Origin: an uncultured Akkermansia sp.
Lineage (GTDB): Bacteria > Verrucomicrobiota > Verrucomicrobiia > Verrucomicrobiales > Akkermansiaceae
NCBI GenBank assembly: GCA_949296365.1
Contig: CASFPZ010000006.1
Span: 1-64,000 of the forward strand
DNA: 64,000 nt
Direction: 5' to 3'
The position numbers were made by a program, and so were the translations under genes. Under the pieces are notes generated by a model that saw only the letters and a list, made by a program, of their open reading frames with translations, ran no database searches and was not told the origin of the DNA. Positions 1 through 64,000 of this stretch are shown one piece after another. Numbering within the stretch: position 1 is the first letter of the stretch; each line of letters opens with the position of its first letter.

Positions 1-235
1 CGAAATGTTTGTCCAGTCACAAACACCAGGAGTGATTGAGTTGTTGCCCGCGCCAACGAAGGCCTGGCCGACAGGTTCGATTCGCGGGATGAAAGCACGG
101 GATAACATCACGGTTGATTTTTCATGGAAAGACGGCAAGGTGACAGATTTCAAGTTAACGGCTCCCAATCCGCGAAAAGTCGACGTCATTGCGAATGGCC
201 AAAGACAGCTAGTCGAAACGACAGCAGAGAAGTGA
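1..235 (+). CDS. GH95-family alpha-L-fucosidase, C-terminal end (partial)
   Basis: Only the last ~77 codons are present; the reading frame is open through the left window edge. The segment with GSIRGMKARDNITVDFSW followed by KDGKVTDF resembles the C-terminal beta-domain of family GH95 fucosidases, where a G-(L/M)-(K/R)-A-R-G-x-(F/I)-x-V-x-(F/M)-x-W-K-D-G pattern is typical. The family removes alpha-1,2-linked fucose from glycans, an outer-membrane or periplasmic step in mucin or milk-oligosaccharide use. The catalytic domain lies outside the window, so activity cannot be assessed. A strong hairpin terminator starts 33 bases after the stop, so this gene ends its transcription unit. Family assignment rests on one short motif region and is moderately sure. 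Confidence 0.7.
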   Translation, partial: EMFVQSQTPGVIELLPAPTKAWPTGSIRGMKARDNITVDFSWKDGKVTDFKLTAPNPRKVDVIANGQRQLVETTAEK

Positions 236-267
236 CATTATAAAAAGACGAAGCCTCTTGGCAGCTA

Positions 268-308
268 GGGCTTCTCCAGCATTACCACAGGAGATGCCCT
301 TCTTTTTA
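268..308 (+). terminator. Rho-independent terminator of the GH95 gene
   Basis: Arms 268-277 and 290-299 pair over ten positions with a single T-T mismatch around a 12-nt loop, followed by TTCTTTTT. It lies directly behind the fucosidase stop codon. Confidence 0.75.
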
Positions 309-501
309 TGGGAAACAACATGAATTGCCCATGACCAAAACCACAAGCAAAGCACAGCCAATTTTGTCCTCATCTCAACAAAGCGCCACAGCCTCCAACG
401 TTCACATTATCCAGAACGGGACAGCGAACCAACCCCAAGCTTGTTGCGAACCTCCCGAAGACAACGGCAAAATACAGATTTTCGTCTTATGGTAATGAGA
501 T

Positions 502-544
502 TGTTACTACAATGTTACTTTGCCCAGAAGCAAGTTCGTATAGA
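502..544 (+). promoter_or_regulatory. Double TGTTACT box and promoter of PA14 gene A
   Basis: TGTTACT occurs at 502-508 and 513-519, start to start 11 bases. A plausible promoter is TTACTT (515-520), an 18-bp spacer and TATAGA (539-544), giving a leader of about 20 nt before the ATG at 573. The same two boxes with the same 11-bp period precede PA14 gene B (1920-1937), which is the main reason for taking them seriously as an operator. Confidence 0.5.
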
Positions 545-572
545 ATGCGGGCAGGAACCCATTGACTTTCCC

Positions 573-1826
573 ATGAGTTTACATATCAGCATGACCGAAG
601 AAGCCGACCAAGAGCTTCAATCTCAAAAAAAACGCAATTTGATCACGGCCTCAGCAACAGCCTTCCTCTCTATTGTTTTAGGCGGGCTTCTCCTCTATAC
701 CGTAGTCATCGTCGTCGCTTCGCCGGAAACACCCGAGGTCGTCGCCTATGTTGCTTCAGACACCGACGGACCACCCAACGACAACCCCGTAACACCCGAG
801 CGCGTTACGACTCGTCCCTCAGCGTCTGTTCAGAACCACGCCAGTGTCATTACTTCCAACTCAGCCAGCGACGTAGCCATTGCTTCTGTGGATATTGAAA
901 CGCCCGACGTTTCCGATTTGGGCCAAAGTCTCGACCTGGGTGTCGATTTTGGGGCAGGCGTTGGCGACGACTTAGGGACAGAAGGCGGGGGATTTGGTAC
1001 CGACAAGGCGGGTGGCAGTACTCTGGTAGGAACCTTCTACGATTTTAAGCAAACACAAGCCGGCAAACCAACCGACATCACGCCTGCCGCAGCCACATTG
1101 TTGATGAAAGAGTTCCTCGAGAGCGGCTGGAAAGAAAGCAAATTTGCCAAATATTACAAATCGCCCACAAAACTCTACAACTCGCACATCTTCATTACGC
1201 GTCGTTCCGCTAAAGAAGCACCCAAAGCCTTCAAATGCGAAAACAAGGTAAAAGACAGCCGTTGGTGCGCCATTTACCGAGGCAAAGTCGTTGCCCCTAA
1301 GTCCGGTAAATTCCGTTTCGTAGGCGCAGGCGACGATGCTCTTGTCGTACGTTTCAATGGCGAAGAAGTTTTTGACTACGGGTGGTACATGCTTTCTGTA
1401 TCCAAAGGCAATCCCACCGCAGGGGGCGAACATTACAAATTCATGATCGGCCAATCCAATAATGCCGTCATTCGCAAGGAAATGCGTCGAGCCAAAATCT
1501 ACACAGATTTTCCTGTACCCCTATATAAATACTCAGGCATGAATCACTGGAACAATGCCTTAGGTGGACTAGCCGCTGGCAAAACCTTTGAAGTACACGC
1601 TAACGTCACTTACCCCATTGAAATTCTTGTTTCTGAAATCCCAGGGGGCGAATTTGGAGCTGTACTTCTCATCGAAGAAATTGGAGCAAAATATACGATG
1701 GACAAAAACTTCCCGAAATCGCCTATTCTAACTCTCTTCCGAACTAACTACGCCAATCCGGAACCAGCTCCTGGCGAAGCTCCTCCTTTCGACCCTGTCG
1801 GCATTGTTTGGCCTGTCGTCAAATAA
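573..1826 (+). CDS. Membrane-anchored PA14-domain protein A (tandem paralogue)
   Basis: A 417-aa protein with a cytosolic N-terminus (about 21 residues, KKR at its end), one membrane helix (about 22-48), an acidic/Ser/Thr/Pro linker, a glycine-rich hinge (GTEGGGFGTDKAGG, about 139-152) and a C-terminal PA14-like beta domain (about 215-395; YRGKVVAPKSGKFRFVGAGD then a buried FNGEEV strand). PA14 domains commonly bind carbohydrate; here the domain would face the periplasm. The layout of short cytosolic tail, helix, extended linker and C-terminal domain recalls TonB or a pseudopilin-like anchor, but no TonB C-domain is present. Start chosen at 573 because it gives exactly the same N-terminus (MSLHISMTEEAD) and length as the next gene. 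No Shine-Dalgarno is visible. Function unknown. Confidence 0.85.
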   Translation: MSLHISMTEEADQELQSQKKRNLITASATAFLSIVLGGLLLYTVVIVVASPETPEVVAYVASDTDGPPNDNPVTPERVTTRPSASVQNHASVITSNSASDVAIASVDIETPDVSDLGQSLDLGVDFGAGVGDDLGTEGGGFGTDKAGGSTLVGTFYDFKQTQAGKPTDITPAAATLLMKEFLESGWKESKFAKYYKSPTKLYNSHIFITRRSAKEAPKAFKCENKVKDSRWCAIYRGKVVAPKSGKFRFVGAGDDALVVRFNGEEVFDYGWYMLSVSKGNPTAGGEHYKFMIGQSNNAVIRKEMRRAKIYTDFPVPLYKYSGMNHWNNALGGLAAGKTFEVHANVTYPIEILVSEIPGGEFGAVLLIEEIGAKYTMDKNFPKSPILTLFRTNYANPEPAPGEAPPFDPVGIVWPVVK

Positions 1827-1851
1827 ATCCCCTTCCCTGTTAATTTTCACA

Positions 1852-1886
1852 CCCCTCGTCTTTTTCGACAAAGAAAAGGCGAGGGG
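1852..1886 (+). terminator. Stem-loop after PA14 gene A
   Basis: A 13-bp stem (arms about 1852-1864 and 1874-1886, one G-T wobble). The downstream T-tract is weak (CGTTCT), so it may be a leaky terminator or an mRNA 3'-end stabiliser separating the two paralogues. Confidence 0.6.
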
Positions 1887-1919
1887 CGTTCTATTGGTCA
1901 AATTCGAGAATTTTACATT

Positions 1920-1967
1920 TGTTACTTTGTTGTTACTTTATTTTGTTGCATATTGACGTATTATAGT
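1920..1967 (+). promoter_or_regulatory. Double TGTTACT box and promoter of PA14 gene B
   Basis: TGTTACT at 1920-1926 and 1931-1937, again 11 bases start to start. A candidate promoter is TTATTT (1938-1943), an 18-bp spacer and TATAGT (1962-1967), 23 nt before the ATG. The surrounding sequence is not otherwise similar to the region before gene A, so the boxes look selectively retained. Confidence 0.5.
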
Positions 1968-1990
1968 AGTCGTAAACCTAATATTCCATC

Positions 1991-3244
1991 ATGAGCTTGC
2001 ATATCAGCATGACAGAAGAGGCTGACAAAGAGCTTCAATCTCAAAAAAAACGCAATTTGTTAACAGCCACAGCAACAGCTTTCCTTTCTATTGTTTTAGG
2101 AGGGCTTCTCCTCTACACCGTGGTCATCGTCGTCGCTTCGCCAGAGACCCCTGAGGTCGTCGCCTATGTCGCTTCAGATACGGATGGTCCGCCCAACGAT
2201 AACCCCGTAACACCCGAGCGAGTCACGACTCGCCCCTCAGCGTCTGTTCAAAACCACGCTAGTGTCATTACTTCCAATGCCGCTAGCGACGTAGCCATTG
2301 CGTCAGTAGACATAGAAACGCCTGATGTTTCCGATTTAGGACAAAGTCTCGATCTAGGGGTTGATTTTGGCACAGGAGTTGGCGACGATTTGGGGACAGA
2401 AGGCGGAGGATTTGGTACCGACAAGGCGGGTGGTAGCACTTTGGTAGGAACCTTTTACGATTTCAAGCAAACACAAGCCGGTAAACCGACCGACATCACA
2501 CCTGCCGCCGCCACTCTCCTCATGAAGGAATTCATTGAAAGTGGATGGAAGGAAAGCAAATTTGCCAAATATTACAAATCGCCCACGAAACTCTACAACT
2601 CACACATCTTCATCACCCGTCGTTCCGCTAAAGAAGCGCCCAAAGCCTTCAAATGCGAAAACAAGGTAAAAGACAGCCGCTGGTGCGCCATTTACCGAGG
2701 CAAAATCGTTGCCCCAAAATCCGGTAAATTCCGTTTCGTTGGCGCAGGTGACGACTGCGTTGCCGTACGATTCAACGGAGAAGAAGTACTCGACTACGGG
2801 TGGTACATGCTCACCGTCTCGAAAGGAGGAGCTACTGCTGGATCTGATTATTATAAATATATGGCAGGCCAAATCAACAATGCCGTCATTCGCAAAGAAG
2901 TGCGCCGAGCCAAAATCTATACAGATATTCCAGCAACATTCTACAAATATTCCAGTATGAATCACTGGAACAATGTATTAGGCGGTTTAGTTGCAGGGAA
3001 AATTTTTGAAGTACACGCTAACGTCACCTACCCTATCGAAATTCTCGTCACTGAAATCCCAGGCGGCGAATTTGGCGCAGTGCTCCTCATCGAGGAAATC
3101 GGGGGAAAATATGCAATGGATAAGAAGTTTCCGAAGTCGCCCATTCTGCCTCTGTTCCGGACTAACTATGCCACACCGGAACCAGCCCCTGGCGAAGCTC
3201 CGCCTTTCGACCCTGTCGGCATTGTCTGGCCAGTTGTCAAATAA
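1991..3244 (+). CDS. Membrane-anchored PA14-domain protein B (tandem paralogue)
   Basis: 417 aa and co-linear with protein A without gaps. The membrane helix, glycine-rich hinge and first part of the PA14 domain differ at only a handful of positions, while residues about 260-330 of the PA14 domain carry most substitutions (for example ALVVRF to CVAVRF, and SVSKGNPTAGGEHYKF to TVSKGGATAGSDYYKY). This pattern suggests duplication followed by change in a ligand-facing surface. It ends in FDPVGIVWPVVK like its twin. It has its own promoter-like region and a terminator behind it. No Shine-Dalgarno; the start context is ATCATG. Function unknown; the anchor could cooperate with an ExbB-type motor or serve as a periplasmic glycan sensor, both pure inference. 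Confidence 0.85.
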   Translation: MSLHISMTEEADKELQSQKKRNLLTATATAFLSIVLGGLLLYTVVIVVASPETPEVVAYVASDTDGPPNDNPVTPERVTTRPSASVQNHASVITSNAASDVAIASVDIETPDVSDLGQSLDLGVDFGTGVGDDLGTEGGGFGTDKAGGSTLVGTFYDFKQTQAGKPTDITPAAATLLMKEFIESGWKESKFAKYYKSPTKLYNSHIFITRRSAKEAPKAFKCENKVKDSRWCAIYRGKIVAPKSGKFRFVGAGDDCVAVRFNGEEVLDYGWYMLTVSKGGATAGSDYYKYMAGQINNAVIRKEVRRAKIYTDIPATFYKYSSMNHWNNVLGGLVAGKIFEVHANVTYPIEILVTEIPGGEFGAVLLIEEIGGKYAMDKKFPKSPILPLFRTNYATPEPAPGEAPPFDPVGIVWPVVK

Positions 3245-3265
3245 TTCTCTTGAGCCAAAATGAAC

Positions 3266-3310
3266 AACAAGGGACAAGCATGTACTACAAACTTGTCCCT
3301 TGTTTCTATT
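3266..3310 (+). terminator. Bidirectional terminator between PA14 gene B and trpS
   Basis: A perfect 13-bp stem (3266-3278 with 3292-3304) around a 13-nt loop, followed by TCTATTTC. It sits between convergent genes and can serve both. Confidence 0.75.
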
Positions 3311-3348
3311 TCACATTTAACGTCGGTATTATTTCAATACCGCAACAA

Positions 3349-4326
3349 CTACTTCAAGCCGACAGCTCGACGTACGCGCTCAAGAACTTTCGCAGCTTCA
3401 TTCCGCGCTCGTTCCGCGCCTTTGCGCAATACTTCGTCGACATAATCCGGAGCTGCTTCGAGTTCAGCTCTGCGTTCACGTGCCTTGCGGAAATATTCCC
3501 AATAAGCTTCAAAGAGACGTTTTTTAAAGTCTCCATAACCGCATCCACCCTTGAGGAAATCATCCACCATAGCCGAATACCCTTCAGCCGAAGCAAATAG
3601 ACGATATAGTTGCAAAATGATCGAACCTTCCGTTGGTTTAGGATCTTCGATCGGCGTAGAATCAGTAGGGATGCGCATAATTAATTTACGCATAGCCTTT
3701 TCAGCACCAAAGACAGGTAGCGTATTGCCATAACTTTTACTCATTTTCTGGCCGTCTAAACCTGGAACAACTGCCGTACTCTCAGCAATGATAGGTTCGG
3801 GCAATTTCAACAATCCTTCTCCATACTGATCATTGAATTTGCCAGCCAAATCGCGAGTAACTTCGACGTGTTGTTTTTGATCCTTCCCGACAGGGACCTG
3901 ATCAGAATCGTACAATAAGATATCGGCCGCCATCAATACAGGGTAAGCAAATAACCCGTAACTAGCTGCAAAACCTTTAGCCAACTTATCCTTGTATGAA
4001 TGGCACCGTTCCAAAAGCCCCATAGGACACACCGTCCCCAGAATCCAAGCCAATTCATTCACTTCTGGCACGCTTGATTGTCGAAAAAATACACAACGAT
4101 CCGGATCCAATCCTACAGAAAGGAAATCTAAGGCCAAATCTCGGACATGAGCTCTCAAATGATCGGGTTCATGCACCGTCGTCATGGCATGATAATCGGC
4201 AATAAAATAGAATGCTTCCCCTCGTTCTTGCAAGCGGACAGCCGGTTCCATCGCCCCAAAATAGTTCCCGACATGAATGGTTCCGCTAGGCTGTAATCCC
4301 GTCAATATACGCATAACGGGAGGCAT
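3349..4326 (-). CDS. trpS: Tryptophan--tRNA ligase
   Basis: Class Ic aminoacyl-tRNA synthetase that charges tRNA-Trp in the cytosol. From the chosen start (MPPVMRILTG) it is 325 aa, the usual TrpS length. The HIGH-type signature appears as TIHVGNYFGA (residues 16-25) and the KMSKS loop as GQKMSKSYGN (around residue 200). The reading frame is open 34 codons further upstream to 4428, but that extension has no similarity to TrpS; the ATG at 4326 lies in the ATCATG context seen at many starts here, and an ATG four codons later (4314) is the other candidate. It is transcribed alone and convergently with the PA14 pair. Confidence 0.95.
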   Translation of the reverse strand: MPPVMRILTGLQPSGTIHVGNYFGAMEPAVRLQERGEAFYFIADYHAMTTVHEPDHLRAHVRDLALDFLSVGLDPDRCVFFRQSSVPEVNELAWILGTVCPMGLLERCHSYKDKLAKGFAASYGLFAYPVLMAADILLYDSDQVPVGKDQKQHVEVTRDLAGKFNDQYGEGLLKLPEPIIAESTAVVPGLDGQKMSKSYGNTLPVFGAEKAMRKLIMRIPTDSTPIEDPKPTEGSIILQLYRLFASAEGYSAMVDDFLKGGCGYGDFKKRLFEAYWEYFRKARERRAELEAAPDYVDEVLRKGAERARNEAAKVLERVRRAVGLK

Positions 4327-4494
4327 GATGATATTCCACGTTCCTGAGTCAAGAATTTGCTTTGATTTTTTTTGAACATTTCCCAGATTCCCTTGTCTAT
4401 ACTCTATACAGAGATTCCAAGGGGACATTTTGGAAGGAGAGAGCCAAATCCCCTGATATGGGCGCCTCTGATTTCATAGGTAGAAACAGAATTC

Positions 4495-4527
4495 CTAGCC
4501 AGTTCAATCGGACTGGCTAGTTTTTTT
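4495..4527 (+). terminator. Orphan rho-independent terminator in a divergent intergenic region
   Basis: A perfect 9-bp stem (4495-4503 with 4512-4520), 8-nt loop and a run of seven T. It is a textbook terminator on the plus strand, yet the only gene upstream (trpS) runs the other way and the next plus-strand promoter starts at 4604. Either a short transcript from about 4390-4440 ends here, or it insulates the promoter of the next gene from antisense readthrough. Confidence 0.75.
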
Positions 4528-4603
4528 GTTATACTCTATTAAGTTTTAATTTGCGGTGTTCCCATGAAAGGCCTCTAGGGCCATCACACACGGGATTTCC
4601 AGA

Positions 4604-4631
4604 TTGACATCATGGGAATAGTTGAGATAAT
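4604..4631 (+). promoter_or_regulatory. Sigma-70-type promoter of the 903-aa gene
   Basis: TTGACA (4604-4609), 16-bp spacer, GATAAT (4626-4631): one mismatch to the consensus. Predicted start near 4638 gives a leader of about 20 nt without a Shine-Dalgarno. Confidence 0.7.
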
Positions 4632-4657
4632 TAACATGATATTGTTCTCAAGGGCTC

Positions 4658-7369
4658 ATGAAAATTCGTCTTCAGTCATTAACTCGCCCTAGACGGCGAG
4701 GGTCTGCGCTAGCTGGGATATTTCTCGTAATCGTTGCTTGTGTCCTCATGATAGGGTTTCACATGGCACATCGCAAAAGCGACCAAGCCCCTTCCTCCGA
4801 CCGAAAGACACACCTCGTTAAAGACCTAAAAGACACCAAGCAAGAACAACACAAACAAGCAGAAGAGGATCGGAAAAAGCAAGAACTAGCCCGTCGTGCG
4901 GAAAAGGAACGCGAACGCCGTCGACTTGCTCGACAAGAAGAGCTAGAACGGAAACGCCAAGAGCAAGAACGCCTGCAACGAGAAGAAGAAGAGCGCCAGA
5001 AAAGGCGCATAGCCGAAGAAGACCGACGCATCCGTGAAGAAGAGGAAGCAGAGGAGAAAGCTCGAATTGCCGAAGAGAAAGCCCGCAAAGAGCGAGAATT
5101 GGCAATGAAAAAGAAATATCCTAACGCCGTCAAATATGAACCGTTCACTATCAGATCACTAACCCGTTCTCCAGAGCAAACCCAACAACTCCAGGAGTAC
5201 ATACATAAAGTTTCCTTGTACGCTGGAGCTACTTATACAGGCAAATCGATCACCGGGCAAAAATGGCGAAATCCGAAACAAATCATGGAAGATTTACCCG
5301 ATCGGTTGCTTTATAAAATCAAAGGCAAAAAGAACCAAGATCTCAATATCTTATTATTAGTCAACGATCCACGGGCTCGGCTAGAAATTGCCCAATGGCT
5401 CTTTTTAAAACATGCCAATCACGATCAATTCAAGAAATTAGCTGGCAATCCTAAATATGCGAATACCGTCGAAAAATTCATGAATACGCTGAGTTGGATT
5501 GAGAGTTTTGTGTATGCAGGAGCCAATCAGAACGCAGCAGAAGGCCTCGAGTTTTTAGTACACCTAGTCGAGCACGACCCCAAGATCGTTTCCAATCCGA
5601 TGAAGCGCAAAATCGCAACAGCTATTGCAGCAGAATTTGGTCGCGCTAAATGTTATGATCAGAATGGAGATGACCCGTATAGCATGGCAAAAATTCGTTA
5701 TGATTACTATGCTAGCAGCTGGGAAGCAGGAGAACTCAACTCAACATTCGATTTGTTGCAAGACTGGGACATGCGCATCGTCTGCGGCACCCGCCCAGGC
5801 AACAGCTCATTCGGATCAGTCACTACCTTAAAATGGCTCCGAGAGAACTGTACGCTCCAAGAAGGCGCTTATCCAGGAGCGGCCTGCCAAGTTCCCTATC
5901 GCCTCAATAATATTTTTGGCGACAGCATTCATGGCCCCGAATATTACAAACCATTTAATCAATTTTTCCCGGACAACTATGCCAAGGAAGTACGAGACGT
6001 TGGAGCAGTTTGCGGAGGCAATGCAACTTTCGGCACGGCTTCTGCCTGTGCCAACGGCATTGCTGCCATCACCATGGGCGAGCCTGGACACTGTGCTTTT
6101 GCCATCCGCGTGGAAAACAAATGGCAGCGTTGTTTCTCGATTTCCTGGGAGCACAGTTGCCATTGGACAGTTTGGGGGGAACATCAATGGTCGTTTCTCG
6201 AACTAACTCAAGAATTTTTTCAGGAAGAATTTCGTAGCCGGTTGTCGATGCAAATTGCCGCTTTAGGAGCCATGATGGAAGACACAGACAGTGCTGAACG
6301 CGCTCTCTATTTTTACGAACTAGCTGCCGATATTCACCCTTTCAATTATCCAATATGGTCTACATACGCCAATGCTCTCAAGAAATGTGCCTCAGACGAC
6401 AAAAAGCTCTGGAGGCATTTTAATGAACTTGCCTGCCTCGGACTTGCTGGAAAGCACCCTGAAGTCTGTACCGTCGTCCTCAACAAATACGTTTACCCAG
6501 GGTTGCTTCCTCTACTGAAAGACGAACAGGAAAAAATTACTGTATTTGAATCATTCATGAAAAACCTCGACAAACCCGAGACAGATATTTGGCCTTTAGA
6601 CAAATTTTTAAAATCCCAGGCGGATGCACTAGCGGCGACACCACAAATTGTCAACTATTTCAAAACCCTGTTCAACCACATGTTGAGCAAACCAGCCTAT
6701 GCCTCACAAACCCTGGCATGGACACAAGAATACGTGAAAGGCCTAAGCGCGGGAGCTCAAGGAGAAATCAACGCTTTAGCCCAAAAATCCACAGGGAAAA
6801 CCGATATGGACAAAGGCAACAAAGACAAGCTCCAAGCAACAGCCATCATTGGAGCAGAAAACAATCGTGATATTGACACTTTCCAATCAATCAGTCTTCA
6901 GTATCACGATCGTTGTAAGCCCGATCTTCCGCCTTTTGAAGCTTTCGAAGGCGAGCTTTTATCTTCCGGAGGTTCCATACGATTCAGCTCCTTATCGCCA
7001 CAATATGACGATCCCTTGAAACACTGGGGTGTCATCGAATCCTGTGGTGGCCTTTTCCATACAAAAAACGAACTCGATGAAGAATGGGCTGAAATTACAA
7101 TGCCCAAACCCGGAATGCTTTCCGGAGTCATCATCGTTACTACAGGAGCCAATCACGAACGTTTGCACGACTGGAAAATTGAGACTTCAATGGACGGCAA
7201 TGAATGGACAACAGCAGGCACCCTACCCGATCCAGTTGACAATCAACTCATCAGGCTCGACCTCTCACGCAAGAAAATCATGGCCAAATACGTTCGAATA
7301 GTCCGCGGTGGCCAAAAGGATTTTCTGTCCTTGAAAGCCATTCTCGTTTTTGGGCAAAAAGCAGCTTAA
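4658..7369 (+). CDS. Membrane-anchored protein with TolA-like charged helix, transglutaminase-like and discoidin (F5/8C-like) domains
   Basis: 903 aa. A basic N-terminus and one membrane helix (about 16-38) lead into roughly 100 residues made almost only of E, R, K, Q and A (about 48-148), which should form a long single alpha-helix like domain II of TolA. Next comes a helical region, then a Cys/His/Trp-rich block (about 448-510) containing CGGNATFGTASACANG, GEPGHCAF and CHWTVWG, reminiscent of transglutaminase-like cysteine-peptidase folds with a nucleophilic Cys and following His. A TPR-like helical part (about 540-700) and a C-terminal F5/8 type C-like beta-sandwich (about 765-900; LHDWKIETSMDGNEWTTAG) complete it. 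It is likely periplasmic and held to the inner membrane. The next gene (7387) starts 17 nt downstream, so the two are probably cotranscribed. Catalysis is unproven. Confidence 0.75.
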   Translation: MKIRLQSLTRPRRRGSALAGIFLVIVACVLMIGFHMAHRKSDQAPSSDRKTHLVKDLKDTKQEQHKQAEEDRKKQELARRAEKERERRRLARQEELERKRQEQERLQREEEERQKRRIAEEDRRIREEEEAEEKARIAEEKARKERELAMKKKYPNAVKYEPFTIRSLTRSPEQTQQLQEYIHKVSLYAGATYTGKSITGQKWRNPKQIMEDLPDRLLYKIKGKKNQDLNILLLVNDPRARLEIAQWLFLKHANHDQFKKLAGNPKYANTVEKFMNTLSWIESFVYAGANQNAAEGLEFLVHLVEHDPKIVSNPMKRKIATAIAAEFGRAKCYDQNGDDPYSMAKIRYDYYASSWEAGELNSTFDLLQDWDMRIVCGTRPGNSSFGSVTTLKWLRENCTLQEGAYPGAACQVPYRLNNIFGDSIHGPEYYKPFNQFFPDNYAKEVRDVGAVCGGNATFGTASACANGIAAITMGEPGHCAFAIRVENKWQRCFSISWEHSCHWTVWGEHQWSFLELTQEFFQEEFRSRLSMQIAALGAMMEDTDSAERALYFYELAADIHPFNYPIWSTYANALKKCASDDKKLWRHFNELACLGLAGKHPEVCTVVLNKYVYPGLLPLLKDEQEKITVFESFMKNLDKPETDIWPLDKFLKSQADALAATPQIVNYFKTLFNHMLSKPAYASQTLAWTQEYVKGLSAGAQGEINALAQKSTGKTDMDKGNKDKLQATAIIGAENNRDIDTFQSISLQYHDRCKPDLPPFEAFEGELLSSGGSIRFSSLSPQYDDPLKHWGVIESCGGLFHTKNELDEEWAEITMPKPGMLSGVIIVTTGANHERLHDWKIETSMDGNEWTTAGTLPDPVDNQLIRLDLSRKKIMAKYVRIVRGGQKDFLSLKAILVFGQKAA

Positions 7370-7386
7370 TTCTTTCTCTATTCGCC

Positions 7387-8391
7387 ATGATCTCTCAACC
7401 TCATTCACATTGCTCGCGAATGTTCAGACGAAGTGTCTGGTTGACCTTAACGGCCCTGTTAGCCGGATTTGTTATCAACTGGACGCATGCAGCCGAACGC
7501 TTTCGTACTTACGTTGAAGCACAAGCAAAAGCCAATGAAGAGGGCATCATCGTCTACCTCTACGGCCCCAACTGGAATAAACGAAGCGTCAAGATGCTTC
7601 AATCTTTTTGGGAATCGCCCGATACGGCTCAAGCTGCTGGCAATTCCACATTAGTTGCAATTCCTATCTACCAACGCCCTACTCCCGAACAGAAATTAGA
7701 ACAAGATGAAATTGGAGCTGGTTTTACCATGCCACCAGCCTACGCCTATCGCTCTAACCCTACCGTCGTTATGCAAGATAAAGCAGGGAATACTTATGCC
7801 ATTTTGGCAGGCAGCGACGACCTAGGGTCCGGTCTATCCGGCAAACGCGCCCAGGAATTGATTCGAAAGAACAAAAAATTGTTGGCTCGTCGCCTCGAGC
7901 TCATGACGCAAGCCGAAAAAGCCACCGGTATCGACAAAGCACGACTCATAGGAGAAGCTTGTACACTCGGCATTGCAGGGCCCAGCAGCGGACTCGAACA
8001 GATTAAGCAGTTAGATCCCAACGACGAGACAGGTTATATCCGCCGTTTGACATTCGACCCCAGAAGATTTCAAGGCGAACATGCCAACGATGATACCGAC
8101 ACCCTGGAAAAAGCAGTCATGAAAATTGTCAATGACAAAGCCTATTCCACCCTACAACGCCAGGAAACTTACTGTCTTTTAATTGGTAAATTGCGCCGAG
8201 ACGGAGCAACAGCCAGTGTCCTCCGCAAACATATCCAAGCCATGGGCGCCATTGATCCAGAAAGCATGTACGGCAAAATCACAGACGATATTCTGCATAT
8301 TTGGTGCGGCGACCCAGCGCCCGAGGAATCCCTTCAAGGGAAAGATAAACAGAAAACCAAGAAGAAAAGATCGAGACGCAGTCGTTCCTGA
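7387..8391 (+). CDS. Exported thioredoxin-fold-like protein without CXXC
   Basis: 334 aa with an N-terminal signal peptide (basic MFRRSVW then a hydrophobic stretch ending around NWTHAAE). The segment FRTYVEAQAKANEEGIIVYL followed by YGPNWNKRS and later PTVVMQDKAGNTYAILAG follows the strand-helix-strand outline of thioredoxin-like proteins of the DUF255/YyaL or thioredoxin_7 type, but WNKRSVK occupies the place of the redox CXXC, so a disulfide role is unlikely. The C-terminal half is helical and the tail is strongly basic (KDKQKTKKKRSRRSRS). A second start at M12 (7420) is possible. It follows the 903-aa gene by 17 nt and may work with it. Specific function unknown. Confidence 0.65.
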   Translation: MISQPHSHCSRMFRRSVWLTLTALLAGFVINWTHAAERFRTYVEAQAKANEEGIIVYLYGPNWNKRSVKMLQSFWESPDTAQAAGNSTLVAIPIYQRPTPEQKLEQDEIGAGFTMPPAYAYRSNPTVVMQDKAGNTYAILAGSDDLGSGLSGKRAQELIRKNKKLLARRLELMTQAEKATGIDKARLIGEACTLGIAGPSSGLEQIKQLDPNDETGYIRRLTFDPRRFQGEHANDDTDTLEKAVMKIVNDKAYSTLQRQETYCLLIGKLRRDGATASVLRKHIQAMGAIDPESMYGKITDDILHIWCGDPAPEESLQGKDKQKTKKKRSRRSRS

Positions 8392-8461
8392 TCCCGTCAT
8401 TTTTTTGCATGTCTTCTTTCTAGATTGTACTGAAGTCGTTTACTTACCATCATTTTGCGTC

Positions 8462-8971
8462 ATGTCACAAGTTCTTGACATACTTCAAGTTGGCGATCCT
8501 ATTCTTCGGAAGATTTGTGTTCCAGTTACGACTATTGACGACGAGTTGCTCAATTTCCTTGCAGACATGAAGGAAACCTTGAAGCAAGGAGGCATTGGCC
8601 TGGCAGCGCCACAAGTAGGCCGAGCCATTCAACTTGTCACTATTGATATTCCTCTAGACGATATCAGTACCACATACATCTGCATCAATGGAGAGCGGAA
8701 GAGATTGGCCGATATCATGCCATTCGACTTTATCAATCCGGAAATCACCCCTTACGGCCCCAAAGCGTATTTTACTGAGGGCTGCCTAAGCATCCAGGAT
8801 GTTTATGAACGAATCAGGCGGCGCAGCAAAATACGAGGGACATTTACCTTGCTAGATGGTACAAGTATTAACCTAGAATGCAACGGTTTGTTGGCACGTT
8901 GCATTCAACATGAATGCGATCACCTCAAAGGCATTTTGTTTACAGACCGCATCGGGCAAGATCCCGATTAA
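8462..8971 (+). CDS. def: Peptide deformylase
   Basis: Removes the formyl group from nascent polypeptides at the ribosome, using an Fe2+ or Zn2+ centre. All three family motifs are present: GIGLAAPQVG (about residues 44-53), EGCLS (about 106-110, Cys ligand) and QHECDH (about 149-154, two His ligands and catalytic Glu). At 169 aa from this start it matches the family. A long frame extension back to 8183 overlaps the preceding gene and is not credible; the chosen ATG lies in the GCGTCATG context and is followed by the typical VLDILQVGDPILRKI opening. A strong terminator follows at 9099. Single gene, likely cotranscribed with or just behind the 7387 gene. Confidence 0.95.
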   Translation: MSQVLDILQVGDPILRKICVPVTTIDDELLNFLADMKETLKQGGIGLAAPQVGRAIQLVTIDIPLDDISTTYICINGERKRLADIMPFDFINPEITPYGPKAYFTEGCLSIQDVYERIRRRSKIRGTFTLLDGTSINLECNGLLARCIQHECDHLKGILFTDRIGQDPD

Positions 8972-9274
8972 TGAGCAACAGTCCGCTCAATCACCTGTTT
9001 TGATTGGCTTTGTTGCAACGTAGTACAGAAAATAGCAGAGGCATAAAAGTGAAGAACCAGAAAAGAACTGGGTAAAAGTGTTCCAAGAAATAGAAGAGGA
9101 ACCTCCAGAAACTAGCCTTTTTGATGGGGAGGTTCTTTTTTTACAAAGATATCCGACGTCCGTTTGATGGGCATTGTGGACACTCCAATTCTGTTTTATC
9201 CGTTTTTAACGAACACCCATCATTAATTTTTCTGCTGATCGGCTAACGTTCCTCCGTTGACCATTAGACAACGA
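8972..9274. other. Intergenic region between def and the acyltransferase gene
   Basis: The stretch holds the def terminator (9099-9142). The rest (9143-9274) shows no gene or strong hairpin; the convergent minus-strand gene ends at 9275 without an obvious terminator of its own. Confidence 0.5.
9099..9142 (+). terminator. Terminator of def
   Basis: Perfect 8-bp stem (9099-9106 with 9128-9135), 21-nt loop, followed by seven T. Confidence 0.8.
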
Positions 9275-11131
9275 TCAAAGGACTTCCGAATCATTACCCT
9301 TGCGGGCTTGTTCAATGTAAGGCAAGAGTTGTTCGTAGATTTCACGTCCCATATATCGTTTGAGAGATCGCTCTGGAGTTTTGTAGATATCCACCAACAA
9401 TAAACAATCCAGCACGTCACCAAAGGATTTATCGATACTAAATGACAAAATTTTGCCATTTAGGCGCAGATATTGTCGCAACAGCACAGGAATTCCCTTT
9501 CCATCCTGTTCAATATCAGACACTAACTGCGACAATCCTTGAGGATCCGTCAATCCAATAGGAAGGATTCTCAATTCTGGTCCCATCAATTTCAAACTCC
9601 TCGGAGGATGATGAGCCTTGACACCAGCGCTCAGTTCTGCATCCATCTCCCGAGCTTCCAAATAAGAGATAATCAACGTACGCGATAAGTTCGTATAATC
9701 GCGCGAAATACTGACCGTGCCATAGAGGTAACGATATTGAGGATTTCGGACTAAAAACTGACCGATTCCTAACCAGATTAGCCCTAAGGTCAACGGTTTC
9801 CGTTGATACTCAGGCGTGACAAAAGCACGGCCCATTTCTATTCCCTGGCGCAAGACATTCAGTATACTTGGGGAAAAGTGGAAAAATCCACCATTATAAA
9901 GCCCCTTAACCCCCCAACGGTCCAGGATTTGGTCAGTTAGCCCCATTCGGTAAGCGCCAGCGATCTTATGATTCACCTTATCCCACAAGAACAGATGAAG
10001 GTAATGGTCATCAAATTCATCAAGATCACATGCAAAGCCCGATCCCTCTCCGGCCTCGCGGAATGTCCACTCTCTCAATCGGCCGATCTCCTTCATAATC
10101 CATGGGATCTGATGAGACTCAGCCACATAAACCGACCAATCGCCTTCCTCCTGATGAACCAAACGACACGACGTCGGCAACGAATCGACTTCACATGTCA
10201 ACAAATCTGAAGGGACAGGATCAATCAAAGGCGGCATTTTCCGCTTACGAGAAAAACGTTTTGCAGCGACTGGTTTTCTGAATTTTTCATAATTTTTCCC
10301 CATCAAATACGTTCTGAGACGCAAATGAGAAATCAGAGCTTCATCAGATTCACACTGAGACAGGATAGAAGCGGAGATAGGTTTGCCGATCATGATTTTA
10401 TGGACACACTTACTATCGCGGCCAACTTCTCTCGCTAGGAAAGGGACTCTTGCCTCTTTATTGATCAAGGTAATCCCCTGGAAGAACAAGCTAGTTCTCC
10501 CAGGAATATAAAATGGAATAACAGAAGCTTTGGTTCTTCGAATAATTGAAGCAATGTTACGATTCCACTCGTCATCCGTCACCCTTTTATCAGGGATGGA
10601 ATAACTGGAGGCAGTACCAGCAGGGAACACAGCCAACAAGCCCCCATTATTCAGCCAGGCGAGCATTTGTTTAATTCCCGTCATATTTCTACGCCTTGCC
10701 TCGGGGCCGTCATACACGTCCACTTTAATCAACCAGGGGTCCAAAAAGTCGCACAGACTTAGTTGTTCATTAGCAACAATCCGCACATCCTGCCTAACAC
10801 TCGTCAAAAGCTTGCCAATCATCAACCCGTCGGACAAACCGTGAGGATGATTTGACACAACAATAACAGGCCCCTTTCGGGGGATGCGATCGAGTTCACC
10901 AGGACGCAACTGATATCGTAAATTTAAATATTTTGTGGCAAGTTCAAAAAAATTTTCTTTCGTTGTGCCTCTCTGGAAATCTCTGGCAATTTTGTCATAG
11001 ACATTATTGAGACGATCAAGCCCGAGCAATTTTTCAGCATAAGACAGAACGAAAGAAGGGATACGGACATTATTGTTATCCCCGAACAGATCTTTCAAAT
11101 CTACCATTTTCTTACGTTCACCCTTAGGCAT
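9275..11131 (-). CDS. Bifunctional acyltransferase: PlsC-like domain plus GNAT/hemolysin-type N-acyltransferase (OlsF-like, ornithine lipid synthesis)
   Basis: 618 aa with two domains. The N-terminal half (to about residue 290) is a PlsC/LPLAT acyltransferase: SNHPHGLSDG is the NHx4-5D motif I and VFPAGTASSY occupies the place of the FPEG motif. The C-terminal half (about 320-600) resembles hemolysin-type acyltransferases of the OlsB group (IAGAYRMGLTDQIL, the GGFFHFSP stretch, EMGRAFVTPEYQ). Known OlsF enzymes join the two steps of ornithine-lipid synthesis, N-acylation of ornithine and O-acylation of lyso-ornithine lipid, in this order of domains. Ornithine lipids are phosphorus-free membrane lipids. 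The gene is monocistronic, divergent from cmk. An alternative start is M9 (11107). The substrate amino acid cannot be deduced from sequence alone. Confidence 0.75.
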   Translation of the reverse strand: MPKGERKKMVDLKDLFGDNNNVRIPSFVLSYAEKLLGLDRLNNVYDKIARDFQRGTTKENFFELATKYLNLRYQLRPGELDRIPRKGPVIVVSNHPHGLSDGLMIGKLLTSVRQDVRIVANEQLSLCDFLDPWLIKVDVYDGPEARRRNMTGIKQMLAWLNNGGLLAVFPAGTASSYSIPDKRVTDDEWNRNIASIIRRTKASVIPFYIPGRTSLFFQGITLINKEARVPFLAREVGRDSKCVHKIMIGKPISASILSQCESDEALISHLRLRTYLMGKNYEKFRKPVAAKRFSRKRKMPPLIDPVPSDLLTCEVDSLPTSCRLVHQEEGDWSVYVAESHQIPWIMKEIGRLREWTFREAGEGSGFACDLDEFDDHYLHLFLWDKVNHKIAGAYRMGLTDQILDRWGVKGLYNGGFFHFSPSILNVLRQGIEMGRAFVTPEYQRKPLTLGLIWLGIGQFLVRNPQYRYLYGTVSISRDYTNLSRTLIISYLEAREMDAELSAGVKAHHPPRSLKLMGPELRILPIGLTDPQGLSQLVSDIEQDGKGIPVLLRQYLRLNGKILSFSIDKSFGDVLDCLLLVDIYKTPERSLKRYMGREIYEQLLPYIEQARKGNDSEVL

Positions 11132-11338
11132 ACATGAAATACTTACTCTATCACTCCCAAAAAGGAAATCTCTTTTTTACATAGTATGGACACAAGAGGA
11201 TCTTGCTTTCTTAGCTAGCTTCTACATAGTTAGGTTTAGAAACTTGGTTTTCCGGCCATGCCACAGCTCAAGAAAGACAACTTCGTTTTAGAACAGTTGT
11301 TTTTATTTTCAATTAATTGATTAGCAAGAATTATCCTC

Positions 11339-11980
11339 ATGTTTCCCGCTATTGCCATCGACGGGCCAGCCGCTTCCGGCAAGTCCACAATTGCTCGACT
11401 CATCGCCCAAAAATTAGGATATACCTTCATCAACACAGGAGCCATGTACCGCGCAGTAACTTGGTTAACGCTGTCACACAATATTTCCCTAGATGATACT
11501 CCTGCCATCATCCGACTCTTAGCCAGCCTTCCCGTTGAATTTGGGAAGAAAGGCACAGAATCCATCATTCTTTACCAGGGACGCGAGCTCGAGGAAGAAT
11601 TGACCCTCCCGGAAATCAATCAAAACGTTTCCACCATAGCAGCCATACCAGAAATTCGGGCCCTTCTCGTTCAGCGGCAACGGCAATACAATGAAAAGGA
11701 ACCAGTTGTTATGGAAGGCCGCGATATCGGTACCGTCGTGTTTCCCAAGACACCATTCAAATATTTTGTTACAGCTTCAGAAGCAGTGCGCGAGGCACGT
11801 CGCAAAGCCCAGGGTTTAAAAGATTCAATTCAAGAGCGAGACCGAAAAGACGCCAAGCGGTCGACGGCGCCATTAATCCAAGCACCCGATGCCCTATTAG
11901 TCGATACCTCCGACTTGACGATCGATCAGGTAGTCGCCATCCTTATTGAGGACATCCAACGGAAACTCATACACTCATGA
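11339..11980 (+). CDS. cmk: Cytidylate kinase
   Basis: Phosphorylates CMP/dCMP with ATP in pyrimidine nucleotide metabolism. The P-loop GPAASGKST sits at residues 9-17, followed by the family hallmark FINTGAMYRAVTW; the conserved VVMEGRDIGTVVFP block (residues about 121-134) and the AREARRKAQ-type lid are present. 213 aa is normal. The start lies in the CCTCATG context with no Shine-Dalgarno. It overlaps the next gene by four bases (ATGA), so cmk and plsC are translationally coupled, an arrangement known from several phyla. Confidence 0.95.
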   Translation: MFPAIAIDGPAASGKSTIARLIAQKLGYTFINTGAMYRAVTWLTLSHNISLDDTPAIIRLLASLPVEFGKKGTESIILYQGRELEEELTLPEINQNVSTIAAIPEIRALLVQRQRQYNEKEPVVMEGRDIGTVVFPKTPFKYFVTASEAVREARRKAQGLKDSIQERDRKDAKRSTAPLIQAPDALLVDTSDLTIDQVVAILIEDIQRKLIHS

Positions 11981-12591
11981 ACTCTTTTTATTGGTTTTTC
12001 TACACGTTATTTAAATCGGCTGCGCGAGCATTTTTTTCGCATAAAATCATCAACCGTGAGAAACTAATTGAAGAAGGGCCCGTTCTCATTGTTGCCAACC
12101 ATGAAAGTTTTCTTGATCCCCCCATGTTGGGGATATGTTATGAGGAAGCCATTTATTTCTTTGCGCGCAAGACGCTTTTCAAAGGAGTGTTCAGATGGGG
12201 GTTGCCATTATGTCAAGCTATTCCCATTGACCAAGAGAACCCCGATCCCAAAAACATCAAACTAGTTATTGATTTACTCAAAAAAGGCCATCGCGTTCTC
12301 GTCTTTCCGGAAGGAGCCCGAACAACAGACGGAGCAATCCACAATGGGATGGCTGGCGTAGGGCTTATTCTCAGCAGGACAAAAGTGCCCGTTCAGCCAC
12401 TGCGCATCCACGGCGCCCGAGAAGCACTACCCGTCGGCTCATCACGGTTACGTTTTCATCCAATTTCCGTCACAGTTGGCGACCCTATTCCCTTTACAGA
12501 TGCAGAACTCAACGCACGTGGTAAGAAAGGGTATCTTCACCTTGTAGAGCGCATGATGAATACTATTCGGGCTCTTCCGGTAGAAGAATAA
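11977..12591 (+). CDS. plsC: 1-acyl-sn-glycerol-3-phosphate acyltransferase (PlsC family)
   Basis: Transfers the second fatty acyl chain in phosphatidic acid synthesis at the inner membrane. Motif I NHESFLDPP (about residues 42-50) and motif III VFPEGART (about 109-116) are intact. 204 aa is short but typical of the cmk-linked PlsC type. It begins inside the cmk stop codon and is followed nine bases later by recF, giving a tight operon. Confidence 0.9.
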   Translation: MNSFYWFFYTLFKSAARAFFSHKIINREKLIEEGPVLIVANHESFLDPPMLGICYEEAIYFFARKTLFKGVFRWGLPLCQAIPIDQENPDPKNIKLVIDLLKKGHRVLVFPEGARTTDGAIHNGMAGVGLILSRTKVPVQPLRIHGAREALPVGSSRLRFHPISVTVGDPIPFTDAELNARGKKGYLHLVERMMNTIRALPVEE

Positions 12592-12600
12592 TTAGTCATC

Positions 12601-13665
12601 ATGATTCTATCCAACCTTCGGCTCATTAATTTCCGTTGTTACTCTAATTTTTCCTGGGAGGTTCCTTCCAAGGGAGCTATTATCGTTGGCAAAAACGCAG
12701 AAGGGAAGACCAGCCTGCTCGAAGCTATCTGTTTTCTTATTCGTCTATCCTCCCCCAGGACATCGCGTTCCATGCATCTCATCCACCAAGGGACTCAGCG
12801 CATGGGCCTGCTCGGGCAGCTCGGTACACAGACTCGACGTATCGTCTGGAGTAGCCAAGAGCACGATTTGCAAGTAAATGGGCACAAAAGGCCCGACCAA
12901 CGCAGTTACCTTCAAGACAGCATGCCCTTGGTCTGGTTTGGCAACCGCGATTTAGAAATCGTACGATCCGGGAGCGAACATCGGAGAAAATATTTAGATT
13001 CCTTAGGTACTCAGTGGCATCCAACTTATCGGGAAACACTTGTCCGGTACAACAAAACCTTACGGATCCGCAATTATCTTCTCAAAACCCGCCCCGACGA
13101 TTTTAGGCAACAACAAGTCTATTCTTCAGAACTAGTCCGCTATGGCCTCCTCCTAACCCAACTACGGGAGGATCTCGTTTCCGTACTCCGTCCCCACATC
13201 ATCCAAGCTTGCCATTCAGTGACACAAATGCGAGAAGATCTGACCATTCATTATCATCCATCGATTGAGGGTGACTATGCCCGTCAATTAGAGGACACAC
13301 TTGCAGACGATCTCAGGACAAAGCAAACGCAATTGGGACCACATCGAGACGACTTAGAGCTCGAGATCAATCGCATGAAGGCGTCGGAGTACCTATCGGA
13401 AGGCCAGCAAAGGACAATTGCAATCGCAATGAAAATGGCCCAAGCAACCCTGCTCCGCGAAGAGACGGGAATTTCTCCCATCCATTTAATTGACGATATT
13501 TTTGGGGAGTTGGATCTCGACCGTCGTCAATCCCTTCTTTTATCCCTTCCCGCTGATTCACAGACTTTTATCACAACAACCCATTTAACCTGGGTATCAC
13601 GCGAATCGTTACCCTACCCCGTTTGGTCATTGAGTAATCACAACCTTGAGTGTTTCCAGGCTTGA
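12601..13665 (+). CDS. recF: DNA replication and repair protein RecF
   Basis: SMC/ABC-type ATPase that loads RecA onto gapped DNA together with RecO and RecR. It opens with LSNLRLINFRCYSNFSWE, carries the Walker A motif GKNAEGKTS (about residues 30-38), the signature LSEGQQRTIAIAMKMAQ (about 260-276) and Walker B LIDDIFGELD (about 299-308). 354 aa is normal. In many bacteria recF sits beside dnaA and dnaN; here it follows plsC by nine bases and precedes rnc, so it is under the control of a lipid and nucleotide cluster. Confidence 0.95.
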   Translation: MILSNLRLINFRCYSNFSWEVPSKGAIIVGKNAEGKTSLLEAICFLIRLSSPRTSRSMHLIHQGTQRMGLLGQLGTQTRRIVWSSQEHDLQVNGHKRPDQRSYLQDSMPLVWFGNRDLEIVRSGSEHRRKYLDSLGTQWHPTYRETLVRYNKTLRIRNYLLKTRPDDFRQQQVYSSELVRYGLLLTQLREDLVSVLRPHIIQACHSVTQMREDLTIHYHPSIEGDYARQLEDTLADDLRTKQTQLGPHRDDLELEINRMKASEYLSEGQQRTIAIAMKMAQATLLREETGISPIHLIDDIFGELDLDRRQSLLLSLPADSQTFITTTHLTWVSRESLPYPVWSLSNHNLECFQA

Positions 13666-13699
13666 GAACTACGCAATCCTACCCTACGTTTAACGCGCT

Positions 13700-14407
13700 A
13701 TGAATTATGCCGAGTTGGAAAAGAGATTAGGATACACGTTCAAAAATCCCAAGTTGCTCGTGCAGGCCTTGACCCACCCCAGCGCCTCTACCAATTCACA
13801 AACTCGCATTGCGTATGAGCGGCTGGAATTCTTAGGGGATGCAGTTTTGGAATTAGCAGTCAGCTATGCCCTTTACCAAGAAATTCCTGACCAGCCAGAA
13901 GGAGTTTTGACACACATGAGGTCAAGAATTGTCAGCCGTCAACATTTTTACCAAATGGCTCTCCAACTTGACATAGGCCAATTTATCATTCTTGGCAAAG
14001 GAGAAGAACTCTCAGGCGGACGGCAACGCCTCTCCAACCTCTCCAACACGTTTGAGGCCATTTTCGGCGCCATCATTTTAGACTCAGATTATGAAACAGC
14101 CCGCGCCGTCGCCCTTCGAATTCTAAGCAACGCCATCCACTCAGTCGCCACAGATCTCAAAGAAAACAACCCAAAAGGAGAACTCCAAAGCGTTCTTCAA
14201 GGTTTCTATCCGGAATCACCCGTCTACCACACGGAAGAATTGGCCGATCATTCCCAGGAAGAAGGTCCTCGATTTGTTTCAACCGTTCAATGGCGAGGAG
14301 TCTCAATTGGTAGTGGGACAGGCGCCAGCAAAAGAAAAGCGGAAGTTGCCGCTGCCAACGACGCCTTAAGCCAAAAAATCTGGCTCAATCACCAATTCGG
14401 ATCATAA
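13700..14407 (+). CDS. rnc: Ribonuclease III
   Basis: Double-strand-specific endoribonuclease for rRNA maturation and mRNA turnover. The RNase III signature ERLEFLGDAVLELAVS lies at about residues 40-55, the second acidic cluster (NTFEAIFGAIILD) at about 116-128 and a C-terminal dsRNA-binding domain at about 155-230 (NPKGELQSVLQ, GTGASKRKAEVAAANDAL). 235 aa is normal. The 34-nt spacing from recF supports inclusion in the same cluster. No clear terminator follows before the convergent gene at 14471. Confidence 0.95.
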   Translation: MNYAELEKRLGYTFKNPKLLVQALTHPSASTNSQTRIAYERLEFLGDAVLELAVSYALYQEIPDQPEGVLTHMRSRIVSRQHFYQMALQLDIGQFIILGKGEELSGGRQRLSNLSNTFEAIFGAIILDSDYETARAVALRILSNAIHSVATDLKENNPKGELQSVLQGFYPESPVYHTEELADHSQEEGPRFVSTVQWRGVSIGSGTGASKRKAEVAAANDALSQKIWLNHQFGS

Positions 14408-14470
14408 TTCTGGCGATTCGCCTCTGCACCCCCGAAAGCAGGCCAGCAATGGTCTTAAGCCAGCAAGCGA

Positions 14471-15073
14471 TCAACTGTCCACGTCGCTAAAATCCAGTCT
14501 GACAGGTTTGAAGTAAACACGCTCCCGATTGTTGGCGTCCCGAAATAATAACAACATGACCCCTAATAACAACACACGCCACGTCACTTCAAAAAAATAA
14601 TTTTCCACATCTCGTTGAACCCCCAGGCAATTACAAGACAACGACAATCCACGGATCCAACCTTGGACAAAAATTCCCACAAAACATCCCGTCAACATAA
14701 GGCCCAACAACGAAGCCCCAGCATACATCTTTCGGAATAAGAAACAAACACCAATGACGATCTCTACGGCAATACCTAAGCAGGCTAATAACCATTCCCA
14801 CCCCACAGGGACAATATCGAAACGTATAATATCAGCCTCCAATCGATCGACACTCAACGATTTCTTCACTCCCACAATCAAAAAAAACAATCCAATACCA
14901 ACCCTGAGTATAGTCAAAACCAATTGATACGATCTGTACATAAACTTACGCCATTTGCCGGAACCATTTCCTGACGAATCTTTTGACAGATTTATAACTG
15001 ATGCAAGTCCATTTTCTAATCTAGGCGTCATTTTTGGAAGTAAGGCCGGTCTTTTTGATATTCGGGTACACAC
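14471..15073 (-). CDS. MauE/DoxX-type integral membrane protein
   Basis: Four hydrophobic segments follow MYRSYQ (residue 45 of the longest frame). The sequence ILRVGIGLFFLIVGVKKS, a stretch with SLSCNCLG between helices 3 and 4, and a membrane helix after it resemble the MauE/DoxX-like superfamily, in which a loop with paired cysteines (CGCFG-type) lies near a periplasmic redox partner. The two cysteines here (CNC) fit that pattern. Members often help form disulfides or methylamine-dehydrogenase cofactors; which applies here cannot be said. The start is uncertain: 15073, 15031 (MTPRLENG) or 14941 (MYRSYQ) are all in frame, the last giving a compact 156-aa membrane protein. Divergent from mreB. 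Confidence 0.6.
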   Translation of the reverse strand: MCTRISKRPALLPKMTPRLENGLASVINLSKDSSGNGSGKWRKFMYRSYQLVLTILRVGIGLFFLIVGVKKSLSVDRLEADIIRFDIVPVGWEWLLACLGIAVEIVIGVCFLFRKMYAGASLLGLMLTGCFVGIFVQGWIRGLSLSCNCLGVQRDVENYFFEVTWRVLLLGVMLLLFRDANNRERVYFKPVRLDFSDVDS

Positions 15074-15270
15074 ACAGCCAACTCATCCCGTCATTTATGA
15101 TCTTCGGCTTGACCTAAGAGGCTTCTCTTTTCATATTTCCTGTGGTTTGAAACAGGACAATTGCCATACGCCGGAATTGCATGTTTTTTCGTCAAGTCCC
15201 TTGAAACGGAATTACAACGGAAAATCAGTCGTTTCATCCACAAGAAACACATTGTTTGCCCTCCACAGTA

Positions 15271-16299
15271 ATGCCATCTTTCCTACAAAACATCACCAAT
15301 TTCTTTTCCTACGACATAGGAATTGACTTGGGTACGGCCAATACGCTGGTCAATGTCAAAGACCAGGGCATCGTCATGCGCGAACCTTCAGTTGTCGCAG
15401 TTAAGGGCGATAAAGTGCTTGCCGTAGGCGATGATGCCAAACGCATGCTCGGACGTACACCTGGTTCCGTCACGGCTATTCGACCGCTCAAAGACGGAGT
15501 TATTGCCGATTTCTATGTTACCGAGGAAATGTTGCGGTATTTCATCAAAAAAGCCGTATCGCGCCATTACTTTCTACGACCGAGAGTTTTAGTTGCTATT
15601 CCGTCAGGAATCACAGAAGTTGAACGTCGTGCCGTCATCGAATCTGCCTTAAACGCAGGTGCTCGTAAAGTTCATTTAATTGAAGAGCCCATGGCGGCGG
15701 CTATTGGCGTTGGGTTGCCAGTACAGGAAGCTGCTGGCAATATGATTGTAGACATTGGCGGGGGGACGACCGAAGTAGCAGTTATTTCCCTTTCTGGCAT
15801 CGTGTATGCGACCTCCGTGCGATGTGCAGGAGACGAGCTCGACGATGCCATCATCTCGCACATGAAGCGGACTTATAGCCTGATGATAGGCGAGCGTACC
15901 GCCGAGGAAATTAAAATTCGGATAGGTTCAGCTTATCCGTTGGCCAAAGAGCTTTCGTTAGAAGTAAAAGGACGAGATCTCGTTGCCGGATTGCCCAAAA
16001 CGACAACCGTTTCTTCCGAAGAAATTCGAGAAGCCCTTTCCGATCAACTCAATACAATTGTTAACGCAGTTCGGACAACGCTAGAGCGCTGTCCTCCAGA
16101 ATTGGCAGCCGATCTCGTTGATCGAGGGATTGTACTAGCTGGCGGCGGGGCATTGCTTCGTGGGCTAGACGAACTTTTGCATGAACAGACAGGTCTGCCT
16201 ATTCATGTAGCAGAAGATCCGTTAAGCGCCGTGGCAGAAGGAACGGGGAAAGCTCTCCAAGAGTTTGATTTCTTTGCAAATGTGACAGACACTCAATAG
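15271..16299 (+). CDS. mreB: Rod shape-determining protein MreB
   Basis: Bacterial actin homologue that guides peptidoglycan synthesis along the cylinder, acting on the inner face of the cytoplasmic membrane. Actin-fold ATPase motifs are complete: [14 protein letters not shown] near the N-terminus, [10 protein letters not shown], the phosphate-2 loop [14 protein letters not shown] and the adenosine motif [12 protein letters not shown]. The N-terminal [10 protein letters not shown] stretch is the usual membrane-targeting amphipathic segment. Start chosen at 15271 (MPSFLQNI); a frame extension of five codons to 15256 adds nothing recognisable. 342 aa is normal. mreC/mreD do not follow, so mreB is separated from the usual mre operon here. 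Confidence 0.95.
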
Positions 16300-16477
16300 C
16301 GAGGTTGTTTGTCATTTTATTTCCCATGTTTTTGCTATCCATGTGTTGTTGAATTGTCAGCATGAACCAGGCCTTAATGTGTTTGTTTTTCATAACAACC
16401 GCTAAGCATGTTCTGCGTTGCGTTCAACACAATCACCGATAAACCAGCTTATTTTACATACAACAGTGCTTTTTCAA

Positions 16478-18070
16478 ATGTTAAAAAAAATTAAACGCCT
16501 CTTCGGCTTTGGGTCATGCGATCCCAAAGAAGGAGTTACTATTGTTATTAATGCAGAGAAACTAGAACGTCGAGTAGCCCTCCTTGAAAACGGAGTTTTG
16601 GAAGAATATACCATCGAACGAGAAGGAGAAGACAATATTGTCGGTGGGATATTTAAAGGGAAAGTGAGAAACATCGAACCGGGGCTCAAAGCCATGTTCG
16701 TTGATATCGGCCAAGATAAAAATGCCTTTCTTCATTTTTGGGATGCTCTTCCGGCAGCGTTGGATTCTGGGTTGGAAGAAATTGAGCGAGAAGGCCGTCC
16801 CAGGAAACAGCACAAAAAAATCACCTCCAAGGATATTCCCGATATCTACCCTATTGGTTCTGAGATCATGGTACAAGTGACCAAAGGAGCCATTGGGACA
16901 AAAGGGCCTAGAGTCACAACCAACATTTCCCTTGCTGGACGTTATCTTGTTCTCATGCCCTACACGGATCAATTTGGCATTTCGCGCAAGATAGAAGATC
17001 CCAAGGAACGCATGCGTCTGCGCCAGATCATGCAGAAACTCAACGTACCGGACGGAATGGGGATCATCATGCGAACCGTTGCACAGGGCCAACGCTACCG
17101 TCATTTTGTGAGAGACCTAGCGATGCTCATTGAACAATGGCACGAAGTGGAAACCAAGAGAGATACCTGTCCGGCTCCCGTGAATGTCTACCAAGAACCC
17201 GATTTAATCGAACGGACAGCCCGCGACTTTCTCACAGACACAGTAGACAACATCGTCTGTGACGATCTCGAGACAACGGAATACATGCGTTCGATTGCCG
17301 GACGTATTTCTCGTCGAGCCAAGCGCCACATTCAATATTTGCCTGTAAGGCTTCCTATTTTTGAGGAATTAGGCATACAAAAACAGATCAATGAAGCCTT
17401 TCAGCGCCAAGTACTTTTACCATGTGGAGGTTATCTCGTCATCGATGAGACAGAAGCGCTCATTGCTATCGACGTCAATACAGGACGCAACAAAGGCTCT
17501 AAAGACCTAGACAAAACCATTCTTGAGACCAATCTCGAGGCAGCGGCTGAGATTGCTCGCCAGCTTAGGCTTCGCAACATCGGGGGGCTAGTTGTCGTTG
17601 ATTTCATTGATATGCGCCATCGCAAAGACCAAATGGCAGTTTACAAGATGATGAAGGATTGCATGAAACGCGACAAAGCCAAGACCCAAGTTCTTCAAAT
17701 GTCGCCTATTGGGCTGATGGAAATGACCCGGCAACGCCTCAATGAAAGTTTACGCGAATACGTTCATGATCCCTGTCCTTATTGCAATGGGCGAGGCCGC
17801 ATTAAATCAGTCATGACCATGAGTGTAGAAATCCAACGACAAATCAATGCAGCTATTCAAAAATATCGAGACACAGTTGGAGATATGGTTATCGTCGTCA
17901 ACTCAGAAATTCTTTCTAGATTCAAAAACGAAGACGCCGAGTTGCTCATGGAATTAGAACGCAAGCATAAAGGGCGCCTTATTTTCCGCAGTGATCCAAC
18001 GCTTCATCGTGAGAAATTTGCCATTTATGATGCACGATACGACAACAAACCACTTTATCAAGCAGGATAA
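16478..18070 (+). CDS. rng: Ribonuclease E/G family endoribonuclease
   Basis: 530 aa, the size of an RNase G or a catalytic RNase E domain without a long C-terminal scaffold. In order: S1-type RNA-binding domain (about 40-125; GGIFKGKVRNIEPGLKAMFV), 5'-sensor/RNase H-like part, the DNase I-like catalytic core with Mg2+ ligands in AIDVNTGR (about 329-336) and VVDFIDMRH (about 372-380), and the Zn-link CPYCNGRGRI (about 433-442) that joins dimers in the family. It processes rRNA and initiates mRNA decay in the cytosol. The ATG at 16478 is preferred over an upstream TTG (16418). A 178-nt leader region separates it from mreB. A strong terminator follows. Confidence 0.93.
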   Translation: MLKKIKRLFGFGSCDPKEGVTIVINAEKLERRVALLENGVLEEYTIEREGEDNIVGGIFKGKVRNIEPGLKAMFVDIGQDKNAFLHFWDALPAALDSGLEEIEREGRPRKQHKKITSKDIPDIYPIGSEIMVQVTKGAIGTKGPRVTTNISLAGRYLVLMPYTDQFGISRKIEDPKERMRLRQIMQKLNVPDGMGIIMRTVAQGQRYRHFVRDLAMLIEQWHEVETKRDTCPAPVNVYQEPDLIERTARDFLTDTVDNIVCDDLETTEYMRSIAGRISRRAKRHIQYLPVRLPIFEELGIQKQINEAFQRQVLLPCGGYLVIDETEALIAIDVNTGRNKGSKDLDKTILETNLEAAAEIARQLRLRNIGGLVVVDFIDMRHRKDQMAVYKMMKDCMKRDKAKTQVLQMSPIGLMEMTRQRLNESLREYVHDPCPYCNGRGRIKSVMTMSVEIQRQINAAIQKYRDTVGDMVIVVNSEILSRFKNEDAELLMELERKHKGRLIFRSDPTLHREKFAIYDARYDNKPLYQAG

Positions 18071-18103
18071 AGTTCTCAAATTAGCGACCTGACAATCCTT
18101 TTG

Positions 18104-18139
18104 CCCTTCGGATAAATTATTCTTATCCGAGGGGTTTTT
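18104..18139 (+). terminator. Terminator of the RNase E/G gene
   Basis: 12-bp stem (18104-18115 with 18123-18134, one T-G wobble), 7-nt loop and TTTTT. Only eight bases separate it from the next ATG, so the next gene either has its promoter within or before the hairpin or depends on readthrough. Confidence 0.85.
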
Positions 18140-18147
18140 AACATTCC

Positions 18148-18927
18148 ATGAATAATTATCAGACACTTGAAGATTCATCATCCGATGTCATTGACAAAGC
18201 GCTAGCTATGGTTGGTCTTAGTCGTCAAGATCTACCAACCACACCTTCTCTTCAGCATAAATTTCTGGTTCAGCGACTACACCTCGACGCGCATTCCTGC
18301 ATTAACCTGCCCACAACTATTGCTATGCAACCATTGCCAGATGGGCTTTCAAGACATACCTATCCTTTTTATACGACTTCTCTTAATATCTGGACACTTC
18401 AGACGCATGAAGGTCTCATCGCCATTGATACGGGTTGTTCTCCCGAACAACTCAACGCTAGCGTTGGAGAACAAACTCCGCAAGCTATCCTCATCACCCA
18501 CCTACACCACGATCACATTGGCGGGTTAAAGGCTTTTCCAGAAGTTCCTATATGGAGACCTCCAGCAGTGTCTCCCCGTTCACCACAACTCACTATAGCC
18601 GGTTTAACCTGGCAAATTTTCGATCTTGGGGGGCATACGCCGGAAGGTATTGGGTGGCATACGATTTGGCAAGGGCAATCACTCTTCTTTTCAGGAGACT
18701 CCATTTTCGCCGGTTCTATCGGCAAATGCCCAGCCAACAGGGCTTCACAATACAAGAGCAATATTCTACACGTTTTGAAAAGCCTGCCAGATAACACTAT
18801 CATTTGCCCAGGACATGGCCCAGCCACGACAATTATCGACGAATGGAAACGCAATCCCTTTTTTTCACTTGACGTACCCTCAAAAATTGCCACAGGGAAC
18901 CTTGATCATGATTCTCAATTCAATTGA
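18148..18927 (+). CDS. Metallo-beta-lactamase-fold hydrolase
   Basis: 259 aa with the signature HxHxDH as THLHHDHIGG (about residues 116-125), a downstream GHTPEG (about 163-168; metal His), FFSGDSIFAGSIGK (bridging Asp) and CPGHGP (last metal His). This complete glyoxalase II-like set supports a dinuclear metal hydrolase in the cytosol. The N-terminal 85 residues are specific to this protein. Its stop overlaps the start of the next gene (TTGA), so the two are coupled and probably act in one pathway. The substrate is unknown; thioester, lactone or phosphodiester are all possible in this fold. Confidence 0.85.
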   Translation: MNNYQTLEDSSSDVIDKALAMVGLSRQDLPTTPSLQHKFLVQRLHLDAHSCINLPTTIAMQPLPDGLSRHTYPFYTTSLNIWTLQTHEGLIAIDTGCSPEQLNASVGEQTPQAILITHLHHDHIGGLKAFPEVPIWRPPAVSPRSPQLTIAGLTWQIFDLGGHTPEGIGWHTIWQGQSLFFSGDSIFAGSIGKCPANRASQYKSNILHVLKSLPDNTIICPGHGPATTIIDEWKRNPFFSLDVPSKIATGNLDHDSQFN

Positions 18928-20072
18928 CAAATTTTCTCAAGCAAGTTGAACTATCACCTGTGAACGACATTCCCGTCAAACCGGAAGATCCCATCAACAC
19001 AGCCATTCTATCTGTTGCAGAAGACCAGTTAAACGGTTTTCATCAACACCCTTTTCATGATATTTCCCGACAAACAGGTATCCCGATCGGAACAGTACTA
19101 GAACGATTGAAAGCCATGAAACAAGCAGGCGTGATTCGTCGCCTGCGCCAAACGCTCAAAGCAACCAATCTCGCCCAAGGGGCTCTCGTTGCCTGGAACG
19201 TTTCTTCTCAGTATCTTGACTCTGCCTTTGAGTGGTTGAAAGCGCACGATCCCTTCACCGGGCATATCGTCATTCGGACGACAGATGGCCATGTCCCCGG
19301 CAATCAGTATCAACTATGGACAACCCTTAAAGTTCCCGCCGGACTCAATACTTTGGACGGACATTGCCAAGTCCTGGCGCCACGCATTAACGCGCAAGGC
19401 TACGTATTGCTCCCTCCCAAAGGCATTTTTTCGTTAGGAGTTGGTCATATCAGACGTCGCGGACTACGCCCCGGAGATCGCACTTCCCAACCAGCCAGCA
19501 TGGACATCCCCGTTCAAACAACACCTTTGACCCCGCTAGAATGGTCTGTTCTAAAAGCATTAAAAGAAGAACTAATCGATGAAGAATTGGTAGAAGAACC
19601 TTGGCAAGCTCGAGCCGACTCGTTGGATCTATCCCTTGAAAGCTTTTGTCAACAAGCTCATATCCTGGAAAAGAAAGGAGTCATAGGACGTTTTGCCGCC
19701 TTTCTGGAACACTCGGGAAATCCGATTAATCACACTCCCGTCAGCCAATTCAATGGTTTATTCCACTGGGCCGTTCCACCCGGTATGGAAATCCGAGCAG
19801 GAGCTGAATGTGGACGTCATATTTGCATGACCCATTGCTATTGGAGGAGTGGCGGTGAACCTTTTGGAGGCGCCCAAATCATGGGAGTCGTCCATGGCCA
19901 AACCAAAAACACCGTTTTAGCCCACAAAGCCGCCATCGACCAACACCTCGTCAGTTGCGGCATTCCTGTTCTCCACACAACTGTTTTTTGGAGCCTCAAA
20001 TCTGAAATCAGGCCTTCAGAAATCTCACCAGAAATCTACAGCAAATGGCTCAATCAAATAACTTCATTTTGA
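18924..20072 (+). CDS. Fused AhbA-AhbB/NirDL-like protein (siroheme decarboxylase or Lrp/AsnC-type family)
   Basis: 382 aa made of two related units, each an AsnC-type winged helix plus a ferredoxin-like domain. Unit 1: winged helix at about 22-75 (ISRQTGIPIGTVLERLKAMK), with GHIVIRT where siroheme decarboxylases have SHNYER. Unit 2: winged helix at about 205-255 and MTHCYWRSGGEPFGG (about 297-311), close to the family's SHCYxRP motif, followed by MGVVHG. AhbA/AhbB (NirD/L/G/H) decarboxylate siroheme to didecarboxysiroheme, for heme d1 or alternative heme synthesis, usually as two separate ~150-190-aa chains. The first unit has lost the Tyr, so only the second may keep catalytic residues. The start is a TTG overlapping the previous TGA; a GTG at 18960 is the alternative. 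No other heme genes are in view. Confidence 0.7.
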   Translation: MTNFLKQVELSPVNDIPVKPEDPINTAILSVAEDQLNGFHQHPFHDISRQTGIPIGTVLERLKAMKQAGVIRRLRQTLKATNLAQGALVAWNVSSQYLDSAFEWLKAHDPFTGHIVIRTTDGHVPGNQYQLWTTLKVPAGLNTLDGHCQVLAPRINAQGYVLLPPKGIFSLGVGHIRRRGLRPGDRTSQPASMDIPVQTTPLTPLEWSVLKALKEELIDEELVEEPWQARADSLDLSLESFCQQAHILEKKGVIGRFAAFLEHSGNPINHTPVSQFNGLFHWAVPPGMEIRAGAECGRHICMTHCYWRSGGEPFGGAQIMGVVHGQTKNTVLAHKAAIDQHLVSCGIPVLHTTVFWSLKSEIRPSEISPEIYSKWLNQITSF

Positions 20073-20188
20073 CAGTTTTGAACACTACTCCTATCAGGGA
20101 CAGGAGCAATTTTCTGCTTCCCTGAAACCCTTTTTCATTTCTAAAGTCGGCCAACCTTTTCTTTCCTCCCCTATCGTTTTAATAACAA

Positions 20189-20222
20189 GATCCCTGTTCC
20201 TAGTTGATTAGGAACAGGGATC
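20189..20222. terminator. Perfect palindromic stem-loop between convergent genes
   Basis: A 14-bp perfect stem (20189-20202 with 20209-20222) and a 6-nt loop. On the minus strand it is followed by TTGTTATTAAAACG, so it probably ends the exb/TPR operon and possibly also the AhbAB-like unit. Confidence 0.7.
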
Positions 20223-20261
20223 CATCGTATGAAACAAATTGCCCGATGTGAAGTTTCGAAA

Positions 20262-21263
20262 TTATTTGTCTAAGGGGCCGCCAGGTCCCGGCTTAGGTGT
20301 CGGTTTAGGTTTAGGTGTCGGTTCCGCTTTACGTTCCGGTACGATATAATACTTCATGAACGCCTCGTATTTGTCATCCAACTTGATTGAGGGGAACAAA
20401 ATATTCTTATGAAGGAATACGTAAGCGGCAGCGTCTTTGAGGGCTTGCGGCATTTTGGCTCCCGCCTTAGGATTCTCTTTCATATATTTGACGACTTGAG
20501 GATCCTTACCCAGCAGATCGACCGAACGCAGGATAGCATCGGAAGACAGAGGAGAATAGGCGCCATGCTCGCAAACGACGGCCATAGCTAATTCCTGCAA
20601 GGCTTCTTCGTTTTTCCCCAATCCAGCCTGAGCAAGGCCACGAGCGTAGGAAATGCGAGCAAGATCTTTCAAGCTCCACCTACTCTTTACCTTTAGCAAT
20701 TTATCAGTATCAGCCACAATACCCTTCCAATCCTTAACGCCGATCTTGGCCATCGGGGCTAATGCATCCAGAGAGGCATCGATATCGGCAGGAAGAGCCA
20801 CCTGTTTTGGGAAATTTTTGTACAAATCAGCCACAGCGTTCCAATCAGCCAATGCAACAGCGCATTCCAACTCGTGGAAGGCAGCACGTTGCACATAGTT
20901 ATCCGGAACCGCCGCAAGCGCTTTGTATTTCGCCTTAAATGCAGCAAAACTAGCCCGAGCCTCACGCATTTTGTTATTCTGCATCAATTCCTGAGCCTGC
21001 AGATATTCACCAGGTTCCATCATATAGAACGTCGTGAATCTGCTGTAAGGCAATTGTTGGGCATCAACTTGCACTTGATTCATCTTATACAGAATAGCGT
21101 TGCGATTACCGCCCACCACATAAATATCGATAATACCACCTCTCGGCAAATCCGAAGAACTGGCTTTAACCCGAAGATAGGGTTGTCCTTGCTGAGCTTG
21201 ACCAACATCAAGCCCCATTACTGCGGCTAAGGCAGCTGTCAAAAATAGAGGGAAATGTTTCAT
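20262..21263 (-). CDS. Exported helical-repeat (TPR-like) protein, last gene of the exb operon
   Basis: 333 aa from the chosen ATG. A clear signal peptide (MKHFPLFLTAALAAVMGL to about QAQQG) precedes a short beta segment (YLRVKASSSDLPRGGIIDIY) and TPR-like helices (about 80-260; YARGLAQAGLGKNEEALQEL). The C-terminus is a Pro/Lys tail (TPKPKPTPKPGPGGPLDK) typical of periplasmic spacers or wall-contacting tails. The start at 21263 has AAAGGA ten bases upstream; a GTG at 21287 is in frame but lies before this Shine-Dalgarno. It follows the 1038-aa TPR gene by about 30 nt. Likely a periplasmic partner of that protein. No enzymatic motif seen. Confidence 0.75.
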   Translation of the reverse strand: MKHFPLFLTAALAAVMGLDVGQAQQGQPYLRVKASSSDLPRGGIIDIYVVGGNRNAILYKMNQVQVDAQQLPYSRFTTFYMMEPGEYLQAQELMQNNKMREARASFAAFKAKYKALAAVPDNYVQRAAFHELECAVALADWNAVADLYKNFPKQVALPADIDASLDALAPMAKIGVKDWKGIVADTDKLLKVKSRWSLKDLARISYARGLAQAGLGKNEEALQELAMAVVCEHGAYSPLSSDAILRSVDLLGKDPQVVKYMKENPKAGAKMPQALKDAAAYVFLHKNILFPSIKLDDKYEAFMKYYIVPERKAEPTPKPKPTPKPGPGGPLDK

Positions 21264-21292
21264 TGGCTTAAAATCCTTTCTTTTCACAATAT

Positions 21293-24200
21293 TTATTTAC
21301 CCTGCGATTCGCGAATAGCGGCCCTGCGAGCTTCAAGGTCCCTATGTTCTTCCATGACAGACGAATCTTTGCCATATCGCTCAGTAAGTTCCGAAACCCG
21401 TCTCCACTTGCTTCGCTCTTCAACAGTCATTTTTTGGAAAATGGGTTTTGTCACTTTAATATAACTTTCACCCTGAGTCCATGCAAGATAGCGATCAGAG
21501 TTTACCTCAAAGCCTTTGCGTGGGTTATTCCTCTGCCAAAAGGCTTTCATCAATTCTTCCATACCAGGAGCCGACCATTTGATATTACCTTTGTAATTGT
21601 TATTCAAATTGAGGAAAGCGGCAATAGCCTCATTCCACTTTTGCATTTTAGCATAGGCAACACCTTGATTATAAAGCATTTCTGGACGATATTTATTGTA
21701 ATTCTTAACATCCAGATATCGTTTAGCTTCTTCGGCAACTTTCGCATAATCCTTTTTATTCATCTGGAACAGCACCAAATACCTTTGGCCGTCTTCCATA
21801 GCCTTGCGGTCAGGATTTTTCTTTGCCCGTTCAGCAATCAATTCTTCGTTCATGACCTTGATCGCCTCGCTAATTTTAGCATTGTCGCCACTATTGCCCA
21901 TAGCGATTGCTTTGCCCAACTTAGCTTCGCGCACGTAATCTTTATTACGTTTCAGGATTTCATCGTAATAGGGTAAGGCTTCAAGAGGATGAGCTGAAAC
22001 ACGGAGATAATCTCCCAATTGCTTCAAGGTATACGACGTCAAATCCGCCGGTTTGTATTCCTCACGCAATTCACGGAAGAAAGCGCTAATCGTCCCTTCG
22101 AGTTTAGCCTTGGCTTCACCCTGTTCGGGTTTTAGGGCTTCCAATTCTTTCTGGTAAACACCGATGACGGCGATGCGCAACATAGTCTTCAATTCGATGT
22201 CTTTATCGCCTACACCAGGGAAATTGTAGAAGTGTTCTCTGACTTGGTCAGGAGTCAATTCTTGTCCCATTGCTCGGTGTACATCCAAATAGAATTTCGT
22301 GTAACTGCCGATAGCTTCTTCAACACGACGATTTTGAGGGGTCAGTTTTCCTTCACGTACAATAATTTCAGCCAATTTTTTCCGGGTTTCCTCGAAAGCT
22401 TGTTTGTTTTTGCCGTTTTTGTATAAACTGACGCCTGCTACAGCCGTTTGGCAAGCGAACGGGTTTTTGTCAGAATCGCATTCCTTCCAGAACAAGTCAT
22501 AGTACTCGCGAGCCTTTTTAGGATCACGATTGGAGCCTTCTGCCGCATAATTGGCAATGAGGTTATAAGCAGCTTCTGACATGCAGCGCTTATTATCAAG
22601 CTTTTGGGCAGCCTCGTAACTGCGAACATAGCAATCGTTTGCTTCCTTAAACTTACCCGAAACCGTCGACAGAATATTAGCCTTCAACAACAAAGCCAAC
22701 GGATAGACTTTAGAATCTGGAAGTTCCTTGATAATTGATTCACAGTCTTTCAGCGCCAACTGATCCTTGTCTTTGTCCTTCATTTGCAAATTGTTGAAAG
22801 CACGTTCATACAACACATTGGCAATATAGGGATTATCTGTATAAGAAGGATAGGTTTGGATGTAGGCGCTATCAGCCTTCACCGCCTCTTCCCAACGCCC
22901 TAGCGAAGTCAATGCCGAGCCCAAGAAGAACATGACAGTCTGTGTATACGAAGACTTAGGATACTTTTTAATAAAATCCTGAAGCAACGGGACTGCTTCC
23001 TTGAACCTTTTCAACTGAACCAATGCTGCCGGTTCGCAATAACTAGCTAAAATATAGAAATTGCCAGTCGGTTCATTTTTATTGAGATCTTTTACCTTGC
23101 GGGCTTGCACAACAACTTCTTCATACTTACCTTCTTTCAACATCTTTTCCAAAGACATCGTATTGAGAAGAGGAGCATAGGCCGATTTTGGGAAATCCTT
23201 AATATGCAACTCAACAAGTTCGGAAGCCTTTGCCATATCCCCCAATGTCCAGGTAGTCATGGCCAATTGATACAAATTCGTTTCCCGATCTTTCAGGGTT
23301 GAATAACGATCTTCAAGCAAGCGATACACCGCATTGGATAAACGGATAGAGCCATAACTTTGAGTAATGTTAGCAACCCCTTTTAAAGCATACGCATCAA
23401 GAATAGATTGTTCTTTCTCAAATTTTTGATAAATTTTTCCCCATTCGGTAGCTTGTTTAAGATCGTAAATTGACATAGTATCACGAAAGCCACCAAATCT
23501 CTTAAAGGGAGCAACACGCTTGTTAATCTCAGCGATTTCTCCTTTGACGTCTGAAATGTTGGGAACAAAGCCATACAATTGATACGCTAATTGAGCATAG
23601 CCTTGGGCCAATTTGTCATTACCCTCCTCTTGAGCCTCCCCCATCATGACAGTCGTATCAGCTGCTAATTTCACCAACTGCGCACCGTAAGGAGCCATAC
23701 GATACGCCCCCATATTGAGAACAGATGGGTGATCCTTAAAGAACTTAGCAACCGGCTGAGGTTTCTGTTGATCCAACGCCGCCCGGACCATCGTCACACA
23801 GGCAACCACCAACGATTCATCCGGAATTCTTTGTCCTTTGTAACGGTTCAGCACGCATTTGGTAACAGCATCAATGCCTTTTTCAAAATCAGGTTTAGAC
23901 CCTAGGAAATAGCATTGCGCCATCACGCTATACACTTCACCAACGTTAATACGAGCTTCCTTGCCTCTATCGCGTCTTTCATTCAAAAATTTACCTAACG
24001 TCTTTAACGCGTCGTCGTATTTTTTCATACCCACCTCGCACTGCCCTTTCATATAGAGGGACATGCGGAGAAATTCATTCTTTTCACCGGGGAATTTGGT
24101 ATAGCAGTCTTGGAATGCCTGGCTAGCCTTTTCGAACTCCTTCATTTGCATCAAGCAGATACCCTTTTGGTAATAGAACCAACCGAAGGTATCGCCAAAC

Positions 24201-24409
24201 CCGAGGTCCTTAGCGCGAGGGCCCCAGGTTTCCAAACATTTATCGATCGTCTCGACAGCAGCAGACCATTGCTTTTGCTTCATGGCCTCAATGGCTTGTT
24301 TCTGGAATCCAGGAGGGCCGCCTTGAGCAGCTAGTGGTTCCACCATCGACATGCCCATCAATGCAAGAGCAAGAACAGAAAAAGCGGAAACATGTTTCGG
24401 TTTCATCAT
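21293..24409 (-). CDS. Large exported tetratricopeptide-repeat protein
   Basis: 1038 aa with a signal peptide (MMKPKHVSAFSVLALALMGM to about PLAAQGG) and TPR-type helix pairs along nearly the whole chain, for example AIEAMKQKQWSAAVETIDKC, FEKASQAFQDCYTKFPG, YDDALKTLGKFLNERRD, WEEAVKADSAYIQTYPS and WNEAIAAFLNLNNNYKG. Such periplasmic TPR solenoids act as scaffolds for protein or polysaccharide complexes. It sits directly behind an ExbB-ExbD-ExbD motor, so it may couple proton-motive-force-driven conformational change to an outer-membrane or cell-wall task, in the way TolA/Pal or YbgF do in the Tol system; that link is inference from operon structure. Two large stem-loops in the 246-nt gap before it could set its level relative to the motor genes. 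Confidence 0.8.
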   Translation of the reverse strand: MMKPKHVSAFSVLALALMGMSMVEPLAAQGGPPGFQKQAIEAMKQKQWSAAVETIDKCLETWGPRAKDLGFGDTFGWFYYQKGICLMQMKEFEKASQAFQDCYTKFPGEKNEFLRMSLYMKGQCEVGMKKYDDALKTLGKFLNERRDRGKEARINVGEVYSVMAQCYFLGSKPDFEKGIDAVTKCVLNRYKGQRIPDESLVVACVTMVRAALDQQKPQPVAKFFKDHPSVLNMGAYRMAPYGAQLVKLAADTTVMMGEAQEEGNDKLAQGYAQLAYQLYGFVPNISDVKGEIAEINKRVAPFKRFGGFRDTMSIYDLKQATEWGKIYQKFEKEQSILDAYALKGVANITQSYGSIRLSNAVYRLLEDRYSTLKDRETNLYQLAMTTWTLGDMAKASELVELHIKDFPKSAYAPLLNTMSLEKMLKEGKYEEVVVQARKVKDLNKNEPTGNFYILASYCEPAALVQLKRFKEAVPLLQDFIKKYPKSSYTQTVMFFLGSALTSLGRWEEAVKADSAYIQTYPSYTDNPYIANVLYERAFNNLQMKDKDKDQLALKDCESIIKELPDSKVYPLALLLKANILSTVSGKFKEANDCYVRSYEAAQKLDNKRCMSEAAYNLIANYAAEGSNRDPKKAREYYDLFWKECDSDKNPFACQTAVAGVSLYKNGKNKQAFEETRKKLAEIIVREGKLTPQNRRVEEAIGSYTKFYLDVHRAMGQELTPDQVREHFYNFPGVGDKDIELKTMLRIAVIGVYQKELEALKPEQGEAKAKLEGTISAFFRELREEYKPADLTSYTLKQLGDYLRVSAHPLEALPYYDEILKRNKDYVREAKLGKAIAMGNSGDNAKISEAIKVMNEELIAERAKKNPDRKAMEDGQRYLVLFQMNKKDYAKVAEEAKRYLDVKNYNKYRPEMLYNQGVAYAKMQKWNEAIAAFLNLNNNYKGNIKWSAPGMEELMKAFWQRNNPRKGFEVNSDRYLAWTQGESYIKVTKPIFQKMTVEERSKWRRVSELTERYGKDSSVMEEHRDLEARRAAIRESQGK

Positions 24410-24458
24410 AGTTATTTGTAGATATTATTATGATTAAAAAAAGCATGAAAACGTTCAA

Positions 24459-24493
24459 AACCTTTCGCTTAAAATAGATTTAGGCGAAAGGTT
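24459..24493 (-). other. Intercistronic stem-loop 2 (before the TPR gene)
   Basis: 15-bp stem (24459-24473 with 24479-24493, one G-T wobble), 5-nt loop. On the minus strand the following bases are only moderately T-rich (TTGAACGTTTTC, then T7 further on), so partial termination or mRNA processing are both possible. Confidence 0.55.
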
Positions 24494-24578
24494 CGATATC
24501 TGGCACGGAGCGGATCTGGGCTGAACATACCTATTCACCTTCATGTCGAGAGGGGGAGCCGAGCGATCCAGTTCTCCT

Positions 24579-24625
24579 GTCTGGGAAAAGATTTTCAGGG
24601 AATTAGCACAATCTTTTTCCCAGAC
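24579..24625 (-). other. Intercistronic stem-loop 1 (after the second exbD)
   Basis: 15-bp stem with a single-base bulge (24579-24593 with 24610-24625), located 31 nt behind the exbD stop codon and lacking a T-tract on the minus strand. It resembles an RNA 3'-end stabiliser or processing site rather than a terminator. Confidence 0.55.
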
Positions 24626-24655
24626 TCTCATGAGTTAAATACGATAGACGATTAA

Positions 24656-25123
24656 TTATTGATCTTCCGGAACGTTCGTCAAGGCAACAGATTTGATATC
24701 TGCCCTTGAAAGAGCGTTGAGGACGTCAACAACGCGCTGGTGTTTTGCGCCATTTTCTACGTAAAGCTGAACGACAGGTTTAGAACCGATTGCTTCGGCA
24801 GCCTGTCTGAGGTTGTTGAGGTTTTCTACCAGCGAAGGCAATTCGTGGTTTCCAGGATCACTGTCGATAGTAACCTGAGAATCCTGTTTACCCCAGTAGA
24901 TTACACCGTTGTTATCGACACGGATCAAGCCAGGTTCAATAGCATTATTCGAACTTGAGCTTGGAGCTTGACCGGGCATACTCATATCGAGTTTGCGTTC
25001 TTGGACGATAGAGGTTGCGACAATGAAGTAAATCAACAAAAGGAAACAACAGTCAATCAACGATGAAATATCCATTGACGGATCTGCATCGTCCTCAAAT
25101 TCCATTCTTTTATGTCTAGCCAT
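24656..25123 (-). CDS. exbD: ExbD/TolR-family biopolymer transport protein (second copy)
   Basis: 155 aa: cytosolic N-terminus, one membrane helix (about 21-42; DISSLIDCCFLLLIYFIV, containing the proton-path Asp of the family in SSLIDC), then a periplasmic TolR-like domain ending in RVVDVLNALSRADIKSVAL. It forms a proton-driven stator with ExbB. The two ExbD copies differ in sequence and may form heteromeric stators. It starts 24 nt after the stop of the first exbD. A GAAG sequence just before the ATG is a possible weak ribosome site. Confidence 0.9.
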   Translation of the reverse strand: MARHKRMEFEDDADPSMDISSLIDCCFLLLIYFIVATSIVQERKLDMSMPGQAPSSSSNNAIEPGLIRVDNNGVIYWGKQDSQVTIDSDPGNHELPSLVENLNNLRQAAEAIGSKPVVQLYVENGAKHQRVVDVLNALSRADIKSVALTNVPEDQ

Positions 25124-25147
25124 CTTCTAAAATTCGAGTTAATTGGG

Positions 25148-25624
25148 TTAAGATCCTTTTGTAGGTACTACGCCAAAGACAATGTCGGAGATTCCCTCCA
25201 TTCCGGCGACCTTGATAATTGTGCGCGAATTTTTGAAAAGAGATACTTTATCGCCGCGGAGATAAATTCGGAGATGGTAATCTTCTTTTTTAAATTGTTC
25301 AGCCTTATTGTGAATATACTCGCGAATATCGTCTTCTGTAGCAAGCGGTTTTGGGGTATCATCTCCCCACATAACATCGGCAGGGAATCCTTTGGGACGT
25401 TGTTCGCCGTAAACATTAACGACAATACACCCGTTTGCCGATTTCAGTTCGCCTGAATTAGACGCTACAGGCATAGAAATGTTTTTGTCTCGCTTGACAG
25501 TAATAGCCGTTGCATTCACAACAAAGAAGATAAGGAGAAGGAACACCATATCGATCATGGGAGACATATCGATCGAGGCATCCTCTTCAGGTGGAGCTAA
25601 TTGTCCTTTCAGTTTACTGCTCAT
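25148..25624 (-). CDS. exbD: ExbD/TolR-family biopolymer transport protein (first copy)
   Basis: 158 aa with the classic N-terminus: acidic lead (PPEEDASIDMSPMIDMVFLL) with the helix-borne Asp in SPMIDMVFLLLIFFVV, and a periplasmic domain (about 45-155). Works with ExbB as an inner-membrane proton channel that energises a periplasmic or outer-membrane partner. Lies 112 nt downstream of exbB and 24 nt upstream of the second exbD. Confidence 0.93.
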   Translation of the reverse strand: MSSKLKGQLAPPEEDASIDMSPMIDMVFLLLIFFVVNATAITVKRDKNISMPVASNSGELKSANGCIVVNVYGEQRPKGFPADVMWGDDTPKPLATEDDIREYIHNKAEQFKKEDYHLRIYLRGDKVSLFKNSRTIIKVAGMEGISDIVFGVVPTKGS

Positions 25625-25736
25625 AGAAAGATCTTCTTGATATTAGAGGAATTTCATTCCGATCATTTTCCCTTCTGGCAGGGAGGAAGAGTTCCATTGA
25701 CCAGAAGGGAGGTAGAATCCATCAAGGGGAGATGCA

Positions 25737-26531
25737 TTAAGCAAGCCCTTCAGGAATGCGAGCAAGCTGAGCTTCAGCATTCACGACGTTAATTGAGGTA
25801 TTCACCATTTCTTGAACAATACCCACGCATTCAGCGACGTTGGCATTAGCGACACCTTTTTGGAAGAAGAAGAATGGCGTTGCGATAATAGCATTAATCA
25901 ACCCCCAGAACGTCGTCAACAGAGCAACCGAGATAGATCCAGCCAACTGAGTTGGGTCAGCCTGCCCGGTAGCAGCCAACACAGCGAAAGCTTCAACCAT
26001 GCCCTGCACCGTACCGAACAATCCCAACATTGGAGAAATCTGAGCGCAAAGAGAAAGCATATTGATCCACTTAAAAATCGTACGGCTTTCATTAGTTGTG
26101 AAATCGGCGACAGCATCTTCTACAGCGTCGCGACCGAGGTCTTCTGGACGAGTTGCATCGACATTGGGAAGCGCGTAGGCGACCAATCGGCCCAGATAAG
26201 TGGGGCTACCAGCGGCAACTTCAATAGCGGAACGCACGCGGCATTCTTGCATCAGTTGAAGAAGCGTTGTTTTCAGATCTTCTGGGCAGAATTTATCTTT
26301 ACGAAGGGAAATGACATTGAACACCACCAGATAGATGATCAGGAAAAGGACCAGGATAATAGGGATCATTGTCCAACCGCCATCGATAATCCACTTATCC
26401 AACATGGTTTTATCTTGCGTTGCAGTAGTTGATTCTGCCGCGTCTTGTGCAAATGCCGACATGGAAAGAGATGCAATAGCTACTGCTGAAAATGCGGTAA
26501 TACGGTAACCCAGCGAAAGGAGGCGCTTCAT
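25737..26531 (-). CDS. exbB: MotA/TolQ/ExbB proton channel family protein
   Basis: 264 aa. An extra N-terminal signal-like helix (to about SMSAFAQ) precedes the three family membrane helices: about 48-72 (GGWTMIPIILVLFLIIYLVV), about 145-170 (LCAQISPMLGLFGTVQGMVE) and about 185-215 (SISVALLTTFWGLINAIIAT). The GLFGTV and LLTTFWGLINA motifs are diagnostic of the proton channel. First gene of the operon exbB-exbD-exbD-TPR-TPR. No TonB gene lies next to it, so the energised partner may be the TPR proteins or a TonB elsewhere. The leader is about 30 nt from a good -10 box with no Shine-Dalgarno. Confidence 0.93.
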   Translation of the reverse strand: MKRLLSLGYRITAFSAVAIASLSMSAFAQDAAESTTATQDKTMLDKWIIDGGWTMIPIILVLFLIIYLVVFNVISLRKDKFCPEDLKTTLLQLMQECRVRSAIEVAAGSPTYLGRLVAYALPNVDATRPEDLGRDAVEDAVADFTTNESRTIFKWINMLSLCAQISPMLGLFGTVQGMVEAFAVLAATGQADPTQLAGSISVALLTTFWGLINAIIATPFFFFQKGVANANVAECVGIVQEMVNTSINVVNAEAQLARIPEGLA

Positions 26532-26568
26532 AGTAAATAGTATTGTTTATTCAAAAAGATAGATGACT

Positions 26569-26595
26569 ATTATACTTTTTCCCTCAACGACGCAA
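26569..26595 (-). promoter_or_regulatory. Promoter of the exb operon
   Basis: On the minus strand a perfect TATAAT (26569-26574) lies 15 bp downstream of TTGCGT (26590-26595). It falls between the end of nth and exbB, giving the operon its own start. Confidence 0.55.
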
Positions 26596-26637
26596 GCACG
26601 GAATCCACAATCTTTCAAATTATGTCACGAACCCTTT

Positions 26638-27267
26638 TTATTTTACGTTCTGCAGTCGAGCGCAGATCGAACAAATAGGGCGGCATCCACGCGCGGGACA
26701 ATAAGTTCTTCCATACAGCACCATTCTCAGATGCAACCTACCCCAGTCTTTTTCAGGGAAAATTTTTTTAAGGTCTTTTTCGACACGTTCGACAGAATTA
26801 GCCGAGCTAAGTTTCCACCGTCTGGCGAGACGGAAGATATGAGTATCAACAGGAAACGCCGGAATATGGAAGGCCTGATTCATCACGACAGAAGCAGTTT
26901 TATGGCCAACACCCGGCAACGATTCCAGAGCTTTGAAATCACAAGGAACCCGGCTTTGATATTGATCGACCAATATACGGCTCAAGGAAACAATCGAGGC
27001 AGCCTTTCGTTCTGACAACCCGCACGGACGTATTATCTCGCGAACAACAGAGGGATCTAATTGAGCCATTTCATCTGGAGAATCAGCCATTTCAAACAAG
27101 GCAGGCGTCACCAGATTAACGCGAGCATCAGTACATTGCGCCGAAAGAAGGACAGCAATCAACAACGTATACGGATCTTTGTGGAGCAAAGGTACTTCTG
27201 GATTAGGAAAAGCCTTAGCCAATTCATCTTGGATAATCAGCGCACGTTCTCTTTTAGTAATCATCAC
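26638..27267 (-). CDS. nth: Endonuclease III (DNA glycosylase/AP lyase)
   Basis: 209 aa HhH-GPD enzyme that removes oxidised pyrimidines. The helix-hairpin-helix with catalytic Lys is LPGVGHKTASVV (about residues 113-124) and the catalytic Asp lies in FPVDTHIFRL (about 135-144). The C-terminal iron-sulfur loop is unusual: Cys residues follow a C-x4-C-x3-C-x2-C pattern (in CPARGCRPICSIC) instead of the E. coli C-x6-C-x2-C-x5-C, and the chain ends eight residues later, so the last normal ligand is missing. The start is six bases after a terminator hairpin of the upstream gene, so its promoter must overlap that region or it is expressed by readthrough. Confidence 0.92.
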   Translation of the reverse strand: MMITKRERALIIQDELAKAFPNPEVPLLHKDPYTLLIAVLLSAQCTDARVNLVTPALFEMADSPDEMAQLDPSVVREIIRPCGLSERKAASIVSLSRILVDQYQSRVPCDFKALESLPGVGHKTASVVMNQAFHIPAFPVDTHIFRLARRWKLSSANSVERVEKDLKKIFPEKDWGRLHLRMVLYGRTYCPARGCRPICSICARLQNVK

Positions 27268-27272
27268 AGAAA

Positions 27273-27298
27273 GCGGGAGAAGTTTTGCCTTCTCCCGC
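27273..27298 (-). terminator. Terminator of the 3D-domain lipoprotein gene
   Basis: Perfect 10-bp stem (27273-27282 with 27289-27298), 6-nt loop, then TTTCTG on the minus strand. It abuts the nth start codon (27267). Confidence 0.7.
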
Positions 27299-27328
27299 CA
27301 GATGAAACAAGTTTTTAATCAAATCTGT

Positions 27329-28000
27329 TTATCTTGCCTTAGCATACAAGCCCTTCGAATACCGATGTTGGAGAGCAGCATACATTCTCCGGCAGTGGCT
27401 ATAACCTTTACGGCGAGCTAACACTTCCATACTAGCTTCAGGACTTCCCCACTGCACCACAGTAATCTCGATATAACGACGTCCCCACTTTTTCATCAAC
27501 GAACGGGTTGGTTGGTAAATATCAATAGTTCCCGTGCCAACAAGAGCACTGCCGTAGTCGTCAACGACATAGAGATAAGGTTGACCCTTTACTTTGAATC
27601 TAGTACCCAAAGGGTAAACAGACCAATCAGCAGCCGCGCTGCGAACAGTTGAGGTGTATTTCAATGAAGTACCAATAGCATTGCGAGGGCCATAAGCCAA
27701 ATGATCGCCTTCTGTGTGGGTATAAGCAGTTGTCCGGACGACACGAGTTCTTTGGTTGGGATGGTAATAAGGCATACGGTGTTTGTCGCGCCCCATCTTA
27801 GGATACTTAGGAGAAGGTTTAGCCGATGGACTAGGAGCTAACGGTTCAACAAATCCTTTCGAGACCTCCCCCGTTTTGACAAACGCCATATCAGAATCGC
27901 CTGATCCCAAAAGGCCAGTTACCGAATTTGTCGAACAACTTGCAAGCACAGAAACTGCGCAAACAACAACTGCCAGGAAAAACTTATCGAAGCATTTCAT
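27329..28000 (-). CDS. 3D-domain lipoprotein (MltA/RlpA-like double-psi barrel)
   Basis: 223 aa from the chosen start. Signal peptide with lipobox LASC (MKCFDKFFLAVVVCAVSVLASC), then a Ser/Pro-rich spacer and a basic region, then a 3D domain (about 85-190) with VVDDYGSALVGTGTIDIYQP, where the conserved Asp residues (three Asp, hence 3D) of MltA C-terminal and YocH/YuiC-type domains are present. Such proteins cut or bind peptidoglycan. The upstream 22 codons to 28066 are unlikely coding because they precede the signal peptide. Probably an outer-membrane-anchored murein hydrolase. Divergent from the UDG gene. Confidence 0.8.
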   Translation of the reverse strand: MKCFDKFFLAVVVCAVSVLASCSTNSVTGLLGSGDSDMAFVKTGEVSKGFVEPLAPSPSAKPSPKYPKMGRDKHRMPYYHPNQRTRVVRTTAYTHTEGDHLAYGPRNAIGTSLKYTSTVRSAAADWSVYPLGTRFKVKGQPYLYVVDDYGSALVGTGTIDIYQPTRSLMKKWGRRYIEITVVQWGSPEASMEVLARRKGYSHCRRMYAALQHRYSKGLYAKAR

Positions 28001-28242
28001 GTTAACCAATGATCTACGGTTAGGGGGACACCCCCGTTCAATGCATGTCCCAGAGACTAAATTCATGATAAAATCACCCTGCCTACCCCTGCGAACAGCT
28101 TTATGTTGTGATTCATGTACGCCAAGTCACCCCGCACCGCAATCTTTTTTTTTCCCGCCGTGTGAATTTTCTTACGTCAGGTCTTTCCAAAATATTTCAA
28201 TTTTTTTTATTTTCGCTTTTGTCTGATCCAGGTATCCTATGC

Positions 28243-29241
28243 ATGACCCAGCAGCAAACGAGTATGGATACGACGTTTTCAGATCTGACCGTCCAATACC
28301 TAAAATCCCTTAAGTACAGGGGGATTCCCAACATAGTAATCGATGATGAGGCGCGTCAAATTCTTCGGGAATGGACTTTGCAGATGCGTTCTACTCGCTC
28401 TAATGGTTCAACACGCAGCAAGGACATCTCCCAGGGACATGAAAAAAATTTGTCATCCTCAACACCAGCTGCTCAGGGGCCGACTGTAGACAGAGTTGCC
28501 GATCAAGGCCAAGGCATCATTGATTTTACGCATCTACGTCATGTTTTATCCGCCGACTCAGAGCCATCAACCGAAAATCCCGTGATTAGCCTGCCGACCC
28601 TCGGTGGCAATACGCTTGAAGAAAAATTGAATGCTCTGAGAACCATAGCAGAACATTGGCAACCAGCACGGGTTTTAGGCACCTTGCGTCCAACAATGGT
28701 TTTTGCAACAGGCGACCCTCATGCTTCGCTGATGTTGATAGGCGAAGCTCCTGGTTATCATGAAGAACGATTAAGAGAGCCATTTGTGGGGCCAGCAGGC
28801 GAAAAGCTTGATGGAATTCTCAAAGCCATGGGCCTCTCTCGCCAGCAAGTCTACATCAGCAATATTGTCAAATTTCGTCCATCCATTCCGAGGCAAACGA
28901 CCAATAACCGGCCACCAACCCCACAGGAAATCACCTATTGTTTACCAATCATTACCAAGGAAATTGAATTAATTAACCCTCGAGCCATCATAGCCCTCGG
29001 CGCCACAGCAGCTAAGGGGCTCCTAGGGACAGCCAATACACCGTTGTCTGCGCTCCGCGGCAAATTCCATAATTTCCAGGGGATTCCGGTACGAGTGACT
29101 TATCATCCTAGTTACTTATTGCGCAATGAAGAGCTCTCTGAGCGTCGCAAGGTCTGGGAAGACATGCTAGCCATCATGGAATTATTGGGCATGCCTATTT
29201 CAGACAAACAACGTCATTTCTTCCTACCTAGAAACCGTTAA
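28243..29241 (+). CDS. Family 4/5-like uracil-DNA glycosylase lacking iron-sulfur ligands
   Basis: 332 aa. The C-terminal 200 residues match the family: LMLIGEAPGYHEE (motif A about 163-175), FVGPAGEKLD, SRQQVYISNIVKFRP and YHPSYLLRNEE (motif B His, about 286-296). In family-4 enzymes a CxxC before motif A, a Cys in NVVKCRPP and one in the following helix hold a 4Fe-4S cluster; here the equivalent positions read EHWQPA (no Cys), NIVKFRP (Phe) and ITYCLP (Cys kept), so the cluster cannot form normally. The N-terminal 130 residues are polar and poorly conserved. Role: removal of uracil from DNA, if active. Start chosen at 28243; M8 (28264) is the alternative. The TrpC-like gene follows after 12 nt. 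Confidence 0.85.
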   Translation: MTQQQTSMDTTFSDLTVQYLKSLKYRGIPNIVIDDEARQILREWTLQMRSTRSNGSTRSKDISQGHEKNLSSSTPAAQGPTVDRVADQGQGIIDFTHLRHVLSADSEPSTENPVISLPTLGGNTLEEKLNALRTIAEHWQPARVLGTLRPTMVFATGDPHASLMLIGEAPGYHEERLREPFVGPAGEKLDGILKAMGLSRQQVYISNIVKFRPSIPRQTTNNRPPTPQEITYCLPIITKEIELINPRAIIALGATAAKGLLGTANTPLSALRGKFHNFQGIPVRVTYHPSYLLRNEELSERRKVWEDMLAIMELLGMPISDKQRHFFLPRNR

Positions 29242-29253
29242 TTCCTGTTGTCT

Positions 29254-30045
29254 ATGGATTACCTAAACATCCTCCAAACATGGCACCACAATCGTTTGAA
29301 AAAGCTCCTTCCACTGGAAGGGAAACTTCGAGCCTCAGCCATTCTGCGCAACGAATACGCCGGATTTCGATCAGCAGTAGACGTCGGAGAAAACCAATTA
29401 TCCGTCATTGCCCAGCTCACAAGGACCTCGCCCTATGAGGTATCATCTGGTATTGGGGAAGAATCCCTCTCAGCAGCAGCTCGACGTATGATAGAGGGCC
29501 ACATTCAGGGGATTTCTCTCATTGTTGAAGAGGCCTTGTTTGGCGCACGTTCCAATGATTTGCCTGTCCTCTCGAGAATGAGCCCTATCCCTGTATTGGC
29601 ACGAGGATTATGGACACACCCAGTGGAGATTTGCCAAGCTATTGTCAGCGGAGCCGATGCCATCAATCTCGTCGCTGAAATACTCGACAACGCCACCCTA
29701 CGCGACCTCTATGCCCTTGCAACAGGACTCGGGCTCGACGTCATGGTTGAAGTCCACTCGCTCCAAGATGTTGAACGCGCTCTAGATCTAGAAGCAGATC
29801 TCATCTGCATCAATCACAAAAATCTCCATACAGGCAGTATCAATCCCGATCTTACCGAATTGCTCATCGATGAAATTCCAGCTTCAACAGTTGTGCTCAG
29901 CGCTGGAGGAATCGACAGTATTTTCCAAGCCCAGCGTCTTCTTGAAGCTGGCACCAATGGACTCATTTTAGGCCAAGCCCTCACGCAAGCCCATATTCCT
30001 CAGGATTTCATCGCACAAATTCTCGACCTCCGCATGTCCGAATAA
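29254..30045 (+). CDS. Indole-3-glycerol-phosphate synthase-like (TrpC family) protein with altered active site
   Basis: 263-aa TIM barrel that aligns without large gaps to TrpC, whose usual job is ring closure to indole-3-glycerol phosphate in tryptophan synthesis. Compared from memory with E. coli TrpC, the catalytic strand ECKKASPS reads AQLTRTSPY (Glu53 to Gln, Lys55 to Thr), LCKDF reads LARGL (general-acid Lys114 to Arg), GINNR reads CINHK (Asn184 to His) and SESGI reads SAGGI (Glu and Ser lost). Only the EV(H) Glu and the phosphate-binding GxI/GQAL part survive. Normal IGPS activity is therefore doubtful. It follows the UDG gene by 12 nt and no other trp genes are nearby. A TTG at 29248 is an alternative start. 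Confidence 0.8.
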   Translation: MDYLNILQTWHHNRLKKLLPLEGKLRASAILRNEYAGFRSAVDVGENQLSVIAQLTRTSPYEVSSGIGEESLSAAARRMIEGHIQGISLIVEEALFGARSNDLPVLSRMSPIPVLARGLWTHPVEICQAIVSGADAINLVAEILDNATLRDLYALATGLGLDVMVEVHSLQDVERALDLEADLICINHKNLHTGSINPDLTELLIDEIPASTVVLSAGGIDSIFQAQRLLEAGTNGLILGQALTQAHIPQDFIAQILDLRMSE

Positions 30046-30356
30046 TCTCAGCAGCCAGAGGGTATTTTTGGGAGGCCCATCACCCTACTTTTGTCTGCAT
30101 GAAATGGGGTATTGCAAGTTTTAGAGTTCAAGGATCCATCAGCAACCCAAGAAACCATTGGGAGAATTACCGACATTGCTAGATGAATCCAGTTGATTGA
30201 CACGACTAACCACCACAGACAGAACGATTACCTGCACCGGAACACGAGCCATCGAGGGAGATAAGTCGAAGTTCTCAGTCCACAAAAAAGGATTGTCAAC
30301 AACACCGGACAAGCCAGTGATTGACAATCCTCGGGAATAATTCTTAAAAACAGAGA
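30046..30356. other. Intergenic region between the TrpC-like gene and nagB
   Basis: It contains the nagB terminator (30284-30330). A 62-codon minus-strand frame (30139-30327) begins inside that terminator and is rejected. Nothing else recognised. Confidence 0.5.
30284..30330 (-). terminator. Terminator of nagB
   Basis: 10-bp stem (30290-30299 with 30321-30330) with a further inner CACTGG/CCGGTG pairing; on the minus strand it is followed by six T. Confidence 0.85.
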
Positions 30357-31106
30357 TTACTGCAATTCAGAAGCAGCTTCCTTGTCGAGCAAGAAACAAG
30401 CATTAGGATGCTTTTGCAAATATGAAGCAGCCACTTCAGAGGTCACAGGGCCTTCCACTGCTTTCTTAACGATCGGAGCCTTCTTGGCGCCCCACGCCAT
30501 CAAAACGACACGACGAGCCGCCATAATCGTAGCAACGCCCATGGTAATAGCAGTTTTTGGCACATTTTCGATACCACCAAAAGCAGGGGCAGCATCGCTA
30601 CGGGTCAATTCATCGAGCTGAATTTTACGAGTGATCGTGGAGTCATCTGATCCAGGTTCGTTGAACCCGATATGCCCTGTACGGCCAATGCCGAGAATTT
30701 GTAGATCGATACCGCCGCAATCTTTAATTTTTTGTTCATAAGCAGCGCAATGAGCATCGAGATCTTCCGGCGCCACCAGACCAGAAGGCAGGTTAACATT
30801 TTCCGGTTTGATATCGATATGATCGAACAAGTTGTGGTGCATGAAGTACCAATAAGATTCCGGATGTTCACGAGGTAACCCGCTGTATTCATCCAAATTG
30901 AATGATGTTACATTGGCAAAGGAAAGGCCTTCTTCACGATGCATACGGACGAGTTCAGCATAGAAAGGCAGAGGAGTAGCACCCGTTGCTAAACCAAGGA
31001 CAACCGGTTTGCCCTCTGCTGCTCGAGAACGAATTAGCTCTGCGACTTCCGCAGCCAAAGACTTGGCGGCGTCTTGAGGTGTATCAAAAACTTTAACTGG
31101 GATCAT
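30357..31106 (-). CDS. nagB: Glucosamine-6-phosphate deaminase
   Basis: 249 aa. Converts glucosamine-6-phosphate to fructose-6-phosphate and ammonia, feeding amino sugars from mucin or chitin into glycolysis. Hallmarks: VVLGLATGATPLPFY (phosphate loop), FNLDEYSGL (catalytic Asp), LGIGRTGHIGFNEPG (catalytic His/Glu region) and the C-terminal NACFLLDKEAA. Length is slightly below E. coli NagB (266 aa), as in NagB types lacking the allosteric C-terminal extension. Monocistronic with its own terminator; no nagA in view. An inverted repeat (31121-31128 / 31185-31192) lies just upstream. Confidence 0.93.
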   Translation of the reverse strand: MIPVKVFDTPQDAAKSLAAEVAELIRSRAAEGKPVVLGLATGATPLPFYAELVRMHREEGLSFANVTSFNLDEYSGLPREHPESYWYFMHHNLFDHIDIKPENVNLPSGLVAPEDLDAHCAAYEQKIKDCGGIDLQILGIGRTGHIGFNEPGSDDSTITRKIQLDELTRSDAAPAFGGIENVPKTAITMGVATIMAARRVVLMAWGAKKAPIVKKAVEGPVTSEVAASYLQKHPNACFLLDKEAASELQ

Positions 31107-31207
31107 ACCGGACTGAGTGTACGCTCTTTCTCCACTAGTTCAATAAGAATATGTAAAAACAGGCAACATTTATTAGAGGGAAGGAAGAGCGTTCATTAGC
31201 TGAGTTC

Positions 31208-34200
31208 CTACGATTTAGTTGGAGCTTCAACCCTTCGTGAGAAGGGAGCTGGCGTCCATTGGATGTCATCCACCGGGCCCTCCCCCTGGATACGGAACAA
31301 GCCGCCAGCAATCATAAACAAAGGCGAGGTTAACAACGCCGGAACACCACGCAGCTTGACTCTCAAGTCGGCATGTGTGTATAGGTCGGACATCCGAATC
31401 CATCCACCGCCACTCAAAGCCATATTAGATCCTTGAGCCGTAAAACTATCCCCCTGGGTACTAGCAGATTTGACATAACCATCCTCCAACACGAACTCGC
31501 ATCGGGCTTGATTGATATTGTACTTGATTAAGTGGTTCATCCCCGGAACGACAGAAGCAATAGCATTACCCAACTGCCCCAGCAAAGGAATATTGACCAG
31601 ATCGCCATTAACAACGCTAGCCTCACCTTGACCAGTCAACGTATTAATATCACCACCTTTTGACCTGAAACTGACAGATCCTTGTACTGTTGCTGTGGGC
31701 AAGTCCTGATCATACGATTGACCAATAGATGCCAAATCTAACTGATTGACCGTCACTACCCCGTTTAAATCATCTGCTTCGTCAATACGCGCATCAATTT
31801 TCCCCACAAATGATCCCTTCCAAATGGAGCCAGACAAATTATTAATACGAACCCACTCAGGCGTAATTTCGATGGCACCTCTAGCCTGGGACATCTGCAG
31901 AGTTGTCCCTAACAAAGGATAATCAACCGCCCCCGAATACGTTCGGAAGGAAATATTCCCTTTCATTAACGACATATCGTCCCCCATAGGGAACACTCCA
32001 CTCCCCCACAATGACACAGGTCGGTAAAATTTAAACTTTGAAAGGACTCGAGTTGTCGATTTAGAAAACATGCGGATTGAGTAATCAGGATAAACCGTTC
32101 CCTCGATACCTTTGACACGCACCGTATCTGAAGGGAAATCAAAAACGACGCTATCAGCCAGCAGGGTACTCTGAGAAGGCCCGCCACGAATATTACGTTC
32201 TGCTAGGAATTCTTTATTGTCATACACAAGTTTGGGAGAAGTCAAGGTAACTTGAGACACACCCACCACAGCCTGAGAAACAGCTGACGCGAGGTTTACA
32301 CCCTGGTACTCGATATGAGCCGCCTCGAGCCAGGCATCAACCACATACCCTTCTCCTTGCAGCAACTGGGGAACATTCAAATTGGCCTGGAAGGCCAATG
32401 ACAAAGAACTTTGATCATTGAAGCGAAAGCGTTCCATGAAAAAATCATCATCTTTCAATCCTAGGAGAGAATCCCATGTATTCAACAACATCGTGTTTTG
32501 GCCTAAGAGAAATAGATGGTCTTTTCCAAGGCTACCTTGACCAAAAAGTTCAACGAATTGTCCATTGACATGCTGTAACCGGCACGAGCGCAACATAAGT
32601 TCCCCGTTATCAAACAAAACATCCAGATTTAGAGAGGCGAAAGGTACATTATTCCAGGCAAAAGCATCCGTCTTAAGAGTTAAGTCTAACGATTTAATTC
32701 CATAATATGTTTCCCCCTCAAGATCGATGCATCCTCGAACACCCAATTGAGCCTCCTGAGGGAGTTTTAGTTGTTGAGGGAAACTCGCCCGGCCCTTTAG
32801 CAAACGTTCTATCACTTGAGGCGGAAATGAACTTGATCCAGAAAAATGCACTTCGTTATCTATAACAACCCCAGTAGCCTCCAACGATCCATTATCTCGT
32901 TGCAACACGCATTGTTCAATAATAAGGCGGTCATTTTGATATTGAGCATCCATTGCAATAGATCCCATATCTACATCCATAACAGCAAAATCTTTCAATC
33001 GCAAAGTAACCTCAGCATGGTTGATTTGTGGAGTTTCCTGCCACCCATTAGGGAAGGCCGCCTCGCCTTTAATGCTCAATACAGGGTCACCCCGCAACGT
33101 TATTTCTGGAGGCAAATTAAATTGTTCATCCACAAACGAACGAACTAAGGATACCCACGACTCAACCCCCAAGGTACTGCGAAGATCAAACTTCATATGT
33201 CGATCTTTTCCCATCACCTGTCCATACAGAGAATCAAGCCCTTGTTTAACGGAAAAATCCGAAATGTAAAAATTTCCATCTTTATAACTGAAATCAGTTG
33301 AAAAACGTTCAAATTCTTCTTCACCAATTGAAAAGCGATTTACAGTCAAATTTCCCAACGCTTGCAAATGTTCAAAATTATTCCATTTGTCATTCATTCG
33401 TATTTCAGAAACCACTTGAAACGAAGGAGGCGACAGCAAACTCAGGCCATACGGCAATCGAACAGGCACGTCAGTTAGAGCCAAAATCCATTTCAACACC
33501 GGGATTGAACTCTTGAGATGAGAGCGAATTTCTCGAGTTTTGAGATCAACTTTCGAGGATAAATCCAATTGGCCAGATCCAGAGGCCTCACGACATGATA
33601 ACTGACGCAACCAAATCGTATTGCCAAAATAATTCACATCCACAGAAACATCTCGGAGCGCCAAATCGCCATAACGCAAAAACGGCGTTTCCCAATTGAC
33701 CATAGCCAAGAACTGCCCCCCCTCGTAACTCTCGTCTCTTACGGCAAACCCAATTTTCAATTCGGGAGGTTGGTCGCGACGCCACGTTATTTTGGAAAGA
33801 TGTTCCAAAACGACACGAAGAGATTCAGGAAGAACATTTGAGTTCGATAATGATGAAGTCGAATCCGGATTTTCCAGAAAACGTTGGATATTCTTCACAG
33901 TCCCCTCCAGTTGAAATTTCATCCCCTGTAATTCGCCTCGGAACCCTCTGAAATCGACATCGCTATTATTGTGAAATGTACACACACCCGAATCAATCCT
34001 AGCTACCGCACGATACGGGCCCAATGCTTTCCAGATAGCAGAATCTACCTCAGCATTGATACCCTTTACCTCAATGCGCTCCAATTCCAACGTACCATTC
34101 CAAAAAGCATCTGAATCTAAATTAATCTGGATATCCTCCACATGCACCACAGGTTTTCCCAGAGCTGACAGGCGGGGGCCCCACTCAACTTGTTCGACAT

Positions 34201-34417
34201 AGATGACAACACCGGCCCAAATATTGATACGTATCGATCCGAAACGAACGTCAGCGCCCCGAATGCGGCATTCAGTTTCCAACAGATCAATTAGAGGTCG
34301 CGGTAAACCTACTAACGCAACCCATGCCACACTGCCACCGCATACAAGCAAAATCAAGATGATCAAAGCGGGGATCAACCCTCGAATCCATCGAAAAATA
34401 ACAGAAGTTCGTGACAT
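31208..34417 (-). CDS. AsmA-like/DUF3971-type inner-membrane-anchored periplasmic protein
   Basis: 1069 aa from the chosen ATG. N-terminal membrane anchor (RWIRGLIPALIILILLVCGG), then about 1000 residues of repeating beta-strands with alternating polar/hydrophobic pattern (for example LEATGVVIDNEVHFSGSSSF), and a C-terminal AsmA-type segment GEASVVNGDLVNIPLLGQLG with FVLEDGYVKSASTQGDSFTA. AsmA-like proteins (YhdP, TamB, YdbH relatives) are thought to bridge the periplasm as hydrophobic grooves that move phospholipids to the outer membrane. Start chosen at 34417 (TGTCATG context, directly before a basic segment and membrane helix); an ATG at 34477, three bases behind the upstream stop, is the rival. 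Follows the DUF2062 gene, probably one operon. Confidence 0.8.
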   Translation of the reverse strand: MSRTSVIFRWIRGLIPALIILILLVCGGSVAWVALVGLPRPLIDLLETECRIRGADVRFGSIRINIWAGVVIYVEQVEWGPRLSALGKPVVHVEDIQINLDSDAFWNGTLELERIEVKGINAEVDSAIWKALGPYRAVARIDSGVCTFHNNSDVDFRGFRGELQGMKFQLEGTVKNIQRFLENPDSTSSLSNSNVLPESLRVVLEHLSKITWRRDQPPELKIGFAVRDESYEGGQFLAMVNWETPFLRYGDLALRDVSVDVNYFGNTIWLRQLSCREASGSGQLDLSSKVDLKTREIRSHLKSSIPVLKWILALTDVPVRLPYGLSLLSPPSFQVVSEIRMNDKWNNFEHLQALGNLTVNRFSIGEEEFERFSTDFSYKDGNFYISDFSVKQGLDSLYGQVMGKDRHMKFDLRSTLGVESWVSLVRSFVDEQFNLPPEITLRGDPVLSIKGEAAFPNGWQETPQINHAEVTLRLKDFAVMDVDMGSIAMDAQYQNDRLIIEQCVLQRDNGSLEATGVVIDNEVHFSGSSSFPPQVIERLLKGRASFPQQLKLPQEAQLGVRGCIDLEGETYYGIKSLDLTLKTDAFAWNNVPFASLNLDVLFDNGELMLRSCRLQHVNGQFVELFGQGSLGKDHLFLLGQNTMLLNTWDSLLGLKDDDFFMERFRFNDQSSLSLAFQANLNVPQLLQGEGYVVDAWLEAAHIEYQGVNLASAVSQAVVGVSQVTLTSPKLVYDNKEFLAERNIRGGPSQSTLLADSVVFDFPSDTVRVKGIEGTVYPDYSIRMFSKSTTRVLSKFKFYRPVSLWGSGVFPMGDDMSLMKGNISFRTYSGAVDYPLLGTTLQMSQARGAIEITPEWVRINNLSGSIWKGSFVGKIDARIDEADDLNGVVTVNQLDLASIGQSYDQDLPTATVQGSVSFRSKGGDINTLTGQGEASVVNGDLVNIPLLGQLGNAIASVVPGMNHLIKYNINQARCEFVLEDGYVKSASTQGDSFTAQGSNMALSGGGWIRMSDLYTHADLRVKLRGVPALLTSPLFMIAGGLFRIQGEGPVDDIQWTPAPFSRRVEAPTKS

Positions 34418-34480
34418 GACAACTAAATCCGCGACCAATGGCAGGCGCACTATAGACGCTTCTGCCAATAAATGCATTAC

Positions 34481-35065
34481 TTAAATTTCACCACTTCCTA
34501 TTCCCCGCGTTTTTGTTCGGGTCGATCGTTTAAGCATCTCAGCTACCGTCCACAAGACATAGACTATACTATAAGCAAAGAAACCAGCAAAAGCGCAAGA
34601 AAGTAAAACCCCTACAACTAACTCAGTCCCTAACATCCAACAATTTAACTGACTCAATGCACTCAACGACTGCTCCACCGCAACAGTTTTCAGCATATGG
34701 ATATTAGCGCCAGATCCAGAACAGCCCAGTAACCTAAAAAACCACCACCCTAACGACCACTGTATCGGCAGCACAACAACAATACATCCAGGAGGAGATA
34801 TCCACGCCATAAGTACGGCTACTGGAATATTGGCTTTCTTCCACAAACATGCCACGACCGCCCAACACGATTGCATTGGTATTGGCAACAACGAGGCAAT
34901 TCCTCCAAAACAAGCACCAAGCGCAACGCTGTTCTTTTCCCATTGCCACATCCTCTTATCAAAGAGGCCGACAGACAAATATCGTCCCATCCAAGTCTTC
35001 TTCTGATGCTCCGACCGGAGATATTTCCTAACCTTCAACCGAAGAGCTCTGTAGGGCCGCTCCAT
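34481..35065 (-). CDS. DUF2062 membrane protein
   Basis: 194 aa from the ATG at 35065 (a GTG at 35089 would add eight residues). A basic N-terminus (MERPYRALRLKVRKYLRSEH) and two hydrophobic hairpins follow. FFGxxP-type signature region is represented by ALGACFGGIASLLPIPMQSC and SPPGCIVVVLPIQ, which fits DUF2062, a small inner-membrane family of unknown role often found near envelope or glycosyltransferase genes. It is upstream of and close to the AsmA-like gene, suggesting a shared outer-membrane lipid task. Confidence 0.75.
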   Translation of the reverse strand: MERPYRALRLKVRKYLRSEHQKKTWMGRYLSVGLFDKRMWQWEKNSVALGACFGGIASLLPIPMQSCWAVVACLWKKANIPVAVLMAWISPPGCIVVVLPIQWSLGWWFFRLLGCSGSGANIHMLKTVAVEQSLSALSQLNCWMLGTELVVGVLLSCAFAGFFAYSIVYVLWTVAEMLKRSTRTKTRGIGSGEI

Positions 35066-35236
35066 TATTTGTAATTCTCTACGAGCCACTCAGAATAAGC
35101 AACAAAAAACGTCTGCCGTTGACGCACATCCCTTTTTCTAGTTTAACAATACTCACTTGAAGCACTCGCCCTCTCAATTATAAAAAGACTTTTCCTTGCA
35201 TTCTTGTCCATTTCTGTAAATTCACTGTTTCAGGTT

Positions 35237-35965
35237 ATGCCTAAAGAACGTCTCGATCTCCTCCTCGTCTCACGCGGTCTTGTCGAATCGCGCCAGCTTG
35301 CCCAACGCCTCATCCTAGCAGGAGAAGTTAAAGTCAACGACAGCCCAATCACTAAACCCGGCACCAAAGTTGCTGACGACTCTCGCCTTGAAATCAAAAA
35401 TAAACCCCGGTATGTCAGCCGAGGCGGACTCAAGTTAGAAGGAGCCCTCAACGCCTTTCTCGTTTCAGCAGAGGGTAAAGTTTGTCTCGATATTGGTTCG
35501 TCCACCGGAGGGTTTACCGATTGCCTGCTCCAGCATGGAGCGATACGTGTCCACGCCGTTGACGTAGGGACCAATCAGCTTGTATGGAAACTCCGCAACG
35601 ACCCTCGAGTCATCGTGCGAGAGCAATTCAATGCCCGTTATATGACCCGAGAGGACATCGGCGAAGAAGTCGATCTCATTGTCTCCGATGTATCGTTCAT
35701 CTCGCTCACCAAAATTTTACCAGCGGCATTTCCCTTACTTAAAGAGGGAGGGGACATTCTCGTACTCATTAAACCTCAATTTGAACTCCAGCCACAAGAC
35801 ATCGGACCAGGCGGTATTGTAAGAAGCCCACAACTCCGCCAACAGGCCGTGGACTCTATCTACAATTTTGTCGTCGACAAACTCGGTCGTCAATGGATGG
35901 GGGTCACCAATTCGCCCATAACCGGAACTGATGGCAACCACGAATTTCTTGCCTGGCTCAAATAA
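35237..35965 (+). CDS. tlyA: TlyA-family rRNA 2'-O-methyltransferase (S4 plus FtsJ-like)
   Basis: 242 aa from the chosen start MPKERLDLLLVSRGLV. An S4 RNA-binding domain (about 1-60; LAQRLILAGEVKVNDSPITK) is followed by a Rossmann methyltransferase with SAM motif LDIGSSTGGFTDCLLQHGA (about residues 85-103), VDVGTNQLVWKL and the D/K residues in VSDVSFISL and LIKPQFE. TlyA methylates 16S and 23S rRNA on ribose and affects sensitivity to capreomycin-type drugs. The upstream frame extension to 35204 is probably untranslated leader. Convergent with the small lipoprotein gene. Confidence 0.93.
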   Translation: MPKERLDLLLVSRGLVESRQLAQRLILAGEVKVNDSPITKPGTKVADDSRLEIKNKPRYVSRGGLKLEGALNAFLVSAEGKVCLDIGSSTGGFTDCLLQHGAIRVHAVDVGTNQLVWKLRNDPRVIVREQFNARYMTREDIGEEVDLIVSDVSFISLTKILPAAFPLLKEGGDILVLIKPQFELQPQDIGPGGIVRSPQLRQQAVDSIYNFVVDKLGRQWMGVTNSPITGTDGNHEFLAWLK

Positions 35966-36075
35966 CACTCGGTATTCTCTCCCATCACCTGAAGAAGATC
36001 CATCTATCGACGTCCTACATCACCGACAGATGAATACCTTGCCATAAGCACAAAAATTATTTAATTGACAGAATC

Positions 36076-36492
36076 CTATCGTCTCACCTGGAAAACTCCT
36101 TGTTGGGTAGCTCCCAAGATCGGATGTAGTATCATTTTATTCGTCACAGTATAGCTTCCTACAATCATCGACTTACTTGAATTAATTTTTCCCTCCCATT
36201 GAATTCCAGCTGCGGTTTCGCCATCTCCTGGAGTATTAAAAGTAATCGTATCACCATTGATAAATCCTTTGATAGGACCACTTCCTCCTAGTTCATTACC
36301 TTTTATTGAAAGATAGCCAGAAATTAAGCGATTGCCATTTTGTTCAAGAACAAGTTCGATATCCGCTTTTCCCCCGAATGTAGTATTCTTACACGTTCCC
36401 ACCCATACTCCAGAAACGGAACTATCGTCATCGCAAGCCCCTAATACAACAGGCACAATGCACGCAGTCAATAATCTCACCCATTTATTCAT
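36076..36492 (-). CDS. Small hypothetical lipoprotein
   Basis: 138 aa with a lipoprotein signal (MNKWVRLLTACIVPVVLGAC, lipobox LGAC) and an acidic +2 (Asp-Asp-Asp) after the Cys. The mature part looks like an all-beta barrel: GVWVGTCKNTTFGGKADIEL, NGNRLISGYLSIKGNELGG, IQWEGKINSSKSMIVGSYTV. This strand pattern with repeating G-x-(Y/W) is reminiscent of avidin- or lipocalin-like small barrels, but I do not recognise a specific family. The Asp at +2 would favour inner-membrane retention in E. coli terms. Stands alone between tlyA and the BNR gene. Confidence 0.65.
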   Translation of the reverse strand: MNKWVRLLTACIVPVVLGACDDDSSVSGVWVGTCKNTTFGGKADIELVLEQNGNRLISGYLSIKGNELGGSGPIKGFINGDTITFNTPGDGETAAGIQWEGKINSSKSMIVGSYTVTNKMILHPILGATQQGVFQVRR

Positions 36493-36573
36493 AACAACCT
36501 TTTAGTAACATTTATTCCCCAATATCGCTATAAAAAAAATGAGATTTTTACATTAATTTTTCAGCTAACATGT

Positions 36574-36609
36574 AAAAAGGATATCCGCTGTTTAACGGAT
36601 ATCCTTTTT
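36574..36609 (-). terminator. Terminator behind the DUF3472/BNR gene
   Basis: Perfect 14-bp palindromic stem (36574-36587 with 36596-36609) with 8-nt loop; the A5/T5 ends make it usable on either strand. It lies 34 nt behind the stop of the minus-strand 1127-aa gene. Confidence 0.85.
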
Positions 36610-36643
36610 AGGAACAAGCTGTTATATGCTTGGGAAATACACT

Positions 36644-39600
36644 TTAGGTTTCAGGGAAGGCCTGTTTCCAAGTTTTGCCACCATCGCTACTTTCGTAAAT
36701 ACCTTTTTCAGCGAATACAGTGACATGGTTGAGGTTTTTGTCATCGATATCGAGAGCATAAGCTGCTCCCCATCCCTGATTTTCGGCACGTTTTTCCCAG
36801 AACAACCCTTCGGATTCCGTATAATAGACACCACTTCCATCCAGAGGCACGGCAAATATCGTCGTTCTATCTTTGCGGAAATAATCTAACGCGATTGTTG
36901 GTTGATCCACGGGGAAATCGCGGCATTTACGGCTCAATGTTTCTCCTTGGGTGAAAGAAGAATAAAATCCACGTTGTGTAAAGAAATAGACTTGAGACGC
37001 CCCTCTCACATCGAAGAGACATTTGAGTGGAGCCATTCCTGGGACTTCACAAACCCGTCGCCACGATTGTCCGGCATCGGAGGAATAGAAAACGCGTCCC
37101 ACCCTGGAATCTGGATCGACACTGCATGCCATCAGGTGTCCCTTGGTTAAGGCATAATGGTTCAGATGCGTCCAGGACTCATTTTGGGGACCCGTCTGTT
37201 GCCAATTTTTGCCACCGTCCTTCGTCAGCAACAATCCCTTGCATTCTGAACCAACCAAAATTGTTTGTGGGTCAAAAGGATCAACACTAATCAATTCGCC
37301 AGCCAGGGCGCGATCGGGATTGGGATTAACTGCAATATCTTTATTAAGCAGAGTCCAGGATTCTCCCTTATTATCGCTACAGAATAGGGCACCTCCCGTA
37401 GCATGTACACCCAGCAGCAAAATCCGGTCACCTGCCATTGCCATGGAACGGACCCATTTGACACCTTGCGGCATTTTCATAGGTTGTTGTTTCCACGTTT
37501 CGCCCACTTTCTCCATCAGGACGATGCGATCGCGCAGGCGGGCAACCGCCAAATTCGGCGCTAACAGAGAATATCCCAACATTCCTCGGCATTTAGGGAA
37601 ACGCATCGGCGCCAATTTCCGAGCCGCTATAGAGGTGATCGACACCTGACTGATCGAGGCAGAAAAGATTCCCTTGCCTTTTCCCGGAATGGTTCTAAAC
37701 GTCATACCCGCCAACATCGTTTTATCCTGAGGGACATAGCGTTCCAACTCCAGAGTCCATTTCTTACCGTCAGGAGACGACAAGGCCTTAAAAATAGGGC
37801 CTGAACGAACAATGCGCACCCAGGGATTTTTTTGTTTGCCCGGCGTCAAAGCCATGCGGCCGGTCCCCAGATCGCTAAAGTCAGCGCTCGTGCGCAACTC
37901 ACCTGTCACAGTATGAAAAATGGCAAATTCCTTATCATACCCCGCGCGGTCATCTTGAGTTCTCACCATAAGGCCAGCCCAGCACCAATCGCCAGGGTTG
38001 ATTTCTCGACTACAGATCGAGTCGATGTGTGCCGTCAGGACAAAATCGCCTTCAACTTTTTTATTAACGAAATACTCACCTTCGCCGACAAAATGGAAAG
38101 CCTCGGCATTATTGGTTACAGCGTGAGCCAAACCGGTTTCGCCTCGCGTCTTGAGAACCCAATCGTCCGACAATTTCGATTTTGCTGACACAGTTAAATG
38201 CGGAGTATCGATCGTTTTATTACTCTGGTAAAAGACTCTCGCCCAAAGTTCGTTTTTGCCATCAAGCAACATCGTCTTGGCGATAAATGGAGTCTTATCC
38301 GAGATTGCGATCAATTTATTGCCATTGTAATATTCCACCCGGTCTGGGCGGTCAGAAGTCATCTTAACAGCCAACAAGTGTTCATGACCACGTTCCTGTC
38401 TCAGCAAAGTAGCGGTGGGAGTTTTACTATCTTTTGCACAACACAAATTGTCGAGCGGGATCATTTCCATCGGATGCCCAGGACGTTCCCACCCCAACCA
38501 AGCGATCGTATATTCGAAATTGGCGTCTTTTTTGAAATATGAGAGTTCCAATGGAATCATCCCCTTTTCCAAGAACACAGAAACGCGTTTATCGGAAGCG
38601 CTGTGCAAGCCATCATTATCAATCACCACCTTGTCACCCAATTTTAATCGGCTACCATCGCACGTTTTCAGTTGCAAGGAGTAAGCACCTGTTTCAGGGA
38701 CACGCAACATGCCCTTCCACGAAAAGGCGAAGTTGCCTTCCCGCAATCCTCGAAGCGAAAGATCCAAGCCACGAGACATTCCCGTCCTTAAAGGCTTGTT
38801 AAAATCGATAGAATCCAAAGATCCATGAGCCATATCGCCTTCCACATAAGAGTACTCTAACCCCGTCTCAAGCGCCACCGTACGTTGGTCAGCAGAGATT
38901 GCCTGTTCTTCCTGGACAGCGTCCAATACGAATTCGCGGCTCTGATCGAACACGTCGTACACCGTAAGGCGCACATAAGGCTTACGGGAATCCGGCATAC
39001 GCAATACCTTCGTACGAACTTGAGGAGTTAGTTCTTGCACCGCCAATACAGGTTTTCCCTGACACTGAGGATTGTCAAAGACTTCAATTTTATATCCTAA
39101 CTGAGGAGATGACTGTTCAGTCAACGACCAATCTACAATGACATCTCGCCCCGACTGGCGCACCTTGCCAGAGGCATTAATCGCATCTAGCGTAGGTGTA
39201 TCCGGTTGTTTAATTTTGAACTCATACTTCTTTTCAGGTTCCAAATTAGCTCCTAATGCACGATTGCACGAATAAATCATATGTACAACGGATCCATTTT
39301 CAATGACGTTGACAATCCACCCAGGGAACCAAATTCCATCGTCCTTGTGGACATCTACCGTTACCGTATCGCATTTTTCCCACTTCCCCTGGACCCTTGC
39401 AAAACCCTTACCCCGCCATAGGCCACGCTGTTTGCGACCGCCATGGCCAAAGTCTTCCATAAATCCACCATTTCCTTTAAATCCCGTAGCCGCCGCCGGC
39501 ACGAGGAAAGAAGCGATATGATGCCAAATTCCCGTTTTGTGATCTTTCATCCACCAACCCACATGGCATTCCTGTTTTTGCTGATCAGTTCCCCACAATC

Positions 39601-40027
39601 GCATAAGCATCGTGTACCACTGTTTCGTCTTGATCCAAGAAGCATGCGGGCTACCCGCTTTACCAGAAGCGCCTTCGCCCACATATTGTTCCGCGTACAC
39701 CTCTGGATTCACATATTCATTGCGAACCTGACGTCCCTTATAATCTTCACTCGGCCAGAATGACCACACAGTTCCAGGCCGGTAAGATTCTCGAGACGCT
39801 TCATCAGGAGTATTGCAGGCCACGCCGCCATAAAAATACCCACCAACAGGCCACGTATTCATATTCCAGCAAGCATAATAGGTACTCTCCGGCCATTCGG
39901 GATATAAGAGGTCGACCATGAAAATATCCGCTCCATCAGACAACTTATCACCGTACCATGTAGCACGAGCACTACATGCCAGCCACACGAATGCCCAACA
40001 AATGATTAATCGACACACCATTTTCAT
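36644..40027 (-). CDS. Secreted multidomain protein: DUF3472, PA14, laminin-G-like and BNR (sortilin/sialidase-type) propeller
   Basis: 1127 aa from M22 of the frame; MKMVCRLIICWAFVWLACSARA is a signal peptide, so the 21 preceding codons are unlikely. Domains, approximate: DUF3472-like (about 30-260; YYACWNMNTWPVGGYFYGG), a fibronectin-like segment, PA14 (about 410-525; GMLRVPETGAYSLQLKTCDG), a laminin-G/DUF1349-like sandwich (about 640-780; WAGLMVRTQDDRAG) and a propeller with Asp-box repeats S-x-D-x-G-x-x-W: SDNKGESW, TKDGGKNW, SSDAGQSW, SSDGGKTW plus a degenerate SEGLFW. No sialidase Arg triad could be confirmed, so binding is more likely than hydrolysis. Probably an extracellular or outer-membrane glycan-binding protein. 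Monocistronic. Confidence 0.8.
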   Translation of the reverse strand: MKMVCRLIICWAFVWLACSARATWYGDKLSDGADIFMVDLLYPEWPESTYYACWNMNTWPVGGYFYGGVACNTPDEASRESYRPGTVWSFWPSEDYKGRQVRNEYVNPEVYAEQYVGEGASGKAGSPHASWIKTKQWYTMLMRLWGTDQQKQECHVGWWMKDHKTGIWHHIASFLVPAAATGFKGNGGFMEDFGHGGRKQRGLWRGKGFARVQGKWEKCDTVTVDVHKDDGIWFPGWIVNVIENGSVVHMIYSCNRALGANLEPEKKYEFKIKQPDTPTLDAINASGKVRQSGRDVIVDWSLTEQSSPQLGYKIEVFDNPQCQGKPVLAVQELTPQVRTKVLRMPDSRKPYVRLTVYDVFDQSREFVLDAVQEEQAISADQRTVALETGLEYSYVEGDMAHGSLDSIDFNKPLRTGMSRGLDLSLRGLREGNFAFSWKGMLRVPETGAYSLQLKTCDGSRLKLGDKVVIDNDGLHSASDKRVSVFLEKGMIPLELSYFKKDANFEYTIAWLGWERPGHPMEMIPLDNLCCAKDSKTPTATLLRQERGHEHLLAVKMTSDRPDRVEYYNGNKLIAISDKTPFIAKTMLLDGKNELWARVFYQSNKTIDTPHLTVSAKSKLSDDWVLKTRGETGLAHAVTNNAEAFHFVGEGEYFVNKKVEGDFVLTAHIDSICSREINPGDWCWAGLMVRTQDDRAGYDKEFAIFHTVTGELRTSADFSDLGTGRMALTPGKQKNPWVRIVRSGPIFKALSSPDGKKWTLELERYVPQDKTMLAGMTFRTIPGKGKGIFSASISQVSITSIAARKLAPMRFPKCRGMLGYSLLAPNLAVARLRDRIVLMEKVGETWKQQPMKMPQGVKWVRSMAMAGDRILLLGVHATGGALFCSDNKGESWTLLNKDIAVNPNPDRALAGELISVDPFDPQTILVGSECKGLLLTKDGGKNWQQTGPQNESWTHLNHYALTKGHLMACSVDPDSRVGRVFYSSDAGQSWRRVCEVPGMAPLKCLFDVRGASQVYFFTQRGFYSSFTQGETLSRKCRDFPVDQPTIALDYFRKDRTTIFAVPLDGSGVYYTESEGLFWEKRAENQGWGAAYALDIDDKNLNHVTVFAEKGIYESSDGGKTWKQAFPET

Positions 40028-40171
40028 AGACGCAGTAGATACGCCTAAACATTTCCGTTTTTTCAAAAATTCCCCGTCAACTTGAGTCATATCTAAGCCA
40101 ATAACAACCGACCAAAGAGGTCAAAATTTTCCATTTACCAAATAAGTCAGATTCCCCAAACATCATGTTTC

Positions 40172-40200
40172 TTGTCAAATGTTCGACAATCAGGCAGAAT
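40172..40200 (+). promoter_or_regulatory. Possible promoter of dxr
   Basis: TTGTCA (40172-40177), 17-bp spacer, CAGAAT (40195-40200). If used, transcription would begin only about five bases before the chosen start at 40212, and the upstream in-frame ATG at 40179 would lie inside the promoter. Confidence 0.35.
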
Positions 40201-40211
40201 GCAGCCTCGTC

Positions 40212-41396
40212 ATGCGTAAACGAAGAATCGTCATTCTTGGTTCTACAGGCTCTATCGGTACAAGTGCCCTCAAAGTAGCCCGAGATATTCCCGAGTGTAT
40301 GGAAGTCGTTGGTCTTGCAGCCAACTCAAGCGTCGAAGCGTTGGCCCGACAAACTCGCGAAACGGGCGCCAAGCGGATTGCTATTTTCGATTCTTCCAAA
40401 AAACGCGAACTAGCAGAGCTTGTTGGCCCTCATGTCGATATCCTGACAGGAGAAGAAGGGCTTTATACACTAGCCCAAATGGATGAAGCAGACATGGTCC
40501 TCATTTCCATCATCGGCACAGCAGGTTTGCGACCAGCGTTAGCAGCTATCCAAGCCAACAAAGATCTCGCCATTGCCAGTAAGGAAATTCTCGTCATGGC
40601 CGGAGAAATCGTCATGACAGCCGCCGCACGTCAAGGAGTCAAGCTCATACCCGTCGATAGTGAGCACAATGCTATCTACCAATGTTTGCAAACCAACCAC
40701 CGTAGTCCAGAACAAATATCACGCCTGATTCTGACAGCTTCGGGAGGACCGTTCCGAACCTGGCCCCAGGAAGCCCTTGCACAAGTCACCCTAGAACAGG
40801 CTCTCAAACATCCTACGTGGAGCATGGGTAAAAAAATTACCATCGACTCGGCCACACTTTTCAATAAAGGCCTTGAGATGATCGAAGCCCGTTGGCTTTT
40901 CGACGTCCCAATGGAAAAAATCGACGTCGTCGTCCATCCCCAAAGCATTGTTCACTCCATGGTCGAATTCGTCGACGGCTCCATCATGGCCCAAATGAGC
41001 ACGTCAGACATGTGTTTCCCTATTCAATACGCAGTCACGTGGCCCGATCGCGTAGCCAACTCTCTGCCATCGCTCAATTTTGCCCAACTTGGTTCGTTGT
41101 ATTTTGAAGCTCCCCGGGAAGAGGCCTTTCCAGCCCTTCGCTTAGCTCGCCTTGCAGGGACAACAGCAGGAACAATGCCTGCAGTTCTGAATGCCGCCAA
41201 TGAGATAGCCGTCGATGCCTTCATGCACAACCGCATAGGTTTCACCGACATTTGGGACATCGTACGCCAAACTATGGAAGCACACACCCCCGTCTATCCC
41301 CAAGGCCAACTAGCCCCCATCCTCCAGGCAGACGCTCAAGCTCGCGACCAAGCACGCCAAATTTGTTGTCAAATTCAGTCAACCCGCTCGCACTGA
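40212..41396 (+). CDS. dxr: 1-deoxy-D-xylulose 5-phosphate reductoisomerase
   Basis: Second enzyme of the MEP isoprenoid pathway: converts DXP to MEP with NADPH and a divalent metal. 394 aa from MRKRRIVILG. NADPH loop GSTGSIG at residues 10-16; metal ligands in PVDSEHNAIYQ; substrate motif LTASGGPFR; the HPTWSMGKKITIDSATLFNKG block; MSTSDMCFPIQYA. Start chosen at 40212 (CGTCATG); the 11-codon extension to 40179 is not typical of the family. Divergent from the BNR gene. Shows the organism uses the MEP route. Confidence 0.96.
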   Translation: MRKRRIVILGSTGSIGTSALKVARDIPECMEVVGLAANSSVEALARQTRETGAKRIAIFDSSKKRELAELVGPHVDILTGEEGLYTLAQMDEADMVLISIIGTAGLRPALAAIQANKDLAIASKEILVMAGEIVMTAAARQGVKLIPVDSEHNAIYQCLQTNHRSPEQISRLILTASGGPFRTWPQEALAQVTLEQALKHPTWSMGKKITIDSATLFNKGLEMIEARWLFDVPMEKIDVVVHPQSIVHSMVEFVDGSIMAQMSTSDMCFPIQYAVTWPDRVANSLPSLNFAQLGSLYFEAPREEAFPALRLARLAGTTAGTMPAVLNAANEIAVDAFMHNRIGFTDIWDIVRQTMEAHTPVYPQGQLAPILQADAQARDQARQICCQIQSTRSH

Positions 41397-41430
41397 GTAC
41401 AAAAATTCCTGCTTGCACACGAAATTTTCC

Positions 41431-41458
41431 TTGACGAGTCACGAGAATTCAGTACAAT
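41431..41458 (+). promoter_or_regulatory. Promoter of tRNA-Thr
   Basis: TTGACG (41431-41436), 16-bp spacer, TACAAT (41453-41458); predicted start about 15 nt before the mature tRNA 5' end. Confidence 0.75.
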
Positions 41459-41479
41459 CTTTCCACCTTTTCAATTCAA

Positions 41480-41554
41480 GCCGATTTAGCTCAGTGGTAG
41501 AGCACCCGCCTTGTAAGCGGACGGTCGTCGGTTCAAATCCGACAATCGGCTCCA
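41480..41554 (+). tRNA. tRNA-Thr (anticodon TGT)
   Basis: The cloverleaf folds: 7-bp acceptor stem (GCCGATT with AATCGGC), D-arm GCTC/GAGC, anticodon loop CTTGTAA with TGT at its centre, T-arm GTCGG/CCGAC with TTCAAAT loop, and an encoded CCA (41552-41554). The anticodon stem has a C-A mismatch at its top pair (27-43); the other four pairs are G-C/C-G. TTTTT follows the CCA directly and may end transcription. Confidence 0.93.
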
Positions 41555-41660
41555 TTTTTGTTTTTTATTAATTTAGGTTGGGTAGTCATTTTTTTGAGTT
41601 CTAGATATTTTTGAGAATCAGCATTGCCAGATTACCCACGAATCGATAAGGTTCATGCTC

Positions 41661-42665
41661 ATGAAAATCGAATTGGATTCCCCCTTGGATATGCATTTAC
41701 ACTTGCGCGACGGGAATATGATGAGACTCGTAGCACCCTTAAGCGCCCGTTACTTTTCTGGGGCAGTCATCATGCCCAACCTAGTACCGCCAGTTAATTC
41801 GCTGGAAAAATTATTAGCCTACAAGCAACGTCTTACAGAAGCCCTCTATAGCTACGACTTCCATTTATATATGACTTTGTTTTTTCAAAATTATACGGAA
41901 GAAGAACTACTGCGAGCAAGATCCCACATCATAGGCATCAAACTGTATCCAGCCGGAGTCACGACCAACAGCGCCAACGGCGTCGCTAACATTCTTCAGG
42001 CAGAAACCACACTCAAAATCATGGAAGAACTAGCAATTCCCCTGCTTGTTCATGGAGAGACTCACGGTTTTGTCATGGATCGCGAGCAAGAATTTTTGGA
42101 TATTTATCGCGATTTAGCCATTCGGTTTCCCAAGTTAAAAATTTCGATGGAACACATAACGACCGCGGCGGCTCTCAAACTGCTCGATGAATTTGAGAAC
42201 CTCTATGCGACCGTCACATTGCAGCATTTACTCATCACGCTAGATGACGTCGCAGGCGGTTTACTCCGTCCCCACTTATTTTGCAAACCAATAGCCAAGC
42301 GCCCAGAAGACCGCGATGCACTGCAGCAGGCAGCCTTATCAGGGCATCCCAAGTTAATGTTTGGCAGCGACTCAGCCCCACATCCCGTTCACGCCAAAGA
42401 GGCATGTGGTTGTGCTGCGGGAGTTTTTACAGCGCCCATCGCCCTACCCATGTTAGCCGAACTTTTCGAGCGGCATCACGCCTTGGATCACCTGCAGGCA
42501 TTTATCTCAGACAATGCACACCGAATCTACGGACTACCTCGCCAAGCGAAAACCGTCTCTCTCATTCGTCAAGAAATGACAATACCCCAGAAATACGCAG
42601 GGTTTGGAGAACGAGTCGTCCCCATGAATGCCAAACAGACAATTTCGTGGTCTTATGAAGACTAG
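41661..42665 (+). CDS. pyrC: Dihydroorotase (class II)
   Basis: 334 aa. Cyclises carbamoyl-aspartate to dihydroorotate in pyrimidine synthesis. Metal-binding HxH is MHLHLRDG (about residues 11-18); the carboxylated Lys lies in [13 protein letters not shown]; further ligands in LVHGETHG and MEHITT; catalytic Asp in FGSDSAPHP. The E. coli-like 330-350-aa type fits. Start: the ATG at 41661 in a GCTCATG context is preferred to the one two codons upstream (41655). Follows the tRNA gene by about 100 nt. Confidence 0.95.
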
Positions 42666-42693
42666 CAATCACACGAATCAGCACCAGTTAGCC

Positions 42694-42722
42694 TTGACTC
42701 AGAATCCTTTCAGTAACATTCT
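42694..42722 (+). promoter_or_regulatory. Possible promoter of nadA
   Basis: TTGACT (42694-42699), 17-bp spacer, CATTCT (42717-42722). The ATG lies only six bases behind, which would give a leaderless mRNA. Confidence 0.35.
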
Positions 42723-42728
42723 CACGCT

Positions 42729-43661
42729 ATGTCCGATTCAGCATTAATCGAAGAGATCCTGCAACTTAAACACCAACACAATGCCATCATTTTGGCCCAT
42801 AGTTATCAGCGACCTGAAATCCAAGATCTTGCCGATTTTGTAGGAGATTCTTTAGCTTTAGCTTACAAAGCCCAGGAAACAACTAGCGACGTCATCGTCT
42901 TTTGCGGTGTCCACTTCATGGCAGAAACCGCAAAAATCCTCAATCCGCAAAAAAGAGTACTTCTCCCTGATTTGGAAGCAGGCTGTTCTCTAGAAGCTTC
43001 TTGTCCGGCTGAATCGTTAGCCCAATTTTTAGAAGCTCACCAAGACAAAAATTATTACGTTGTCGCCTACATTAACTGTTCCATTGGGGTTAAAGCCCAG
43101 GCAGACGTCATCGTCACTTCGGGCAATGCCGCCAAAGTAGTTGCGCAGTTACCAAGTGATCGCCCCATCTTGTTTGTTCCCGATCACAATCTAGGTAACT
43201 GGGTTCAAGAACAGTTAGGTCGTTCCATGGAAATATGGAATGGGGCTTGCCATGTCCATATGGAATTCACAGCCCATCAGATCTTGGAGCTCAAAGATCG
43301 TTATCCAGATGCCGAAATCGTATGCCACCCGGAATGTCCCAAAGAAGTCCGAGATTTATCGCACCACATTTGTTCGACGGAAAAAATGATTGCCTACTGC
43401 CGCGAAAGTTCCAAGAAAACTTTTATCATCGTCACTGAAAGTGGCATCTTGCATCGCTTGCGCCAACTCGTTCCTGACAAAGAATTCATCGGGACCACCA
43501 CAGCCCAATGCACTTGCAGCGAATGCGGCTATATGAAGATGAACACTTTGGAGAAACTCCGTAACGCCCTGAAAAATCTTGAGCCATCGATTGAGTTGCC
43601 AGAAGAGCTTTTGCAGAAAGCAGCTGCGCCATTGAGACGGATGCTGGAACTTTCTAAATGA
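42729..43661 (+). CDS. nadA: Quinolinate synthase
   Basis: 310 aa. Condenses iminoaspartate with dihydroxyacetone phosphate to quinolinate for NAD synthesis. Threefold pseudo-repeat with the 4Fe-4S ligand cysteines in YINCSIGVKAQAD (motif 1), HPECPKEVRDLS (motif 2) and TTAQCTCSECGYMKM (motif 3); HSYQRPEIQDLADFVGDSL is the N-terminal substrate segment. Length matches the anaerobe-type NadA. It precedes the methyltransferase gene by seven bases. Confidence 0.95.
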   Translation: MSDSALIEEILQLKHQHNAIILAHSYQRPEIQDLADFVGDSLALAYKAQETTSDVIVFCGVHFMAETAKILNPQKRVLLPDLEAGCSLEASCPAESLAQFLEAHQDKNYYVVAYINCSIGVKAQADVIVTSGNAAKVVAQLPSDRPILFVPDHNLGNWVQEQLGRSMEIWNGACHVHMEFTAHQILELKDRYPDAEIVCHPECPKEVRDLSHHICSTEKMIAYCRESSKKTFIIVTESGILHRLRQLVPDKEFIGTTTAQCTCSECGYMKMNTLEKLRNALKNLEPSIELPEELLQKAAAPLRRMLELSK

Positions 43662-43668
43662 AGTTTTC

Positions 43669-44670
43669 ATGATCAGAATATCCGATTACATTGCATCAGC
43701 AGGTGGCTGGTTATCTGTTGAGCAATTTATGGAAATAGCATTGTACCATCCCCAGGATGGTTATTATAACGCCTCTATCCAAGATATCGGTTTTCGCGGC
43801 GACTTTTCCACTACAGCCACTTTGTCTCCTCTTTTGGCCAAAGCGCTCGTTGCCCGCTGGGAAGAAGCATGCGAGCGGACACGGCAAAAGCTTCCATTTC
43901 TGGAAATTGGTGCTGGAAATGCTTCGCTAGCCATGGCTATCATGGAGGAATTAGGATTTTGGAAACGGTTGTCTATTCATTACCACATCGTTGAGACCTC
44001 GCCTCAATTGCGCGACCTCCAGCACATAGCCCTCGGAAATCGCGGCACCGTTCACCCAAGCATGGAAAAAGCGTTGAAGAGCTGTAAGGGTAAAGCCTTC
44101 ATCTTTTCCAATGAACTCGTAGACGCCTTTCCTGCCAGAGTTTTTGAACAAACAGAAGATGGGTGGAAAGAAGTCGGAATTGTCGTTAAAAATGGGGCCA
44201 TTACCGAAGAGCTACGGGACATAGAGAAGCCCGTGCGTTCCTCCATCCTAGAGTATTCTTCGACCAGGATAGGCCAACGCATTGAAGTACATGATTCTTA
44301 CGCGCAGTGGTTTGTCAGTTGGTTGCCTCAGTGGAAACGCGGGGTCATGACAACAATCGACTATGGAGACCGTTTTCCCCAAATCTACGAGAGGAAACCT
44401 CATGGAACCATGCGAGGATACTTCAAGCACAGAATGTTGACAGGGATGAATCTCTACAAGCATCCAGGAAAGATGGATTTGACCTGCGATGTTAATTTTT
44501 CGGAGATCGAGGCGCTTTGTTCTCAATGTTTGGGCGATCGTTTACAGTTTTTGACTCAACGAGAGTACCTCGCCCCCTACGTATCGGGTTCCCCCCAAGA
44601 TCAATTCCTTACTTCAGAATTAGGCGCTGGGAGTGAATTCAAGGTCTTTATCCAATCGCGTCTTTCGTAA
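43669..44670 (+). CDS. SAM-dependent methyltransferase, MidA/NDUFAF7 family (DUF185)
   Basis: 333 aa. GGWLSVEQFMEIALYHPQDG YY-type N-terminus and GDFSTTATLSPLLAKAL are hallmarks of the MidA family; the SAM loop is LEIGAGNASLAMAIM (about 78-92), FIFSNELVDAFPARVFE lies further on, and RGVMTTIDYGD precedes a C-terminal GMNLYKHPGKMDLTCDVNF. In mitochondria the relative NDUFAF7 dimethylates an Arg in complex I; the bacterial substrate is generally unknown. Starts eight bases after the nadA stop, so likely cotranscribed. Confidence 0.85.
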   Translation: MIRISDYIASAGGWLSVEQFMEIALYHPQDGYYNASIQDIGFRGDFSTTATLSPLLAKALVARWEEACERTRQKLPFLEIGAGNASLAMAIMEELGFWKRLSIHYHIVETSPQLRDLQHIALGNRGTVHPSMEKALKSCKGKAFIFSNELVDAFPARVFEQTEDGWKEVGIVVKNGAITEELRDIEKPVRSSILEYSSTRIGQRIEVHDSYAQWFVSWLPQWKRGVMTTIDYGDRFPQIYERKPHGTMRGYFKHRMLTGMNLYKHPGKMDLTCDVNFSEIEALCSQCLGDRLQFLTQREYLAPYVSGSPQDQFLTSELGAGSEFKVFIQSRLS

Positions 44671-44684
44671 ACGACAAACACAAT

Positions 44685-45134
44685 ATGCATATCGTTGAAA
44701 TACACAACAGATCAACTACACTCATCCGACGCTTGCTAAGTATTTGGGAAGGTTCAGTCAAAGCAACACACCTCTTTCTCTCTGACGAAGAAATAGATAA
44801 GATCAAAAAATACGTTCCACAAGCGCTTCAAGACATTCCGCATCTTATCATTATCGAAGACGACTTGCACGTTCCTGTAGGTTTTATGGGAATTGCCAAT
44901 CACCACTTGGAAATGTTGTTTATTGCAGATGAAGAACGAGGCAAAGGATTCGGCAAGCAGCTTATTCAGTACGGAATTTCCCATTATTCCGTTAGTAGTG
45001 TTGCCGTCAACGAACAAAATCCCCTCGCTCGCGAGTTCTATGAACACATGGGGTTCCAAGTTTACAAAAGAACAGAATTCGATGAACAAGGTAATCCCTA
45101 CCCTCTGCTCTACATGCAGTTAGGTAACTCTTAA
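44685..45134 (+). CDS. GNAT acetyltransferase (YjaB-like)
   Basis: 149 aa, one GNAT fold. The N-terminal IWEGSVKATHLFLSDEEID matches the opening of E. coli YjaB (IW..SV.ATH.FLS), the acetyl-CoA loop is EERGKGFGKQL (about 85-95; R/Q-x-x-G-x-G/A), and NEQNPLAREFYEHMGF is the C-terminal GNAT motif. Ends in YPLLYMQL like YjaB. Substrate not known. Follows the methyltransferase by 14 nt and ends the nadA-led cluster. Confidence 0.85.
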   Translation: MHIVEIHNRSTTLIRRLLSIWEGSVKATHLFLSDEEIDKIKKYVPQALQDIPHLIIIEDDLHVPVGFMGIANHHLEMLFIADEERGKGFGKQLIQYGISHYSVSSVAVNEQNPLAREFYEHMGFQVYKRTEFDEQGNPYPLLYMQLGNS

Positions 45135-45815
45135 TTGCCACTAACACCGTCTTTAACGACACCACACAGGGAATGTCGCCAGCTGAAGTTCGCAGGCTTG
45201 GCTAGTTGAGACAGCGACTCGATCACACATTTTGGGAGAAGAATGCTCAACGAACGCGATCCGTTTGGTTATATGTGCATGGTTCCGGGAAGTGAGGGAA
45301 GGCCTCTGAGCCTTTATCGCCCAGTGTCATTTGTAATTCCGACAATGACCGTATGGGAAATGCGTTGTGGCGAGTCGAATACTACAACTCGATAACGCCA
45401 CCTTCAAGCTTTACGCGTCGTTTTACACGATACGATTCATTTGACGAATTCGTTTTGCCGAAAGGCCTCGCTTGGAACCTCGAGGGCTTTTGTTATATGA
45501 TGTGGGTGTCCAGACGTATTTTATGTCGCTATCGGTTCTCGAATCTCAGACGGATTTTGGAATCCACAGTTAACATGAGGCGGCCACCATCCTTCCTAAA
45601 AAGAATATCAAGCCATTACACCACAACTTGTCCGCCTCTTGTGATCGATCATAAACAAGGCATCTTTATCGCAATATTAATCTTTTCAGCAACTTAAATT
45701 TTTTTGATATGCGATTGACATAAAAAAACTACTATGCTCTAGGCAAATCTGTACTGAAACATAGACGTTACTCTATTGTAGACAGACTTTGTTTTTAACT
45801 GAAATATCGTTACCG
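45135..45815. other. 681-bp region without a recognisable gene
   Basis: The longest open frame (45353-45697, 114 codons) has an amino-acid composition and pattern unlike known families, and parts of all three plus-strand frames are interrupted. A perfect -35-like TTGACA (45715-45720) lacks a convincing -10. It may be a decayed gene or a long 5' region of the next gene; I cannot identify what it was. Confidence 0.4.
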
Positions 45816-46652
45816 ATGAATAACTACTACGATAAGATCTACTATCTCACATTGCCAGGAACGACTAAACCCAATGGTCCCTTTAGCGAACAAGAATTAA
45901 TAGGATTCTACAATAATCACCAAATCCCCTACGGCTCTATGGTCTGGGCTCAAAGGTGGGAGGATTGGAAACCACTCGAACTAGTATTTAACTGGACCTA
46001 TACGCATTCCCAACCTGTGCAACCACAACCGAAAATGCCAATGCCAGCTCCAGGACCTGAGACTCAACCACCAGTAACACCAGGCACTACTCCGATGGGG
46101 TATTATCCAACAAACCCCACGCCAGGGGTACCAATTTACCCCCGACAGCAAGAACCACAAGTAACAGCAGTGCGGCTCAACTTTTGGGAGCTAACGAAGA
46201 GGGCCATGAAAACGAGAAAAACATCAGGCCGAGCTACTCGTATGGAGTATTGGGCTGCTCACCTTGCTTGTTTAATATTTTGTTATATTTCGGGGCTTAT
46301 TGCAATTTTGGTAGTACTACCTGTACTGAACTCTGACAATGATCTAGGAAAACTTGTAAATATTATCGTATTCGCGGGGTATTTCTATCTGATCGTTGCT
46401 CCTACTTTGTTGTGTTGTGTTCGAAGAGTTCACGATTTGGGCTGGCATGGCGCAGTATCTACCCCTCTTGTATTGCTAGAGTTCCTATTCTATTTTAAAC
46501 TTTATTACGCTTCCCTCCTAGGCTATGTACCCGTCGATGGAATCGATTTACTCTGTAATCTATTAACGTTTGTACTCTGTTTGGTTGTAGGGTGTATTGA
46601 TAGCCAACGTAAAACCAATAAATACGGGCCTTCTGAAAAGTATCCCTCCTAA
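45816..46652 (+). CDS. GYF_2 (DUF4339) plus DUF805 membrane protein
   Basis: 278 aa. The N-terminal 60 residues form a GYF_2 domain (YYLTLPGTTKPNGPFSEQEL followed by IPYGSMVWAQRWEDW), which usually binds proline-rich peptides. A Pro-rich linker (about 70-115) leads to a DUF805 domain (about 120-275) with four membrane helices and the family motif SGRATRMEYWAA, RRVHDLGW and SQRKTNKYGPS. Such fusions are common in this phylum and in Planctomycetes; function unknown, probably inner membrane. Start chosen at 45816 (MNNYYDK); the nine upstream codons to 45789 are not needed. Confidence 0.85.
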   Translation: MNNYYDKIYYLTLPGTTKPNGPFSEQELIGFYNNHQIPYGSMVWAQRWEDWKPLELVFNWTYTHSQPVQPQPKMPMPAPGPETQPPVTPGTTPMGYYPTNPTPGVPIYPRQQEPQVTAVRLNFWELTKRAMKTRKTSGRATRMEYWAAHLACLIFCYISGLIAILVVLPVLNSDNDLGKLVNIIVFAGYFYLIVAPTLLCCVRRVHDLGWHGAVSTPLVLLEFLFYFKLYYASLLGYVPVDGIDLLCNLLTFVLCLVVGCIDSQRKTNKYGPSEKYPS

Positions 46653-47039
46653 AGATTAAGAGAACGTGGATCAATAAAAATCGGAAAGTGAGGTATCTTA
46701 CAAATTGATAATTCTGGAATCTCCTTCGGAGCAGAGAAATACCTTGGTTTTCTGCTTGTTTCCTGAACCTATGGTTATTTGTTTCCCTTAGCTTGTGAAA
46801 CACAGACCTCGCAATGCACACTCACCTCTCTCTGTCGGCTTTTGTATCTTCTACTTCATAGGGCAGACACCATCGTCTTTAACCTCATTTCAATAGAAGA
46901 TTTCAGACATGACCGGATCCGATTCGTATCTTGGCTTAGAAAAGTCGAGGTTTTGCGATTAAAAAAAGAGGACATGCCATTTGACACGCCCTCTTCTTGA
47001 TAAAGAAAACAGATCGAGAAGTTTAATGCTTTTTCTCTT
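46653..47039. other. Intergenic region between the DUF805 gene and the TPR gene
   Basis: Convergent genes. The stretch holds the TPR gene terminator at 46961-46995; elsewhere nothing coding was recognised. Confidence 0.5.
46961..46995 (-). terminator. Terminator of the 454-aa TPR gene
   Basis: About 11-bp stem with wobble pairs (46966-46976 with 46985-46995), 8-nt loop, followed on the minus strand by a run of T (seven or more). Confidence 0.7.
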
Positions 47040-48404
47040 TTAATTGTACGCAGATTCGACTCGTTGAGCGACGTCGCGATATCCGTAATTCGAATCGTAA
47101 ATCGTCTTGAAGCAATCCAAAGCCTCCTGTTTCTTACCCAATTTTTCATTTAGGATACCCATCAGGTAGAGAATTTCGAGTTTGGTAGCATCCATTGTTT
47201 GGAGTTCCGAATTGGCTTCGCCCAATTGATGGAGAGCCATATCGTTCATATTTTTAGCTTCGTAGCACTTGCCCAACATCAACATTGCCTTAATTCGATA
47301 ATACGGATTGTTACGAGCACGCTGCAACTGCGGGATTGCATCTGTAAAGTTACCAGCCTTGAACAAAGCTTGCCCCAATTCAAAGCGAAGTTGAGGATCC
47401 GTTGGATTATTTTCTACACGCTTTTGACATTCTTGCACAATTTCTTCTGCAATTTGCCGAGTCACAGCAGCAAGCTGATCTTGCAATTCCTTGTTATCAG
47501 GATCAGCAGCCGCGCGTTTCTTCAAATCATCCAACTGAGCCTCGCGCGCTTTTTCGCTCATTTCCGAAGCCTTGGTACTAAGAGAGACGTCATTGTTACT
47601 CAGGGTAAATGCATAACTGTAGAACGAATAAGCATTGTTCCAATCTTCCATTTGTTCGTAGACATTCGCAATACTGCGGACAACATGAAGATCCTGAGGA
47701 TTAGCTTCGTAGAGTTGCCCAAGCTGGCCTAATCGGGCTTCCATCTCCTGTCGAGTCATGCCTTGTTTATCCACCTTTTCAAGAGCAGCAGATTCCTGGG
47801 TACTCTTCATCACGTCCTTCATCGACTTGGCGTTTTCCCAGTTTTGTTTTTGCATGGACGCCTGAGCCGTACAGTCTTTTTCGCCCTTAACAGCGACCGT
47901 GTCAGACGGGTCAACTTTCACGATATCATGGTAAACAGCAGCAGCTTCAGCCGGCATCTTGCGATCAATATAGTGATTAGCAAGCATGTGGAGAAGTTTT
48001 TTATTTTCTGGGTGACCTTCACGCACAGTTTCAAGGGCAAAAGCCGCGATATCAGGCAAGCCTGCCTGTTCTGCGGCATGGAATAAAAGTTCGTTAGAAG
48101 CTTCGTTAAATGGATCTTTTTCCAATTCATCTTCTACTGAAGAAAGAGTTGAAACAGGATCCCTTTTCACGCTTGTCGTCATACGGAAACCACCAAGCAA
48201 CCCCTTCTTTTTAGGGGTTGGATTCAATTTGATTTCACTAGCTCTCAAGACCTTGCGCGCTTCCAAAAATCCGGGGAGTTTTTTAACGAGGGCCTTGAGC
48301 AAACTAATGGCATATCCATAGTTTTTTGCGTCAACAGCCTGGCAGGCTTTTTTCCAGAACTCCTGTTCCTGCGGAGTAAGCTGTGCTTCAGTAATCAGTT
48401 CCAT
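47040..48404 (-). CDS. Cytosolic tetratricopeptide-repeat protein
   Basis: 454 aa, no signal peptide or membrane helix. TPR units are visible at both ends: ACQAVDAKNYGYAISLLKAL, AAAVYHDIVKVDPSDT, IANVYEQMEDWNNAYSFYSY, LGQALFKAGNFTDAIPQLQR and EKLGKKQEALDCFKTIYDSN. A basic Gly-rich loop (KKKGLLGGFRM) and a charged coiled segment with many Gln/Glu separate the two TPR blocks. Such proteins act as adaptors; the partner is unknown. It is not linked in an operon to the exb TPR genes. Divergent from rsuA-type gene. Confidence 0.8.
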   Translation of the reverse strand: MELITEAQLTPQEQEFWKKACQAVDAKNYGYAISLLKALVKKLPGFLEARKVLRASEIKLNPTPKKKGLLGGFRMTTSVKRDPVSTLSSVEDELEKDPFNEASNELLFHAAEQAGLPDIAAFALETVREGHPENKKLLHMLANHYIDRKMPAEAAAVYHDIVKVDPSDTVAVKGEKDCTAQASMQKQNWENAKSMKDVMKSTQESAALEKVDKQGMTRQEMEARLGQLGQLYEANPQDLHVVRSIANVYEQMEDWNNAYSFYSYAFTLSNNDVSLSTKASEMSEKAREAQLDDLKKRAAADPDNKELQDQLAAVTRQIAEEIVQECQKRVENNPTDPQLRFELGQALFKAGNFTDAIPQLQRARNNPYYRIKAMLMLGKCYEAKNMNDMALHQLGEANSELQTMDATKLEILYLMGILNEKLGKKQEALDCFKTIYDSNYGYRDVAQRVESAYN

Positions 48405-48541
48405 AGGTATAAAATAGCTGAATATTCAACGGCGTCTGCGGATCGCGAACGCAAGTCAACGCCAATAACTAGTTTTTTCTATCATTTCATGCCCCCCATT
48501 TCAACCTTGTTTTTCTAAGCAGACAGGAAAAAATAAGGCTC

Positions 48542-49240
48542 ATGAGAGCAGATGCGTTATTATCCCGATTTGGTTATTGTTCGCGGCGAGAGGCCTCCAG
48601 GTGGTTCAAAGCCAATCAGATGATTTTCTGTGGGCGACTTGTGCGATCCGGCGCCCAACAAGTTGACGTAGCCGGTGTTCTCATCAATGGTCGTCCCGTC
48701 GAATTTCCCGATGGGCTCTACGTTGCTTTTTACAAGCCGCTAGGAATAGTTTGTAGTCATGCGCAAGATGAAGGGGCCAGCATCTATGAGTTTCTACCAG
48801 ACTCGTGGCAACGCCGTAAGCCCCCCGTTACCTCAGTAGGTCGACTCGATAAAGAAACAGAAGGGCTTCTCTTACTAACAGACAATGGGGATTTTGTTCA
48901 CAAGCTCACGTCGCCGAGTCATCACATTCAAAAAACATACGAGCTAACGACAAGCGAAGATATACCCCAAGAAGCAATTAAGCGGTTTGCGTCAGGGCAA
49001 TTCTATCTTCGGGGGGAACCTCAGCCTTGCTTACCAGCACAGCTCGTCATTCATTCACCGCGCAGAGCCAGTCTGACTTTGACAGAAGGCCGCTATCACC
49101 AAGTTCGCCGCATGATGTCAGCCGTGGGAGCTCCAGTTCTAAGTCTTCTACGCCGTTCCATCGGCGACCTATCTCTAGAAGGGTTACAATTAAAACCAGG
49201 AGAGTGGAAAAGCGTCGACCCCAAGTTATTCAACAAATGA
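48542..49240 (+). CDS. RsuA/RluB/E/F-family pseudouridine synthase
   Basis: 232 aa. S4 domain (about 1-60; RADALLSRFGYCSRREASRW) and a catalytic domain with GRLDKETEGLLLLTDNG (catalytic Asp in RLD) and HHIQKTYEL; the C-terminal LTEGRYHQVRRMMSAVG motif is intact. Modifies 16S or 23S rRNA; which uridine cannot be told. Start context GCTCATG without Shine-Dalgarno. Overlaps the next gene by four bases (ATGA). Confidence 0.9.
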   Translation: MRADALLSRFGYCSRREASRWFKANQMIFCGRLVRSGAQQVDVAGVLINGRPVEFPDGLYVAFYKPLGIVCSHAQDEGASIYEFLPDSWQRRKPPVTSVGRLDKETEGLLLLTDNGDFVHKLTSPSHHIQKTYELTTSEDIPQEAIKRFASGQFYLRGEPQPCLPAQLVIHSPRRASLTLTEGRYHQVRRMMSAVGAPVLSLLRRSIGDLSLEGLQLKPGEWKSVDPKLFNK

Positions 49241-50013
49241 GCATTCCCCTCTACCAATCCGAACAACCCATAGACTGCAACCCCGATTTTCGCGTTGTTG
49301 CTGAATCCGATGAATGGATCGTCGTTTCCAAGGCAGCCCCGCTCATCGTTCATCCGTCCAATGGGAAAATTGAGCCGACCCTTTTGGAAGGCGTTGCGAC
49401 GCTTTTGTGTTACGAACAGGTTAATGGGATGAAGTTGGCCCTCATCAATAGGCTAGACCGCGAGACAAGCGGACTAACTCTCTTAGCTAAAACTCCTGGA
49501 GCGACGCGTCAGCTAGGGAAAGCCATGCAACGAGGCCTCATCCACAAGGGATATTTGGCCATTGTACATGGGCACCCTTTTTGGGATTTTTGGGAATGCC
49601 GAGAACCGATTCTGCGCCAGGGCGACATGATGAATTCCCCAATCTATTTGAAACAATGCGTACACCCAAAGGGAAAACCCTGTACAACAGAATTTCATGT
49701 TTTGAGACGATTTGAACGAGAGGAATCGAAATTTTCCATCATTCAATGTACGCCCAAAACCGGAAGGACTCACCAAATCAGAGTCCATCTTGCCTACCTA
49801 GGTTATCCTATTGTTGGAGATAAGATCTACGGTGCAAATGTGTCGTGTTATTTAGAATTCATCGTCTCCGGATGGTCACCATCGTTAGCGGCTCGCCTAC
49901 TCCTACCGCGCCACGCTCTGCATGCACAAACGCTTCAATTCCCATACAATGAAGAGACCATTTTCGTCGAAGACACCTTATCGTCCGATTTACAGGCATT
50001 CATTGATGGATGA
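49237..50013 (+). CDS. RluA-family pseudouridine synthase
   Basis: 258 aa starting in the overlap ATGA with the RsuA-type gene. Catalytic motif INRLDRETSGLTLL (an Asn replaces the usual His before RLD), VVSKAAPLIVHPSNGK and TGRTHQIRVHLAYLGYPIVGDKIY are typical RluA elements. No S4 domain, so it resembles the short RluA/TruC type that modifies rRNA or tRNA. The coupled pair of pseudouridine synthases suggests co-regulation of rRNA modification. Confidence 0.88.
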   Translation: MSIPLYQSEQPIDCNPDFRVVAESDEWIVVSKAAPLIVHPSNGKIEPTLLEGVATLLCYEQVNGMKLALINRLDRETSGLTLLAKTPGATRQLGKAMQRGLIHKGYLAIVHGHPFWDFWECREPILRQGDMMNSPIYLKQCVHPKGKPCTTEFHVLRRFEREESKFSIIQCTPKTGRTHQIRVHLAYLGYPIVGDKIYGANVSCYLEFIVSGWSPSLAARLLLPRHALHAQTLQFPYNEETIFVEDTLSSDLQAFIDG

Positions 50014-50035
50014 TTAGGCAAGTTCCGAGAAGACA

Positions 50036-50488
50036 CTATGCTTTCACTTTGACAATAATCTTTTTGATACGACCCTGATTCCCCAAACAACCGACATGGG
50101 CATCGTCCGGATAAACAACCAAGAATTCACCAGGGTGAACCAATACGTGATATTCCGGAGCATCTTCAAAATGTTGAGCATCGTTTTCTTCATCGAAAGC
50201 CTCAGAGGGTTGATTGAGCCTATGTCGGGATTTTAAGCCGAATCGTTCAGGAGCCGACAACGGGATGTGAATATCAATATAGGCATTGTGTATTTCCATT
50301 CGAGCTTGTTCAGGCCTTTTTAAGGGCGAATCATTTACCATCACCACCAACTCGCGCTCGACCAGCACAACTTTTCCCAATTCGCCCGACGGCGATTTTA
50401 TTAATGCTCGGACGAAATCGAAGGCCTGGCGAAACAAGGGATTGATTGGGCAGTACAGATCAGCGTTTTCCAATGAATCAATAATCAT
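50036..50488 (-). CDS. YhcH/YjgK/YiaL-family protein (DUF386)
   Basis: 150 aa from MIIDSLENADLY, the classic start of this family, so five upstream codons (TTG at 50503) are rejected. A single cupin-like beta barrel; HNAYIDIHIPLSAPERFG, FEDAPEYHVLVHPGEFLVVYPDDAHV and IKKIIVKV fit the YhcH signature with a metal-binding His/Glu set. Relatives sit in sialic-acid or sugar-acid operons (YhcH with nanA/nanK; EbgC as beta subunit of a galactosidase) and may act as sugar anomerases. Here it is linked to a nitroreductase and lptD rather than to sugar genes. Confidence 0.88.
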   Translation of the reverse strand: MIIDSLENADLYCPINPLFRQAFDFVRALIKSPSGELGKVVLVERELVVMVNDSPLKRPEQARMEIHNAYIDIHIPLSAPERFGLKSRHRLNQPSEAFDEENDAQHFEDAPEYHVLVHPGEFLVVYPDDAHVGCLGNQGRIKKIIVKVKA

Positions 50489-50503
50489 AGAGGCATTCTT
50501 CAA

Positions 50504-51142
50504 TCAGATCGTTTCCCAAACATATGGGGCAGCAAAGCGAACCTTCTTTTGCTGAGCATAGGCATCATCCGGACTTCTGTATCCCAATGCCAAAGCACAC
50601 AAAACCTTAAACGGCGTATCCTTCAGATTCAGGATTTCATCATAGCGTTCAGGTTCCATACCTTCAATAGCACAGGTGTCGATTTGAAGCTGCGCAGCCG
50701 TTTGCATCGCCACACCCAAGGCAATGTACACTTGACGCTCAATCCAGGCCTTGCGATCAGATTCAGATTTGCTGAATATCAACCCCTCCATCTTCTTCCG
50801 ATAGCCCTCTAACGATTCAGCAGACACGTCCCGGACTTCAGCCATGAGTTTGATGTACGCCATGACGTCATCACGAGTCACCTCACGTCGGCCGCAAAAG
50901 ACGAGTAAATGCGAGGCATCAGTCACTTGAGATTGGTTCCAGGATACAGCACGCAACAGTTGTCTAATTTCAGGGTTATCAACCTGAATGAATTTCCACG
51001 GTTGTAACCCTAAGGACGACGGGCTCAACCTAATTATTTGAGCAATCGCACTCCAGGTTGGCGCATCAATTTTACGCGATGGGTCAAATTTTTTACAAGC
51101 ATAACGCCAATGCATATAGGCCAGGCAGTCAGTTGCATTCAT
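50504..51142 (-). CDS. Nitroreductase family (NfsB-like) FMN oxidoreductase
   Basis: 212 aa. RYACKKFDPSRKI, RLSPSSLGLQPWKFIQVDN and the C-terminal LALGYRSPDD correspond to FMN-binding segments of the NfsB/NfnB branch. It reduces quinones, flavins or nitro compounds with NAD(P)H in the cytosol. The start carries a strong Shine-Dalgarno, GAAGGA eight bases before the ATG, fitting an internal operon gene 34 nt behind lptD. Its product link to lptD is not evident. Confidence 0.9.
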   Translation of the reverse strand: MNATDCLAYMHWRYACKKFDPSRKIDAPTWSAIAQIIRLSPSSLGLQPWKFIQVDNPEIRQLLRAVSWNQSQVTDASHLLVFCGRREVTRDDVMAYIKLMAEVRDVSAESLEGYRKKMEGLIFSKSESDRKAWIERQVYIALGVAMQTAAQLQIDTCAIEGMEPERYDEILNLKDTPFKVLCALALGYRSPDDAYAQQKKVRFAAPYVWETI

Positions 51143-51176
51143 ATTTACGTTCCTTCTATCAATGGGATTAAAACAA

Positions 51177-53624
51177 TTAGTTAAAAGAAATAGGCATGTA
51201 ATTACCAGTTTCTTTCAAGGTAAAGCTCATACCAAAGCCCAGTTCATTTTTATTACCATTAACACGCATATACACCCCCAAGCCAAGATACCAGGAGCCC
51301 ATATTTTTGTAGATATTATATTCTTGGATTTCGAGTTTATTAGACATTCTCTCCAATTCCCAGCGCCAGGAGCCGCCAAGGGCCAATTCTTCAGAAATAC
51401 GATAAATGACCCTAAGATTCAATTGATTGCTATTAGGAAGGATAGGGTGTTTTGTCAGATAACGATGTCCAATTAAAATTTCCAACGGTCTGAATGGTTG
51501 GAACCACAAAGAATTATTATATTCCTGGTAGTTATCTCTTTTTTCATCACCAATAACAGGGAATTGCATTACCGAAGCATACGAAAACCACGGGAGAGGC
51601 GACCACCTGATCATCGAGTAAAGATTAGAGAACTCCTGATTTGTAGAAGCATTATGCAAGTAGGCATCCATGAATGCATCCCAAGAGAACCATTGGCGAT
51701 TTACTCCATCTTGTTCTGTCATCAAGAAGTTACGCAACCCATAGCGGACCACCGAGCATGTCGACAAGGCATCAATCTCAGACATCCGGCCCACACTCAA
51801 TGCCATCGGGTTCGTCGTCGAGGCACTACCTTCAATGCGGGGATAGGGAGAATCCAATTCATTGACCCCCATGTACATCAAGGACGCATAAGGTTGAATA
51901 ATGTGATTCAAGGTATTAACCCCCAACGCCTCCCAACGAGCAGAACGATATTTTTTGGAGATTTTGAACGAGGCATCGATTCCTGAATAAAAAATTCCTT
52001 GATTAAAAGAAGCCAAATCCCCCGACGGATCAAAATACCCCGTATAACCACCGCCAATTCGAGGTGTTAAATTGAGGAAATCCCAAGCCTGGAATGAAGC
52101 TGACAATTCATGGTAGGTGTGAAAACGCAAGAATGAATCGGTTTTCAACATGTACTCCCAAAATTCCCGATCAGGATCACCAAGAGCCATATGATCTAAT
52201 CTGTCTCGGATACTTCCCCTCATTTCAGCAGGCACCACTTGCCGCATCATCGACAGACTTGTTTGGCTTTCATAGACAAACCTGCTGTCCCACAAAGGGC
52301 CGCGAACACGATCGTAGCTGATTTCCGAACGTTGATCAGTTATGTAGAAATCATTGATCGGCATCCGTTGCAGCAATGTCAATACAGAGACATCATCTGT
52401 CCTTTCCAAAGTTACTGTATTGTCCGGTTCTGAATTGACCTCAAACAAATCCTGGTAAAAATCTCTTAACACATATTCGTCACTCAAGACATTGAGATTT
52501 GCCTTCAAGCGCCAGTCTACATGGCTAGAGTCATTGATCGGCAACTCCCACATGTGTTGGAGGGCAATCCGCCAACGGTCGTGATCGATATTGTTTCTCA
52601 CTTCATCCGTTGGGCTAATCGTCGGATTTTCGTCGTATGCATAATAAATAGAGAATCCCTTCATGTCAGGAGCTTCTTCCTCCAACCTCAAATCAATGAT
52701 ATCTTCACCCAAAGCAAATCCGCGCCTAGTTCTGTAATCCAGATTCGATTGGAAAAGATAATCCGCTGTTGGTCTCTCATGTTCGACACGACGATTACCC
52801 ACCAAAACCCCATACCGGTTAGCCAAATACGCCCCCCAATAGGATCGGGATCCAATAGCAGGAGTATAACCCTCTCTTGGATTTAATGAATGCGAAAAAT
52901 ACGGAAAGTAAAAAAACGGGATATTCTTGTAGTTAAAAGTTAGATGCGAAAAATCCAATCGATCCTGGGGATAAATACGAATACGATTTGCGGAAATCCA
53001 GGAATCGGGGTCTTGATCGTCTTCCGAAGTTACGGATGCCTCAAAGCCTTCCAGATAGTCTTCTCCTTTTTCATTTTTTGCGTATTTGAATTGTCCACTG
53101 CGCAAAATCATGCCATTGCTCTTGGCATTGATTCCCTCCGTCTGCATCTCCTCGCGATCGTAGTAATAAATAGCCTTATCAGCCCGGGACAAACTTCCGT
53201 CTCTGAAGATGGACACATCCCCGATCAACGTCACAGTTTTGTTTTTCGTATCCAGGATAGCTTTACGCGCATACACTTCAATATGATTATCAGAAGCCAT
53301 GTAAACAGTTGGTTCCCCAACATAAGTCAACGTGCCCTCATCTCTATCATAAGTAATGAGTCCGTCATTTTGGATATCGACATTTTGGGGTATTTCCGGA
53401 GACATTTCTCCGGGAGCGCCGACAGTGGCGGAGAGTTGTTCAGAGATTCCAGCCACAGGAGACGACTCCTGAGGAGCTTCGAGAGACTCATCGCCAATCA
53501 TCCTCGCAGCATCGGCGCCGACTCGGTCCGATGAACCACTTTCAATACCCCACACAGCGGTAATCACCAAGATTACCCCTAACCCCGTATAAAAAGGTCT
53601 GACACTACATTGAATCTCTCTCAT
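51177..53624 (-). CDS. lptD: LPS-assembly protein LptD (OstA/Imp)
   Basis: 815 aa from MREIQCSVRP. A signal-anchor-like N-terminus, a low-complexity stretch, an OstA/jellyroll domain (about 85-200; DGLITYDRDEGTLTYVGEPT, MASDNHIEVYARKAILDTKN) and a C-terminal beta-barrel (about 230-815) ending in LGFGMSFTLKETGNYMPISF, with terminal Phe-Asn typical of outer-membrane barrels. LptD with LptE inserts LPS into the outer leaflet. The Cys pairs that form disulfides in E. coli LptD are not present in the same places, as in several phyla. Leads the lptD-nitroreductase-yhcH-type operon. Confidence 0.88.
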   Translation of the reverse strand: MREIQCSVRPFYTGLGVILVITAVWGIESGSSDRVGADAARMIGDESLEAPQESSPVAGISEQLSATVGAPGEMSPEIPQNVDIQNDGLITYDRDEGTLTYVGEPTVYMASDNHIEVYARKAILDTKNKTVTLIGDVSIFRDGSLSRADKAIYYYDREEMQTEGINAKSNGMILRSGQFKYAKNEKGEDYLEGFEASVTSEDDQDPDSWISANRIRIYPQDRLDFSHLTFNYKNIPFFYFPYFSHSLNPREGYTPAIGSRSYWGAYLANRYGVLVGNRRVEHERPTADYLFQSNLDYRTRRGFALGEDIIDLRLEEEAPDMKGFSIYYAYDENPTISPTDEVRNNIDHDRWRIALQHMWELPINDSSHVDWRLKANLNVLSDEYVLRDFYQDLFEVNSEPDNTVTLERTDDVSVLTLLQRMPINDFYITDQRSEISYDRVRGPLWDSRFVYESQTSLSMMRQVVPAEMRGSIRDRLDHMALGDPDREFWEYMLKTDSFLRFHTYHELSASFQAWDFLNLTPRIGGGYTGYFDPSGDLASFNQGIFYSGIDASFKISKKYRSARWEALGVNTLNHIIQPYASLMYMGVNELDSPYPRIEGSASTTNPMALSVGRMSEIDALSTCSVVRYGLRNFLMTEQDGVNRQWFSWDAFMDAYLHNASTNQEFSNLYSMIRWSPLPWFSYASVMQFPVIGDEKRDNYQEYNNSLWFQPFRPLEILIGHRYLTKHPILPNSNQLNLRVIYRISEELALGGSWRWELERMSNKLEIQEYNIYKNMGSWYLGLGVYMRVNGNKNELGFGMSFTLKETGNYMPISFN

Positions 53625-53752
53625 GTACGACACAAAAAAATTCCAATTCTAATTCTATTTGACAAGAGAATTCATTCACTTTCTTGTTAAAATTGCGCCT
53701 GTTTGCCCAATCCACTTATTTTCCCGATCATCCAGAACCAGTCAGCACAACC

Positions 53753-55681
53753 TTAACGAGAAAGGCGAGGTTTTACGATAAGCCCCCAGTCGCTATGATT
53801 CCCGTTTCCTCCATCTAACAAGCGAATCTCGAGTTTTTGAATCCCCATGACATTTACCACAGGCGAAACACTTTCTCCATCAGACAGCATCTTACTTTTG
53901 AACAAAGACTTGCCATCACCACAGATTTCAAACACCACGCTAGCATTTTTCCCGCACGGAACACCCAAGGTTACAGCTAATTTCTGCCACTTACCCTTCA
54001 AATCATAAACCAACAGCCCAGGAGCGTGGTTCATGATATAATTTTCGACCATTCCCACATTTTCTAAAAAAGCATCTAATCCAGCGAGCGACGGGGCCAT
54101 GTGGTTCCAATTCGGGCCATTCCATCCTGATTTTGCTTCCACAGGTTTGTATTCTGTTAACAACACCTCGCGTACAGAATCAGGCACATAGGCTAAACCA
54201 TCCTTCAACACAGGGGAACGACGATTGAGGACATCCTCCCAGCGTTTAACTTCTGTCTGTACATTGGGATCATTGGCATAGGCCTTTTTAACATGTTCCA
54301 AGAGAACTTTAGCACGGTCCAGATTCATACGGTCCCATGCTGCAATCACTTCATAGAAGATAATACGGTCTCGAAGGGCGCGAGTCACAATACCCTCTTT
54401 AGTCATGATCGTTGGCACAGACAATTGATACCTCGTACCATCAGCATGCTGAATGTAAATTGTCACGTCAATGAACCCAGAATGTCCAGGATAATCAATA
54501 TTCAAAGAGAACGATCCATCAGCTTCCGGAACATCGGCAACAGAAACCGTATCATAGTCGTTGTTCCCCGGAGGATTCAAACGAGCGATGACAGCATAGA
54601 CCGGATTATTGGGATCCAATTTCACCTTCCCGGAAAATTTCATTCCGAATGGGATAGAGGTAGCCTCGACCTGTGTAAAATCGCCACTTTTGTAATACCC
54701 ACTTACCCCAATATCCCCCCCTACGTAACGATACGTTACCCCCGTCTCGGCGCCACGGAACAACGGCACAGATGCTAACATGATAGCATCAGTTGGCGCC
54801 AGAAAAGCCCCATTTCCTTCCTTTCTCAACTCGTTCCCGTAAACGTGATTGCCAGAGCCCATTAATGACGTTCCATGCTTCTCCCGCGGATAAGTTGAAT
54901 TTTGACGCGTATGAGGCAAGCCAAACGAATGACCTAATTCATGCGCCGTACCACCTATGTAAATCGTAGAGTTACGACCATAACTCACTTTGTAACGACC
55001 CCCAAAATAGTCCGTCCTCTTAAAATTTTTCGTATCCAATCCTTCTTGATCACAAGTCCACCCCGTACCAGATGCCAACGATCCCGATCCATAATAAGGG
55101 CCAAGGCCGTCTGGCAGTTGGCACACGACCAATATATGGTTTTTGTCTGCATCTATCCCATGTTCAGCTAGCACTTTTTTAGCAGCCTCTCGCGAAAGGT
55201 TCCCAGACGAACTCTTCGTTACTTCCTCCATCGTTTTATCGACGTAGGCTTCATAGACTTTCAGTTTACCATTTTCATCGAGATCCAACGCAAAAGTTAG
55301 GCCAGGGAATCCATTAGCACGCATCTGGTCATAGTAATAAGCTTGAATATTCTTTAAAATACGATCGTAACGATCCTTATAATCAGCGAGAGCAGGACGG
55401 CCTTTGAACGTCACATAGACAACATACAACTTACGGTCAGTTTTTGCTAATTTTTTATTGTAATCGGAAATAATTTTCCAAGCTTTAGCAGCGTTGGCTT
55501 TATCCTGGTTCGATACCTTCCAGAGCACACCCAAGCGATCAATAGGTTCCTTATTAGCCTCGACACAAGCCGCCTGAGCTTCCCCTTCAGTCGCATATTC
55601 TGTTGTCATTCCGACAAGAGGGCAACACATAACTCCTAGCCCCATCATGGCGGTTATCGTCCAAATTCTTGATTTTTTCAT
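53753..55681 (-). CDS. Secreted metzincin-type metalloprotease with C-terminal NPCBM domain
   Basis: 642 aa with a signal peptide (MKKSRIWTITAMMGLGVMCC). The zinc motif HELGHSFGLPH (about residues 246-256) is the metzincin HExxHxxGxxH, and SLMGSGN downstream provides the Met-turn. An immunoglobulin-like region (about 335-420) and a C-terminal NPCBM (about 525-640; FEICGDGKSLFKSKMLSDGE, LEIRLLDGGNGNHSDWG) follow. The carbohydrate-binding module suggests action on glycoproteins such as mucin. The start has a clear GAAGGA Shine-Dalgarno six bases before the ATG, formed by the end of the upstream gene, whose stop is three bases away: the pair is translationally coupled. Confidence 0.85.
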   Translation of the reverse strand: MKKSRIWTITAMMGLGVMCCPLVGMTTEYATEGEAQAACVEANKEPIDRLGVLWKVSNQDKANAAKAWKIISDYNKKLAKTDRKLYVVYVTFKGRPALADYKDRYDRILKNIQAYYYDQMRANGFPGLTFALDLDENGKLKVYEAYVDKTMEEVTKSSSGNLSREAAKKVLAEHGIDADKNHILVVCQLPDGLGPYYGSGSLASGTGWTCDQEGLDTKNFKRTDYFGGRYKVSYGRNSTIYIGGTAHELGHSFGLPHTRQNSTYPREKHGTSLMGSGNHVYGNELRKEGNGAFLAPTDAIMLASVPLFRGAETGVTYRYVGGDIGVSGYYKSGDFTQVEATSIPFGMKFSGKVKLDPNNPVYAVIARLNPPGNNDYDTVSVADVPEADGSFSLNIDYPGHSGFIDVTIYIQHADGTRYQLSVPTIMTKEGIVTRALRDRIIFYEVIAAWDRMNLDRAKVLLEHVKKAYANDPNVQTEVKRWEDVLNRRSPVLKDGLAYVPDSVREVLLTEYKPVEAKSGWNGPNWNHMAPSLAGLDAFLENVGMVENYIMNHAPGLLVYDLKGKWQKLAVTLGVPCGKNASVVFEICGDGKSLFKSKMLSDGESVSPVVNVMGIQKLEIRLLDGGNGNHSDWGLIVKPRLSR

Positions 55682-55684
55682 AAA

Positions 55685-57865
55685 CTATCCTTCTACAGTT
55701 TGAGTGTTAATACGAGTGAAACGAATATGTTTTATCTGGCAATCATTGACATCGTAGTTGGTGTTAACATCTTCATCTAGATATTCCAACGCAACAGTAT
55801 AAGCCCCTGCGACAAGCGGTATATCTAATCCAGGAGTATAGGAAAACCGGGACCAATCGCCCTGGTGGTTCATGTGAGGGAATACGAGAGAACCAACGCG
55901 TTTTCCATTGAGGATCAAACTCCGCAGCGCACAAGTATTCCCATCCTTATAATCACCTGTTCCATTCACAAAAAAAGCATCAACGCGATACACACCGTTC
56001 AACGCAAGAAAAATATCGTAAAACTTGACATTTCTTCCACGTCCGCCACGGGAGTCCCAAATATCGTCTCCACTCAACCCGCATGGACGAGTCTCTACGC
56101 GCACATTACTAGGGACAAATTCCCGGGGGACATTTAAGAATGACTCCCGGCCCTCCATCGACACAGCCATCGCTTGATATTGGTTCACACCATCGGCTGG
56201 GCGAGGCATGAAGAACGTTTGTTCAGTCAAAGCTATAGGTATTCCATTTCTGTAAACGCGGTAATACTGCGCACCTTTTACAGGTTTCCAATGCAATCCC
56301 TCTTGTTCCCAGTCCCACTCAGGCATTGGCAGATCATAGGGGATAGACTTCACCCAATTCAAGCAATTAGCGCTTGGGTCGCAGGGCATAAGTTCAATTT
56401 CGACCACGTAATGACCATTTGTGTTGGCATGGATCACGGGCACAGAGGATTTACCATTCACCAAACATTTACCAACCTGGGCACCATGACCATGCAAGAT
56501 AACGTCGATATCTGAACCACGATAATTCAAACCCATCAACACATGGCGGCCAGCCCATTTTTCGGGGACGCAAGGATTAAACATCAGGAAGTCACGCTCA
56601 AGACGAATACCAAACAACCCTTTCCAGAAAATTCCTAACATGCCCGCCACACTCCACAATTGACGATCAGAACTCTTGATCAACCCTTCTGAAGTACCCG
56701 TTGTAAGACTTACATTTTCTTTATTTGTTCCGTTGATCAAAGCAGATCGGACCAGGCAAGCCAGTGCAGCTGATAAGGCGTCTTCATTCCCTAGAGAACT
56801 CGCAATTTGCCCATAGAACCCTTCTACAAACGGCCATGAGGCGCCATTGTGATACCATCCAGCCGACGAGACTTGCTGGGGATGGAAGCAAGGTAATCCT
56901 AAGGCATAGTGAGGGATTTCATTGAAAAAATAGCTAGCCTCTTCGCCTTTGACGAAGCCAAACATCAAGCACAAAAGCGTACCTAAGACATCCATCCGTT
57001 CAGACAAAACAGGATAACCTCGACCATACAAAAACTGACCGTAGGCACAACGGTTAGGTATGCGAAACATCATCTCTAACGCCAACTTCACACGAAGAGC
57101 TTCTTCCTGCCAATAAGACGCCTTTTCAGCATCCCCTAACTCGGCAAAAACATTCGACAAAATTTCGCGAACCCTCGCATGAAGAGCCATTGTCGACAAT
57201 GAGCATGATTCGCCGATATCAGCTGGCGTCATCCATTCCGGATAACTCTGGCTTCGCCAATCGAGGAAAGAACTTTCCCCCCGAACCACCCCCGCCATGT
57301 CGTCTGCTACGAGGATATCATGAAGGCATGTTTTGTCCAAAATTGCCGCAATCCATTTTAACCATTCCCGGTTACCTGTTAACAAATAAAGCTCCCAAGC
57401 AGCGATACCCCACACCACGCGATCAGTCGATATCGGCCAGGCCCCCCCCGTACCCGTATCCTGCATCACCTCGCCATGAGATACCCGGGCTTTCAATGAA
57501 GACAGGCAAATCTCCGGATCCGCCAAATCGATGCCTAATAGAGCAGCATAGGCCACATCTCTCGTCCACACGCTCCTTCCCCAGGAAGCACCCGTCAATA
57601 GCACACCTTCATGCCCGCGATTTTCCAGGTATTCCTGAACAGCCAGATCATAGGCAGCCTTTAATACGGGGATTGGCCCCTCATAGTCAATCACCCCTTG
57701 TTTATCATAGTCAATAAATCTCCACCACGGTCTATTATGACAACCATTGGTTTTTACCGTACCATCTGGTTCTACAACAGCCTCCAAACCATTCCTCTGA
57801 ACCACACGCGATGGAAATACATAAAATTCATCTCCGCAGAATATGGGGGATTCATCGTTATTCAT
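55685..57865 (-). CDS. Six-hairpin ((alpha/alpha)6) glycosidase-like protein with C-terminal CBM-like domain
   Basis: 726 aa. TGASWGRSVWTRDVAYAA, ALHARVREILSNVFAELGDA, LTGNREWLKWIAAIL and WYHNGASWPFVEGFYGQIAS follow the helix-toroid pattern of GH37/GH63/GH78/MGH1-type enzymes (Asp in WTRD and Glu candidates in the second half). The C-terminal 130 residues (YDIFLALNGVYRVDAFFVNG, PHMNHQGDWSRFSYTPGLDI) look like a carbohydrate-binding sandwich. No signal peptide is evident, so a cytosolic or non-classical location is possible. Substrate cannot be assigned. The ATG at 57865 is preferred to a TTG two codons upstream. First gene of the pair with the metzincin protease. Confidence 0.78.
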   Translation of the reverse strand: MNNDESPIFCGDEFYVFPSRVVQRNGLEAVVEPDGTVKTNGCHNRPWWRFIDYDKQGVIDYEGPIPVLKAAYDLAVQEYLENRGHEGVLLTGASWGRSVWTRDVAYAALLGIDLADPEICLSSLKARVSHGEVMQDTGTGGAWPISTDRVVWGIAAWELYLLTGNREWLKWIAAILDKTCLHDILVADDMAGVVRGESSFLDWRSQSYPEWMTPADIGESCSLSTMALHARVREILSNVFAELGDAEKASYWQEEALRVKLALEMMFRIPNRCAYGQFLYGRGYPVLSERMDVLGTLLCLMFGFVKGEEASYFFNEIPHYALGLPCFHPQQVSSAGWYHNGASWPFVEGFYGQIASSLGNEDALSAALACLVRSALINGTNKENVSLTTGTSEGLIKSSDRQLWSVAGMLGIFWKGLFGIRLERDFLMFNPCVPEKWAGRHVLMGLNYRGSDIDVILHGHGAQVGKCLVNGKSSVPVIHANTNGHYVVEIELMPCDPSANCLNWVKSIPYDLPMPEWDWEQEGLHWKPVKGAQYYRVYRNGIPIALTEQTFFMPRPADGVNQYQAMAVSMEGRESFLNVPREFVPSNVRVETRPCGLSGDDIWDSRGGRGRNVKFYDIFLALNGVYRVDAFFVNGTGDYKDGNTCALRSLILNGKRVGSLVFPHMNHQGDWSRFSYTPGLDIPLVAGAYTVALEYLDEDVNTNYDVNDCQIKHIRFTRINTQTVEG

Positions 57866-58170
57866 GGTCAACTATCTCTATGTATCGTGCCTAATTATAT
57901 TAGCACAGTTTCCCATCTCTGCAATAGCGGAATCAATAATCTATTCAGAAACACAACCACTTACAGGAGAGTCACACTTTATTACAAGGAAGTAATACCA
58001 CCATTTACTTTTAACTTTTGGGTATGTTTTCTCCAGCCCCCCATTCGTCCCAATTAAACGTTTTCGACGTATCCCGTTCAAAATGATTTACTTAACTAAC
58101 CAAGTCGTTACGCGCGGCCTATTTTGCCGCTTCATCGGTATGGATTCAATACTGTGCAGAGGAGACAAAA
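57866..58170. other. Intergenic region upstream of the glycosidase-like gene
   Basis: Contains the promoter at 57897-57924. The tatA end at 58171 lacks an obvious terminator; a weak 5-bp GCGGC/GCCGC hairpin lies around 58115. No gene recognised. Confidence 0.5.
57897..57924 (-). promoter_or_regulatory. Promoter of the glycosidase-protease pair
   Basis: On the minus strand TTGCAG (57919-57924), 16-bp spacer, TAATAT (57897-57902) with a TG one base before it (extended -10). Predicted leader about 25 nt without a Shine-Dalgarno. Confidence 0.5.
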
Positions 58171-58470
58171 CTACTTAACGTCCTTTTGGGAATCTGTAGC
58201 GTTTGAGGAATCTTTCACAGGTTCTGACTGAGGGGGCAGATTAGAGGAATCTGGTAATTTTTTTTCTCCGCCAGTTTTAGCTTCCTGTTCAGACCGGAAC
58301 AACTCATCCTCGAATTCACTCCGAGCCTTTTTGAATTCGCCTAAACTTTTCCCGATACCACGAGCCAATTCTGGCAATTTTTTTGCGCCAAACAGAAGAA
58401 ACACGACCAGAACAATAGCAATCAGTTCTGGCGTACCAAGACCTCCAATAAATGCTAATATCATACCCAT
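58171..58470 (-). CDS. tatA: Sec-independent protein translocase TatA
   Basis: 99 aa from MGMILAFIGGLGTPEL. One N-terminal membrane helix (ELIAIVLVVFLLFG), the hinge FGAKKLPELARGIGKSLGEFKKA and an acidic, Ser/Pro-rich tail: the classic TatA/E layout. TatA oligomers form the pore through which folded proteins pass. The longer frame to 58539 precedes the helix with an unlikely hydrophilic leader. No tatB or tatC is adjacent. Divergent from valS. Confidence 0.92.
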   Translation of the reverse strand: MGMILAFIGGLGTPELIAIVLVVFLLFGAKKLPELARGIGKSLGEFKKARSEFEDELFRSEQEAKTGGEKKLPDSSNLPPQSEPVKDSSNATDSQKDVK

Positions 58471-58629
58471 GTTGTGAAGAGTTCTAACAGTTCTAGCCTC
58501 CCAAGACAATACCCAAATCAGGCATACAACGTCATCCACTTTCCCTATTCACCAAAAGGGTAATGTTTTCAGGGAACAATCCTGAATCGGGTATTGCATG
58601 AATCAAGGCTTCCATGTAATCTCCCGCAC

Positions 58630-61308
58630 ATGTCCGATTTGCCTAAGGCGTACGAGCCGCAGAATGTTGAAGAAAAATGGCGCAACACGTGGAAAGACTG
58701 CCAATGTTTCCACGCTGACGCCACCTCCACTAAGCCAGCTTATTCTATCGTCATCCCGCCGCCTAACGTCACCGGAGTTCTCCACCTCGGCCACGTTTTG
58801 AACAATACTATCCAAGACATCTTAGCACGGCGAGCCCGGCAAATGGGCAAAGAAGTTCTCTGGCTTCCTGGCACCGACCATGCAGGCATCGCAACCCAAG
58901 TGCGCGTCGAAAAAGAGCTGAAAAAAAACGTGGGCAAGACCCGACATGATTTAGGTCGGGAAGCTTTCTTGGAAAAAGTTTGGGAGTGGAAGGAAAAGCA
59001 TGGAGGCATCATCATCAATCAGCTGAAGAAACTAGGATGTTCCCTGGACTGGGAAAGAGAACGTTTTACGATGGACGAGGCATACACCAAAGCCGTCAGT
59101 AAAGTATTCATCGATCTTTTCAAAGAAGGGCTTATTTATCGAGGCCGCCGCATGGTTAACTGGTGTCCCGTGTCGTTAACAGCGCTGTCTGATGAAGAAG
59201 TCATCATGAAAGAACAAGACAGCAAACTCTACACCGTTGCCTATCGATTAGAAAATGGTACAGGAGAACTGCACGTTGCGACCACTCGACCAGAGACTAT
59301 TCTGGCGGACGTTGCTGTTGCCGTTCATCCCAAAGATCCGCGTTTTGCTCAATTGATTGGGCAAAAAGTCATCCGCCCGCTTCGTCCAGCGCCTATACCC
59401 ATTATTGCCGATGAGCATGTTGAAATTGAATTCGGTACAGGAGCGCTCAAGATTACCCCAGCTCACGATAAGACAGACTTTGAGATAGGTTTACGCAACC
59501 ATCTCGAAGTCATTGATATCCTAACTCCGGACGGGCACATCAATTGTCCAGACTTTCCGGAGTTACACGGGATGGAGCGTTTTGCTGCCCGCGACAAGGC
59601 AGAAGTTCTGTTGAAAGAAGCAGGATTACTCGTCAAGACCGAAGCTTATAAAAACAAGGTTGGTTTTTCAGAACGCGCCGATGTACCGATCGAGCCACGT
59701 TTATCGATGCAATGGTTTCTCAAATATCCCTGTGTCCAGGAAGCCGCGCAAGCCGTTGCCAACCACGACATCGTTTTTCGTCCCGAACGATGGGCCAAGA
59801 CTTATGCGCACTGGTTAGAAAACATACAGGATTGGTGCATCTCTCGCCAATTATGGTGGGGGCACCGCATCCCCGTGTGGTACAGGAAGGACAAAGCAAC
59901 AGAGCTCCAAGAAGCAGCTTCGCTGGATGTTTCAGCTCTGGAAGACGGGCATATTTACGTAGGCACCGAACCACCAGCTGATCCAGAAAACTGGATTCAG
60001 GACAGCGATGTGATGGACACTTGGTTTTCATCTTGGTTATGGCCATTTGCCACCATGGATGATAAGACACGCGCTAAATTTTATCCGACTACCGATCTTG
60101 TGACAGGGCCTGATATTATCTTTTTTTGGGTTGCCCGAATGATCATGGCAGGATTCCGATTCCAGAAGCAGAAACCATTTTCCAATGTGTTCTTTACATC
60201 GATCATTCGCGACTCCATTGGCCGCAAGATGAGCAAGTCGCTTGGAAACTCGCCCGATCCTCTCGATCTAATAGCCAAATACGGCGCCGACGGACTGCGG
60301 TTCGGCCTAATGCGTATAGCGCCGACAGGCACAGACGTACGTTTCGATGAAACACAAATCGAAGAAGGGCGGAATTTCGCCAACAAACTGTACAATGCTG
60401 TGCGATTCCGCCTGATGCAAGGAGAGCCAGAGCCAGGCATAGAGTTGCAGCTAACGCCCGTACACATTTCTATCCTTGCAAAATTGCATCAATTGCATCT
60501 CGACGTTCAAAAATCATATGAAAACTATGAGTTCAATGCACTCACTCAGTCTCTCTATCAATTTTTCTGGAGTGAGTACTGTTCTCTTTTCTTGGAAGCC
60601 GTCAAACTCGATCTTCGCGATGGCAGTTCCGCCAGTGTCAAGAATGCAACGCTTTACACAATGGATATCGTGTTAAAGCATTACTTATCTCTCCTGCACC
60701 CAGTAATGCCTCATATTACAGAGGAGCTATGGCAGTCTCTTGGATTTGATCATCTCTACGACAAGCAACTCCTCTCGTTAACACCGCTTCCAGACCCAAG
60801 CGAAATATTCGAGAAAATCCCGCTCGGTAGCCTCGATCAAGCTTGCGCTTTGGCTGATGCGCTTTATGAATCAGCCAACAAAGCCCGCAATTTGAAGGCA
60901 GAATACAACTTAGCTACGAACAAGAATGTTGAATTCATTGTGAAACCCACGACCGAATCGACTTTTGAGGCTGATTTACTCAACCGACTGGCATTACTGG
61001 CTGGAGCCCGATCCGTTCGTTGCGATCGGCACTATCAAGCGCCCAAGGGTACGCCAGTGGCGCTTACTCCGTTAGGTGAGCTTTTCCTTCCTTTAGAAGG
61101 GCTCATCGATATCGAAGCAGAGCAAGCTCGATTGGCCAAGGAAATCACCAAAGTTAATAAAGAAATCATCAAGTGCCGCAATAAACTCGGCAATTCAAAC
61201 TTTGTTGATCGGGCCCCTGCTGAAGTTGTAGAACAAGAAAAGCAACGCCTCCAAGTTTGGATAGAAAAACTCGACCAGCTCAACCATATGCTGGCAGCTC
61301 TTTCCTAA
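58630..61308 (+). CDS. valS: Valine--tRNA ligase
   Basis: 892 aa class Ia synthetase. HIGH-type motif in NVTGVLHLGHVLNN (about residues 46-59), CP1 editing domain with TTRPETILADVAVAV, KMSKS loop GRKMSKSLGNSPDP (about 532-545), anticodon-binding helix bundle and the ValS-specific C-terminal coiled coil (EQARLAKEITKVNKEIIKCR, about 825-890). Start at MSDLPKAYEP; twelve codons upstream to a TTG at 58594 lack similarity. Single gene with its own terminator. Confidence 0.96.
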   Translation: MSDLPKAYEPQNVEEKWRNTWKDCQCFHADATSTKPAYSIVIPPPNVTGVLHLGHVLNNTIQDILARRARQMGKEVLWLPGTDHAGIATQVRVEKELKKNVGKTRHDLGREAFLEKVWEWKEKHGGIIINQLKKLGCSLDWERERFTMDEAYTKAVSKVFIDLFKEGLIYRGRRMVNWCPVSLTALSDEEVIMKEQDSKLYTVAYRLENGTGELHVATTRPETILADVAVAVHPKDPRFAQLIGQKVIRPLRPAPIPIIADEHVEIEFGTGALKITPAHDKTDFEIGLRNHLEVIDILTPDGHINCPDFPELHGMERFAARDKAEVLLKEAGLLVKTEAYKNKVGFSERADVPIEPRLSMQWFLKYPCVQEAAQAVANHDIVFRPERWAKTYAHWLENIQDWCISRQLWWGHRIPVWYRKDKATELQEAASLDVSALEDGHIYVGTEPPADPENWIQDSDVMDTWFSSWLWPFATMDDKTRAKFYPTTDLVTGPDIIFFWVARMIMAGFRFQKQKPFSNVFFTSIIRDSIGRKMSKSLGNSPDPLDLIAKYGADGLRFGLMRIAPTGTDVRFDETQIEEGRNFANKLYNAVRFRLMQGEPEPGIELQLTPVHISILAKLHQLHLDVQKSYENYEFNALTQSLYQFFWSEYCSLFLEAVKLDLRDGSSASVKNATLYTMDIVLKHYLSLLHPVMPHITEELWQSLGFDHLYDKQLLSLTPLPDPSEIFEKIPLGSLDQACALADALYESANKARNLKAEYNLATNKNVEFIVKPTTESTFEADLLNRLALLAGARSVRCDRHYQAPKGTPVALTPLGELFLPLEGLIDIEAEQARLAKEITKVNKEIIKCRNKLGNSNFVDRAPAEVVEQEKQRLQVWIEKLDQLNHMLAALS

Positions 61309-61330
61309 GAAACTTTTTTCACCCATTCTT

Positions 61331-61368
61331 CCCCAAGGTTGCAGATTGCTGGCCAACCTTGGGGTTTT
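61331..61368. terminator. Bidirectional terminator between valS and the ABC exporter
   Basis: Perfect 11-bp stem (61331-61341 with 61354-61364), 12-nt loop, TTTT. The last bases overlap the stop codon of the minus-strand permease (61367-61369). Confidence 0.85.
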
Positions 61369-62491
61369 AAGTTTCCAGTCGTCTCCGAAAGATCACCAGA
61401 GACAGAAGCATAGAACCCAGCGCCATTGCCAATATCACTATCAACTCATGTTGCAAATCCAGCAGGCTTGCTCCTTCCAGGAAGATTCTCTGCACGACCG
61501 ACATCCCATACCTCATTGGGTTCACCAAAGTCATGTCTTGAAAGATTTCGGGCATACACTCGATAGGAGTAGCAAATCCCGACAACATCACCATAGGCAC
61601 AACGACGAGAAATGTGCCTACCATGGCTTGTTGTAAGGTTTTTGCATATGTAGAAATACAAAGGCCTATACCCGTAGCTGTCATCACAAAAACCATTAAA
61701 ACACCCGCCAAAAGAAAAAGCGATCCTCGGCACGGGATGTGGAACCAATACAAAACGACCAAAAGAACACAACAACTCTGGAAACAGCTAATGATCATGA
61801 TGGATAATGATTTACCCAAAATAATTTCATAGGGGCGATAGGGAGCTACCATCAACTGGTCAAATGTACCTTCTTCTTTTTCTCGCGCAATCGACAATGA
61901 CGCCGACAACACCGTATCCAACAATGCCAGAACAGCCAACAAACACGGAACCATAAAAATTCGGGTAATCATATTCACATTGAACCACGCTCGCGACTCA
62001 ATGAGAATTCCCTGCCCTGCTAAATTAATTTGTCCAGCATGAGGACGTAAACTGAATGTTCTCGATATATCTTGCACATATCCCAAAGCAATACCCGCCG
62101 TATTGGAATTCCTGCCATCAGCAATCACTTGCACCACTCCCGGACGTCCAGATGCCATATCCTTTGCAAAACCTTGAGGAATAACCACCCCCATCACAAT
62201 GTCTTTTTGCTCAATTAATTTATTCATTTCCCGGTTCGACTCGACATTGGCCATTCGCCTGAAAATCCCATTTCCCTCCAAGGCTGCAATATATTCCCGG
62301 GACCATGAGCTATGGTCCAAATCCCAGACAGCATACGGGACCTCCTGGATATCCATCGTAGCAGCATAACCAAAAATACATATTTGCAAAATAGGCGGCA
62401 TAATGACCGACATTCGGCTTCTTAGATCTCTCATCACAGCCCAAAGTTCTTTGATTACTAAGGCTATCATCCGAACGAAAAAATCATTCAT
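61367..62491 (-). CDS. ABC-2 type permease (YbhR/YbhS-like), second
   Basis: 374 aa from MNDFFVRMIALVIKELWAVM, whose ATG overlaps the stop of the preceding permease (ATGA). One N-terminal membrane helix (IMPPILQICIFGYA), a large periplasmic region (about 45-170), then five helices with SLSIAREKEEGTFDQLMVAP (the E-x-x-x-G-T motif) and MLSGFATPIECMPE near the end: a standard ABC-2 drug or lipid exporter subunit. Pairs with the other permease and the ATPase; YbhFSR exports sodium, lithium or cationic drugs in E. coli, but the substrate here is unknown. Confidence 0.88.
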   Translation of the reverse strand: MNDFFVRMIALVIKELWAVMRDLRSRMSVIMPPILQICIFGYAATMDIQEVPYAVWDLDHSSWSREYIAALEGNGIFRRMANVESNREMNKLIEQKDIVMGVVIPQGFAKDMASGRPGVVQVIADGRNSNTAGIALGYVQDISRTFSLRPHAGQINLAGQGILIESRAWFNVNMITRIFMVPCLLAVLALLDTVLSASLSIAREKEEGTFDQLMVAPYRPYEIILGKSLSIMIISCFQSCCVLLVVLYWFHIPCRGSLFLLAGVLMVFVMTATGIGLCISTYAKTLQQAMVGTFLVVVPMVMLSGFATPIECMPEIFQDMTLVNPMRYGMSVVQRIFLEGASLLDLQHELIVILAMALGSMLLSLVIFRRRLET

Positions 62492-63603
62492 GGCTCTAAA
62501 CTTTTGGGAGATTTGATATAAGCGATCACAAGAAGTACCACAGCAAAAACGGCCAAAGCGATACACCCAGGGACCAACAGAGCAGGCACATTGCCAGATA
62601 AGAAGACACTAATCATCATATTCATGTAATACTTAGCTGGTACGACCCATGTGACAGCTTGAACGAACGCAGGCATATTCAATATATCGTACACAAATCC
62701 ACTGAGCATCAACGCAGGCATAAATGTCCCCAATATTGCCAACTGGCACGATATAAATTGGTTCTTCGTCAAGGTCGAAATGACAAGGCCCAAGCCCAAC
62801 GCTACCACTAAATACAAGACAGAAATTCCAATTAACACAAAGAGGCTTCCACGCAACGGTATCTGGAAAATGTAAATAGCGAACAACACAGAGATAGCAA
62901 AACTCACCATTGCCAACATGAAATTGCTAAGCCCTTTGGCTAATAATACCTCCCAATTGCATATGGGCGTTGAGTACAACCCTTCAATAGTCCCCCGTTC
63001 ATATTCTCGAGACATCACTAAAGCCGTCAACAAAGATCCAATCATCGTCAAGATGATAACAATGCAGCCCGGAACCAAATAATAGTGGCTGTCCATAGCA
63101 TCATTGTAACGGATTCTGGGGATTACTAACACGGTGCCAGGAGCTACCCCCAAAGTTTCAGTAGCCCATGCGGACACAACCGCACGAGTATAATTGCTTG
63201 TTAACCTCGCTTGATTGGCATTCACTCCGTTAACAACAATTTGCACAGTTGCTTCGCCACGATATGAAGATTCCCCAAAATCACTAGGAATAGAAACAAA
63301 AGCATCCACCTGGTGTAACCGCAAAGCTTCCTCTGCGTCGTGAATTGAATGAACTTGCCGAAGATGAAAAAACGGAGATAATGCCAATTTAGACATGAGC
63401 GAATGCGACGCCTCCGAGGCAACAGGCGCATACCATGCCACGCGTATCCTCTGGATATCTAGGCTCAGCCCATAACCAAATAAAATTAACAAAACGGCTG
63501 GGAGCACAATAGCAATAGCTAAATTCCCCGGATCCCGTCTGATCTGAGACAATTCTTTGACAACAAGAGCATAAATCCTCAACAACGATCCAGGCGATCT
63601 CAT
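62488..63603 (-). CDS. ABC-2 type permease (YbhS/YbhR-like), first
   Basis: 371 aa from MRSPGSLLRIYALVVKELSQ. Same layout as the second permease: first helix (AIAIVLPAVLLILFGYGLSL), periplasmic loop (about 45-170), then REYERGTIEGLYSTPICNWE and MLSGFVYDILNMPAF. The start decides on the Shine-Dalgarno: AAAGGAGG lies about eleven bases before the ATG at 63603, whereas a GTG at 63615 overlaps it and cannot use it. It is coupled to the ATPase gene, whose stop lies inside this Shine-Dalgarno. Confidence 0.88.
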   Translation of the reverse strand: MRSPGSLLRIYALVVKELSQIRRDPGNLAIAIVLPAVLLILFGYGLSLDIQRIRVAWYAPVASEASHSLMSKLALSPFFHLRQVHSIHDAEEALRLHQVDAFVSIPSDFGESSYRGEATVQIVVNGVNANQARLTSNYTRAVVSAWATETLGVAPGTVLVIPRIRYNDAMDSHYYLVPGCIVIILTMIGSLLTALVMSREYERGTIEGLYSTPICNWEVLLAKGLSNFMLAMVSFAISVLFAIYIFQIPLRGSLFVLIGISVLYLVVALGLGLVISTLTKNQFISCQLAILGTFMPALMLSGFVYDILNMPAFVQAVTWVVPAKYYMNMMISVFLSGNVPALLVPGCIALAVFAVVLLVIAYIKSPKSLEP

Positions 63604-63611
63604 GTTTTTAT

Positions 63612-64000
63612 TCACCTCCTTTTGATGAAATTCTTTGTAATGCAGAGGAAAGCCTCTTCTAAGGATTTAATAGGCAGACCTTGTTGACGACCAGCCAGGT
63701 TCCTGATATCCAATGGGCTTCCCTGAGCCAGACTCACACCGTCCATCATAATAATCATGCGATCGCAATACTCCGCCTCATCTAGAAAGTGAGTTGTAAT
63801 AACGATCGTTACCCCTCTGTCAGCCAACTCATGAATTTTGTTCCAAAATTCACGTCGAGCAATCGGATCAGCTCCGGAGGTTGCCTCGTCCAGGAACAAA
63901 ATTTCAGGTTCATGTAACAACGCGCAAGCCATCCCCAACCTCTGCTTGTATCCCCCCGGCAGCAATCTGGCCGATATTTTCAAATAATCTGACAACTCAA
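63612..64000 (-). CDS. ABC transporter ATP-binding protein (YbhF-like), C-terminal part (partial)
   Basis: The C-terminal part of the ATPase is present; the N-terminal part with the Walker A lies beyond the right edge. The signature LLPGGYKQRLGMACALLHEP corresponds to the YbhF-type (LPxGxKQRL), Walker B is ILFLDEATSGADP, with DEAT instead of the usual DEPT, and the switch His is in TTHFLDEAEYCDR. In YbhF two ATPase domains are fused; whether the missing part holds a second one cannot be seen. First gene of the exporter operon in transcript order. Confidence 0.9.
   Translation of the reverse strand, partial: ELSDYLKISARLLPGGYKQRLGMACALLHEPEILFLDEATSGADPIARREFWNKIHELADRGVTIVITTHFLDEAEYCDRMIIMMDGVSLAQGSPLDIRNLAGRQQGLPIKSLEEAFLCITKNFIKRR

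Follow-up and report, generated by a model that had tools for sequence, protein, structure and literature searches.

The window, a 64,000-nucleotide stretch of contig CASFPZ010000006.1 from an uncultured Akkermansia sp. (GCA_949296365.1, positions 1 to 64,000; genome G000 below), contains a gene of the indole-3-glycerol phosphate synthase (IGPS/TrpC) family, an enzyme of the tryptophan pathway, immediately downstream of a gene of the uracil-DNA-glycosylase (UDG) superfamily. The features on which the analysis rests, together with a second IGPS-family gene of the same genome, are the following.

28264..29241, + strand: UDG-superfamily gene (family-4-like), directly upstream of the IGPS-like gene; Pfam PF03167, 126 bits, start placed by comparison with G015
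29254..30045, + strand: IGPS/TrpC-like gene encoding a putative pseudoenzyme of 263 aa, ATG at 29254; Pfam, alignment, AlphaFold model and PDB matches
29413..29421, + strand: codons Q54-L55-T56, positions of Glu51 and Lys53 on strand β1, both replaced; alignment
29602..29604, + strand: codon R117, position of the catalytic acid Lys110, β3, Arg in 12/12 orthologues; alignment
29665..29667, + strand: codon N138, position of Leu131, β4, Asn in 12/12 and Leu in 78/78 other IGPS; alignment
29749..29751, + strand: codon E166, catalytic Glu159, β5, kept in 12/12; alignment
29812..29814, + strand: codon N187, essential Asn180 (E. coli Asn184), β6, kept in 12/12, the next codon being H188; alignment
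29902..29907, + strand: codons A217-G218, positions of Glu210-Ser211, β7, both replaced; alignment
G000:C58:4265-5050: operonic trpC (L036) of a trpEGDCFBA operon; Pfam

The earlier note on this DNA described a TrpC-like barrel encoded by an intact gene, and this description is borne out by a clean frame from the ATG at 29254 to the stop at 30045, by a Pfam IGPS match (PF00218) of 128 bits against a cut-off of 27 (E 4.6e-37), and by the predicted fold. The ATG start (MDYL) is kept in the orthologues, and an in-frame TTG at 29248 is an alternative start that would add two residues. IGPS chains in the PDB match the protein in phmmer searches with E-values of up to 2e-22, and an AlphaFold model built from seven sequences (pTM 0.89, mean pLDDT 87.6) contains eight of the eight barrel strands, with the IGPS of M. 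tuberculosis and Brucella as its closest PDB folds (3t44, 3t55, 3tsm; TM 0.82-0.89). The NCBIfam TrpC equivalogs give a best score of 125 bits against a cut-off of 260, placing the protein below every TrpC cut-off; at 202 bits, the operonic Akkermansia TrpC does not reach it either, and two other TrpCs, from the family and the order, clear the cut-off at 296 and 308 bits. An Rfam search of the window returned a tRNA as its sole match, and a promoter and terminator scan found sites no more often than in shuffled sequences. Elsewhere in the window, the neighboring ORFs at 441-1826 and 1991-3244 have in common a stretch of almost the same sequence (MSLHISMTEEAD.ELQSQKKRNL...), an apparent tandem duplication, and a homologue is located close to trpC in a different Akkermansiaceae genome (L111).

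The window genome has two IGPS-family genes. The second supplies the canonical trpC that the earlier note had proposed to look for, and is located on contig C58 within a complete operon of trpE, trpGD (a single ORF), trpC, trpF, trpB, and trpA, in which trpC was named by Pfam and the other genes by reading their sequences. On a defined medium, the amino acid requirement of A. muciniphila for growth is threonine (PMC6163243), which implies a working IGPS in this species, for which the operonic TrpC is the candidate. A Pfam profile search found no IGPS-family gene in 38 of 76 Akkermansia genomes, or in 23 of the 55 of good quality, and many Akkermansia species thus probably lack the ability to make tryptophan.

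Catalytic residues were read from an alignment of 90 proteins in Sulfolobus numbering, which the 1igs chain bore out from position 106 onward. The comparison set comprised 78 other IGPS, drawn from other Akkermansiaceae, the order, the phylum, three members of other phyla, and the operonic Akkermansia TrpC, in all of which E51, K53, S56, K110, L131, E159, N180, R182, S211, and G233 are invariant. The changes in the IGPS-like protein are Glu51 to Gln, Lys53 to Thr, Lys110 to Arg, Leu131 to Asn, Arg182 to Lys, Glu210 to Ala, and Ser211 to Gly. K53, K110, L131, and S211 are replaced in 12/12 members of its clade and S56 in 11/12, counts that rest on about four independent lineages, and Lys110 to Arg, Leu131 to Asn, and Ser211 to Gly are common to all 12 orthologues and occur in none of the 78 compared TrpCs. 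This pattern of replacement at IGPS-invariant residues is beyond chance.

Several of the changes that the earlier note listed against the E. coli enzyme hold in this alignment, namely the loss of both catalytic lysines (E. coli Lys55 to Thr and Lys114 to Arg, equivalent to Lys53 and Lys110) and the conversion of ES to AG in the SESGI loop (Glu210-Ser211 to Ala-Gly). Alignment and predicted fold alike place Thr at the β1 position and Arg at the β3 position, with no other Lys or Glu taking up the catalytic sites. Position 53 is Thr in the window gene and Ser, Ala, or Thr across the 12 orthologues. The change of E. coli Glu53 (Glu51) to Gln is correct for the window gene but not general, being shared with G015, while the other ten orthologues keep Glu. 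The claimed change of Asn184 to His was rejected as a one-residue alignment shift, since the Asn (N187) is kept in 12/12 and the His is the adjacent H188. Two features absent from the earlier note are the retention of the essential Glu159 (E166) and the unusual, fixed change of Leu131 to Asn. At the phosphate site, Ser211 is Gly in 12/12, and Gly233 is kept in the window gene and G015, the remaining ten orthologues having Gln or Arg there. The Glu210 position is Ala or Thr in the clade, a weak argument alone because it is Ala also in 13/13 operonic Akkermansia TrpCs. These operonic proteins have Ala at Glu210 in 13/13 and at Gly212 in 12/13, though the matching Glu to Ala mutant of the M. tuberculosis enzyme is inactive.

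Lys53, Lys110, Glu159, and Asn180 are listed as essential in IGPS (PMC7681013). Mutagenesis of the M. tuberculosis enzyme has shown that Lys119Arg, equivalent to Lys110Arg, lowers kcat by more than 2700-fold with no rise in KM, that Lys59Ala and Glu219Ala, at the Lys53 and Glu210 positions, abolish detectable activity, and that Glu57Gln, at the Glu51 position, lowers activity 200-fold (PMC10591298). Taken with the combination of replacements in a single protein, these mutants make the loss of IGPS activity in the IGPS-like protein very likely. The contrary reading, in which the protein would still act as a slow IGPS or as a back-up to the trp operon, can draw on the family-level Pfam match, the retained Glu159 and Asn180, and the intact predicted fold; it is nevertheless highly improbable, because Lys110 to Arg alone and the loss of Lys53 are each so damaging in the M. 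tuberculosis enzyme (PMC10591298) and because the complete trp operon of the same genome includes an ordinary TrpC. The view that the gene does not encode a working IGPS is thus strongly supported by the lost residues, the published mutants, and the complete trp operon.

The altered gene was found in 12 of 76 Akkermansia genomes, at 50-100% identity, and all 12 also carry the operonic TrpC. Its absence from G063 and G082 is explained by a syntenic locus that is missing from the assembly or cut by a contig end. In a set of 241 genomes from the phylum and 60 from the family, those outside Akkermansia yielded one IGPS match each with few exceptions, the family matches being ordinary TrpC, and two peptide patterns of the clade, searched against 84,980 species genomes, recovered only Akkermansia and three ordinary relatives. 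Phylogenetic analysis, one of the checks proposed in the earlier note, placed the 12 altered genes in one conserved clade of orthologues (support 100/100) that falls within or next to the TrpCs of other Akkermansiaceae (100/99), and gave the operonic Akkermansia TrpC a lineage of its own, outside the group formed by the family and the order. A topology in which the two Akkermansia copies group together was rejected (p-AU 0.028), and with it, given the tree, a duplication of the operonic TrpC within Akkermansia. Joining the operonic TrpC to the family group was not rejected (p-AU 0.107), nor was a topology with the clade as sister group of the entire family set (p-AU 0.211). Judged from the tree and these tests, descent of the altered gene from an Akkermansiaceae TrpC is well supported, and strict vertical descent, as opposed to transfer between family members, seems likely; that the operonic TrpC is of foreign origin also seems likely, with weak support.

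The altered gene shows purifying selection close to that of its operonic counterpart, with dN/dS values of 0.09-0.21 compared with 0.11-0.15, the deepest pair lying near synonymous saturation. Its frame is open, with no internal stops, in 12 orthologues down to about 50% identity. A decaying, non-functional copy might be suspected from the long stem branch (1.69 changes per column) and from the many family-conserved residues that were lost, and yet this reading was rejected on dN/dS and is very hard to sustain given the open frames and the specific residues that were switched and then fixed; the earlier note had likewise argued against a decaying pseudogene. Among 135 family-conserved sites, 48 are kept, 70 are variable in the clade, and 17 have switched to another residue fixed in 12/12. 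Ten of the 17 switched sites lie in barrel strands (Fisher p 0.0009) but are not enriched at the C-terminal, active-site ends of the strands (p 0.61), and some of the change may therefore reflect repacking of the core. Within the clade, conservation is highest over the N-terminal 44 residues, where representatives share a mean identity of 75%, and the β1-α1 loop is barely conserved (15% identity, residues 61-80). Overall, the pattern reads as one of rebuilding followed by constraint, not decay, and because the residues of the old reaction are lost and selection nonetheless persists, the altered gene very probably does a different job from IGPS.

The reading preferred here, to which we give a probability of about one half, is that a TrpC was repurposed, losing IGPS activity and retaining its barrel as a ligand-binding pseudoenzyme. 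A different trp operon would have come to supply IGPS activity, and the family's own TrpC, made redundant, would have been freed and rebuilt through Lys110 to Arg, Leu131 to Asn, and Ser211 to Gly, with Glu159 and Asn180 retained. The outcome would be a polar pocket floor of R117, N138, E166, and N187 on strands 3-6, devoid of the ring-closure acid, in a barrel that most likely binds a small molecule without IGPS chemistry and is most likely made together with the upstream UDG-family protein. That the pocket still binds something is moderately likely; the loss of Gly233 in ten orthologues and the weakly conserved β1-α1 loop imply that the two subclades may have different ligands, or none. These two features count against the pseudoenzyme reading, as do the lack of enrichment of switched sites at the active-site ends and the small number of independent lineages, about four, behind each count of 12/12.

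The pseudoenzyme reading also has to face the fact that the kept Glu159 and Asn180 and the new Arg could serve another reaction. The protein may accordingly be imagined as an enzyme of new specificity, in which the pocket of Arg117, Asn138, Glu166, and Asn187 catalyzes a different reaction, Glu166 acting as the base and Arg117 anchoring an anion or carbonyl. Such an enzyme would account for the purifying selection and for the retention of two IGPS-essential residues in 12/12 with Arg and Asn newly fixed beside them, and IGPS barrels can be converted to new catalysts, as seen in the designed Kemp eliminases and retro-aldolases on the IGPS scaffold among the PDB matches. Variation between the two subclades at β1 positions 51 and 53, in the β1-α1 loop, and at the phosphate site would be odd for one conserved reaction, however, and no conserved metabolic neighbor gene at the locus suggests a substrate. 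A new enzymatic specificity is thus a possible but less probable explanation, and binding without catalysis would be preferred to a new reaction at about two to one, as a matter of judgement.

The upstream UDG-family gene is a constant neighbor, ending 12 nt before the IGPS-like ATG in G000 and G015 and 3 nt before it in ten genomes of the A. muciniphila group (12/12 loci), a spacing that suggests that the two genes share one transcript. Further upstream, the orthologous loci are syntenic for genes encoding a 3D-domain protein, an HhH-GPD endonuclease III-like protein, and ExbB/MotA-like and ExbD-like proteins, the last two identified by reading. Outside Akkermansia, the family and order loci that were examined showed no UDG close to trpC; many of the family loci extended only 1.5 kb to either side. 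In G066, an 82% complete genome, the syntenic locus (L090, G066:C10:235000-249000) lacks both the UDG and the IGPS-like gene, and has rpsB- and tsf-like genes, identified by reading, adjoining the 3D-domain gene, and no UDG of the upstream-gene type was found in that genome.

This constant pairing raises the possibility that the barrel is ligand-free and serves as a structural partner that stabilizes or regulates the UDG-family protein, to which the joint absence of both genes from the otherwise syntenic G066 locus and the strong conservation of the N-terminal 44 residues lend some weight. The idea is improbable all the same, as UDG paralogues occur in most Akkermansia with no IGPS-like gene present, the UDG that occupies the slot beside the IGPS-like gene differs between subclades, and the polar residues of the pocket floor stay fixed. 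Family-4 UDGs are expected to have iron-sulphur cysteines, most of which are missing from the UDG-family protein here (window 28264-29241; orthologues L005, L006, L050, and L052-L057). In the A. muciniphila group, the UDG beside the IGPS-like gene has TDAPG and NPS motifs, and GEAPG and HPS are retained in a second UDG encoded at another site; the single UDG of the window genome keeps GEAPG/HPS and groups with the second type. The NPS motif is found also in MUG-type glycosylases, and inactivity of the TDAPG/NPS protein therefore cannot be read from the motif. A more speculative and doubtful extension is that the UDG and IGPS-like proteins form a co-translated two-protein unit, with both active sites altered in the A. 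muciniphila group (UDG TDAPG/NPS compared with GEAPG/HPS), so that two retired enzymes would together make up a new module that responds to a metabolite and either binds DNA or regulates repair.

The locus looks like a clear natural example of how a second trp operon can free a family's own TrpC for a new role. Homology-based annotation would very likely label the altered gene TrpC, so that metabolic models of Akkermansia may count a false IGPS. IGPS is a leading scaffold in enzyme design, and a naturally rebuilt pocket of Arg, Asn, Glu, and Asn with fixed replacements offers a ready test object; intact TrpC relatives in sister genera are available for comparison, and Akkermansia is of medical interest and grows on defined medium. 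No usable transposon essentiality screen was found in the open-access literature.

The proposed history resembles that of pseudoenzymes as a general class, in which a duplicated or displaced enzyme retains its fold and remains under selection while catalytic residues are lost; it differs in that no IGPS case has been described, nor this Akkermansia gene, in those parts of the open-access literature reached by full-text search. With IGPS/TrpC proper (EC 4.1.1.48; PF00218), the IGPS-like clade shares homology across the barrel and the N-terminal extension, the same (β-α)8 fold, and Glu159 and Asn180, but has Lys53, Lys110, Leu131, Glu210, and Ser211 all replaced and lies outside the trp operon. 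The closest relatives are the single-copy TrpCs of other Akkermansiaceae genera, at 35-44% identity and with much of the N-terminal segment in common; these differ in that 31/31 retain the catalytic residues checked and no adjacent UDG was found in the loci examined. The operonic Akkermansia TrpC, by contrast, belongs to the same family and is encoded in the same genome as the IGPS-like gene, yet it is only about 26% identical, forms a separate lineage in the tree, and keeps Glu51, Lys53, Lys110, Glu159, Asn180, and Ser211.
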